Assembly (NCBI GenBank): GCA_021788025.1
Contig: JAJYLE010000003.1
Location: 1-43,752 of the forward strand
Length of the DNA stretch: 43,752 bases
DNA from: Nitrospirota bacterium
GTDB lineage: Bacteria > Nitrospirota > Thermodesulfovibrionia > Thermodesulfovibrionales > JdFR-88
Direction of reading: 5' to 3'
Program-made: the position numbers and the translations under genes
The notes under the pieces: generated by a model
Database searches by the model: none
Seen by the model: only the letters and a program-made list of their open reading frames with translations
What the model was told of the DNA's origin: nothing
Part shown: positions 1-43,752 of the stretch, in pieces
Layout of the letters: every line of letters begins with the position of its first letter
How positions within the stretch are numbered: position 1 is the first letter of the stretch

Positions 1-52
1 CCGGAAATAAAGGAAAATTTCAAAAAGCTTTGAACATTAAAAAAAGGACTGA

Positions 53-991
53 TTGTTGCACGAAAAAAGCGCAGAGCTTATAAAGAAATTCCTCAGGTAT
101 CTTGAGGTGCAGAAGGGCGCGTCCGCGCACACCTTGCGGGCATATGAGGGCGACCTGGAGGCATTCTTCAACCTGTGGAAGATAGAGCCAAAGGACGTCA
201 CCCTTTCGGAAGTAAGGGCATTCGTGGCGTCAAAAATAACAAAGGGGGCAAAGAAGAGCTCCGTTGCCCGTGAGCTTTCATCCATACGGGCATTCTTCAA
301 ATTTCTTGTGCGGGAGCGATACCTGGAGGCCAATCCGGCCAAGCTGGTGCCGCTGCCGAAGCAGGAAAAAAAACTGCCCTCCTACCTTACCGTGGACGAG
401 GCGTTCGGGCTGGTTGAAAGCCCGGAAGGCGATAACTTCAAGCCTGTAAGGGACAGGGCCGTGCTGGAACTGCTCTATTCAAGCGGCCTGCGCGTCAGCG
501 AGGTTTCCACGCTGGATATTGACGACCTCAATTTCAGCGAGGGGCTCGTGAAAGTGCGCGGCAAGGGGAAAAAAGAGAGGATTGTGCCCGTGGGCGGCAA
601 GGCGCTTGCGGCGCTTAAGCTGTACATGAATGCGCGGTATAAAGTTAGGGCCGGAACGCGCAAAACCAAAAATACGCCGGGGCAGCGGCAATGGAATACG
701 GCGGGCACACCGCTTTTTATAAACAGGCTGGGCGGCAGGCTCACGGAGCGGGCGGTTCGGCGGGCCGTAGTGGAAAACGCGCGGAAATCGCTGCTGGGCA
801 AAAAGGCCTCCCCGCATACATTAAGGCACACGTTTGCCTCGCACCTGCTGCAATCCGGCGCGGACTTGAGGGTGATACAGGAGCTGCTTGGCCATTCCAG
901 CCTCTCCACAACGCAGAGGTATACCCACCTGGACCTTGCCCATCTGATGGAGGTATACGACAAGGCCAACCCGCTTGGGGAAGAGGAATAG
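53..991 (+). CDS. xerC: Tyrosine recombinase XerC/XerD family (TTG start)
   Basis: Core-binding N-terminus; catalytic motifs LLYSSGLRVSE, HTLRHTFASHLL, LGHSSLSTTQRYTH. Confidence 0.93.
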   Translation: MLHEKSAELIKKFLRYLEVQKGASAHTLRAYEGDLEAFFNLWKIEPKDVTLSEVRAFVASKITKGAKKSSVARELSSIRAFFKFLVRERYLEANPAKLVPLPKQEKKLPSYLTVDEAFGLVESPEGDNFKPVRDRAVLELLYSSGLRVSEVSTLDIDDLNFSEGLVKVRGKGKKERIVPVGGKALAALKLYMNARYKVRAGTRKTKNTPGQRQWNTAGTPLFINRLGGRLTERAVRRAVVENARKSLLGKKASPHTLRHTFASHLLQSGADLRVIQELLGHSSLSTTQRYTHLDLAHLMEVYDKANPLGEEE

Positions 992-1031
992 TTTTATCTA
1001 TCAGCCCCGTTTTTGTTAAACTAAATCTCCC

Positions 1032-1760
1032 ATGGATTTAATGCCCTTTTGCATAAGCGCCAAGACGATACCGGACGCATGGTTCCAGCTTGTATACAAC
1101 CTGTTCGACAGGGCCTACGAGCAGAAGATACAGAAGGGCTCTTTTGAAAACGAGCAGTACAGGCTCCAGTACCCCTCCATGGCAGTGCACATAGAACGCC
1201 CATGGGAAGATATGGTGCCGGTGATGCCGCCCGGCTCGTCCATCCCTGCGCCTACCTCAATGGATTACATCGAGGACTATTTCGCAAATTACCTTATGGA
1301 CCCGCAGCTTGCGGAGAACGAGACATACAGGTATTCCTCCAGGATCCATAACCCGATGCCCAAAGGGGGCACCCAGTTTGAACGTATTATCGGGATGCTG
1401 AAAGAAACCCCGCTAACCAATCAGGCAGTTGTGGAGATAGGCGCCCCAACTGACCTGGACGTTTGCATCGGAAATGACGGCAAGCTGGACCCGCCGTGTT
1501 TACGGCTGCTGGACTTCAAGGCCGTGCCATCTGAAGGGAATAATCTTGTGCTAACCGTTTCCTGCTATTTCCGGTCGTGGGACCTGTGGGCCGGGTTCCC
1601 CACCAACCTTGGCGGGATAGAGCTTTTAAAGCAGTACGCCGCCCAGGAGGCCGGGCTTCAAAACGGCCCCATGTACGCATACAGCGCCGGCGCGCACATT
1701 TACGGCTACCAGGAAGACCTGGCCAGGCTGCGCACGCTCCGGATTAAAAAACCGCAATAG
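1032..1760 (+). CDS. Thymidylate synthase homologue, resembling the archaeal/methanogen-type family
   Basis: Motifs DPPC (catalytic Cys), FRSWD (cf. QRSCD), GFPTNLGGIELL (cf. GLPFNIASYALL) and AGAHIYGYQ (cf. GDTHLYSNH), in the right order. Confidence 0.75.
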   Translation: MDLMPFCISAKTIPDAWFQLVYNLFDRAYEQKIQKGSFENEQYRLQYPSMAVHIERPWEDMVPVMPPGSSIPAPTSMDYIEDYFANYLMDPQLAENETYRYSSRIHNPMPKGGTQFERIIGMLKETPLTNQAVVEIGAPTDLDVCIGNDGKLDPPCLRLLDFKAVPSEGNNLVLTVSCYFRSWDLWAGFPTNLGGIELLKQYAAQEAGLQNGPMYAYSAGAHIYGYQEDLARLRTLRIKKPQ

Positions 1761-1819
1761 CTTCAGTCATTCCGGCTTGCCCGGAATCCCTCTTTATTTA
1801 GATTTTGCTACACTTTGCC

Positions 1820-2353
1820 ATGGGGTTTGTTATTTGGATAACCGGTTTACCCGGCAGCGGCAAAAGCTCCGTAGCCGAGGAGCTTAAAAAGAAATTACCG
1901 GAGCTGGTAATACTGCGGATGGACGAGATGCGCAAATTCGCCACCCCTGCCCCATCCTACTCCGAAGCGGAAAGAGATGTCATTTATGGCAGTCTGGTTT
2001 TTGCGGCCCGGCAGATATCTTCCCTGGGCCACGGCGTGATAATAGACGCAACAGGCAACCTGCGCAGGTGGCGGGAGCTTGCCAGGCGCACCATACCCAA
2101 TTTTGCGGAGGTATACCTTTACTGCCCTGTTGAGTTATGCATGGAAAGAGAGAGGGGCCGTGCCGGGGCGCACTCTGCGCCCGCTGGCATATACGATAAG
2201 GCAAAGCAGGGCTGGCCGGTTCCTGGCGTTAATGTCCCATACGAGGAACCTGAAAACCCGGAGCTTAAAATAGACACAGGGCGCTTGCCTGTCGAAGAAG
2301 CGGCGGCGCTTGCGGAAGATCTGATTAAAAAACTATCTGATGGCCCCGCTTAA
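1820..2353 (+). CDS. P-loop kinase, adenylylsulfate-kinase (CysC)-like
   Basis: Walker A GLPGSGKSS; C-terminal PYEEPENPELKIDTG as in CysC; internal ATG at 1820 gives the natural N-terminus MGFVIWITGLPGSGKSS. Confidence 0.75.
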   Translation: MGFVIWITGLPGSGKSSVAEELKKKLPELVILRMDEMRKFATPAPSYSEAERDVIYGSLVFAARQISSLGHGVIIDATGNLRRWRELARRTIPNFAEVYLYCPVELCMERERGRAGAHSAPAGIYDKAKQGWPVPGVNVPYEEPENPELKIDTGRLPVEEAAALAEDLIKKLSDGPA

Positions 2354-3538
2354 ACGCGGGCGGTCCACATGCTCCGCTTTTTTAATCAGTTCGCGCGCCT
2401 GGCCCACCTTTTCCCATATCCCGCACATCATGGCCCCGCGCACTTTGCCGTCTTCCAGGTAATAAACAGTGCCGGTCTCATTCTCCTTTGTCCAGTCAGC
2501 GTATGTTTCAAGCCTGGCGTCCACATCGCCTACGGCTTCGTATCCAAACTCGAACAGATCGGAGAAGAAGTACGGCATGTAATCGTAACGCTCATGCGCG
2601 CCAGCCATATTTCTGCCGGCCTGCTTTCCCTGGTTAAGCGCGTTGTCCCAATGCTCCAGGCGCATCCTTTTGCCAAGGGCCGTGTAAGGGAAATTGGCGA
2701 TATCTCCGGCAGCGTATATGCCCGGGCTGGAGGTTTCCAGGTATTCATTAACCAAAATTCCGTTTTCGATGCCCAGGGATGCGCTTTCGGCCAAACCGGT
2801 CTCGGGTGTTATCCCGATACCGGCAATCACGATTTCAGAATTTATGAGCCTGCCCTTGCCGGTGCGTACCGCAAAACCTTTCCCTTTTTTCTCAATCGAT
2901 GCGGGAGTGTCCCTGTTTATTATATTTACTCCCCGCTTCATGAATTCCTGCTGCACGGCATTGCCAAGGTAATCTGGAAACACCCGGTCCACAATATAAT
3001 CACCAGGGAAAAGCATGGTCACATTTACGCCATTAACAGAGAGAGCGGCAGCAATCTCCGAGCCGATAAACCCTCCGCCGATCACCGTTGCGCTGGCCCC
3101 CTGCACGCTCTTTTGCCTTGTGGCAAGATAATCATCCAGCGTCCTGAAGTAGCACACGCCTTCCAGTTCACCACCAGGGATGGAGAGCCTTCGCGGGATG
3201 CCGCCAGCAGCTATCAGGAGTTTTTTGTAAGAATAGGCTTCCCCCTTCTCATCCGTTACCGTTTTTTCCCGCGCGTTTATAGAAACAATTTTTCTGCCTA
3301 CAATAAGGCTTACGCCATTGTCATCATAATACTGCCGGTCCTTTATGAATATATCCTCAACTTTTTTCTTGCCGAACCACAGTTTTTTTGTAAGCGGTGG
3401 CCTGTCATATGGAAGCTGCCGCTCCGCCCCGGCAAGGAGGACAGGACCGTTTTTGTCTATTTCTCTAATGCCCGCCACGGCCGACGCCCCCGCCAATCCG
3501 CCGCCTATTATGATGTACTCATATGCCCTTGCAGCCAT
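2333..3538 (-). CDS. FAD-dependent NAD(P)-disulfide oxidoreductase (ferredoxin/rubredoxin reductase type)
   Basis: GGGLAGASA, ATVIGGGFIGSEIAAAL and IYAAGDIANFP motifs. Confidence 0.9.
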   Translation of the reverse strand: MAARAYEYIIIGGGLAGASAVAGIREIDKNGPVLLAGAERQLPYDRPPLTKKLWFGKKKVEDIFIKDRQYYDDNGVSLIVGRKIVSINAREKTVTDEKGEAYSYKKLLIAAGGIPRRLSIPGGELEGVCYFRTLDDYLATRQKSVQGASATVIGGGFIGSEIAAALSVNGVNVTMLFPGDYIVDRVFPDYLGNAVQQEFMKRGVNIINRDTPASIEKKGKGFAVRTGKGRLINSEIVIAGIGITPETGLAESASLGIENGILVNEYLETSSPGIYAAGDIANFPYTALGKRMRLEHWDNALNQGKQAGRNMAGAHERYDYMPYFFSDLFEFGYEAVGDVDARLETYADWTKENETGTVYYLEDGKVRGAMMCGIWEKVGQARELIKKAEHVDRPRLSGAIR

Positions 3539-3705
3539 ATCGCACCCCCTTATAAAAATCCTTATGCAATTGTATCAGTTTTGAAATCGTTTAAAAGCGT
3601 CCGGGCTTTTTCCCTTCAAATGATCTGATTAATTTTTTGGACCTTTTTTGCCTGGCGGCATGATGGGAATTGCCGCGCCCATAGCATAATCGGTTAAAAT
3701 GTCAG

Positions 3706-5439
3706 ATGCCTTCAATCAGGGTGCTTCCGCCGGAGATAAGAGACAGGCTCAGGGCCGGAGAGGTCATAGAGCGGCCGGTCTCAGCGCTTAAAGAGCTCCT
3801 GGAAAACTCCATAGATGCCGGGGCCACCCGCATAAGGGTGGACATCTCCGGCGGCGGGAAACGGCTTCTCAGGGTCTGGGACGACGGCTGCGGCATGGCC
3901 CCGGAAGATGCCATCCTGAGCCTGGAAAGGCATGCCACCAGCAAGATATCAGACTCGGAGGAACTGGATTGCATCAGAACGCTTGGCTTCAGGGGAGAGG
4001 CGCTGCCATCAATTGCGCTTGTAAGCCGGTTCAGGCTGGATACCGCCCTGCGGGGCTCCAGCGAGGGCGTAAGCATAGAGGCCGAAGGCGGACAGGTGAT
4101 ATCCAACAGGCCATCCGCTGCATCGGGCACCGCCATAGAGGTAAATGACCTTTTTTTCAACACTCCGGCCAGAAAGAATTTCCTGAAATCCGATGCCGCC
4201 GAGAACGCCAGGATGCTGGACATGATTACAAAATACGCCCTGGCGCATCCGGCAATAGGTTTTACCGCGTTTGCCGATGGTAAGGAGAATATGGCTTTCC
4301 CCCCGGCCGCCGATGAAAGGGAAAGGCTGTCACAGATATACGGCGCGGAATTCCTTGATGGGCTTCACGACCTGCAGGCAAAAACAAAGGGGATTTCGCT
4401 AAGGCTTTTCTTGTCCAAAGAGGGCAACTGGCGGGCAAGCCGCTCCGGCCAGTTCCTTTTCATAAATGGAAGGCCGGTAAAAGACAACTCGCTTACGTAC
4501 GCGGTATATGCGGCGCATACAGGGCTGATGGCCGGAAAGCACCCGGTCTTTTTTATCTTCCTTTCGGTGGACCCGGCCCTCATAGATGTAAACGTGCATC
4601 CAAGGAAAGAGGAGATACGCTTCAGGGACAAAGACGCGGCGTACAGGTTTTTAATGCGGTCTGCCAGGGACGCGCTTGCTTCAGGCGCTTCCTCCACGGT
4701 TATCGGAAGGGCACGGGAAGCAGTATGGATATCGTCTTCACCCGGAAGCGGCACGGCAGACAGATTACCGGGGACTTCTGGCATCCAGACCACAGGGAAT
4801 GCAGGTGCTGATTATCTTAAGGCGTCCGAAGCGCCAGCTGCATTGCCACTTATGTCCGGACAAAAGATGCAGCGCGGATATATCCATCTGGGGGGGGCTT
4901 TTTCAGCATGGTCCGAGGGAGACGGCGTTACGATTATAGACCGGCACGCCTGCCATGAGCGCGTGCTTTATGAGAGGCTGTTAAAAAGCGGTCCAAATGC
5001 GCCTGGCAATCTCCTATTCCCGCTTCGGATAGGGCTTGCCCCGCGTGAATACGCCGTGGTCACGGCGAACCTGCCGCTCCTTAACGAACTGGATATCGAG
5101 GCCGAGGACTTCGGCGCTGGCAGCGTGCTTCTGCGGGCCGTTCCCGCCAGTCTGGCCGGCTCGCCGCTTTCAGCTTCCGAGTGGGGCGGTATCTTGTCAG
5201 ACCTTGCCCATGAAATAGACGAGAGGGGCAGCGCGGAGCCGGCGATAAAAAAGGCAGTTGCGGCCAGGCTTGCCTGCCACAGTTCCGTCCGCGGCGCCGA
5301 AGAGCTTTCTAGCGCAGAACTGGATAAGCTTCTTGAAAGCCTGTTTTCCTGTGAGGACCCGTATCATTGCCCGCACGGAAGGCCCACGCTTATCAAGCTT
5401 GGCAAAGAGGACCTTGAAAAGATGTTCAGGCGCAAATAG
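3706..5439 (+). CDS. mutL: DNA mismatch repair protein MutL
   Basis: N-terminal GHKL motifs ENSIDAGA, DDGCGM, LGFRGEAL; FINGRPVKD; C-terminal dimerisation domain. Confidence 0.95.
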   Translation: MPSIRVLPPEIRDRLRAGEVIERPVSALKELLENSIDAGATRIRVDISGGGKRLLRVWDDGCGMAPEDAILSLERHATSKISDSEELDCIRTLGFRGEALPSIALVSRFRLDTALRGSSEGVSIEAEGGQVISNRPSAASGTAIEVNDLFFNTPARKNFLKSDAAENARMLDMITKYALAHPAIGFTAFADGKENMAFPPAADERERLSQIYGAEFLDGLHDLQAKTKGISLRLFLSKEGNWRASRSGQFLFINGRPVKDNSLTYAVYAAHTGLMAGKHPVFFIFLSVDPALIDVNVHPRKEEIRFRDKDAAYRFLMRSARDALASGASSTVIGRAREAVWISSSPGSGTADRLPGTSGIQTTGNAGADYLKASEAPAALPLMSGQKMQRGYIHLGGAFSAWSEGDGVTIIDRHACHERVLYERLLKSGPNAPGNLLFPLRIGLAPREYAVVTANLPLLNELDIEAEDFGAGSVLLRAVPASLAGSPLSASEWGGILSDLAHEIDERGSAEPAIKKAVAARLACHSSVRGAEELSSAELDKLLESLFSCEDPYHCPHGRPTLIKLGKEDLEKMFRRK

Positions 5440-6561
5440 ATGCCAGAGACGGTTTACATAAGAAAAGCATCTTACGACTACGCCCGGCTGGAACCGGTTG
5501 TATTCGAGCTGCTGGAAGACACGCTTGCCGGCCGTATAACGCCCGGAATGAATGTGATTTTAAAACCAAACCTCCTTGCTCCGGTTGCGCCCCAAACAGC
5601 CATTGCAACACATCCCCTTATTGTGAGGGCCGCGGCAGGATACGTGCTTTCAAAGGGTGGCAGGGTAACCATCTCGGACAGCCCGGCTATCGGCTCCTTT
5701 GAAAGGGTAATCAGCGCAACCGGACTTAAGGAGGCCCTGAGCGGCCTGAATGTGGATTTCCGCCAATTCAGTACATCGGCAGAGGTAAGCTCCGACGGGC
5801 CGTTTAAAAGGCTGGAGCTTGCCAGAGAGGCGCTTGAGGCCGGGCTTGTAATAAATCTGCCGAAACTGAAAACCCATACGCAGATGACGCTTACTGCCGG
5901 GGTGAAAAACCTCTTCGGGTGCGTAGTTGGGATGAAGAAGCCGCAATGGCACTTCCGCACCGGTGTGGACAGGCAGATGTTTGCCATGCTGCTTCTGGAG
6001 ATTTACAAGGCAATCTCGCCAGCGGCCACCCTTGTTGACGGGATAATGGCAATGGAAGGGCATGGCCCCGGCAAAAGCGGCACTCCGCGCCAGTTGGGGG
6101 TGCTTCTGGCCTCCAAAGATGCCGTCCGCCTGGACTGGGCCATAGCAAAAATGCTTGGGCTGGACCCGGAAATTGTCCCTACCTGCAAGGCCGCAAGGGA
6201 GGCAGGGCTTGTCCCCGAAGATTTTATTGTAACCGGAGATGTCACGGCGGACACTTTACTGGCGGCAGATTTCAAGGTCCCGGATCCGGAGGGGCTTGTT
6301 TTTGGCCCTGGGCCGATGAAGGGATTTTTACGGAAACATCTTGTCAAGCAGCCTGTTGAGGACCCAGGCCTCTGCAAGCTTTGCGGCGAATGCTGGAAAT
6401 ACTGCCCGGCCCACGCACTTGAGAAAAAAGGGCGCAGGCTTTCCTTTGACTACGATAAATGCGTAAGATGTTACTGCTGCCTGGAGGTATGCCCGCAGGG
6501 GGCCATCTCCGCCAGACATACCCTGTTGGGGCGATTGATAGGAAAGTTATTCGGCAAATGA
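5440..6561 (+). CDS. DUF362 family protein with C-terminal 2x[4Fe-4S] ferredoxin domain
   Basis: LPKLKTHTQMTLTAGVKNLFG motif; C-terminal CKLCGECWKYCP and CVRCYCCLEVCP. Confidence 0.9.
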   Translation: MPETVYIRKASYDYARLEPVVFELLEDTLAGRITPGMNVILKPNLLAPVAPQTAIATHPLIVRAAAGYVLSKGGRVTISDSPAIGSFERVISATGLKEALSGLNVDFRQFSTSAEVSSDGPFKRLELAREALEAGLVINLPKLKTHTQMTLTAGVKNLFGCVVGMKKPQWHFRTGVDRQMFAMLLLEIYKAISPAATLVDGIMAMEGHGPGKSGTPRQLGVLLASKDAVRLDWAIAKMLGLDPEIVPTCKAAREAGLVPEDFIVTGDVTADTLLAADFKVPDPEGLVFGPGPMKGFLRKHLVKQPVEDPGLCKLCGECWKYCPAHALEKKGRRLSFDYDKCVRCYCCLEVCPQGAISARHTLLGRLIGKLFGK

Positions 6562-8567
6562 AAGAGGCGGGCGGTCTGGACAGACATAAAAGCGGTGACG
6601 GGCCTTCTTCAGAAAAACTGTATTTAAGCAATCTGGCAGTCCTTTTTGCCGGTTTCATATTTGGCCTGGCTGCGGCATATGCCTTTAATTCTATGGGGAT
6701 TAATCCGTCAGGCAGCCTTGAAGAGGCAAGGAGGCTGGGGATAGCCAGCGCAACTACACTCAGGGGCTATTCCAAAACAAAGGATGTTTTGACGTATGTC
6801 TCGGTTTTTGGCTTTCCCGTCCTGTTTTCATGTGTATTCTGGCTGCTATGGGCAAACACCGGCAGGCGGGCTGGCCTTGCCAGGATTTTAGAAGAAAAGG
6901 AAAGCGGCGGGCAGGATGTTTTTGGCGCGCACGGGGAACACCGCTGGTTCTGGCGGCTTGCCCTGCCGGCCATGATAGCCATCTATTTTTTCTATTTCAA
7001 ACTGATCATTTTCTATCACAGCCCGATTAACAACTGGCAATTCACCAATTGGCGCTTTCAGGGTGAGGAAGGCGTGGTGCTGGCATGGGCGCAGCAGATA
7101 CTTAAGGGACGGGTTTACGGCAGGGACTTTCTCTCTCCGTATGGCCCGATGCTGCTGTATCCAGTTGCATGGCTGATGAAGCTGACCGGCCCCTCCGTAA
7201 TCATGCCCCGGGTGTACACGTTCTTTCTTGATTTTGCCGCGTACGCCATCACCATAGTTTTCCTGCACCGGACAGTAAAGTCCAGGGCGGTCTTCATCTT
7301 TGCATCTCTTATGACATTTGTCATATTATTCTCGTTCGACCCGTTTTCCGTAAACAGGACTTTCCTGCGCTTTACTCTTGGATTGCTCCCGATTTTGCTG
7401 GCCTATATCTATATTGAATCCGGTAAGAAAATATTCCCGTTTCTTGCCGGGCTGGTTGCAGGCCAAAGCCTGCTTTTCAGCCAGGAGGCAGGCATCTGTT
7501 CCGTTCTGGCCGTGGCAGCCGCATTTGCGCTTTCTTTCATAAAAGACCGCCGCGCCGGCGGTTCTGGCCGTGGCAGCCTGGCCGCCGCGGGATGGTTTGC
7601 GCTTTTTACGGTTGTATCCGTTGCTCCAATGCTCGTGTATTTTTCCGCAAACGGCGGCCTTGGCACTTTTTTCAGCGCCATAACCCTTTTTCCAAGGCTC
7701 TTTGCAATCGGCTTCGGGGATATTCCGTTTACCGATTTCGCCAATTTTGTGCGCCATCCATTTTCAGGCGGGCTGCTTGCGTTCTGGGCGATACTGATAT
7801 ACGCCCTCACAGCCGTATGCCTGTTGCCTTTTCTGGTCCTAGGTTTCAATAAACGGCATATCCTGATGGCTTCCGTGCTGGCATTCGGTGCCTTGCTTTA
7901 CCGTTCCGCCCTTGGCAGGTCCGACTTCCTGCATGTTTTAAATGCCGCGCACCCGGCCTTTCTGCTGGCATTTCTTTTCATGGATGATGTGGTGTGCCGT
8001 ATTTCATGGGACGCGCCGGGGTACAGGAAGGCCGCCGGCGGCGTGATGCTGGCCGGGCTATTGGCGTCCATGGGGTTGCTTATGTCCAGACCTTGGTTTG
8101 TAAGCATGGCGGAAGAATCCGCCAAATCTGTTTTCAATGACAGCAGATTTTCCGTGGGGGGCGGGTACACGCTAACCGGCATAGAACGCGCAGGGGACAG
8201 CAGGTGGGACAGAGGGCTTGCCGAATCGATTGCGGAGGTGCAGGAGTTTCTTCAGCAGAACCTTAAGCCCGGCGACCAGGTCTATTTTTTCCCTAACGAC
8301 GCCGCCTTTTATTTCCTGTTCAATCTGGATTGCCCCGTCAAGCACGTGATAGCGTTTAACGCGGCCACCAGTGCCCAGAGGGCAGAACTCATTTCGGACC
8401 TGGAGAAGAACAGGCCCGAATTCCTTGTTTACGACAAAACGACATACCGGGTGGACAAAATCCCTGAGACCGTTTATGCGCCGGAGGTAGTTCAGTACCT
8501 CAACAGCAAGTACAGGCCCGTGGCCGAAACGAAGGACTTCATATTTGCAAGGCGTATTGCCCCTTAA
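6558..8567 (+). CDS. Polytopic membrane protein, glycosyltransferase-39/DUF2029-like
   Basis: Many hydrophobic segments; GRDFLSPYGPMLLYPVAWL; ATG at 6558 overlaps the upstream TGA as ATGA, preferred over the listed start at 6459. Confidence 0.65.
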   Translation: MKEAGGLDRHKSGDGPSSEKLYLSNLAVLFAGFIFGLAAAYAFNSMGINPSGSLEEARRLGIASATTLRGYSKTKDVLTYVSVFGFPVLFSCVFWLLWANTGRRAGLARILEEKESGGQDVFGAHGEHRWFWRLALPAMIAIYFFYFKLIIFYHSPINNWQFTNWRFQGEEGVVLAWAQQILKGRVYGRDFLSPYGPMLLYPVAWLMKLTGPSVIMPRVYTFFLDFAAYAITIVFLHRTVKSRAVFIFASLMTFVILFSFDPFSVNRTFLRFTLGLLPILLAYIYIESGKKIFPFLAGLVAGQSLLFSQEAGICSVLAVAAAFALSFIKDRRAGGSGRGSLAAAGWFALFTVVSVAPMLVYFSANGGLGTFFSAITLFPRLFAIGFGDIPFTDFANFVRHPFSGGLLAFWAILIYALTAVCLLPFLVLGFNKRHILMASVLAFGALLYRSALGRSDFLHVLNAAHPAFLLAFLFMDDVVCRISWDAPGYRKAAGGVMLAGLLASMGLLMSRPWFVSMAEESAKSVFNDSRFSVGGGYTLTGIERAGDSRWDRGLAESIAEVQEFLQQNLKPGDQVYFFPNDAAFYFLFNLDCPVKHVIAFNAATSAQRAELISDLEKNRPEFLVYDKTTYRVDKIPETVYAPEVVQYLNSKYRPVAETKDFIFARRIAP

Positions 8568-8579
8568 GCGGGGCCGCCG

Positions 8580-9026
8580 CTATTTCTTGGCTTTCTTCAA
8601 TTTTGTCCGCTTCACAACGGTTATTATCGAAAGGGCCTTCCCGCCGTAGACATTCCGCTCTATCGTAATATAGTTTTGCGGTGCTTTTGGAGTGCCGCGG
8701 ACAATTATGTAGTACATGAAATCTTTTCCGTTTTTTTGCCGGATTAGTTTTTTCCTGAGCCTTCTTTTGTAATAAATGGCCACCTTGGCCGGCTTGTCCA
8801 AGGACTCAAATACATACATCTTCTGCCCCGGCTGGCTGAGCGCGCCAAGATGCTCCAGATATTTTGCGCCTGGATATATGGGCGCACCCATCTCCATGGC
8901 CAATTTGGCCTGGGAGTTATTAGCGGAAGCGACGGGCCGGGATTTCTGGGCGGCAGGGGCAATCGCGGCCATCAAAACGAAGACTGCGATGAATACAACT
9001 GTAAGGGCCGGTGTTCTTTTAAGCAT
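8580..9026 (-). CDS. Hypothetical exported protein
   Basis: N-terminal signal-peptide-like segment (MLKRTPALTVVFIAVFVLMAAIAPAAQ); no recognised domain. Confidence 0.65.
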   Translation of the reverse strand: MLKRTPALTVVFIAVFVLMAAIAPAAQKSRPVASANNSQAKLAMEMGAPIYPGAKYLEHLGALSQPGQKMYVFESLDKPAKVAIYYKRRLRKKLIRQKNGKDFMYYIIVRGTPKAPQNYITIERNVYGGKALSIITVVKRTKLKKAKK

Positions 9027-9059
9027 CGGTGTCTCCTTATGTTTTTGAATTTTGGTTTT

Positions 9060-9401
9060 TTAGAGGGGCCGGTTGGATTCGTCCACTTTGACGATAACAG
9101 GCTTGAAACCGGCCAGCTCGCCCTCTGAGAGGTACACGTAGCTGAAAATGATCACCCGGTCTCCCACCAGCCCTTTGCGCGCGGTAGGCCCGTTCAGGCA
9201 AATTTCGCCGGGTCCGCCGGGAATGACATATGTCTCGAACCGCTCACCGTTTGAGAGATTGCTGACATGCACCTGCTCATAAGGCATTATGCCGGTTTTG
9301 TCCAGCAGGGCGGAATCTATAGTGATGCTGCCCTCGTAATGCAGGTTGGATTCCGTAACACGGGCCATATGCAGCTTTGCTTTAAGAAAACACCTGAGCA
9401 T
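9060..9401 (-). CDS. panD: Aspartate 1-decarboxylase
   Basis: KAKLHMARVTESNLHYEGSITID with the Gly-Ser self-processing site; ARKGLVGDRVIIFSY. Confidence 0.95.
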   Translation of the reverse strand: MLRCFLKAKLHMARVTESNLHYEGSITIDSALLDKTGIMPYEQVHVSNLSNGERFETYVIPGGPGEICLNGPTARKGLVGDRVIIFSYVYLSEGELAGFKPVIVKVDESNRPL

Positions 9402-9404
9402 TTT

Positions 9405-9692
9405 TTACTCTATTATCTTGGGTACTCTGTAAAAACCGTCTTTAGGATCGGGGGCGTTTGCAAGCGCCTCCTCGTTGGGCATGGAAGGGGAATTCTTGTC
9501 CGGCCTGGTTACATTGGAAAGATCCAGGACGTGCGACGTAGGCGGCACATCCTTTGTGTCCGCCTCATTTAGCTTGTTCACGTATTCAAGTATTCCAGCA
9601 AGCTGGGCGCTGTACGTTTCAAGTTCCCCGGCCGTGAGGGCCAGCCTTGAAAGCCTCGCTACCTTTTCTGCGTCTTTTATTTTGATGCCCAT
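9405..9692 (-). CDS. gatC: Asp/Glu-tRNA amidotransferase subunit C
   Basis: VARLSRLALTAGE, ILEYVNKLNEADT, DVPPTSHV, FYRVPKIIE. Confidence 0.93.
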   Translation of the reverse strand: MGIKIKDAEKVARLSRLALTAGELETYSAQLAGILEYVNKLNEADTKDVPPTSHVLDLSNVTRPDKNSPSMPNEEALANAPDPKDGFYRVPKIIE

Positions 9693-9714
9693 CGGTCTGC
9701 CTTCCTGCTTGCTG

Positions 9715-11805
9715 TCAGTGTATTTTTTCCAGATGCGCGAATTTAAGATTCAGTTTTTTAAGCCCTATGCTGGGGAAATTGACTGTGACCTTGGCGTCGT
9801 CGCCTTCGCCATAGCAATCCCTTACAATGCCAACCCCCCACTTTGAATGCTTCACCCGCGTGCCGGTAACATAGGGCAACGGCGCCGGGGCGGGCCTGAA
9901 CACCTCTTCCTTTCGGGCCGCCTGCGGCGGTGCTTTCTCTATCGTTTTATAACAGCTCTTGGGTATATCCTGAAGGAAACGGGAGGGCTTCTGTTCCTTC
10001 AGCTTGTCAAATAGCCTTCTCTTCCTTGCGCCAGTGAGGATCAGTATGTCCCTTGCCCTGGTCATGCCGACATAGAGAAGCCTTCTTTCCTCCGCCAGTT
10101 CCTCCGGTGATTTGGCCTTAAAGTACGGAAGAAGCCCCTCTTCCATCCCGGCCACAAACACCACGGGGAATTCAAGCCCCTTGGCGCAGTGAAGCGTAAT
10201 AAGCCGAACGTGCCCTTCCGCGGAGCTTTCCTCGGAGCCTGATGCAAGGGACAGTTTGTCAGCAAACTCCTTTACGTCCTTGCCGGCAGCTGACGCGATG
10301 AACTCTTTTACGTTTTCGGCCCTGGGCTCGTCCAGGTCCGTCATATAACCGGTGCTCTCCACTATGGCCTTCAGAAGCTCCGCCGCATCCTTGTACCTTC
10401 TGGAGGACAGGCCTTCCATAAGCGATATGAAGGATTCCAGCTTTTCCTTCATTGTTACCATAAGCCCGTTTGCCTTCAGAAGCCCCTTTATGGAGGCATA
10501 CAGGCTCAGGCTCTTTTTCTTGGCGTTCTGTTCCACCTTTGACAGAGTGGAGGCCCCTATGCCCCTGGGGGGGCAATTTATTATCCTCCTCAGGGCTACG
10601 TTATCGTCCTTGTTTACAACCAGCTTGAGATAACCGGCAAGGTCCTTTATCTCCTTGCGCTGATAGAAGCTTACCCCACCCATCACCTTGAACGGTATAC
10701 CCTCGGACTGGAACCTGTCTTCAAGCGCCCGCGACTGGCTGTTTATCCTGTACAGGACGGCAAAATCGCCGTAGCCGTAGGTGTTTTTTAGGAAGAACTC
10801 GCGGATCATCCTTGCTATATGCCTGGCCTCTTCCTCCTCGGAATTCAGCCAGAAGAAGCAGATGTCCTCGCCCTGCCCGTTTTTGGCCTGCAGGTCTTTT
10901 CCCATCCGCTTTGAATTCTTGCTCACAATACCGCCGGAAACGTCCAGTATCTTCTGGGTGCAACGATAGCTCTGGTCCAGCCTGATTACTTTTGCGCCCG
11001 GGAAATCATTTTCGAAATTAAGCATATTGTTAAGCTCGCCCCCCCGCAGCCTGCATATGCTCTGGTCGTCGTCGCCGGCCACGCAGATATTGCCCTGGGG
11101 CCTGGCCATCAGCTTAAGCAGTTTATATTGCGCGGGGTTGGTGTCCTGGAACTCATCTACCAGTATATGTTCGAACATCTTGTGGTAGCGGTCCAGCACC
11201 GCAGGCTCGTTTTCAAACAGCTTTATCACAAGCATTACAAGATCATCAAAGTCCAGAGCGTTACTCTTACGGAGTTCGTCCTGGTATCTCATGTAAACCT
11301 TGGCCAGCCGCTCCTCAAAACCAAACCCGTCAGATTTGGCCACGAATTCCTTCGGCTCTATCAGTGACGATTTAAGGTTGCTTATTTTCGAGAGCACTCC
11401 TTTATAGAGTGCCTCGTAAAGGTTCAGGTCCTTAAGGATGTGCCTGATGAGATTAAGCTGGTCCTCGTCGTCGTAAATGGAAAAATCCGGCGAGTAACCC
11501 AGCGCGGATATCTCCTTGCGGAGGATGCGGACGCATTGTGAATGGAACGTGCCAATCCAGCACTGTTTAAGGTCCTTGCCCACCTGGCCGGCTATCCCGG
11601 CCCTCATCTCATCGGCTGCCCTGTTAGTATATGTGACAGCCAGAACCGAACAGGGAGAAGCCTTTTTAACCAGGTTTGCAAACCTGCAGGTTATGATCCT
11701 TGTTTTGCCGCTTCCCGCGCCGGCCAATACCATAAGAGGCCCTTTGGTGTGCAGGACGGCTTCTTTTTGCCCAGGGTTGAGCTCAGATGTCAGATTTTTT
11801 GACAT
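9715..11805 (-). CDS. uvrD: UvrD/PcrA-type superfamily 1 helicase
   Basis: AGAGSGKT, DEFQDTNPAQY, GDDDQSICRLRGG, LITLHCAKGLEFPVVFV, LLYVGMTRARD. Confidence 0.95.
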   Translation of the reverse strand: MSKNLTSELNPGQKEAVLHTKGPLMVLAGAGSGKTRIITCRFANLVKKASPCSVLAVTYTNRAADEMRAGIAGQVGKDLKQCWIGTFHSQCVRILRKEISALGYSPDFSIYDDEDQLNLIRHILKDLNLYEALYKGVLSKISNLKSSLIEPKEFVAKSDGFGFEERLAKVYMRYQDELRKSNALDFDDLVMLVIKLFENEPAVLDRYHKMFEHILVDEFQDTNPAQYKLLKLMARPQGNICVAGDDDQSICRLRGGELNNMLNFENDFPGAKVIRLDQSYRCTQKILDVSGGIVSKNSKRMGKDLQAKNGQGEDICFFWLNSEEEEARHIARMIREFFLKNTYGYGDFAVLYRINSQSRALEDRFQSEGIPFKVMGGVSFYQRKEIKDLAGYLKLVVNKDDNVALRRIINCPPRGIGASTLSKVEQNAKKKSLSLYASIKGLLKANGLMVTMKEKLESFISLMEGLSSRRYKDAAELLKAIVESTGYMTDLDEPRAENVKEFIASAAGKDVKEFADKLSLASGSEESSAEGHVRLITLHCAKGLEFPVVFVAGMEEGLLPYFKAKSPEELAEERRLLYVGMTRARDILILTGARKRRLFDKLKEQKPSRFLQDIPKSCYKTIEKAPPQAARKEEVFRPAPAPLPYVTGTRVKHSKWGVGIVRDCYGEGDDAKVTVNFPSIGLKKLNLKFAHLEKIH

Positions 11806-11932
11806 GGACGCGTACTATTAAATTAACATAATTCTTTGATTTTTTTCCACTTTTTAAAAAACAGGCAAACTCGTTTAAGCAAGGGTTCATATTTAATTCA
11901 AATTTCATCGGCGCTTTACATCAAAGCCATCA

Positions 11933-13768
11933 TTATTCCACAGTTACGCTTTTGGCCAGGTTTCTTGGCTGGTCCACATCGCAACCCCTGTGCACGCCTA
12001 TATAGTAGGCAAGCAATTGCAGGGGAATGGCCATCAGTATAGGCAAAAGATACGGATTGGTTCCGGGAACGCAGAATACGTTTTCCGGGGCGGCCCCGAA
12101 CTCCCGCGCATCTTCGGAATCAGTTATTATCAGGATATCTGCGTTTCTGCTTTTTACCTCTTCCAGATTGGAGAGGGCCTTTTCCTTAAGCGCCCCACGT
12201 GCGGGGATCAGAAAAAGCACCGGCATGTCCTTGTCTATGAGGGCTATGGGACCGTGCTTCATCTCCCCGGCGGCATAACCTTCGGCATGTATGTAGGATA
12301 TCTCCTTCAATTTAAGCGCACCTTCCAGTGCCACCGGATAATTTATCCCCCTGCCAAGGAACAGGAAATGGTCCTTCTTTATAAACTTTTTACCCATCTC
12401 TTCCAGTTGGGCCTTCTGATTAAGTATCCGCTCGATCTTGTCGGGTATGCACATCAGTTCCTGAAGCATGGCGCCGGACTCTTCAGCGGTGATCTTATTC
12501 AAGGCCCGCGCAAATGATATGGAAAGCAGGTACATTGCGGCAAGCTGTGCGCTAAACGTTTTGGTAGAAGCCACCCCGATCTCCGGTCCGCTTCTTGTAA
12601 AAAAAACCGCGTCTGCGCCTCTGGCCGCAGTGCTGCCGGTAACGTTTGTTATCGAAAGTGTAAACGCTCCGCTCTGCTTTGCCAGTTTCTGTGCGGCAAG
12701 CGTATCGGCCGTTTCGCCGGATTGGGTAACTGATATAAACAGGTCATCCGGTCTTATTACCGGGCTTCTGTACCTATACTCCGAGGCAATGTCCACCTCA
12801 ACCGGCACGGATGCCAGCGGCTCTATCATATATCTAGCCGCCAGACCGGCGTGCCAGGATGTACCGCATGCGGCTATCATCACCTTTTTCCTGGATTCCA
12901 GGAGACCTTCGGGCATCCCGAAGGAGGACGTTGTCACCTCTCCCTTTTCGGGCTCTATGCGCCCCCTGATGGTGTCCGCGATGGCATGCGGCTGCTCGTG
13001 AATCTCCTTCAGCATGTAATGCTTGTAACCGTCTTTCCCCGCCATGCCGGGCGTCCATTGCAGAACCACGGGCTTTCTGTTTGACAGCACGCCCCCCGGG
13101 CCGATCAGCCGGTATCCTTCCGGGGTTATGACAACAGCTTCGCCGTCCTCCAGAAACAGGGCCTTTTTGGTGTGCGCCAGGAAGGCAGAGGCGTCCGAAC
13201 CGATAAAATATTCATCAAGGCCCACGCCCATGGCAAGCGGGCTGTCTTTTTTCACGCCTATTATTTTCCCCGGCTCGCTCTCGTCCATTACGGCCAGCGC
13301 ATAAGCGCCCTTCAGTTCCTTTACAGCCTCAAGCACGGCCTTTTCAAAAGGCAGGGAGCGGGAGTATTTGCAGATGAGGTGGCAGATCACCTCCGTGTCG
13401 GTTTCGGATTTGAAGTTGAAACCCTCAGCCATCAGGTCCTTTTTAAGTTGTATATAATTTTCGATTATCCCGTTGTGGACAAGCACCGTCCCACCGGACT
13501 GGTGCGGATGGGCGTTTCTTTCGGACGGGCCACCGTGGGTGGCCCACCTTGTATGCCCGATGGACGTGGTGGAACGCGGCTGTGGATTTTGTGAGATCAG
13601 GGCCTCCAGGTGCCTTATCTTGCCAGCACACCGGACTACCTTCAACCCATTGTCTTCCATGAAGGCCACGCCAGCAGAGTCGTACCCGCGGTATTCGAGG
13701 AGTTTAAGCCCTTCAAGGATAATGGGGACGGCGCTTCTTTTGCCAGTGTAGCCTATAATCCCGCACAT
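11933..13768 (-). CDS. glmS: Glutamine--fructose-6-phosphate aminotransferase (isomerizing)
   Basis: MCGIIGYTG N-terminal nucleophile Cys; SIGHTRWATHG; C-terminal DQPRNLAKSVTVE. Confidence 0.97.
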   Translation of the reverse strand: MCGIIGYTGKRSAVPIILEGLKLLEYRGYDSAGVAFMEDNGLKVVRCAGKIRHLEALISQNPQPRSTTSIGHTRWATHGGPSERNAHPHQSGGTVLVHNGIIENYIQLKKDLMAEGFNFKSETDTEVICHLICKYSRSLPFEKAVLEAVKELKGAYALAVMDESEPGKIIGVKKDSPLAMGVGLDEYFIGSDASAFLAHTKKALFLEDGEAVVITPEGYRLIGPGGVLSNRKPVVLQWTPGMAGKDGYKHYMLKEIHEQPHAIADTIRGRIEPEKGEVTTSSFGMPEGLLESRKKVMIAACGTSWHAGLAARYMIEPLASVPVEVDIASEYRYRSPVIRPDDLFISVTQSGETADTLAAQKLAKQSGAFTLSITNVTGSTAARGADAVFFTRSGPEIGVASTKTFSAQLAAMYLLSISFARALNKITAEESGAMLQELMCIPDKIERILNQKAQLEEMGKKFIKKDHFLFLGRGINYPVALEGALKLKEISYIHAEGYAAGEMKHGPIALIDKDMPVLFLIPARGALKEKALSNLEEVKSRNADILIITDSEDAREFGAAPENVFCVPGTNPYLLPILMAIPLQLLAYYIGVHRGCDVDQPRNLAKSVTVE

Positions 13769-13792
13769 TTTATAGCCAGGCCTCCATAGACT

Positions 13793-15229
13793 TTATTTGC
13801 CTTCCTTCTTTTTAGCGAGTTTCTTTTCTCTTCTTGTGGCCCAGCCCTCTACGTTCTTCTGCTCCATCCTGTTTATTGCCAGAGAGCCTGGCGGCACATC
13901 CTTTGTTACTGTAGAGCCGGCGGCAATGTAAGAGCCTTTGCCAACTTTTACAGGGGCCAGCAACTGCGAATCGCTGCCCACGAAAACGCCGTTGCCGATT
14001 ACGGTTTTGTTCTTGTTCACGCCGTCATAATTGCAGGTGATTGTTCCCGCCCCCACGTTTACACCCTTGCCGACCTCTGCGTCCCCTATATACGAGAGGT
14101 GCATGGCCTTGGTGCCCTGGCCTATAAGCGAATTTTTTATCTCCACAAAATTGCCGATTGCCGCACCCCGGCCTATAACCGCGCCTGGCCTGAGATGGGC
14201 AAACGGCCCTACGCGGGCACCCGCGCCTACCCTGGATGCCTCCACCACCGATGAATCCTTTATCACGGCCCCGTCCCCGATGGCGCTGTCCACTATACGG
14301 GCGTTGGGATAAATAACGCAGCCTTTGCCTATGGACGTTCTGCCTTCAAGGTAAACATTTGGATAGATGACCGCGCCTGGCGCAATCCTTACCCTGGCAT
14401 CAATAAATACCGCGGAAGGATCGATAAACCGTACGCCATCTGACGCAAAGCCCTTCACAAGCGCCGCCCTCAGCACAGTCTCCGCCCGCCCAAGCTCCAA
14501 AGGCGTGTTGACACCCGCAAGTTCCTCTTCCGGCCCCGCAACATAAGCGCCTGCCATCAGCCCTTTCTTAAGGACAATCTCAAGCAGGTCCGTAATGTAA
14601 TATTCACCGCTTTTAGAGTTCGGCTTTATCATCGGCAACAACTTCAGGGCCGCAGGCTCGATCACGTAAAGCCCGCTGTTAACCTCGTTTATGCCTGCGT
14701 CCTCTTCCCGAAGTTCCGAATTTTCAATTATCCGCACCGGCCTGCCTTCAGGGTCCCTTTTTATCCTTCCGTATGCGCCGGGCTCGCAGGCCAAAAAAGT
14801 TCCTATGCTAAGGGCGTTAGCCTGCCTGGCGTGCAACGACACCAGCCTTTTTATCGTCTCCGGCCTTACAAGCGGAAAGTCCCCATTTAACACAACAAGA
14901 CTGCCGTTTATCCGGCCAAGTTCATTAATGGCGCAGGACACCGCATGAGCAGTGCCCATCGGCTTTTCCTGAAATGCAAACTCAAGCGGCAGAGCCGCTT
15001 TTTTACCTAACGGGTGCGTCTCAAGCGCACCTTTGATTTCGTTAAGGTATTTACCGGCCACAATCACCACACGCGCCGGTTTCAAAGAGAGAGCGGAACT
15101 AACCGGATAAGATATCATCGGGGCGCCAAGTACCGGATGCAGCACCTTGGGCAGGGCGGACTTCATCCTCTTCCCGGCCCCGCCGGCCAGCACTGCAAAA
15201 TACAGCGGCCTGCCCCCCTTCGTTTTCAT
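13793..15229 (-). CDS. glmU: Bifunctional UDP-GlcNAc pyrophosphorylase / GlcN-1-P acetyltransferase
   Basis: LAGGAGKRMKSALPKVLHPV; left-handed beta-helix repeats; YIGDAEVGKGVNVGAGTITCNYDGVNK. Confidence 0.97.
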   Translation of the reverse strand: MKTKGGRPLYFAVLAGGAGKRMKSALPKVLHPVLGAPMISYPVSSALSLKPARVVIVAGKYLNEIKGALETHPLGKKAALPLEFAFQEKPMGTAHAVSCAINELGRINGSLVVLNGDFPLVRPETIKRLVSLHARQANALSIGTFLACEPGAYGRIKRDPEGRPVRIIENSELREEDAGINEVNSGLYVIEPAALKLLPMIKPNSKSGEYYITDLLEIVLKKGLMAGAYVAGPEEELAGVNTPLELGRAETVLRAALVKGFASDGVRFIDPSAVFIDARVRIAPGAVIYPNVYLEGRTSIGKGCVIYPNARIVDSAIGDGAVIKDSSVVEASRVGAGARVGPFAHLRPGAVIGRGAAIGNFVEIKNSLIGQGTKAMHLSYIGDAEVGKGVNVGAGTITCNYDGVNKNKTVIGNGVFVGSDSQLLAPVKVGKGSYIAAGSTVTKDVPPGSLAINRMEQKNVEGWATRREKKLAKKKEGK

Positions 15230-15846
15230 TAACGGACCGCTTCCCTCAACATATCCGGCGTGGCAATGCCGCCGGACAGGATTATCTTTACTCCGTCTTC
15301 CACGGCTATATCCGTGCAGAAGACATCATCCGGCTTGAAAAGGGCCACCTCTCCAAGGTAAAGGTTATTGGTGGGTATGTATATCGCCTGCAAGGGCTCG
15401 GTCCTGCCGTCGCTGAAGCATCTTGTTGTGCCTTCCCTTGTAAGAAAGCCGAATGCGTAAACGCCCGGCCTTGGATACTGTACGATAACGAATTTTTTAA
15501 AGCTGGATGATTTTGAAAAAGCGTCCATTATCGATTTTACAGGAGAGTAAACGCTTCTGAATACAGGTATGTTCATAAGATATTTTTCAACGGCCTTTAT
15601 CACCTTGTTGCCAATAACGTTTGTGGAGACGGTCCCTGCTATGAATATAAGGACGATGGCGGAAATAAACCCCATCCCCTCCACATGCCTGCCAAACAAC
15701 CTGTCGTAAACCGGGCCCAGTATCCCGTCAATGCTCTTGAAAATCCAGATAAGCACCACAACGCTTACAAGCGCAGGCACGGTAACAAAAAGCCCTGCGA
15801 AGAACTTGCGCCTGAACGTGGCCCTTAAAGAAAGATGATGGTTCAC
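15229..15846 (-). CDS. DUF502 family membrane protein (GTG start)
   Basis: Two hydrophobic segments; [18 protein letters not shown] and [13 protein letters not shown] motifs; GTGA overlap with the yebC stop. Confidence 0.87.
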
Positions 15847-16595
15847 GAGGCCGTGTCCATGATCTCCTGGGGCATTTCGGAATTCGAGTAGACGTTCTGC
15901 ACGTCGTCATTGTCCTCGAGGGCATCGATAAGCCTGGCCAGCTGCGCCGCCGCGTTCTTGTCCACCGGCACGTAGTTTTTTGGGAGCATGGTCACCTCGG
16001 CCATTTCTACCGCTATGGAATTCTTCACAAGGGCCTCTTTAATGCCCGAAAAATCCTCGGGGGCGGTCACTATCTCGTAGCTTTCCTCGGCCGGGTCATT
16101 TTTCATATCCAGCGCCCCGGCGTCCAGGGCAACGCTCATAACCGAATCCTCATCGGCCTTGCTTTTGTCCACAAGAATGTAGCCGCGTTTTTCGAATATC
16201 CAGGAAACGCACCCCGCCTCTCCCATGGCGCCGTTGTTTTTGGACATCAGGTGCCTCAGTTCGGAGACGGTGCGGTTTTTGTTGTCCGTAAGCGTTTCAA
16301 TCAGTATAGCAGTGCCGCCAGGGCCGTAGCCCTCGTATGTCACTTCCTCATAGCTTGCGCCGGGCAGTTCCCCCGTCCCCTTGAGAATGGCCCTCTTTAC
16401 GTTCTCCTGGGGCATGTTGATCTCTTTGGCCTTTTCAATAACAGTTTTAAGGCGCGCATTTCCCGCGGGGTCGCCCCCGCCAAGCCTGGCGGCCACCGAG
16501 ATTTCCTTGGCCAGCTTGGAGAATGCCTTCCCTTTCTTTACGTCGGTTGCGGCCTTCTTATGCTTAATCTGCGCCCATTTTGAATGTCCTGACAT
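15843..16595 (-). CDS. yebC: YebC/PmpR-family transcription/translation factor
   Basis: [32 protein letters not shown]. Confidence 0.97.
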
Positions 16596-16753
16596 GGGTC
16601 TTTCGAATCAGCCTCCGTTTATTTTTTTCTTGTTCGCAGTTCGGGGTCCACCGGCTTGTTCCTAATTGAATGTCCACAGACCCCATCGGGGTATTTTATC
16701 ATGGTTTTATGCCCTTTTTCAGCTTCCGGCGCGGGATAATGAACATGGGACGG

Positions 16754-18145
16754 TTACCCCCTGTTATCCAGACCGTATTCCTTTATTTTGGTAAGCAGGG
16801 TTTTGTAGCTTACTTTAAGCACCTCAGCCGCCCTGGTCTTATTCCCCCTGGTCTCTTCCAGCGTGCTTTTTATGAGCTCGGCCTCGGCCACACGCTGCGC
16901 CTGTTTTGAGGCATCTTCAAGGGCCCGTCCAACAGCCGGACGCTCCGGCACATTGCTTTTGGCTTTTTCCGCATCCGGCGCTGGCCAAACCGAAAGCCCA
17001 AGGTGCTCCGGCAGTATGAACTCGCCCTCGGCCAGGATCATTGCCCGCTCCACAGTGTTTTCCAGCTCCCTTACATTTCCCTTCCACCTGTGGCTTACAA
17101 GGGCTTCCATGGCCTCCGGTGAAAACGATCTGGCCCTGCTCTTTAGCTCGGCCCTGAACTTCCCGGCAAAATATTCGGCCAGAAGTGGAATGTCCTCGGC
17201 CCTGTCTCGAAGCGGCGGTATCCTTTGGGGAAACACGTTCAGCCTGTAAAACAGGTCCTCCCTGAAATTGCCGGCCGCAGCTTCGGACTCCAGGTCCTTA
17301 TTGCTTGCGGCCACCACCCTTACGTCTATTTTTATGGAATGGGTGCCTCCCACCCGCTCTATTTCGGACTCCTGGAGCACGCGGAGCAGCTTGGCCTGAA
17401 GCTGGGGGTCCAGCTCGCCCACTTCATCAAAGAAAACCGTACCCATATGGGCAAGTTCCATCTTTCCCGGCTTGGTGCGCTCGGCACCGGTAAAGGCCCC
17501 TTTTTCGTACCCGAACAATTCCGATTCCAGAAGCTCCCCAGGAATGGCAGCGCAGTTTATCGCCACAAATGGATAATCCTTCCGGGGTGACAGATGGTGG
17601 ATGGCCCTGGCAAAAAGCTCCTTCCCGGTGCCCGATTCACCAAGCAGCAGCACGGTGCTCTTTGCGGGAGCAACTTTCCTGATGCGTTCAGCCACTTCCG
17701 TCAAAACGCGGCTTTTGCCCACTATGACAGGAAGCGCCCCCGGATTTACTTCCTCTTTAAGCAGCATGTTTTCGGTAAGCAGGCGCTGGTTGTCAAGCGC
17801 CCTCTTGATTAATAAAACCAGATGGTCCGTATCGAAAGGTTTTGTGATAAAATCGTAGGCGCCAAGCTTCATCGCCTGCACAGCGCCCTCAACGGAGCCG
17901 TATGCGGTCATGACTATCACCGGCCTCAGCGAGCTGTCCTCCCGGGAGGCCTTCAGCACATCTATCCCGCTTTTGCCCGGCAGTTTAAGATCCGTAAGGA
18001 CCAGATCGATTTTTTCCGCCCTCAGCTTTTTTGATGCCTGCATGGCATCGCCGGCATGGACAACGCTGAAGCCTTCGGCTTCAAGGGTTGCCTTCAGCAT
18101 CTCGGCCGTTGAGGCCCTGTCCTCGACGATCAGGATGCGCTGCAT
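16754..18145 (-). CDS. NtrC-family sigma-54-dependent response regulator
   Basis: Receiver domain; AAA+ GESGTGKELFARAIH and GAFTGA; C-terminal Fis-type HTH. Confidence 0.95.
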   Translation of the reverse strand: MQRILIVEDRASTAEMLKATLEAEGFSVVHAGDAMQASKKLRAEKIDLVLTDLKLPGKSGIDVLKASREDSSLRPVIVMTAYGSVEGAVQAMKLGAYDFITKPFDTDHLVLLIKRALDNQRLLTENMLLKEEVNPGALPVIVGKSRVLTEVAERIRKVAPAKSTVLLLGESGTGKELFARAIHHLSPRKDYPFVAINCAAIPGELLESELFGYEKGAFTGAERTKPGKMELAHMGTVFFDEVGELDPQLQAKLLRVLQESEIERVGGTHSIKIDVRVVAASNKDLESEAAAGNFREDLFYRLNVFPQRIPPLRDRAEDIPLLAEYFAGKFRAELKSRARSFSPEAMEALVSHRWKGNVRELENTVERAMILAEGEFILPEHLGLSVWPAPDAEKAKSNVPERPAVGRALEDASKQAQRVAEAELIKSTLEETRGNKTRAAEVLKVSYKTLLTKIKEYGLDNRG

Positions 18146-18222
18146 AACGGTAAATTATAACATGCAACCTTAAGATAACGTCTTAAACTCGCCGGAACAG
18201 ACAGCCACGGTTATAATACGCG

Positions 18223-19137
18223 ATGAAGGTTTTTGCCTCCATAGACGTAGGCTCCAACTCCGTCCGCATGCTGATAGCCGGGAAGGAAGATGGCGAAATT
18301 AAGCGGCTGCGTTATGAAAGGCGCACCACTCGGCTGGCGAAAGGGTTTCCCGGCGGAAACCAGATAAGCCTGGAAAACGCTGAACTCACGGCAAAAGCCC
18401 TGCGCGAGTATTTGGAAGTATTGTCCGGATACCAGTTGGAGGGTTTCAGGGCTGTGGGCACAAGCGCGCTCAGGGAGGCCGTGAACGGCCGGGAGATTAC
18501 TGAATATCTTGAGCGTGAGGCCGGATTTAAAATCGATGTTATATGCGTTGAAGAAGAGGCCAGGCTTTCGGCCAAAGGCGTTACAGGGTTTCTTGATATA
18601 AACACCGCCATGATACTGGATATCGGAGGAGGCAGCACGGAATGGATTATCTGGAGCGGCAGGAAACTGGTTAAAAGCGGCAGCATACCTGTTGGCGTAG
18701 TAAAACTGGCCGGGATGTGCGCTCCGCCGGGGTTTCCCTGCCCCAAGGCCATTGCCTCAATAGAAGACGCATCAGCCCGGATAATATCCAAAACCGGCAG
18801 TTATGAGAAAGGCGCGTTCGTGCTCACCGGCGGCACTGCAAGCACGCTTGCCATGGTGGACCTTGCGCTGGAATCCTATAATCACGGGCTTGTGCAAGGC
18901 CACAGGGTAAATATGGACAGGCTCCATGAAATTTACGGAATGATAGACCGCACCCCGGTCACTGAAAGGGACAGAATCAAAGGGCTTCCGGCAGACAGGG
19001 CAGACTTGATAATGCCCGGTGTCAGCCTTACAATTAATATAATGGTTGCTGGCGGATTCCGGGAGTTGACCGTAAGCGGCACAGGGCTGCCGGAAGGGAT
19101 AATTTTGGAGTTGACGGGGGGCTTGAATGAATATTAA
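18223..19137 (+). CDS. ppx: Ppx/GppA exopolyphosphatase family
   Basis: ASIDVGSNSVRMLIA, ILDIGGGSTEW, LTGGTASTLA. Confidence 0.92.
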   Translation: MKVFASIDVGSNSVRMLIAGKEDGEIKRLRYERRTTRLAKGFPGGNQISLENAELTAKALREYLEVLSGYQLEGFRAVGTSALREAVNGREITEYLEREAGFKIDVICVEEEARLSAKGVTGFLDINTAMILDIGGGSTEWIIWSGRKLVKSGSIPVGVVKLAGMCAPPGFPCPKAIASIEDASARIISKTGSYEKGAFVLTGGTASTLAMVDLALESYNHGLVQGHRVNMDRLHEIYGMIDRTPVTERDRIKGLPADRADLIMPGVSLTINIMVAGGFRELTVSGTGLPEGIILELTGGLNEY

Positions 19138-20497
19138 ATGGTTTTTTAAACACCCCCAAACATCCCACTGCCCGGATTTGGTGCGGGAACCGATGCTCCT
19201 GCTCAATTCGTCCGGCCGGATTCTAGATCTTAACGACTCAATTGCGCTTGCCCTGAACGCCGGCAAGGAAGACCTCATGGGCGCAAATGCAGACTCGGTT
19301 CCGGGGCTTGCCCCTCTTCTACCTGGTATGGAACGGGCCTTTAAAGGCAACATGGCTGTCACCGCCCCGGAACAGATAAAACTTGGCAACCGGATATACA
19401 GGCCCACGGTTTATCCTCTGGACCAGAACGGCGAAAGCGAAAAACAGACCAGCGCTTTCGGACTGGTGCTTCAGGACATCACGGAGTACGTAAACCTGGA
19501 AGAGGAGCTTGTAAAGCGCAACCGGCTTTTGATGGCGATAAATACCATCTCCACGGTTTTTTTGTATTCCAATATAGCATCACTGTTTGACGTACTCCAC
19601 GACAAGATACTGCTTGTCACCGGGATGGATTTCTGCTGGACTGTTGTAAGGGAAAAGGAGGGGTTTGCCGCAAGGGGCATGCGCGGCCTTTCAAGGAACC
19701 TGAGGGCCAGGCTCGATTCCGGCGCGCTGGATATATTCCACCAGAGCATAATGGACTCCGGCGAGCCCTTTACCGTTATTGAGGGGCCGGAAGTGAGGAA
19801 TTACGAATTTTTTGAAAAGGACGGCATCGCCACCCTGGTGGCCCAGCCTCTTTCAATCGGGCCTGATAAGGTTGGGGTGCTTGTAATGGGCAGCCGCACA
19901 GAGGCGGACCTGGGGTTCGACATGGCCTCGCTTATAAACCTGATAGGCAACCATGTTTCGCTTATCATGGAAAAGGTAAGGCTTTATGAGGAATCCGAGC
20001 GCCTCGCCATAACGGACGCCCTGACGGGCCTTTTCAATATCAGGCATTTTTACGACTCGCTTGCGCACGAGATTGCAAGGGCCAGGCGCTACGGCGAGTC
20101 CTTTTCCATTTCCATATTCGACATAGACGATTTCAAGAACATAAACGACACCTTCGGCCACCAGGCAGGAGATGAGGTGCTAAGGACCGTGGCATCGGCA
20201 ATGAAAAGCATTTCCAGAGAGGTGGACCTTGTGGCACGGTACGGAGGAGAGGAATTTGTTATAATTCTTCCTAACACATCCAAGCAGGAGGCGTTCAGGC
20301 AGGCCGCCAGAGTGAAGGACGGAATCGAGGCCGAGACCTACCTGTCAGGCAAGACCAAAGTCTTCGTAAGCGGGGGGGTTGCGTCCTTCCCCGGCGACGC
20401 CACGGATGAAAAAGGTCTTTTATACGCTGCGGATATGGCCCTTTATGAGGCCAAGTCACTCGGCAAAAGACAAATAAGGCTTGCGGGAGTCAGCTGA
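19127..20497 (+). CDS. Diguanylate cyclase with sensory (PAS/GAF-like) N-terminus
   Basis: GGDEF-domain signature YGGEEFVIILPNTSKQEA, FDIDDFKNINDTFGHQAGDEVLR. Confidence 0.92.
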   Translation: MNIKWFFKHPQTSHCPDLVREPMLLLNSSGRILDLNDSIALALNAGKEDLMGANADSVPGLAPLLPGMERAFKGNMAVTAPEQIKLGNRIYRPTVYPLDQNGESEKQTSAFGLVLQDITEYVNLEEELVKRNRLLMAINTISTVFLYSNIASLFDVLHDKILLVTGMDFCWTVVREKEGFAARGMRGLSRNLRARLDSGALDIFHQSIMDSGEPFTVIEGPEVRNYEFFEKDGIATLVAQPLSIGPDKVGVLVMGSRTEADLGFDMASLINLIGNHVSLIMEKVRLYEESERLAITDALTGLFNIRHFYDSLAHEIARARRYGESFSISIFDIDDFKNINDTFGHQAGDEVLRTVASAMKSISREVDLVARYGGEEFVIILPNTSKQEAFRQAARVKDGIEAETYLSGKTKVFVSGGVASFPGDATDEKGLLYAADMALYEAKSLGKRQIRLAGVS

Positions 20498-20498
20498 T

Positions 20499-21257
20499 TT
20501 GAAAAAAGTGTTCGGAAGACCGCGCGCCCTTAAAGAAGGCGTCCGGTTCCATTATTGCCCCGGCTGCGGCCACAGCATCCTGCACAGGATTGTGGCGGAG
20601 TGCGTGGACGAACTGGGCATCCGGGAGCGCGCTATCGGAATAGCCCCGGTAGGGTGCGCTGTTTATGCCTACGACTATTTCGATTTCGATATGATAGAGG
20701 TCCCTCACGGCAGGCCGCCAGCCGCGGCAACCGGGTTGAAACGCGTTCTGCCAGACAGGATTTTGATCTCTTACCAGGGCGACGGGGATCTGGCTGCCAT
20801 AGGCACAGCGGAGATAGTGCACGCCGCCAACCGCGGAGAAAATATAACTGTAATATTTGTAAATAACGCCATATACGGCATGACCGGCGGACAGATGGCC
20901 CCAACTACAATACTTGGGCAGAAGACCACCACAACGCCTCTTGGCCGCCAGGCGGGACCAGCCGGTTATCCGCTTAAAGTATGCGAGCTCCTGGCCGCCC
21001 TGGATGCCCCGGCCTTTATTGCAAGGAGTTCAGTAGACAATCCCAAAAACGTGGCCGCCACCAAGAAACTTATAAAACAGGCCCTTCAATATCAGATAGA
21101 CGGCAGGGGATTCTCCATGGTTGAGGTGTTATCCCCCTGCCCAACAGACTGGAAGCTCTCTCCGTCCGAATCCCTCAAGTGGATTTCAGGCCCATTAATG
21201 GAAGTTTTCCCCACGGGCATATTCAGGGACAAATATCAGGGAAAAGATGTCTCCTGA
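20499..21257 (+). CDS. 2-oxoacid:ferredoxin oxidoreductase, beta (TPP-binding) subunit
   Basis: CPGCGHSILHRI; TPP motif GDGDLAAIGTAEIVHAANRGENITVIFVNNAIYGMTGGQ. TTG at 20499 follows the upstream stop and is preferred over 20481. Confidence 0.9.
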   Translation: MKKVFGRPRALKEGVRFHYCPGCGHSILHRIVAECVDELGIRERAIGIAPVGCAVYAYDYFDFDMIEVPHGRPPAAATGLKRVLPDRILISYQGDGDLAAIGTAEIVHAANRGENITVIFVNNAIYGMTGGQMAPTTILGQKTTTTPLGRQAGPAGYPLKVCELLAALDAPAFIARSSVDNPKNVAATKKLIKQALQYQIDGRGFSMVEVLSPCPTDWKLSPSESLKWISGPLMEVFPTGIFRDKYQGKDVS

Positions 21258-21828
21258 ATCCTCGCGCTGCGGACAGGCGGCAAATGACAACACACGGGCG
21301 GTGCTGCTGGCCGGTTCCGGCGGGCAGGGGATTCTGTTTGCCGGGAAGCTCCTTGCACAGGCCGCGCTGGACGAAGATAAAAACGTTACATGGTTCCCCT
21401 CTTACGGGGCCGAGGTAAGAGGAGGCACGGCAAACTGCACTGTGGTTATTTCCGGCGGGCAGATAGGCTCCCCGATTGTGGGCTACCCTGACGTGCTTGT
21501 GATCTTAAACAACGCCTCGCTAAACAGGTTTACCCCAAGGCTGAAGCCAGGAGGGGCGCTTATAGTCAATACATCATTGATAGATGAAGCGGCCGCAAAA
21601 GAGACAGGCAAAATCTTTCTGGGAGTGCCGGCAGGCGGTATTGCACTGAAGCTGGGCGATACCCTGGCCGCAAATATGGTGATGCTTGGGGCTGCCGCGC
21701 GGGAGGCCGCCCTCTGCGGGCTGGATGCGCTTAAAAACGCGCTCCGGGAACTGGCCGCGGGCAAAAAGGCACTGCTGGAATTGAATCTGAAAGCGCTTGA
21801 CGAGGGTTGGAATTACCGTGCCGGTTAG
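21247..21828 (+). CDS. 2-oxoacid:ferredoxin oxidoreductase, gamma subunit
   Basis: AGSGGQGILFAGKLLAQAA, PSYGAEVRGGTANCTVVIS. Confidence 0.92.
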   Translation: MSPESSRCGQAANDNTRAVLLAGSGGQGILFAGKLLAQAALDEDKNVTWFPSYGAEVRGGTANCTVVISGGQIGSPIVGYPDVLVILNNASLNRFTPRLKPGGALIVNTSLIDEAAAKETGKIFLGVPAGGIALKLGDTLAANMVMLGAAAREAALCGLDALKNALRELAAGKKALLELNLKALDEGWNYRAG

Positions 21829-22276
21829 GAAAGCGCTAGTCCCGGAGATAAAGCAGGTGCATCTGCTTATAAACGAGTTTGCCCGACACTATGAGATGCT
21901 TCCAAGGAGCCTTTCAGACCTCTATGCCCATGTAAGGGACATCTTCGTCTTTGAAAAAGGCGGGAAAATACTGGGCGTTTGCGCCCTGCATGTCCTTTGG
22001 GACGATCTGGCCGAGATACGTTCCCTTGCCGTCAAGGAAGGCCACCAGAGAAAAGGTATAGGCGAGGCCCTAGTAAGAAAGTGTGTTTCCGAGGCCGGCA
22101 AGCTGGGGGTCCCTAAAGTGTTTGCTCTCACATACGTGCCTGAGTTCTTCAATAAACTTGGGTTCGAGGAGATAAAGCGGTCCAGGCTGCCTAAAAGGAT
22201 TTGGGGCGACTGCATCAATTGCCATAAATTCCCGGACTGCGACGAGCACGCGCTGATAAAGGTGATTGGGGAATAA
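21818..22276 (+). CDS. GNAT N-acetyltransferase, short ArgA-like
   Basis: RKALVPEIKQVHLLINEFA, MLPRSLSDLYAHVRDIFV, EIRSLAVKEGHQRKGIGEALV. GTG at 21818 preferred over TTG at 21797. Confidence 0.85.
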   Translation: MPVRKALVPEIKQVHLLINEFARHYEMLPRSLSDLYAHVRDIFVFEKGGKILGVCALHVLWDDLAEIRSLAVKEGHQRKGIGEALVRKCVSEAGKLGVPKVFALTYVPEFFNKLGFEEIKRSRLPKRIWGDCINCHKFPDCDEHALIKVIGE

Positions 22277-22926
22277 TGCTGAAAATCGGCGTCCTGGCCT
22301 CCGGCAGAGGGTCCAACTTCCAGGCCGTGCTGGATGCCATAAAGGCCGGGAAAATAAAGTCTGAAATAAAAGTCCTGATAAGCGACAAGGCCAATGCCTT
22401 CGCGCTTGAAAGGGCGAAACAAAACGGCATAGAGGCCCTCCATATAAGCGCTAAGGCTTTCCCTTCCATGGACGAATATTTCGTGGCCGTTGCTGAGGAA
22501 CTGAAAAAAAGAGATATAGGGCTGGTGCTTCTGGCGGGTTTCATGCGGATTGTAAGGCGGCCGCTTCTGGATGCCTTCCCATGGAAGGTGATGAATATTC
22601 ACCCTGCCCTCCTGCCGTCTTTCCCGGGGCTGCACGGGCAGCAGCAGGCAGTGGATTACGGGGCAAGGATTTCGGGCTGCACCGTCCACTTTGTGGATGC
22701 CGGAATGGATACCGGCCCTGTGATAATCCAGGCAGCCGTGGCCTGCAACGCAGATGACACGGAAGACACATTGTCTGAAAGGATTCTCAAATATGAGCAT
22801 ATCATATATCCAGAGGCAGTAAGGCTCTTTGCCGAGGGCAGACTGGATGTAAAGGGCAGGAAGGTTTTCATAAAAGACAGCAGACCGTATCCCACGGACG
22901 CAATCATCAACCCGCCTGTTGAATAA
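22276..22926 (+). CDS. purN: Phosphoribosylglycinamide formyltransferase
   Basis: VLASGRGSNFQA, LAGFMRIV, NIHPALLPSFPGLHG, GCTVHFVDAGMDTGPVI. Confidence 0.96.
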   Translation: MLKIGVLASGRGSNFQAVLDAIKAGKIKSEIKVLISDKANAFALERAKQNGIEALHISAKAFPSMDEYFVAVAEELKKRDIGLVLLAGFMRIVRRPLLDAFPWKVMNIHPALLPSFPGLHGQQQAVDYGARISGCTVHFVDAGMDTGPVIIQAAVACNADDTEDTLSERILKYEHIIYPEAVRLFAEGRLDVKGRKVFIKDSRPYPTDAIINPPVE

Positions 22927-22995
22927 GCAGTAAATTACGCATCTCCTAATTCCGTTCCGGTTGTCATCGGCATATCCTTGTGTTAACTTTATCTC

Positions 22996-24405
22996 ATGCA
23001 AAGGAAAGCAAAAATAATCTGTACCATCGGGCCTGTCACGATCAGCGGAGCGATGATCAGAGGTCTTATAAAAAGCGGCATGAATGTGGCGCGCCTGAAT
23101 TTTTCACACGGCACGCACGCCTTTCATGAGGAAGCGGTGAAGACTATCCGGCATGAGTCCGCCAGGCTGAAAAAGAATGTGGCGATAATGCTCGACTTGC
23201 AGGGCATCAAAATCCGCCTGGGCACCCTGCGCGGCGGGCAGGTAGAGCTGAAAAAAGGCCACGTCGTAACCATAAGGAAAGGCGGAGGGCCCGGAGATGA
23301 AAACACGATATACATCAGGTATCCGCACCTGATAGAGGCATCCGAAGAGGGCCAGCGCGTACTGTTAAGCGACGGCCTCATAGAATTGCAGATAACGGAA
23401 AAGGGGACTGATTACCTGACAGCATCAGTAAAGACCGGCGGCATCCTGAAAGAAAAAAAAGGCGTGAACCTGCCGGGGCTCAAACCGCTGGATGTCTCCT
23501 TCACCAAAAAAGACGAAGCGGACCTCCTCTTCGGCCTTAAAATGGGGATAGATTACGTTGCCCTCTCCTTCGTGCGCACCGGCAGCGACGTGCTTGCGTT
23601 GAAGGAATTCCTTAAAAGGCAAAACGCCAACGGACTGCCGGTAATAGCGAAGATAGAAACCCCGCAGGCGATCAGAAATCTGGATGAGATATTGCCGCTG
23701 GTTGACGGGATCATGGTGGCCAGGGGTGACCTTGGCGTGGAGATACCGCCGGAGAACGTTCCTGTGGCGCAAAAGTCCATTGTGGAAAAGGCCAACAGGG
23801 CGGGAAAATTCGTCATCATCGCTACGGAGATGCTGGAGAGCATGACCGAGCGCCCCCGCCCCACCAGGGCCGAAACAACAGATGTGTCAAATGCCATACT
23901 GGATGGCGCGGACGCGGTGATGCTGTCACAGGAGACATCGGTGGGGAAATACCCGCTTGAGGCCGCCGGCATGATGGGCAGGATCATAGAGGAAACGGAG
24001 CTGTCACTGCCGATAATAAGCCGCTACCAGCAGAAAGGGACGTTCTCGGAGGCTGTGGCGCGGGCGGCAACCGACGCCGCACATAGCGTAAAGGCCAAAT
24101 ACATCATAGCGTTTACCCAGTCCGGCTCCACTGCGCGGCTTATCTCCATGCTCCGCCCGGATACTGAAATAATCGCTTTCAGCCCCTCAGAGCACGTGCT
24201 CAGGCGCATGGCGTTGTGCTGGGGTGTGCGTGCCCGCAAAATAAAAAAATTAAAGAGCATGGACGCCCAGTTCAAAGAAGTGGAAAAAGCCCTGGTATCC
24301 GAGAGGCTGGCAAAAACAGGCGATATAATCGTTATAACAGCAGGCGTGCCGAACCAGCAAGGCACTACCCGCCTGATGAAGCTGCACGTAATAGGAAAAG
24401 AATAA
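22996..24405 (+). CDS. pyk: Pyruvate kinase
   Basis: TKIICTIGP-like start, MNVARLNFSHG, MVARGDLGVEIP, ATEMLESM. Confidence 0.97.
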   Translation: MQRKAKIICTIGPVTISGAMIRGLIKSGMNVARLNFSHGTHAFHEEAVKTIRHESARLKKNVAIMLDLQGIKIRLGTLRGGQVELKKGHVVTIRKGGGPGDENTIYIRYPHLIEASEEGQRVLLSDGLIELQITEKGTDYLTASVKTGGILKEKKGVNLPGLKPLDVSFTKKDEADLLFGLKMGIDYVALSFVRTGSDVLALKEFLKRQNANGLPVIAKIETPQAIRNLDEILPLVDGIMVARGDLGVEIPPENVPVAQKSIVEKANRAGKFVIIATEMLESMTERPRPTRAETTDVSNAILDGADAVMLSQETSVGKYPLEAAGMMGRIIEETELSLPIISRYQQKGTFSEAVARAATDAAHSVKAKYIIAFTQSGSTARLISMLRPDTEIIAFSPSEHVLRRMALCWGVRARKIKKLKSMDAQFKEVEKALVSERLAKTGDIIVITAGVPNQQGTTRLMKLHVIGKE

Positions 24406-24428
24406 AACCCCGCCCCGCCATAAATCGG

Positions 24429-25052
24429 TCAGCTGGCATCAAAAGGCAGTTCCAGCGTCAGGACATGATTAAATGTTTTCCTGTGAATAGGACAGGGGCC
24501 AAGCTTGCTTACAATCTCCATGTGCTCCCGCGTACAATAGCCCTTGTGCCTGTCAAAACCATATTCGGGATAAAGCTTGTGATAATACGCCATCAGCCTG
24601 TCCCTGATGTATTTGGCCACAACGGAAGCGGCCGCTATGGAAGCGCTATGTAACTCGCCCTTGATTATGGAGACCTGCTCCACAGGCACTTCAGGGAGTT
24701 TTACGGCATCGATAAGCAGAAGGTCCGGCTTTTCGTTAAGATGCTCCAGCGCCCTTCGCATAGCCAGCCTGGAGGCCTGGTAAATATTTATATTCTCGAT
24801 GGTCTCAACGTCCGCTATGCCCACGCCTACGTCAATAGCGGAAGCAATGACCCTTTCGAAAATCCGCTTCCTGTCTTTTTCCGGGATCAGCTTGGAGTCC
24901 CGCAGGCCCTTAATAACCCTGCCTTCAGGCAGAACAGCCGCGGCGGCCACAACGGGCCCGGCCAGAGGGCCGCGGCCTGCCTCGTCCAGCCCGGCTATCC
25001 TGGCAAAACCCCTGGCCCTGAATGAATTATCGTAGCTGTAAAGGCCGGCCAC
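24429..25052 (-). CDS. rnhB: Ribonuclease HII (GTG start)
   Basis: IAGLDEAGRGPLAGPVVAAAAVL; ASVVAKYIRDRLM. Confidence 0.96.
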   Translation of the reverse strand: MAGLYSYDNSFRARGFARIAGLDEAGRGPLAGPVVAAAAVLPEGRVIKGLRDSKLIPEKDRKRIFERVIASAIDVGVGIADVETIENINIYQASRLAMRRALEHLNEKPDLLLIDAVKLPEVPVEQVSIIKGELHSASIAAASVVAKYIRDRLMAYYHKLYPEYGFDRHKGYCTREHMEIVSKLGPCPIHRKTFNHVLTLELPFDAS

Positions 25053-25078
25053 AGCTCGCCGCCCGGATGGGAACCGGC

Positions 25079-25429
25079 TTACGCCTTTACCGCCTTCCTC
25101 TCCTTGAGCCTGGCGGCCTTGCCTTTTTTCTCCCTCAGGTAATAGAGCTTGGCCCGCCTGACAACGCCCTGCCTCAGTACTTTTATGCTCTCGATAAAAG
25201 GCGAATGGACCGGGAATATCCTTTCCACGCCCACGCCGAAAGATATCTTCCTTATAGTGAATGTCTCCCTGATGCCGCCATTTTTCCTGGCGATAACCAC
25301 GCCCTCAAAGGGCTGGATCCTTTCCTTGTCGCCCTCTTTTACCTTGGCCATTATACGGACGGTGTCGCCAATCTGGAACCGGGGGACCTCCCTTTTAAAC
25401 CCTTCCTCTATCGAATTAATCATGTCCAT
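25079..25429 (-). CDS. rplS: 50S ribosomal protein L19
   Basis: [46 protein letters not shown]. Confidence 0.97.
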
Positions 25430-26162
25430 ATTCTTCCTCCTTTATTTCCTTTAACAATTTCATGTCCTGCGCCGACAGCGTCTCCTTTTCCAGGAGCTCC
25501 GGCCTGCGGGCCAGCGTTCTTTTCAGGGCCTGTTTCCGCCTCCACCGGGCAATCTCCGCATGATTGCCTGAAAGCAGCGCTTCCGGCACCTTCATCCCCA
25601 TCCACTCTGCCGGCCTTGTGTAATGGGGAAAATCAAGCGTCCCGGCCTGGAAAGACTCCTCCGCGCTGGATTCCTCATCACCCAGCGCGCCGGGTATCAG
25701 CCTGACGACGGCGTCTATTATAACCAAAGCCGGCAACTCTCCGCCAGTTAATACATAATCCCCGATGGAGAGCTCGTCGTCAACCAGCGACAACACCCTT
25801 TCGTCCACCCCCTCATACCTGCCGGCCAGAAAAAGCAGCCTTCCGGAGTCCAGGGCCAGCCCCTTAGCCTCCGCCTGCGTAAAAACCCTGCCCTGCGGGC
25901 TCATAAGTATTACCCTTGTGGGCACGCCATCGGATTTAACGTGCTCTACCGCCCTGAAGAGCGGCTCGGGCTTCATCACCATCCCCGGGCCTCCGCCGTA
26001 AGGGTAATCGTCCACCACTTTATGCCTGCCTTCGGCAAAGTCCCTCTGGTTAAACACGCCGAAACGGACAAGCCCTTTATCGGCAGCCCTTTTCATTATG
26101 CTCATCCCGAAATAAGCATGGAAAAGCTCCGGAAAGATGGTAACTACGGCAAAACTTTTCAT
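25416..26162 (-). CDS. trmD: tRNA (guanine-N1)-methyltransferase
   Basis: [61 protein letters not shown]. Confidence 0.97.
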
Positions 26163-26174
26163 TATTAAATAAAT

Positions 26175-26204
26175 TCAGGGGGTTTCAGTTAAAAAACCCC
26201 CTGA
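26175..26204 (-). other. Perfect 11-bp inverted repeat between khpA and trmD
   Basis: TCAGGGGGTTT-8nt loop-AAACCCCCTGA; no following U-tract on the minus strand. Confidence 0.6.
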
Positions 26205-26229
26205 CAGGTATTGCTTTTTGTAATGGCGG

Positions 26230-26460
26230 CTATTCCAGTATTTCCAGCACGCACCGCTTTCCGATCTTGGTGCCGGCCGCGCTTAGTATAGTCCTCATGG
26301 CGCGCGCCGTCTTGCCTTGCTTCCCTATTACCTTGCCAAGATCGTTGTTGTCCACCCTAAGCTCGAAGACCGTGGTTCTCTCCCCTTCCACCTCGGTTAC
26401 AGCTACGCTTTCCGGCTTATCCACCAGCGCCTTCGCCATCGCCTCGATCAAAGCTTTCAT
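26230..26460 (-). CDS. khpA: KH-domain RNA-binding protein KhpA
   Basis: [24 protein letters not shown]. Confidence 0.94.
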
Positions 26461-26483
26461 GGATCAGATGCCCCCCGCCGGCA

Positions 26484-26729
26484 TCAGGCTGTAAGCACAC
26501 CAGCCTTTTCAAGCAGTTTTTTTACAGTGACAGTGGGCTGGGCCCCGTGCTTAAGCCACTTCAGGGCCTTTTCACGGTCAACATTGAACTCATAAGGGTT
26601 CTTTTTGGGGTCGTAGGTGCCGATAATCTCTACAAAAGGCCCGTCGCGCCTGGCCCTCGACTCAGCAACCACCACCCTGTAAAAGGGAGCTTTATGCTTC
26701 CCAAGTCTGGTCAATCTTATCTTTGTCAA
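26484..26729 (-). CDS. rpsP: 30S ribosomal protein S16 (TTG start with GGAGG upstream)
   Basis: [39 protein letters not shown]. Confidence 0.97.
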
Positions 26730-26808
26730 AAGCTGAACCTCCGTTTAAACTCTTTTAAAATTGCCTACGATTTTAATATATCCGCGCCATAAAGTAAAGC
26801 TTGGGCTT

Positions 26809-27543
26809 TTAAAGCCCGATGTCAATATTGGGGAAAAACCGGGACAGAAGCTTTATCTTATTGGACAAAAGCAGCACCCCGAAGCCCATCAGCACCACTC
26901 CGCTTGTAAGCATTATGTATTTCATGTGCTTCAGAAAACGCCTGGAGTAAAGCAGAAAGGAATTTATGGCCAGCCCGGCGGCAAGAAACGGCACGGCAAG
27001 GCCAAGTGAATAAGTGGCAAGCAGCTTAAGCCCGTAAGCTGCGGAGCCTTTGGAAGTGGCATAAAGCAGGATGCTGCCAAGTATCGGCCCGATGCACGGG
27101 GTCCATCCGGCGGCAAACGTCATGCCAATAACAAACGCGCCCAGATACCCCACGGGCCGCCCGTGCAGGTGTATCTTTCTCTCCCTCATAAGAAAATCCA
27201 GCTTTACTATGCCCGAGATGAAAAGGCCGAATATTATTACGAGCACTCCCCCAACAGTCCTTATCGTGCCCTCATATTCCATCAGCCACCGCCCTATCAT
27301 TGAAGAAGACGCGCCAAGGCCTATGAATATGCTGGAAAAGCCCAGCACAAAGGCAACCGAGTTGGCAAATGTAAGCCGCTTTATCCTGGCATGGTCCTGA
27401 ATGGAATCTTTCCCCGCCGTAAGGCTTTCAAATGAAAAACCTGTTATGAAGGACACATATGACGGTACAAGCGGCAAAACGCAGGGCGACAGGAACGACA
27501 GCAGGCCGGCCAGAAAGGCAAGAGGGAAACTTATGTCCTTCAT
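26809..27543 (-). CDS. ccdA: CcdA-type cytochrome c biogenesis / thiol-disulfide transport membrane protein
   Basis: FLAGLLSFLSPCVLPLVPSY, FAAGWTPCIGPILGSIL. Confidence 0.94.
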   Translation of the reverse strand: MKDISFPLAFLAGLLSFLSPCVLPLVPSYVSFITGFSFESLTAGKDSIQDHARIKRLTFANSVAFVLGFSSIFIGLGASSSMIGRWLMEYEGTIRTVGGVLVIIFGLFISGIVKLDFLMRERKIHLHGRPVGYLGAFVIGMTFAAGWTPCIGPILGSILLYATSKGSAAYGLKLLATYSLGLAVPFLAAGLAINSFLLYSRRFLKHMKYIMLTSGVVLMGFGVLLLSNKIKLLSRFFPNIDIGL

Positions 27544-28022
27544 GCCGCGCAGTCCTCACCGGAACCCCCGGCCTTTTCAACGGCGTGGGGGATTACATCA
27601 AGCACTGCTTCCAACCCTTCGCGCACAGCCGTGGGGCTGCCGGGCAGGTTTATTATCAGGCAGCACCCCCTGGTGCCGGCAACAGCCCTGGAAAGCATGG
27701 CCCTCTTTGTTTTTAAAAGGCCGTGCGCCCTAATCGCCTCCGGTATGCCGGGGATCTCTTTTTCAAGGATTTCTCTTGTCACCTCCGGGGTAATGTCCCT
27801 GGGGCCAAGCCCCGTGCCGCCCGTGGTTATTACAAGGTCCGCCAGCATGGCGTATTTTAACAATTGCTCCCTCAATATATCCTTTTCGTCCGGTATAAGC
27901 TCGTAATAATGGGTCTCTATGCCGGCCTGGCCAAGCATTTCCTTTATCACATCCGCGCTGGTGTCCTGCCGCTGCCCTGCGGCACCCTTATCGCTTAACG
28001 TGATTATCGCGGCCTTGATCAT
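27540..28022 (-). CDS. mog: Mog/MoaB-type molybdopterin adenylyltransferase
   Basis: TLSDKGAAGQRQDTS, TTGGTGLGPRDITPE, NLPGSPTAVREGLEAVLDVIPHA. Confidence 0.92.
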   Translation of the reverse strand: MIKAAIITLSDKGAAGQRQDTSADVIKEMLGQAGIETHYYELIPDEKDILREQLLKYAMLADLVITTGGTGLGPRDITPEVTREILEKEIPGIPEAIRAHGLLKTKRAMLSRAVAGTRGCCLIINLPGSPTAVREGLEAVLDVIPHAVEKAGGSGEDCAA

Positions 28023-28471
28023 AAAGGTGTAACCGGATCGCCTTTTTTAACGCGCCCGCCCCTGAGCACTTTTGCAAATATCCCTTCCCTGGGCATTATG
28101 CAGTCCCCCGCCAGCCTGTATATCTCGCATCTGGAATGGCACTTCTTGCCTATCTGCGTAATCTCAACCTCCGCCGGGCCGATCCTGAGCTTGTCCCCCA
28201 GTTTAAGGCCCGTCAGGTCTATTCCTTCTGTGGTAATGTTCTCGGCAAAATCCCCGGCGCCTACATCAAGCCCCTTTGCCTTCATCTTCCCGATGCTCTC
28301 CAACTGAAGGAGGCTTACCTGGCGGCCCCATTCTCCGGAGGCATGGGCGTCCCCTTCCATCCCGAAGCCCTCTTTCAGATGGCCTTCCGGAACGGGCGTT
28401 TTACGCATGCCCTTTTTTTCGCTAAGGTTTACAGATGCTACCTTTCCCACAGAGCTTATTATACCCGCCAA
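28019..28471 (-). CDS. MOSC-domain protein (start ambiguous)
   Basis: EGDAHASGEWGRQVSLL, GDFAENITTEGIDL, CHSRCEIYRLAGDCIMPREGIFAKV. Listed TTG start; an internal GTG giving MGKVASVNLSEKKG matches the usual family N-terminus better. Confidence 0.9.
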   Translation of the reverse strand: MAGIISSVGKVASVNLSEKKGMRKTPVPEGHLKEGFGMEGDAHASGEWGRQVSLLQLESIGKMKAKGLDVGAGDFAENITTEGIDLTGLKLGDKLRIGPAEVEITQIGKKCHSRCEIYRLAGDCIMPREGIFAKVLRGGRVKKGDPVTPL

Positions 28472-28757
28472 GCCCCTCTTTTTTATATGTTCAAAGCAAA
28501 TTCCAATTTTTCAGCATTTGCGGGGGCTTAGCCACTTTTTTTGTTCAAGCTGTTCAATCTTTGCCATGGATTAGAATCCGCTTTCCCGGCGCAATTGCCT
28601 GAAAGAAGGGGCCGCAGGCCGGATGGGGGCCCGACACCGCCCATCTTAGCCTGGAAGGCCATGACATTGTCAATATGACATGCGTCAGGGGGTTGATATC
28701 AATTCATTTTGAAAAAATCTGAAATTCAATACTCCTGCGGGTAGCAAACAATACATG

Positions 28758-28784
28758 AAAAAGGCCCTCCTATAATTAAAGGAG
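28758..28784 (-). terminator. Putative rho-independent terminator downstream of the NifX/NifB-like gene
   Basis: Minus strand CTCCT-TTAATTAT-AGGAG followed by GGCCTTTTT. Confidence 0.4.
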
Positions 28785-28825
28785 AGTTCCCCTTCGAATG
28801 CTTTTTTTTTGCAGTCCACGCGTAT

Positions 28826-29176
28826 TCATTGGGCAAAACCGCTGTGGCCGGCGCAGTTGCGTTTAAAGTTAGGCAGGCTCTGGCGCTCGAATGCCTCCAG
28901 ATTTTTTTTTACCGTTCCTTTAATCGATTGCAAGGCCCCTATCCCCGCGTCCTCCAGTGCAACCACAACCCCATCGACCAGACTCTCAACGATCACAATG
29001 TCCACACGTTCACTTACCAAAGCCTTTAAGGGAATGCCCCCTTGCAATTCATTGTTTATAGTTTTTTTCTTTTTAGTTTTAGCATCAAAAATAAGCAGCG
29101 CAGGAGCTGAGCCGAAATCTTCATAGACCACGCTATCGAGGCCCTCATCTTTTTCGATTGGAAAGCAGAGTTTCAT
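28826..29176 (-). CDS. Dinitrogenase iron-molybdenum cofactor (NifX/NifB C-terminal-like) domain protein
   Basis: MKLCFPIEKDEGLDSVVYEDFGSAPALLIFD and DAGIGALQSIKGTVKKNLEAF resemble this small-domain family. Confidence 0.75.
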   Translation of the reverse strand: MKLCFPIEKDEGLDSVVYEDFGSAPALLIFDAKTKKKKTINNELQGGIPLKALVSERVDIVIVESLVDGVVVALEDAGIGALQSIKGTVKKNLEAFERQSLPNFKRNCAGHSGFAQ

Positions 29177-29377
29177 TGATTGTCTCCTTTTTTGCTTATA
29201 GGATTATAAGAAAAAATAATCTTAAAGTCAATTTATAATTTTAAACATATTTAAATTAAAAAATCAGGAGGGCAACATGTCAAAACAGACTTCCGATTAA
29301 GCTGCCCCCCGGATGCTTTAGCCGGGCGGACTCGGGCATAATAACAAGACTGCCACGCCTGGCTCGCAATTACAATT

Positions 29378-30463
29378 TTACGGCAAAGCCGCTATAATCC
29401 CGCCGCCCAGCACCGCATCTCCATCATACAACACTGCGGACTGGCCTGGGGCCGGGGCCCACTGAGGCCCGTCCAGTTCTATCAGCAGTCCGTTTTCACC
29501 AGTCATTTGAACCAGCGCGGGCGCGGGGCGCATCATGGAGCGCACCTTCACGCCTGCCCTGAACGGCCATTTTGCCGGTTTGCTAAGCCAGTTTATACCA
29601 GACACTAACACCCTTTTTGAAAGGGCCTTTTCACGTTCCCCAACATAGATGGCGTTTTCAGAAGCATCTATCCTGTAAACATAAAGCGGCCGGGGCGGGC
29701 CGGGTGCAGGATTTTGCACGCGGAACCCCTTTCTCTGCCCTATTGTAAACGCGCAGACGCCTGAATGCGTGCCTATGCGCCTGCCGTCCTGGTAATATAC
29801 AGGCCCTTCCTTCATGGCTTCATGGCCAAGCTCTTTTAATGCCGTGCGGTAGTCATCCCCGCCGGTAAAGCATATCTCCTGGCTTTCCGGCTTATTGAAA
29901 ACCGGCAGCCCCGCCGCGTGCGCAATAGCCCGCACCTCCGCCTTTTTTAACTTTCCAAGCGGCAGGAGCAATCTTTCCAGTTCCTCTTTCTTCTGGGCAT
30001 AAAGGACATAGGACTGGTCCTTTGCCGGATCAAGCCCGGCAAGCAGCTTCACATCGCCATTATTCCGTTCGATCCTGGCGTAGTGGCCTGTGGCAATAAA
30101 CTCCGCGCCGCACTTCCCTGCCTCCTGAAGAAGCACGGGGAACTTCACGTGCATATTGCAAAGTATGCAGGGGTTGGGCGTAAGCCCGGCGGCATAGGAG
30201 CGGACGAAGGGGTTTATGACCTTTTCGATAAAAAGGTCCCTGGCATCCACAATTTTAAACGGCATGCCGATGGCTTCCGCAGTCCTGCCCGCCTCCTGGG
30301 CGGTCTCCAGGCTGCAACAGGAGCTTGCGCATGTTTTTGTTTTGCCCCTGTTTTCAAACATGAGGAGGCTTACGCCCTCAACTGCAAAGCCTTCCTTTTT
30401 CAAAAGCAGGGCGGCAACGGAAGAGTCCACCCCGCCGCTCATGCCAACTATTGCTTTGGGCAT
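29378..30463 (-). CDS. mnmA: tRNA-specific 2-thiouridylase MnmA
   Basis: VGMSGGVDSSVAALLL, NPCILCNMHVKFP, ATGHYARI, KPESQEICF. Confidence 0.96.
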   Translation of the reverse strand: MPKAIVGMSGGVDSSVAALLLKKEGFAVEGVSLLMFENRGKTKTCASSCCSLETAQEAGRTAEAIGMPFKIVDARDLFIEKVINPFVRSYAAGLTPNPCILCNMHVKFPVLLQEAGKCGAEFIATGHYARIERNNGDVKLLAGLDPAKDQSYVLYAQKKEELERLLLPLGKLKKAEVRAIAHAAGLPVFNKPESQEICFTGGDDYRTALKELGHEAMKEGPVYYQDGRRIGTHSGVCAFTIGQRKGFRVQNPAPGPPRPLYVYRIDASENAIYVGEREKALSKRVLVSGINWLSKPAKWPFRAGVKVRSMMRPAPALVQMTGENGLLIELDGPQWAPAPGQSAVLYDGDAVLGGGIIAALP

Positions 30464-30534
30464 TTTTTATATTAACACCGCTTGGCAGGAAGCCGGGCGT
30501 GCCCTGCCGGCAATATGATATTATTGAACTCGCC

Positions 30535-31443
30535 ATGAGCGTTCTTGACTGCATAGGAAACACCCCGCTGGTCCATATACAAAACATTGCCCCCAATGGC
30601 AATGTGCGGGTGCTTACAAAGCTGGAGGGCTCAAACCCGGGCGGCTCCGTAAAAGACAGGATAGCCCTTTACATGGTGGAAGCCGCGGAAAAAGAGGGAA
30701 AACTTGGAAAAGACCGCGTAATCCTTGAAGCCACCTCCGGCAACACCGGCATAGGACTTGCCATGGTTGGGGCCGCAAAGGGCTACAAGGTAAAGCTCAC
30801 TATGCCGGAATGCGTAAGCATCGAAAGGCGGCGCACCCTGGAGGCATTGGGGGCAGAACTGCTCCTGAGCCCTGCAAACGAGGGAACGGATGGCGCAATC
30901 AGGCTTGCTAGAAGGATAATGGCGGAATCGCCGGAAACCTATTTCATGCCGGACCAGTTCAACAACCCCGCCAACATCCTTGCCCATTACGAGACCACCG
31001 GAAAAGAAATACTGGCCCAAACCGGTGGCGAGGTGACTTATTTTGTGGCCGGCATGGGCACCACCGGCACGCTGATGGGCGTTGCAAAAAGGCTGAGGGA
31101 ATACAACAGGGACATAAAAATAATCGGGGCGGAGCCGGTGCTGGGCCATAAGATACAGGGGCTTAAAAATATGACCGAGTCTATCATTCCGGGCATATTC
31201 AATCCCGGTGAGCTGGATGATAAATTCACCGTAAAGGACGAAGACGCATACGAAACCGCCAGGATACTGGCCACCAGGGAAGGGCTTTTCGTGGGCATGT
31301 CCAGCGGGGCCGCGGTTTCGGCCGCCCTTGCGCTTGCCAAAAAGCTGGATAAAGGGACTATCGTCACAGTATTGCCCGACAGGGGCGACAGGTATCTGTC
31401 TACCGTCCTCTTCGCCTCGGTCTGCGGCAAATGCCCGCCTTAA
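30535..31443 (+). CDS. cysK: Cysteine synthase (CysK/CysM, PLP-dependent)
   Basis: IGNTPLVHIQNI, EGSNPGGSVKDRIA, ATSGNTGIGLAM, PDRGDRYLST. ATG at 30535 preferred over 30451. Confidence 0.93.
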   Translation: MSVLDCIGNTPLVHIQNIAPNGNVRVLTKLEGSNPGGSVKDRIALYMVEAAEKEGKLGKDRVILEATSGNTGIGLAMVGAAKGYKVKLTMPECVSIERRRTLEALGAELLLSPANEGTDGAIRLARRIMAESPETYFMPDQFNNPANILAHYETTGKEILAQTGGEVTYFVAGMGTTGTLMGVAKRLREYNRDIKIIGAEPVLGHKIQGLKNMTESIIPGIFNPGELDDKFTVKDEDAYETARILATREGLFVGMSSGAAVSAALALAKKLDKGTIVTVLPDRGDRYLSTVLFASVCGKCPP

Positions 31444-31467
31444 AAGCTTCCCTGCCTTGTATCTCCG

Positions 31468-33438
31468 CTAAATATAAAAAGCAGCCAGTATCGAAAGCGC
31501 AAGTGTCCCGGACCATCCAAAAAGGACTGCCCTTGCCACGTTAAGCTTTTTCAGTTTCAGCCAATCATTAGCGCCGCCCATTGCGGCTGCAAAGGCCAGC
31601 GACAGCGGCATCTCAAGCGACAGGCCGTAAAACGCCTTTGGTATTGCGTAATATGGTTTTTGCAATGCAAGCGTTATTATTACAAATCCAAAAAGACACA
31701 CTGAAGAAACGATCAGCAGCCCTGCCGGGCTGCCCTGCGTTATGAAATCCCTGAAAGCAAGGCAAAGGCCTGCCAGCAACAGGATGGCGGCAGGCACCGA
31801 AAGCAGATAGACCAGCGACATGAAACTGTAATTCCACCCGGGCCTGGCCGCATAAGCGGTGCCGCTGAAAAGCCCGTCGCCCCACATAGTGGAATATATG
31901 CCGTCCCAGAAAGAATGGAAGCCCGAAAAAAACGGGGCCGTAAACACCATGCCAAACCGGGTAAAATATTTGATCGAGTGATAGCCGGGGTCCATCCACC
32001 ATCTGCCGCCGAAAGCAATGTCCATATTCGTAATGGCGGGGTTGCCCAGATATATCCAGTTCCGGATATAAAACCAGCCGCACACCAGGAAGGCGGCAAT
32101 AAGCGCTCCCGCAATAAGACCGGCCGTCCTGCGCAGGCCCGCCTTCTTTTTTATGCAATCTGCAATAAGCGCAAGCAGGATGGCGGGCGTCAGTACAAAT
32201 GCGGTCATCTTGGCAAGAAGGGTCATTCCAAGCAGAATCCCAAGAATTATAAACGGCCCGGCCGATGGCTTTTGTTTTTTCATAATCCAGAAGGCGCATA
32301 CCAGGGTGGCCGACGCCAGCGCCGCCGCAAATGACTCATTGGAAATGTACTGTGAGATATAAATATTCATGGGCAGGAGGCCCGCGAAAACAACGGCTGC
32401 CGCGCGTTTTGCAGCATCTCCGGGAAATACCAGGCCGGAGGCGATATAGGCAAGCGCTGCCTGGGCCGTCCCGCTTGCAAAGGAGATCATTTTCACGCCG
32501 TAAAATGAATAAGACATGTTCCCCCACAATGAGTAAACAAGCTTGTAAACCGCCGATGCAATGGCATAGAACAAAGGGGGGTTGTACATCTCCCATCCGT
32601 CCGTGGCAAGCGGCAGGCCGCCGCCGTCAACCAGGCGTTTCAGATATGCTATATGCCCGGACACGTCAAATCCCCGCCACCATGGCAGCCTGGGCAGGTT
32701 GTGCACAAACACATACACAAGGGCCAGAACCACGATTACAAGCGCCCCACCCGGCAGCGCCCTTTGCTTAAGGACGCCTTTCAAGGCCGGCAGCCTGAAA
32801 AGCAGAAAAGCGCCCATGGAAGCCAAAAAGAACAACGCCAGCCAGGAAAACTTCGAGGCCATGGAAGCCCACGGGCCGGGGTCCTTGAAAGATACGGGGT
32901 TTGGCAAAGTGTCATCGGCTATCACGGCCCGCACTGGCCTGAAGCTGTTCAAGGGGACCAGCCGCCATGAGGCGTCGCTGCCTATATGCGGGTTAAGTCC
33001 GTTGACGCTCAGCCATAAAAGCGGCGGGCCGTTGACATTGCCAACATATGCGATTATCGAATTCTCCGCGTTCCTTTTCAGATAGCCGGTAATATCGAAA
33101 CTGCCGGTTTTTTTCCAGTCCCCGGTGTTTTTTTCAAACCCATGTATAAGTACACCGTTTACATAAAGGGCATACGAACCAAAAGCCCTTACCCTTAACA
33201 GCACTCTTGCGGGGGGCTGGCTGACAGGAAAATTTTTCATGAACTCCACGGTCATTGCGTCGGCCAGGCGGCTTATATGGGATTCAGGGGGACTGCCAAT
33301 CCATCGCCCCCCGGGCCTCTGCGTTAAAAACGGGAAGTACGGCGAGCTTGACGCCTCAAAAAAAAGCACGAACACAGGGATGGCAATAACAATGACGGCG
33401 ACGGCGCCCAGAAGGACAACCCTCTTTCGGAAAAAAAT
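31468..33438 (-). CDS. Membrane glycosyltransferase (GT39/PMT-like) with N-terminal extracytoplasmic beta-sandwich-like domain; proposed ATT start at 33438
   Basis: Multiple TM segments; ORF caller starts at 33375 (GTG), but the frame is open upstream and encodes a TM helix preceded by AAGGAGG. Confidence 0.65.
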   Translation of the reverse strand: MFFRKRVVLLGAVAVIVIAIPVFVLFFEASSSPYFPFLTQRPGGRWIGSPPESHISRLADAMTVEFMKNFPVSQPPARVLLRVRAFGSYALYVNGVLIHGFEKNTGDWKKTGSFDITGYLKRNAENSIIAYVGNVNGPPLLWLSVNGLNPHIGSDASWRLVPLNSFRPVRAVIADDTLPNPVSFKDPGPWASMASKFSWLALFFLASMGAFLLFRLPALKGVLKQRALPGGALVIVVLALVYVFVHNLPRLPWWRGFDVSGHIAYLKRLVDGGGLPLATDGWEMYNPPLFYAIASAVYKLVYSLWGNMSYSFYGVKMISFASGTAQAALAYIASGLVFPGDAAKRAAAVVFAGLLPMNIYISQYISNESFAAALASATLVCAFWIMKKQKPSAGPFIILGILLGMTLLAKMTAFVLTPAILLALIADCIKKKAGLRRTAGLIAGALIAAFLVCGWFYIRNWIYLGNPAITNMDIAFGGRWWMDPGYHSIKYFTRFGMVFTAPFFSGFHSFWDGIYSTMWGDGLFSGTAYAARPGWNYSFMSLVYLLSVPAAILLLAGLCLAFRDFITQGSPAGLLIVSSVCLFGFVIITLALQKPYYAIPKAFYGLSLEMPLSLAFAAAMGGANDWLKLKKLNVARAVLFGWSGTLALSILAAFYI

Positions 33439-33459
33439 TGGGGGGATCCTCCTTCCCTG

Positions 33460-34410
33460 TTACGCCTTTTTAATTCTTATATATTCCACAATCCCGGTGA
33501 GGGAGGCAAGCACGATGCTTAAAAACCAGGCGAAGGAAAGCGCGGTTGCCGCCTGGGCGCTGACCCCCACGGCGCCAAACAGCAGGACGAACGAGGCCTC
33601 CCTTATTCCAAGCCCGGATATCGAAATGGGCACAAAGGAAAACGTGATGATAAGGGGCACAAACACCAGAAAGAGCGCGGGAGAGACCGTTATGTGCAGG
33701 GAGCGGGCCAGTATGTACACCGAAATTATATTCAGCAACTGCACGCCAAAGGAAAGCAGCACTCCTTTAATGATGGCCGCCTTGCCGAACATGTCGAAAT
33801 AGCCGTAGAATGCCGCCAGGTACCTTATCCCCTTGCCGATTCTAAGCACCAGGAAAAGCGCCGTGAATATCAGCGCCCCGGCCACAACGGCCGGAAGCAC
33901 CAGTGCAAGCAGGCCCAGCTTCTCGCCAAAAAAAGTGACGGAGGGCGCCATGCTCCTTAAATAAGGGAAGCCAAACGGATAGGCGATTATGGATATAACA
34001 AGCATGGCTATAAAACCAAGATACCGTTCCATGAAGATGGAAGCCGCCGCCTCGGCGCCCTTGCCGGTGAGCTTGTAAAAATAATATCCCTTGATGGCGT
34101 CGCCTCCCACAAGGCCTGGCAGTATAACATTAAAAAAACTCCCCATCAGGTAAAGCCAGCAGAGCTTCCATACGCCCAGGTTGGAGCGCACCAGCAGCCC
34201 CCATCTAAGCGACGATACAAAAAGGCTGAACAGGTATAAAAAGACCGCCAGAAGGAAGGCGGCAATGCTTATCTGCTCCATCAACCCGGCCACTTTGACG
34301 ATGCCCGCCTTGTGCATGATAAACCACAACAGCCCTCCGCTGACTACAAGCTTCAGCAGCATGAAAAGAGGCTTTTTCAATTTTCTGGAAAGGCTTTTTT
34401 CTTCGCTCAA
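33460..34410 (-). CDS. Flippase-like UPF0104/lysylphosphatidylglycerol synthase TM family
   Basis: LLWFIMHKAG, SLRWGLLVRS, LGVWKLCWLYLMGSFFNVILPGLVGGDAIKGYYFYK; TTG at 34410 overlaps the upstream GT2 stop (TTGA). Confidence 0.85.
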   Translation of the reverse strand: MSEEKSLSRKLKKPLFMLLKLVVSGGLLWFIMHKAGIVKVAGLMEQISIAAFLLAVFLYLFSLFVSSLRWGLLVRSNLGVWKLCWLYLMGSFFNVILPGLVGGDAIKGYYFYKLTGKGAEAAASIFMERYLGFIAMLVISIIAYPFGFPYLRSMAPSVTFFGEKLGLLALVLPAVVAGALIFTALFLVLRIGKGIRYLAAFYGYFDMFGKAAIIKGVLLSFGVQLLNIISVYILARSLHITVSPALFLVFVPLIITFSFVPISISGLGIREASFVLLFGAVGVSAQAATALSFAWFLSIVLASLTGIVEYIRIKKA

Positions 34411-35393
34411 ACTTTGCCGCCGGTAATCTTCTTTATCGTGTAGATGGGTTTTTTCTGGCTTTCGTGATAAGTCCTTACAAGCATCTCGCCAAGAAGGCCC
34501 ATGCCGATAAGCTGGATGCCGATTATAAGCATCAGCACGCCCAGAAGCAGCAGCGGCCTGCCGCCAATCGGCCGCCCGAAAAATATCTTCTCCGCCGCAA
34601 GATAAAAGGAGATCAGAAAACCGCCCGCGGCAGACAGCAGCCCCATCGGGCCGAAAAATTGTATCGGCTTGGTTGAAAAGCTTTGAAGGAATTTCACGGT
34701 AATAAGGTCCAGCAGAACCCTTACCGTCCTGCCGATGCCGTATTTGGATTTGCCCATGCGCCTGGGGTGGTGTGTGGTCTCCACTTCGGCCACGCTCACG
34801 CCGTACCAGTTGGCCACTGCCGGTATGAACCTGTGCATCTCGCCGTAGAGCTTCATGTTTTTCACCACATCGCTGCGGTACGCCTTCAGCGAGCAGCCGT
34901 AATCGTGGAGTTTTACGCCCGTCACCTTGCTTATAAGCCAGTTGGCAATTATCGAGGGAAGCTTTCTGTTCACAAAAGTGTCCTGCCTGTTTTTGCGCCA
35001 TCCGCTGACAAGATCGTAATCCCCGTTTGCTATCATCGCGTACAGTTTGGGGACATCGGCGGGATCGTTCTGGAGGTCGCCGTCCATGGTTATTATTACC
35101 TCACCGCTGGCATGATCGAAACCGGCGGCAAACGCGGCGGTCTGGCCGAAGTTGCGCCTGAATTCGATTACCATTATGCGGGGGTCGGAAGCGATACTGG
35201 CAAGCTCCCCGGCTGTGCCGTCCGTGCTGCCGTCGTCTATTAAGATAATTTCATAGTCCACGGACATTCCATCCAGCACCGGCTTAAGCGCTTCGTAAAG
35301 AGGCTTTACGTTTTCCCGCTCGTTGAAAAGCGGCACTACTATCGAGAGGGCTTTCCCTTTTTCCTCTTTGAGAATGCCGGAATCAGAACCCAT
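34407..35393 (-). CDS. Family 2 polyprenyl-phosphate glycosyltransferase (DPM1/GtrB-like)
   Basis: LSIVVPLFNERENV, YEIILIDDGSTDGT, ITMDGDLQNDPADVPKL; two C-terminal TM segments. Confidence 0.93.
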   Translation of the reverse strand: MGSDSGILKEEKGKALSIVVPLFNERENVKPLYEALKPVLDGMSVDYEIILIDDGSTDGTAGELASIASDPRIMVIEFRRNFGQTAAFAAGFDHASGEVIITMDGDLQNDPADVPKLYAMIANGDYDLVSGWRKNRQDTFVNRKLPSIIANWLISKVTGVKLHDYGCSLKAYRSDVVKNMKLYGEMHRFIPAVANWYGVSVAEVETTHHPRRMGKSKYGIGRTVRVLLDLITVKFLQSFSTKPIQFFGPMGLLSAAGGFLISFYLAAEKIFFGRPIGGRPLLLLGVLMLIIGIQLIGMGLLGEMLVRTYHESQKKPIYTIKKITGGKV

Positions 35394-36969
35394 TGAATCC
35401 GCCTTTTCCCTTCCTCATGCCTTTGAAATCACGGCAGACAAATATGGAATAAGTTTTACCGTTCCGCACCATTTCTGCCCAGCGCTTCGCGCAGCTTCTG
35501 AAGGCTGTAGCCACCTGGGCCGGAGGACTGTCCGCTATTGTAACAAAAACGGCGTTATAGTGCGTAAAGCCTTCAAAGCCGGGCCACAGGTCATACTGGT
35601 TCATCCTGCGTCCCCGCCGCCCCCCAATGTTGGCGCAATATGTTACCGGATGTCCTTTCATGTAAAAGGCAAGCTCGGAGGAAAGCTGATAATCGCCGGT
35701 GAACACAAAATACGGGGTTTGGACATGCAGGGAATCCACTGCGCCCGCTATCTGCCGCCAGCCATGCAGTCTCTTTGTGGGGTCCAGCCTGGAAGGCAGG
35801 CGGAAAACGCCGGGGTAAAGCATTACGGCGCTTAAAATCACGGGCAGCACAACCGCCCCAAGCGCAAGCGCCTTCCTGGGGCGGGTACTATATTTGAAGC
35901 CCTTGAGAAAGGCGGCGCTCACGGGCAGCAGGGCCATAACGTAGCCCGGCATCGCCCAGTTTGCCTGTATCTTCTGTGTAAAACTTTTAACCAGGAAAAA
36001 CGCAAGCACCGGCACTGAAAACCAGAATGAAAAACCGTTGTCGTCATTTCTGTGTTTTACAAGCGCATATATAATGAGCGCGAACAGAACCGGGGTTATT
36101 ACGCCCGCCTGCGATCCGGCAAAAAGTAAAAAATTGAAAATAATATGGGCCGGTGAAAGGTCCATATATGCATGATCCGCGTTATGTTTCAGCATCACCC
36201 AGCCGTGGGCGGCGTCCCACATTACCATCGGCACGCATACCAGGGCCGCCATCGCAAGCATTGCATATGGCCCAGCAGTGATGAGCGCCCGCCTGTCCTC
36301 ACGTGAACTCAACAGGTAAAGAAACGCCGATATGGCAAAGAAACCCATCGTGAGCTTGTCGGTAAGCCCAAGGCCAAACACAATGCCGGCCAGAAGCCAT
36401 TCGTATATGCTGCCTGTGGTTACCGCCCGGTAAAAACAGTAAATGCTCAGAATCCAGAAGAAAAGCAGCGGCGCGTCTATTGTGTTTAGTACCCCGAATG
36501 CCGAAAAAAGCGGCACGATATTATAGGCAATGGCGGCAAGCATCCCGGTTTCCCGGTCAAAAAGAAGACTGCCCAGTTTGAAAAGGACAATGCTTCCCAG
36601 CAGCATCATTACAGGCGCCAAAAACCGCACGCCGAATTCGTTCTGCCCGAATATGGCCGTGCCGCCCTTTATGACATACGCTATCATCGGCCCCTTGGAA
36701 TAATAGCCCGCCGCCAGCCTGCGGGACCATTCCCAGTAATGCGCTTCGTCGCCGGAAAGCCCCGTGGTGCCGCTAAGTATGTAATAGAGCCTGAAAATGG
36801 TTATGCCTGCAAGAAAGATTATGAAGCCGCCCTGAAGGCCCTTTTTGCAAAACGCAAGCACAAAAAAGATGAAAACGAGAGCGCCGGCCAGAAGGGCGCT
36901 ATGATGTCCGCTGTTTATCCATTGAAAAAGCGGCAGGGGGAGCCAGGCGTCAAATGCCCTGGGGCCCAC
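35383..36969 (-). CDS. ArnT-like glycosyltransferase family 39 membrane protein (GTG start)
   Basis: SGDEAHYWEWSRRLAAGYYSKGPMIAYVI; polytopic. Confidence 0.87.
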   Translation of the reverse strand: MGPRAFDAWLPLPLFQWINSGHHSALLAGALVFIFFVLAFCKKGLQGGFIIFLAGITIFRLYYILSGTTGLSGDEAHYWEWSRRLAAGYYSKGPMIAYVIKGGTAIFGQNEFGVRFLAPVMMLLGSIVLFKLGSLLFDRETGMLAAIAYNIVPLFSAFGVLNTIDAPLLFFWILSIYCFYRAVTTGSIYEWLLAGIVFGLGLTDKLTMGFFAISAFLYLLSSREDRRALITAGPYAMLAMAALVCVPMVMWDAAHGWVMLKHNADHAYMDLSPAHIIFNFLLFAGSQAGVITPVLFALIIYALVKHRNDDNGFSFWFSVPVLAFFLVKSFTQKIQANWAMPGYVMALLPVSAAFLKGFKYSTRPRKALALGAVVLPVILSAVMLYPGVFRLPSRLDPTKRLHGWRQIAGAVDSLHVQTPYFVFTGDYQLSSELAFYMKGHPVTYCANIGGRRGRRMNQYDLWPGFEGFTHYNAVFVTIADSPPAQVATAFRSCAKRWAEMVRNGKTYSIFVCRDFKGMRKGKGGFNGF

Positions 36970-37300
36970 TCAGGATTTCCTTTACGGTTTTCCTCAGGTC
37001 GTCTATCCTGAAAGGCTTCTGGAGAAAAGGAGACATGCCGGGCGGGGCCGCCGCTCCGCTTACGAAGAGAAATTTTATACCAGGGCAGAAGGCCCGCACC
37101 TTGGAGCACAGGACATCCGTATCTACGCCTGGCACATGCAGGTCCGCTATGAACAAGTCATACGGCCCCACGGCGAGGGCCTCAACGCACTCCCGGCCGC
37201 CGGAAACGCCGGTTGTGTCGTATCCTACTTTTCCCAGTGCCTTTTCTATTGTTTGCAGGACCAGGGGCTGGTCTTCAAGTATAAGGATTTTTCCGCCCAT
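36950..37300 (-). CDS. Receiver-only (CheY-like) response regulator
   Basis: KILILEDQPLVLQTIEKAL, DLFIADLHVPGVD, FVSGAA, FLQKPFRIDDL. Confidence 0.9.
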   Translation of the reverse strand: MGGKILILEDQPLVLQTIEKALGKVGYDTTGVSGGRECVEALAVGPYDLFIADLHVPGVDTDVLCSKVRAFCPGIKFLFVSGAAAPPGMSPFLQKPFRIDDLRKTVKEILSGPQGI

Positions 37301-37351
37301 TTGCTTTTATAATTAATATCTAATTTAGCATGAAAGGCCGGCTGATTTAAA

Positions 37352-39037
37352 ATTCATCCGTTAGACTGGGCAATAATAGCCGCCTATATGGCGCTCTCGC
37401 TTGGGGTGGGCCTTTACTTCACAAAGAGGGCGTCTTCAAGCTTAAGCGAGTTTTTCCTCTCCGGCAGAAGCCTCCCGTGGTGGCTTGCAGGCACCTCGAT
37501 GGCTGCGGCAAGCTTCGCCGCGGACACCCCGCTTTATGTGACCGGGCTTGTAAGGGGACAAGGCATCTACGAAAACTGGCAGTGGTGGTGCTATATCCTC
37601 AGCGGCATGCTCTCGGTGTTCTTTTTCGCCAGGCTTTGGAGGAGGCTGGGCGTATTGACGGACGTGCAGTTGATAGACCTGAGATACGAGGGCCGCTCCG
37701 CCCGCATATTAAGGGGTTTCAAGGCCGTCTATTTCTCATTCGCCATTCACACGATAATCAAGGCGCAGATAATACTTGCCATGGCCAAGATACTGGAAGT
37801 TATCCTGGGCTGGGGAAAATGGGACGGCATACTGGTCTCCAGCGCGATAGTTCTGGCCTATTCCACGATGGCCGGATACTGGGGCGTGGTAGTGACGGAC
37901 TTCTTCCAGTTCATAATCGCCATGACTGGGGCCATCCTGCTGGCGGTTGTTTCGGTTCACAAAGCGGGCGGGCTTCCCCACATAATGGCAATCGTGCCGG
38001 CATCCAAACTGGCATTCTTCCCTTCCCCCGGAAAGGCCGCTTTCATGGCCTTCCTCGGGTACATAGGCCTTAGCTGGTGGTCCAAGTATTCTTCCGACGG
38101 CGGAGGGATAATCGTGCAGCGGATGGCATCTTCCAGGGATGAAAAGCAGAGCCTTCTGGCCACTTTTTATTTTAACGTGGTCACATTTGCAGCCAGGACA
38201 TGGCCGTGGGTGCTTGCCGCCCTCGCCTCCATGGTGCTATATCCTGTTCTCAAGGACAATGAAACGGCTTACCCGAAAATGGTGCTGGACCTGCTTCCCA
38301 CTGGACTGAAGGGATTGATGCTGTCCGCCTTTTTCGCGGCCTTCATGTCCTCCGTGGGCACGTACCTGAATCTTTCGTCGGCATATATGATTAACGACCT
38401 TTACAGGCCGTTTATCAAGCCGGATGCATCCGAAAGGCATTATTTAATGCTGTCCAGGCTTATCACCCTTGTGCTTGCGGGTGTGACTGCGCTTATTACA
38501 TATCACGTTTCATCCATAGTTGGGGTGTTCAAGTTTCTGATAGCTTTTGGCTCCGGCACCGGCCTGGTATATATAGCCAGATGGTTCTGGTGGCGGGTAA
38601 ACGCCTGGAGCGAAATATCGGCGATGATGGCCTCCACGGCCGTAAGCGCGTTCGTATACGAAAACAGGCTGTGCGCCGCCATGCCATTTTATGACAGGCT
38701 GGCCGCAATAATAGGGGTGTCCACCGTAATATGGATTGCGGTCACACTCCTTACAAAACCTGTTTCAAAGGAAAAGCTCAGGGCCTTTTATGAAAAGACA
38801 TTACCCGGAGGCCCCGGCTGGGGAGATATACGCAAAGGGTTCGAGGGCCGGGACGGAGGTAATTTTTCAAGGCCCTTTTATCTGTGGCTGCTTGGCTCGG
38901 TTTTCCTGGTAGGGCTTACGATGGGCATAGGCAAGATGATTTTCGGCTGGTACGCATCGGGCGCAGCCTGGCTGGCCCTGTCCTTTGCGGCAGCCCTGGC
39001 GCTGTGGCGCGGAGTAAAAAAAGGCGGCATTGTATAA
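37352..39037 (+). CDS. Sodium:solute symporter family transporter; proposed ATT start at 37352 (first ATG is 37388)
   Basis: (M)HPLDWAIIAAYMALSLGVGLYFTKRASSSLSEFFLSGRSLPWWLAGTSMAAASFAADTPLYVTGLV. Confidence 0.85.
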   Translation: MHPLDWAIIAAYMALSLGVGLYFTKRASSSLSEFFLSGRSLPWWLAGTSMAAASFAADTPLYVTGLVRGQGIYENWQWWCYILSGMLSVFFFARLWRRLGVLTDVQLIDLRYEGRSARILRGFKAVYFSFAIHTIIKAQIILAMAKILEVILGWGKWDGILVSSAIVLAYSTMAGYWGVVVTDFFQFIIAMTGAILLAVVSVHKAGGLPHIMAIVPASKLAFFPSPGKAAFMAFLGYIGLSWWSKYSSDGGGIIVQRMASSRDEKQSLLATFYFNVVTFAARTWPWVLAALASMVLYPVLKDNETAYPKMVLDLLPTGLKGLMLSAFFAAFMSSVGTYLNLSSAYMINDLYRPFIKPDASERHYLMLSRLITLVLAGVTALITYHVSSIVGVFKFLIAFGSGTGLVYIARWFWWRVNAWSEISAMMASTAVSAFVYENRLCAAMPFYDRLAAIIGVSTVIWIAVTLLTKPVSKEKLRAFYEKTLPGGPGWGDIRKGFEGRDGGNFSRPFYLWLLGSVFLVGLTMGIGKMIFGWYASGAAWLALSFAAALALWRGVKKGGIV

Positions 39038-39106
39038 ACTATTTATATGGATGATCAGCAAGTAAACCAGGGCTGCTGAAAACCAAGCGGAGGTGCCGGT
39101 GGGCAC

Positions 39107-39892
39107 TTGGACCAACAGGGCGTATGTCCCCTGCCCTTTTCCTCCAGCCAGGAGAAAACCGCGCCTGATGCCGGGGCAATCCGGCAGGCGATTCAAAAAA
39201 GATATGCGGCGGTGTCGGTAACCGCCTCCGGCAACTTCAGTTACAAAACAGGCAGGGCGGGCGCGGAACTGCTCGGCTATGATAAAGACCTGCTTGGCCG
39301 CATGCCGGATGAATTGATAGATTCCTTCTGCGGGGTTGGGAACCCTTTTACACTTGGCCCGGTCAATCCCGGTGATAAAGTTCTGGATATAGGCTGCGGG
39401 GCGGGATTCGACCTTGTGGCGGCAAGCTGCCTGGCTGGCAAAAACGGAAAGGTATGCGGTATAGACGTCACACCGGAGATGCTTGGGAAAGCGGGAAAGG
39501 TTTTGGCCGGATACTCGTGTTCCGCTTATGAATTAAAAGTTGCCGGGGCGGAGGAAATACCTTTTGAAGACGGCTCATTCGACATCGTTATCTCAAACGG
39601 CGTTCTTAATCTTTCTCCGGCCAAGGTAAATTGCTTCAAGGAAATATACCGAGTGCTCAAGCCTGGCGGCCGCCTCCAGATTGCAGACATTGTGCTGAAA
39701 GGTGAAAGGCCCGCAAGCGCAGACCCCCTTCGTGACTGGGCAACCTGAATAGGCGGCGCGGTCTCCGTGGCAGACCAGATGGATTTAATTAAAGCGGCCG
39801 GTTTTAAGGATGCTGAATTCGCCGGAGCTACGCCTGTATCTACTTCCAGTTTCACCGTTGGCGCACTCTTTAAGGCAAGGAAGCCGTTGTAA
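39107..39892 (+). CDS. ArsM/AS3MT-like SAM-dependent methyltransferase, candidate selenoprotein with in-frame TGA at 39746-39748
   Basis: SAM motif VLDIGCGAGFDLVAAS; EIYRVLKPGGRLQIADIVL; after the TGA the same frame reads IGGAVSVADQMDLIKAAGFKDAEFAGATPVSTSSFTVGALFKARKPL then TAA. Confidence 0.7.
39760..39776 (+). promoter_or_regulatory. Candidate bacterial SECIS hairpin
   Basis: GGTCT-CCGTGGC-AGACC; folding GGTCTC(CGTG)G-c-AGACC puts G in position 2 of the apical loop, with 17 nt between the TGA and the loop. Confidence 0.5.
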
Positions 39893-39925
39893 AATTTTTC
39901 GTCCTTCCCCTGTATAATCTAAAAA

Positions 39926-42073
39926 ATGGACTTTTCTGAACTTGTCTCTTTCGGCGCTCATCCGAAGATCGCCGGAACTCTTCCCGCTTCGGGCGGGATT
40001 TCTTTATATCCTCCGCAGGAAGAGGCGGTTAAGGCGGGGCTGTTTGAGCCTGGAACATCACTGGTTGTGGCCGCCCCCACCGCGTCCGGGAAAACCCTGA
40101 TAGCCGAGATGGCCGCACTGGACATCTTCCTGAAAAAAGGCGGCAAGGTTATATATCTGGTGCCGCTTCGGGCGCTTGCACGGGAAAAATATGAGGACTT
40201 CACCCGCAAATACGCAAACACCGGCTTAAGGATAGCGCAGAGCACAGGTGATTTTGACCGTGACGAACCCTGGCTTGCCCAGGCAGGGCTGATAATCACA
40301 ACCAACGAAAAGCTGGACTCCCTTCAGAGGCGGCGCTCCAGGCTGCTTGAAAACCTGGCTCTTGTGGTGGCCGACGAGGTGCATCTTCTTGGCGACGCCG
40401 GCAGGGGGCCAACGCTGGAGGTGGTGCTGACCAGGCTAAGGGCCGTTAAACGCGGGCTGAAAGTGATAGCCCTTAGCGCAACCATACCCAACGCAACTGA
40501 AATTGCGCATTGGCTGGACGCCAGGCTGGTGCAGTCCACATGGAGGCCGGTGCCGCTTAAAGAAGGTGTTTTCCATAACGGGGCGGTGATCTTTAATGAA
40601 GGCAGCGTAATATGGGTGGAGAAGAAGAGCGGCATAGATTCCGTTGACCTTTCCATCGAGACCATCGGCGAGGGCGGGCAGGCCCTTGTTTTCGTTGGCA
40701 CACGAAAATCCAGCGAGGCCCTTGCAAGGAAGGCGGGGCGTTACGTGGCAGACTTTTTATCGGAAGCGGACACTGATTTTCTGGAGAAGCTGTCAAAAGA
40801 CATACTGGCCGCCGCTTCGGAGCCCACAAAACTCACCAAACGCCTCTCTGAAAGCGTTAAGGAAGGCGCGGCCTTCCACCATGCGGGCATACCATACGCC
40901 CAAAGGAAGCTTGTGGAGGACGCCTTCAAATCAAACAGGCTGAAACTGCTTGCCGCAACCACCACGCTTGCCATGGGGCTTAACCTGCCTTCGCGCAGGG
41001 TTGTGATCAGGGACTGGTGGCGTTATGTGCCGGGGACGGGGATAAGCTCCATACCGGCCATCGAGGTAAAACAGATGGCGGGCAGGGCCGGCCGCCCAGG
41101 TTATGACAATTTCGGAGAAGCCGTGCTGGTGGCCAGAAGCAAGCGCGACGAGGGCCAGCTTTTCGATAAATACATACGCGGCGGTCCGGAGGAGATCGAA
41201 TCCGCACTGGCCAGCGAGGCCGCCCTCAGGGGCCATGTGCTGGCCTCCATAGCCGGGCTATTTACCAGGACCAGGCGGGACCTTATGGATTTCCTTGGCG
41301 CAACATTCTTTGCTTTCCAGTCCGGCAGCAACAGGCTGGAGGATGTAGCAGAAGACGTGCTGGAATTTTTGCACTCCGAAGGGCTGATAAATTTTTCCGG
41401 CGGGGCCGGATATTCAGCCACAAGGCTTGGGCACAGGATATCCGAGCTTTACCTGGACCCTTTGTCCGGCGTTATCTTCAGGGACGCGCTGTCCATGCAG
41501 AAGGAAAAACTGCCGTTCGCCCTGTTCCATATGCTTGCCATGGCCCCGGACATGATGACGCTCTCTTTCGGGAAAAAGGACTTTGACGAGCTTATGGAAA
41601 TCTTCAGCGTCCATGCTGAAACCCTGCTGGTTTCAAAGGAAGGCCTGGCCGCAACAGACCAGATGCTCTCGGAAATAAAGACCGCCTCTGTGCTGATGCA
41701 ATGGATTCTGGAGACCCCCGAGGAAAAGATAACAGACCACTTCGGCATAGGCCCCGGGGACCTGCGGACGATTGTGGAACTGGCGGACTGGCTGCTGTAC
41801 GCGGCGCAGGAGATTGCCAAGGCAATCGGAATGAAGGATGAGGCCAGGGCCATTTCGCCGCTCAGGGTAAGGGTGAATTACGGAGTGAAAGAGGAGTTAC
41901 TGGGCCTTGTAAGCCTTAAAGGTGTGGGCAGGATAAGGGCAAGGAGCCTTTATGAGGCAGGCGTTAAGGACGTAAGGGGAGTAAAGGACGCCAGCCTGGA
42001 GGTCCTTCAGAAGGTCCCGAAGATAGGGCATGCGCTTGCGCTGGACCTGAAAAAACAGACTGGCGAAGGCTAG
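39926..42073 (+). CDS. Hel308/Ski2-like superfamily 2 helicase
   Basis: AAPTASGKTLIAEMA, VVADEVHLLGDAGRGPTLEVVLTRLR, LSATIPNATEIAHWL, MAGRAGRPGYD; C-terminal GVKEELLGLVSLKGVGRIRARSLYEAG (HhH). Confidence 0.9.
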   Translation: MDFSELVSFGAHPKIAGTLPASGGISLYPPQEEAVKAGLFEPGTSLVVAAPTASGKTLIAEMAALDIFLKKGGKVIYLVPLRALAREKYEDFTRKYANTGLRIAQSTGDFDRDEPWLAQAGLIITTNEKLDSLQRRRSRLLENLALVVADEVHLLGDAGRGPTLEVVLTRLRAVKRGLKVIALSATIPNATEIAHWLDARLVQSTWRPVPLKEGVFHNGAVIFNEGSVIWVEKKSGIDSVDLSIETIGEGGQALVFVGTRKSSEALARKAGRYVADFLSEADTDFLEKLSKDILAAASEPTKLTKRLSESVKEGAAFHHAGIPYAQRKLVEDAFKSNRLKLLAATTTLAMGLNLPSRRVVIRDWWRYVPGTGISSIPAIEVKQMAGRAGRPGYDNFGEAVLVARSKRDEGQLFDKYIRGGPEEIESALASEAALRGHVLASIAGLFTRTRRDLMDFLGATFFAFQSGSNRLEDVAEDVLEFLHSEGLINFSGGAGYSATRLGHRISELYLDPLSGVIFRDALSMQKEKLPFALFHMLAMAPDMMTLSFGKKDFDELMEIFSVHAETLLVSKEGLAATDQMLSEIKTASVLMQWILETPEEKITDHFGIGPGDLRTIVELADWLLYAAQEIAKAIGMKDEARAISPLRVRVNYGVKEELLGLVSLKGVGRIRARSLYEAGVKDVRGVKDASLEVLQKVPKIGHALALDLKKQTGEG

Positions 42074-42082
42074 GCGGAGCGG

Positions 42083-42102
42083 AAAGCCTCCGCGGGCTTT
42101 TC
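42083..42102 (+). terminator. Putative terminator downstream of the helicase
   Basis: AAAGCC-TCCGCG-GGCTTT followed by TC; short U-tract. Confidence 0.3.
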
Positions 42103-42153
42103 ACAGAAGGTTTGTAATTGACATTACCTCTTTTCATCTGGTAATTTACCCGC

Positions 42154-42651
42154 GTGAGCACCCTTGGCCGTTTCCGCATATTCCCGTTTATCCTGAGGCA
42201 GTCCCCCTCCAGCGCAGTTAAACGAACAGAAGGCCAAAAAGAAGGTTTTACCCTTATAGAGCTGATGGTTGTCCTTATAATCCTGAGCCTTCTTGCCGCG
42301 CTTGTAGGCCCCAGGCTGTTTTCAAAGGTCGGCAAAGGCAAGCAGGTGGCCGCAGCCTCCCAGATAAAAATATTCGGGCAGGCGCTGGACCAGTACAAGC
42401 TGGACACAGGCGATTATCCCACAACGGAACAGGGCTTGAACGCGCTCCAGGCAAACCCCGGCGGTATCCAGGGCTGGGACGGGCCATATCTGAAGAAAGG
42501 CATCCCCAAAGACCCATGGGGCAGGCCGTATAATTACCAGTGCCCCGGCCAGCATGGGGATTACGATCTTTATTCATACGGAAAAGACGGCGTGCCTGGC
42601 GGTACAGGCGAAAGCAAGGAAGTGGACAGCTGGGAAAATAGCGGTTCTTAG
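42154..42651 (+). CDS. gspG: Type II secretion major pseudopilin GspG (GTG start)
   Basis: GFTLIELMVVLIILSLLAALVGPRLF; DTGDYPTTEQGLNAL; DPWGRPYNYQCPGQHGDYDLYSYG. Confidence 0.95.
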   Translation: MSTLGRFRIFPFILRQSPSSAVKRTEGQKEGFTLIELMVVLIILSLLAALVGPRLFSKVGKGKQVAAASQIKIFGQALDQYKLDTGDYPTTEQGLNALQANPGGIQGWDGPYLKKGIPKDPWGRPYNYQCPGQHGDYDLYSYGKDGVPGGTGESKEVDSWENSGS

Positions 42652-42676
42652 CCTGGCGTTTTGCTACAATATTCGC

Positions 42677-43752
42677 ATGAGTGACAAACCTTACCAAAGC
42701 CTTGAAGATTTCCCCAAAATGCCGTTTCTGCCCGATGGGCTCTCCTCCCGCTTTATCCGCGAAAACCGGATAGTGCCGCTTGGGCTGGAAAGCGGCACGC
42801 TCAAGATCATCATGGCGGACCCGGATGATTCGCAGACGGTGAGGGCCTTGAGGGTTGCGCTTGAAACCGAGATAGAGGCATACGGCGCGCCGGCCCAGGT
42901 TATAGACGAATACTGGGTGCGCTTCTACGGGCGCAAACCTGAAGACATAACCGACATAGTAAACGGGATGAACGGAAGCGGCGGGCTGGAGATACTGAAG
43001 GACGACGGCGAGGACTCGGCCCATCTGAAGGACCTGGCCTCCGAGGCCCCGATCATAAAGCTTGTAAACGCCCTGATAATGAGGGCCCTTGAGACCAGAG
43101 CAAGCGACATACACCTTGAACCGTATGAAGACGAACTGAGGGTAAGATACCGCATAGACGGAATACTCCATACGGTGGAGTCCGTGCCCAAAAGGCTGCA
43201 ACCAGCAATCATCTCCAGGCTGAAACTAATGGCAAAGCTGAATATCGCTGAGCGAAGGCTGCCCCAGGACGGGCGCATCAGGTTCAAGATGTCCGCCAAA
43301 GAGATTGACATGAGGGTATCCACCATCCCGGTCCTTCATGGGGAAAGCCTGGTTATGAGACTTCTGGACAAAGAGAGCATTGTGATAGACCTGGACCAAC
43401 TCGGGTTTCCGGATGCCGCCCTATCCACTTTCAAGGAACTTATTAAAAAGACCCACGGGCTTATATTCGTAACCGGCCCAACCGGAAGCGGCAAGACCAC
43501 CACCCTGTACGGGGCGCTGGACAAAATAAACTCGCCGGAACTGAAGATAATCACCGTTGAGGACCCGATAGAATATCATCTTAAGGGCGTAAACCAGATA
43601 CAGGTAAAACCCGGCATCGGGCTCAGTTTTGCAAACACTTTAAGGCACATCGTAAGGCAGGACCCGGACGTGATAATGATAGGGGAGATAAGGGATTTAG
43701 AGACGGCCGAGATTGCGATACAGGCCGCGCTTACCGGCCACCTTGTCTTCTC
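42677..43752 (+). CDS. gspE: Type II secretion ATPase GspE, truncated by the window end
   Basis: ATG at 42677; RASDIHLEPYEDELRVRYRIDGIL, FVTGPTGSGKTTTLYGAL, TVEDPIEYHLKGVNQIQV, RQDPDVIMIGEIRDLETAEIAIQAALTGHLVF. Confidence 0.95.
   Translation, partial: MSDKPYQSLEDFPKMPFLPDGLSSRFIRENRIVPLGLESGTLKIIMADPDDSQTVRALRVALETEIEAYGAPAQVIDEYWVRFYGRKPEDITDIVNGMNGSGGLEILKDDGEDSAHLKDLASEAPIIKLVNALIMRALETRASDIHLEPYEDELRVRYRIDGILHTVESVPKRLQPAIISRLKLMAKLNIAERRLPQDGRIRFKMSAKEIDMRVSTIPVLHGESLVMRLLDKESIVIDLDQLGFPDAALSTFKELIKKTHGLIFVTGPTGSGKTTTLYGALDKINSPELKIITVEDPIEYHLKGVNQIQVKPGIGLSFANTLRHIVRQDPDVIMIGEIRDLETAEIAIQAALTGHLVF

Follow-up and report, generated by a model that had tools for sequence, protein, structure and literature searches.

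Does the in-frame TGA that interrupts an ArsM/AS3MT-like gene in a 43,752-nucleotide stretch of genomic DNA (the window) encode selenocysteine (Sec), and if so, what kind of methyltransferase is made from it? The initial annotation had described an open reading frame on the plus strand that continues through this TGA from 39107 to the TAA, ending at 39892, and had proposed a new, 261-residue selenoprotein acting on arsenic or another soft electrophile. Translation of 39107-39892 with TGA read as Sec (U) gave exactly the product described (...SADPLRDWAT-U-IGGAVSVADQMDLIKAAGFKDAEF...KARKPL*), in which the TGA (TGA-2, 39746..39748, plus strand) is followed by 47 in-frame codons that lead to the TAA at 39890-39892 and correspond to the C-terminus of the family. 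Phmmer alignments and a profile of the relatives both place TGA-2 on C224 of the Cyanidioschyzon ArsM (CmArsM) structures, confirming that it lies on the catalytic Cys of ArsM; in the full-length product derived below, it would specify residue 234 (Sec234).

To see what occupies this position elsewhere, we searched the same order (177 genomes) and the phylum (395 genomes) for relatives, took TGA as Sec when extracting their frames, and aligned the products to the profile. The same gene with an internal TGA is present in many families. The window gene belongs to a clade of 24 genomes (tree support 100/99) in which the catalytic column is TGA in 24/24 members; homologues outside the clade carry either TGA (several paralogous branches) or the Cys codons TGC/TGT at this column. 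Among the rows examined, the column held no TAA, no TAG and no sense codon other than Cys, so it behaves like the Sec/Cys pair of a selenoprotein rather than like a set of random stops. An in-frame TGA that aligns with Cys in homologues is thus found for Sec234, which supports, from sequence comparison, the original proposal that TGA-2 is read as Sec at the catalytic position. In several paralogous ArsM-like branches of the order (loci L066-L070, L072-L075, L079 and L080), TGA likewise occupies the column of the catalytic Cys, in some cases with the canonical Cys174 retained, and these genomes appear often to use Sec here. One further relative (L065; G076:C125:3679-4440) is disrupted by multiple stops (three TGA, two TAG) and by changes of frame, and is either a pseudogene or an assembly error. 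No relatives of the gene were found on viral contigs, and the neighbourhoods of 13 relatives had no neighbour gene in common beyond small groups of relatives.

The 5' end of the gene as first described had to be corrected. The TTG at 39107 is merely the first start codon 3' of another in-frame TGA (TGA-1, 39077..39079, plus strand), upstream of which an ATG at 39047 opens the same frame; the stop of the preceding gene lies at 39037. Reading from this ATG gives MDDQQVNQGC-U-KPSGGAGG as the N-terminus. Since the relatives show that this part belongs to the gene, having similar first residues (MDDQQVN.. / LDDQQKN.. / MDDKAID..) and in many cases a good ribosome-binding site ahead of the upstream start, the gene most likely extends from the ATG at 39047 to the TAA at 39890-39892 (39047..39892, plus strand) and encodes 281 residues with two predicted Sec (Sec11 and Sec234), instead of the 261 residues with a single Sec that had been proposed. 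Of the 24 clade members, 19 have the added 20-residue N-terminal tail (39047..39106, plus strand), which contains Sec11, and the remaining five lack it; TGA-1 is conserved in 19/19 tailed members. Its typical motif is U-[PA]-P-[SATG]-G-G-x-G-G-C, as in LDDQQKNISAPPS-U-PPSGGAGGC, MDDKAIDKAAPPS-U-PPSGGTGGC and MQEKQKHIQAGSS-U-APASGTGGC, and variation among the codons 3' of TGA-1 is greatest at the third position, as coding sequence would show. The tail is rich in Gly and Pro, and an AlphaFold2 model predicts residues 1-36 to be disordered. Matching the tail pattern against the rest of the order returned seven ArsM genes and two chance matches, with no other protein found carrying it, and a pattern search for a Cys form in the 395 phylum genomes returned only two matches, both due to chance; the classic Sec/Cys pair is therefore lacking for Sec11. 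A comparison of synonymous with nonsynonymous sites between the two congeners yielded too few changes to be decisive. The tree allows, without proving, a single origin of the tail.

If both TGAs are decoded as Sec, each should be accompanied by a local RNA signal, and a stem-loop in fixed register is indeed present just downstream of each of them. Hairpin 2 (39760..39776, plus strand; stem GGTCT/AGACC), which follows TGA-2, is paired in 97% of cells across 22 sequences, with two-sided changes in four of its six pairs. Hairpin 1 (39093..39106, plus strand; stem GTGCC/GGCAC, loop GGTG), which begins 13 nt after TGA-1 and is also recovered in folds, is paired in 88% of cells across 18 sequences, with two-sided changes in three of five pairs. 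In counts that ignore the relatedness of the sequences, 0/500 shuffles were as good as hairpin 2 for pairing and covariation, and all slid registers were far worse, while hairpin 1 was equalled by 2-4/500 shuffles for the change and covariation measures and by 17/500 for pairing; these counts support selection on hairpin structure without proving it. The loops contain G and, in most members, are located 17-18 nt past the UGA, and bacterial SECIS elements share a small apical loop with a guanosine (PMC1088965). Neither hairpin matched an Rfam family.

The genome also encodes most of the machinery for Sec insertion. It contains selA, selB and selD, for which the initial annotation had asked as a check, and selD itself carries a TGA, whereas an intact tRNA-Sec was not found in this draft: of twelve candidates, all were assigned to other tRNAs by ARAGORN except two that could not be resolved singly. 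A tRNA-Sec is present in most relatives and in the congener, where it is clear. A search of the draft with the congener's locus uncovered only a lone 3' piece of tRNA-Sec, comprising the T arm, the 3' strand of the acceptor and CCA, on the minus strand at G000:C27:8638-8680 (L142), about 720 bp from a contig end and with no intact tRNA around it. An element that integrated at tRNA-Sec may have left this piece behind as a copy of its att site. We infer that the intact gene fell into an assembly gap, because the Sec genes would otherwise be useless in this genome. Two molybdopterin oxidoreductase genes (C149:18403-19587 and C197:1316-2761) each have an in-frame TGA as well; in the former, a SECIS_3-like match falls short of the gathering score.

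As for the protein itself, its top matches among models, structures, profile and fold comparisons are all arsenite methyltransferases, and the AlphaFold2 model (mean pLDDT 83, pTM 0.80) has a confident methyltransferase core, so that sequence and fold agree on the ArsM/AS3MT family. The neighbours tested encode a sodium:solute symporter, an archaeal-type helicase, T2SS protein G and a response regulator. The helicase gene comes next after the methyltransferase gene (39926-42073, plus strand) and encodes a 715-residue, Hel308-like DEAD-box protein with archaeal helicase domain 4 (PF21280) and HHH_5; the genome that hosts it looks like a bacterial one.

Could the TGAs be true stops in a pseudogene, or sequencing errors? 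The draft without an intact tRNA-Sec and the one broken relative, L065, would fit such an explanation, but the same TGA recurs in 24 separate genomes, with both TGAs in 19 of them and never TAA or TAG, and the sequence is conserved on either side of the TGAs, the hairpins covary and Sec machinery is present; we have rejected this explanation as strongly contradicted and give it next to no weight. It is also rather improbable, if less remote, that in this genus the protein has a single Sec, with Sec234 being real, translation starting at the TTG at 39107 and the tail with TGA-1 being a decaying remnant or a leader. Relatives without the tail do exist, the terminal Cys of the tail seen in most relatives has been lost in this genus, and a GGAGGT lies 12 nt ahead of the TTG, while the ATG at 39047 has only a weak and distant ribosome-binding site. 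Yet this GGAGG run doubles as coding sequence for the conserved Gly motif, both congeners keep TGA-1 together with an intact 5-pair hairpin, and the MDDQQVN that begins the longer product matches the LDDQQKN of another family. Moreover, the upstream start lies 10 nt past the stop of the preceding gene, which would make re-initiation plausible.

A further rival reading concerns the substrate: the protein might simply be an active arsenite methyltransferase, a standard ArsM in which Sec replaces Cys224. The nearest solved relatives are arsenite methyltransferases, an ArsM selenoprotein is on record as experimentally verified (PMC9312934 Table 1), and some ArsM enzymes have two Cys or just one (PMC6950371, PMC8649762), so that arsenic could be the substrate. 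Against this stands the metal site: the three As(III)-binding Cys of CmArsM (72, 174 and 224) correspond here to Val97, Gly185 (39599..39601, plus strand) and Sec234, so the three-Cys site is not preserved. In alignments of the clade, the Cys174 position is Gly in 24/24 members and the Cys72 position is Val or Ile, whereas in the Cyanidioschyzon enzyme the first methylation needs all three Cys and the second needs Cys174 and Cys224, making Cys174 necessary for both steps (PMC6950371). An invariant Cys (24/24) does occur two residues ahead of the Cys72 position, as Cys95 (39329..39331, plus strand). Furthermore, the genome had no acr3 match, and no ars genes were recognised among the immediate neighbours examined. 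Because the Cys72 and Cys174 ligands are lost, arsenite methylation is at most a possible activity of this protein, and we regard an ordinary arsenite methyltransferase as an unlikely description of it; the arsenic substrate proposed at the outset is not supported.

We therefore favour, at a probability of roughly 0.8, the reading that the gene encodes a predicted SAM-dependent methyltransferase of 281 residues with the ArsM/AS3MT fold and two Sec. What this retains of the initial annotation is the Sec at the catalytic position; its new family, product length and arsenic substrate are not supported. In the mechanism that we envisage, the SelB system would insert both Sec, with a separate bSECIS-like hairpin downstream of each UGA, and Sec234 would take the place of the catalytic, soft-metal-binding Cys224 of ArsM. 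Together with the invariant Cys95, Sec234 might hold a trivalent soft electrophile beside SAM. This could be an arsenical, for example a methylarsenical bound to thiol, or else a different metalloid or a metal. Sec11 on the tail could then swing in, either as a mobile third ligand or as a selenol that reduces or releases the product, with the Cys that ends the tail motif in most relatives acting along with it, and SAM would methylate the bound centre. The mobile-ligand role of Sec11 is put forward tentatively and is a doubtful part of this scheme. Somewhat better placed, though still short of probable, is the broader proposal of a new double-Sec architecture, in which an ArsM fold has given up the Cys174 ligand and pairs a selenol in the active site with another on a mobile N-terminal arm, probably for a substrate other than inorganic arsenite, and which is conserved in several families drawn from more than one class of a single phylum. 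Since standard reading cuts the gene twice, at the 5' and at the 3' end, N-terminal Sec tails may also be overlooked elsewhere.

How does this protein compare with known selenoproteins? Selenoprotein lists have included a Sec-containing arsenite methyltransferase since 2008 or earlier (PMC2398784, GOS list), and it appears in PMC9312934, PMC5029168 and PMC13188914, with the motif UxxG in the tables of the first and last of these, and three NCBI models describe multi-Sec ArsM proteins (PMC13188914); the claim to a new selenoprotein thus does not hold for the catalytic Sec. The listed Sec-containing arsenite methyltransferase (PRK11873/NF008823) shares with the window protein an ArsM domain whose UxxG motif carries Sec, but it is listed with one Sec, whereas the window protein adds the N-terminal Sec tail and lacks Cys174, and scores 172 bits against the NF008823 cut-off of 263. 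The best-matching models across the whole core are the multi-Sec NF041537 (ArsM/AhpD), NF041536 (ArsM/DUF2284) and NF047649 (methyltransferase/UXPK-star), which likewise combine an ArsM-type domain carrying Sec at UxxG with further Sec. The window protein reaches about 269, 247-249 and 250 bits with them, below the respective cut-offs of 510, 575 and 460, and the matches end where the ArsM domain ends; the extra Sec of these proteins resides in a C-terminal partner (AhpD, DUF2284) or motif (UXPK-star) that is absent from the window protein. The window protein is thus below the cut-offs of its four best ArsM models, none of which covers residues 1-35, and the literature on ArsM selenoproteins, covered incompletely for the most relevant recent papers, yielded no description of an N-terminal tail. 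By analogy with the multi-Sec fusions, this branch may have arrived more than once at a second selenol in cis.

With the CmArsM, CrArsM and human AS3MT structures (4fr0, 6cx6, 5evj and 8xt7), the window protein has the fold, the SAM site and the Cys224 position in common at about 25-32% identity, but these structures are without Sec, and their three-Cys arsenic site is replaced by Val97, Gly185 and Sec234 plus Cys95. While ArsM selenoproteins have been catalogued, their chemistry is largely obscure, and the clade offers defined residues with which to probe what soft substrate is methylated and why two selenols are needed, since it unites a catalytic-position Sec with another Sec on a flexible arm at the N-terminus and has lost the standard arsenic ligands. 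ArsM selenoproteins, including multi-Sec fusions, are known, and the variant with an N-terminal Sec tail appears, from the comparisons made here, to be new.
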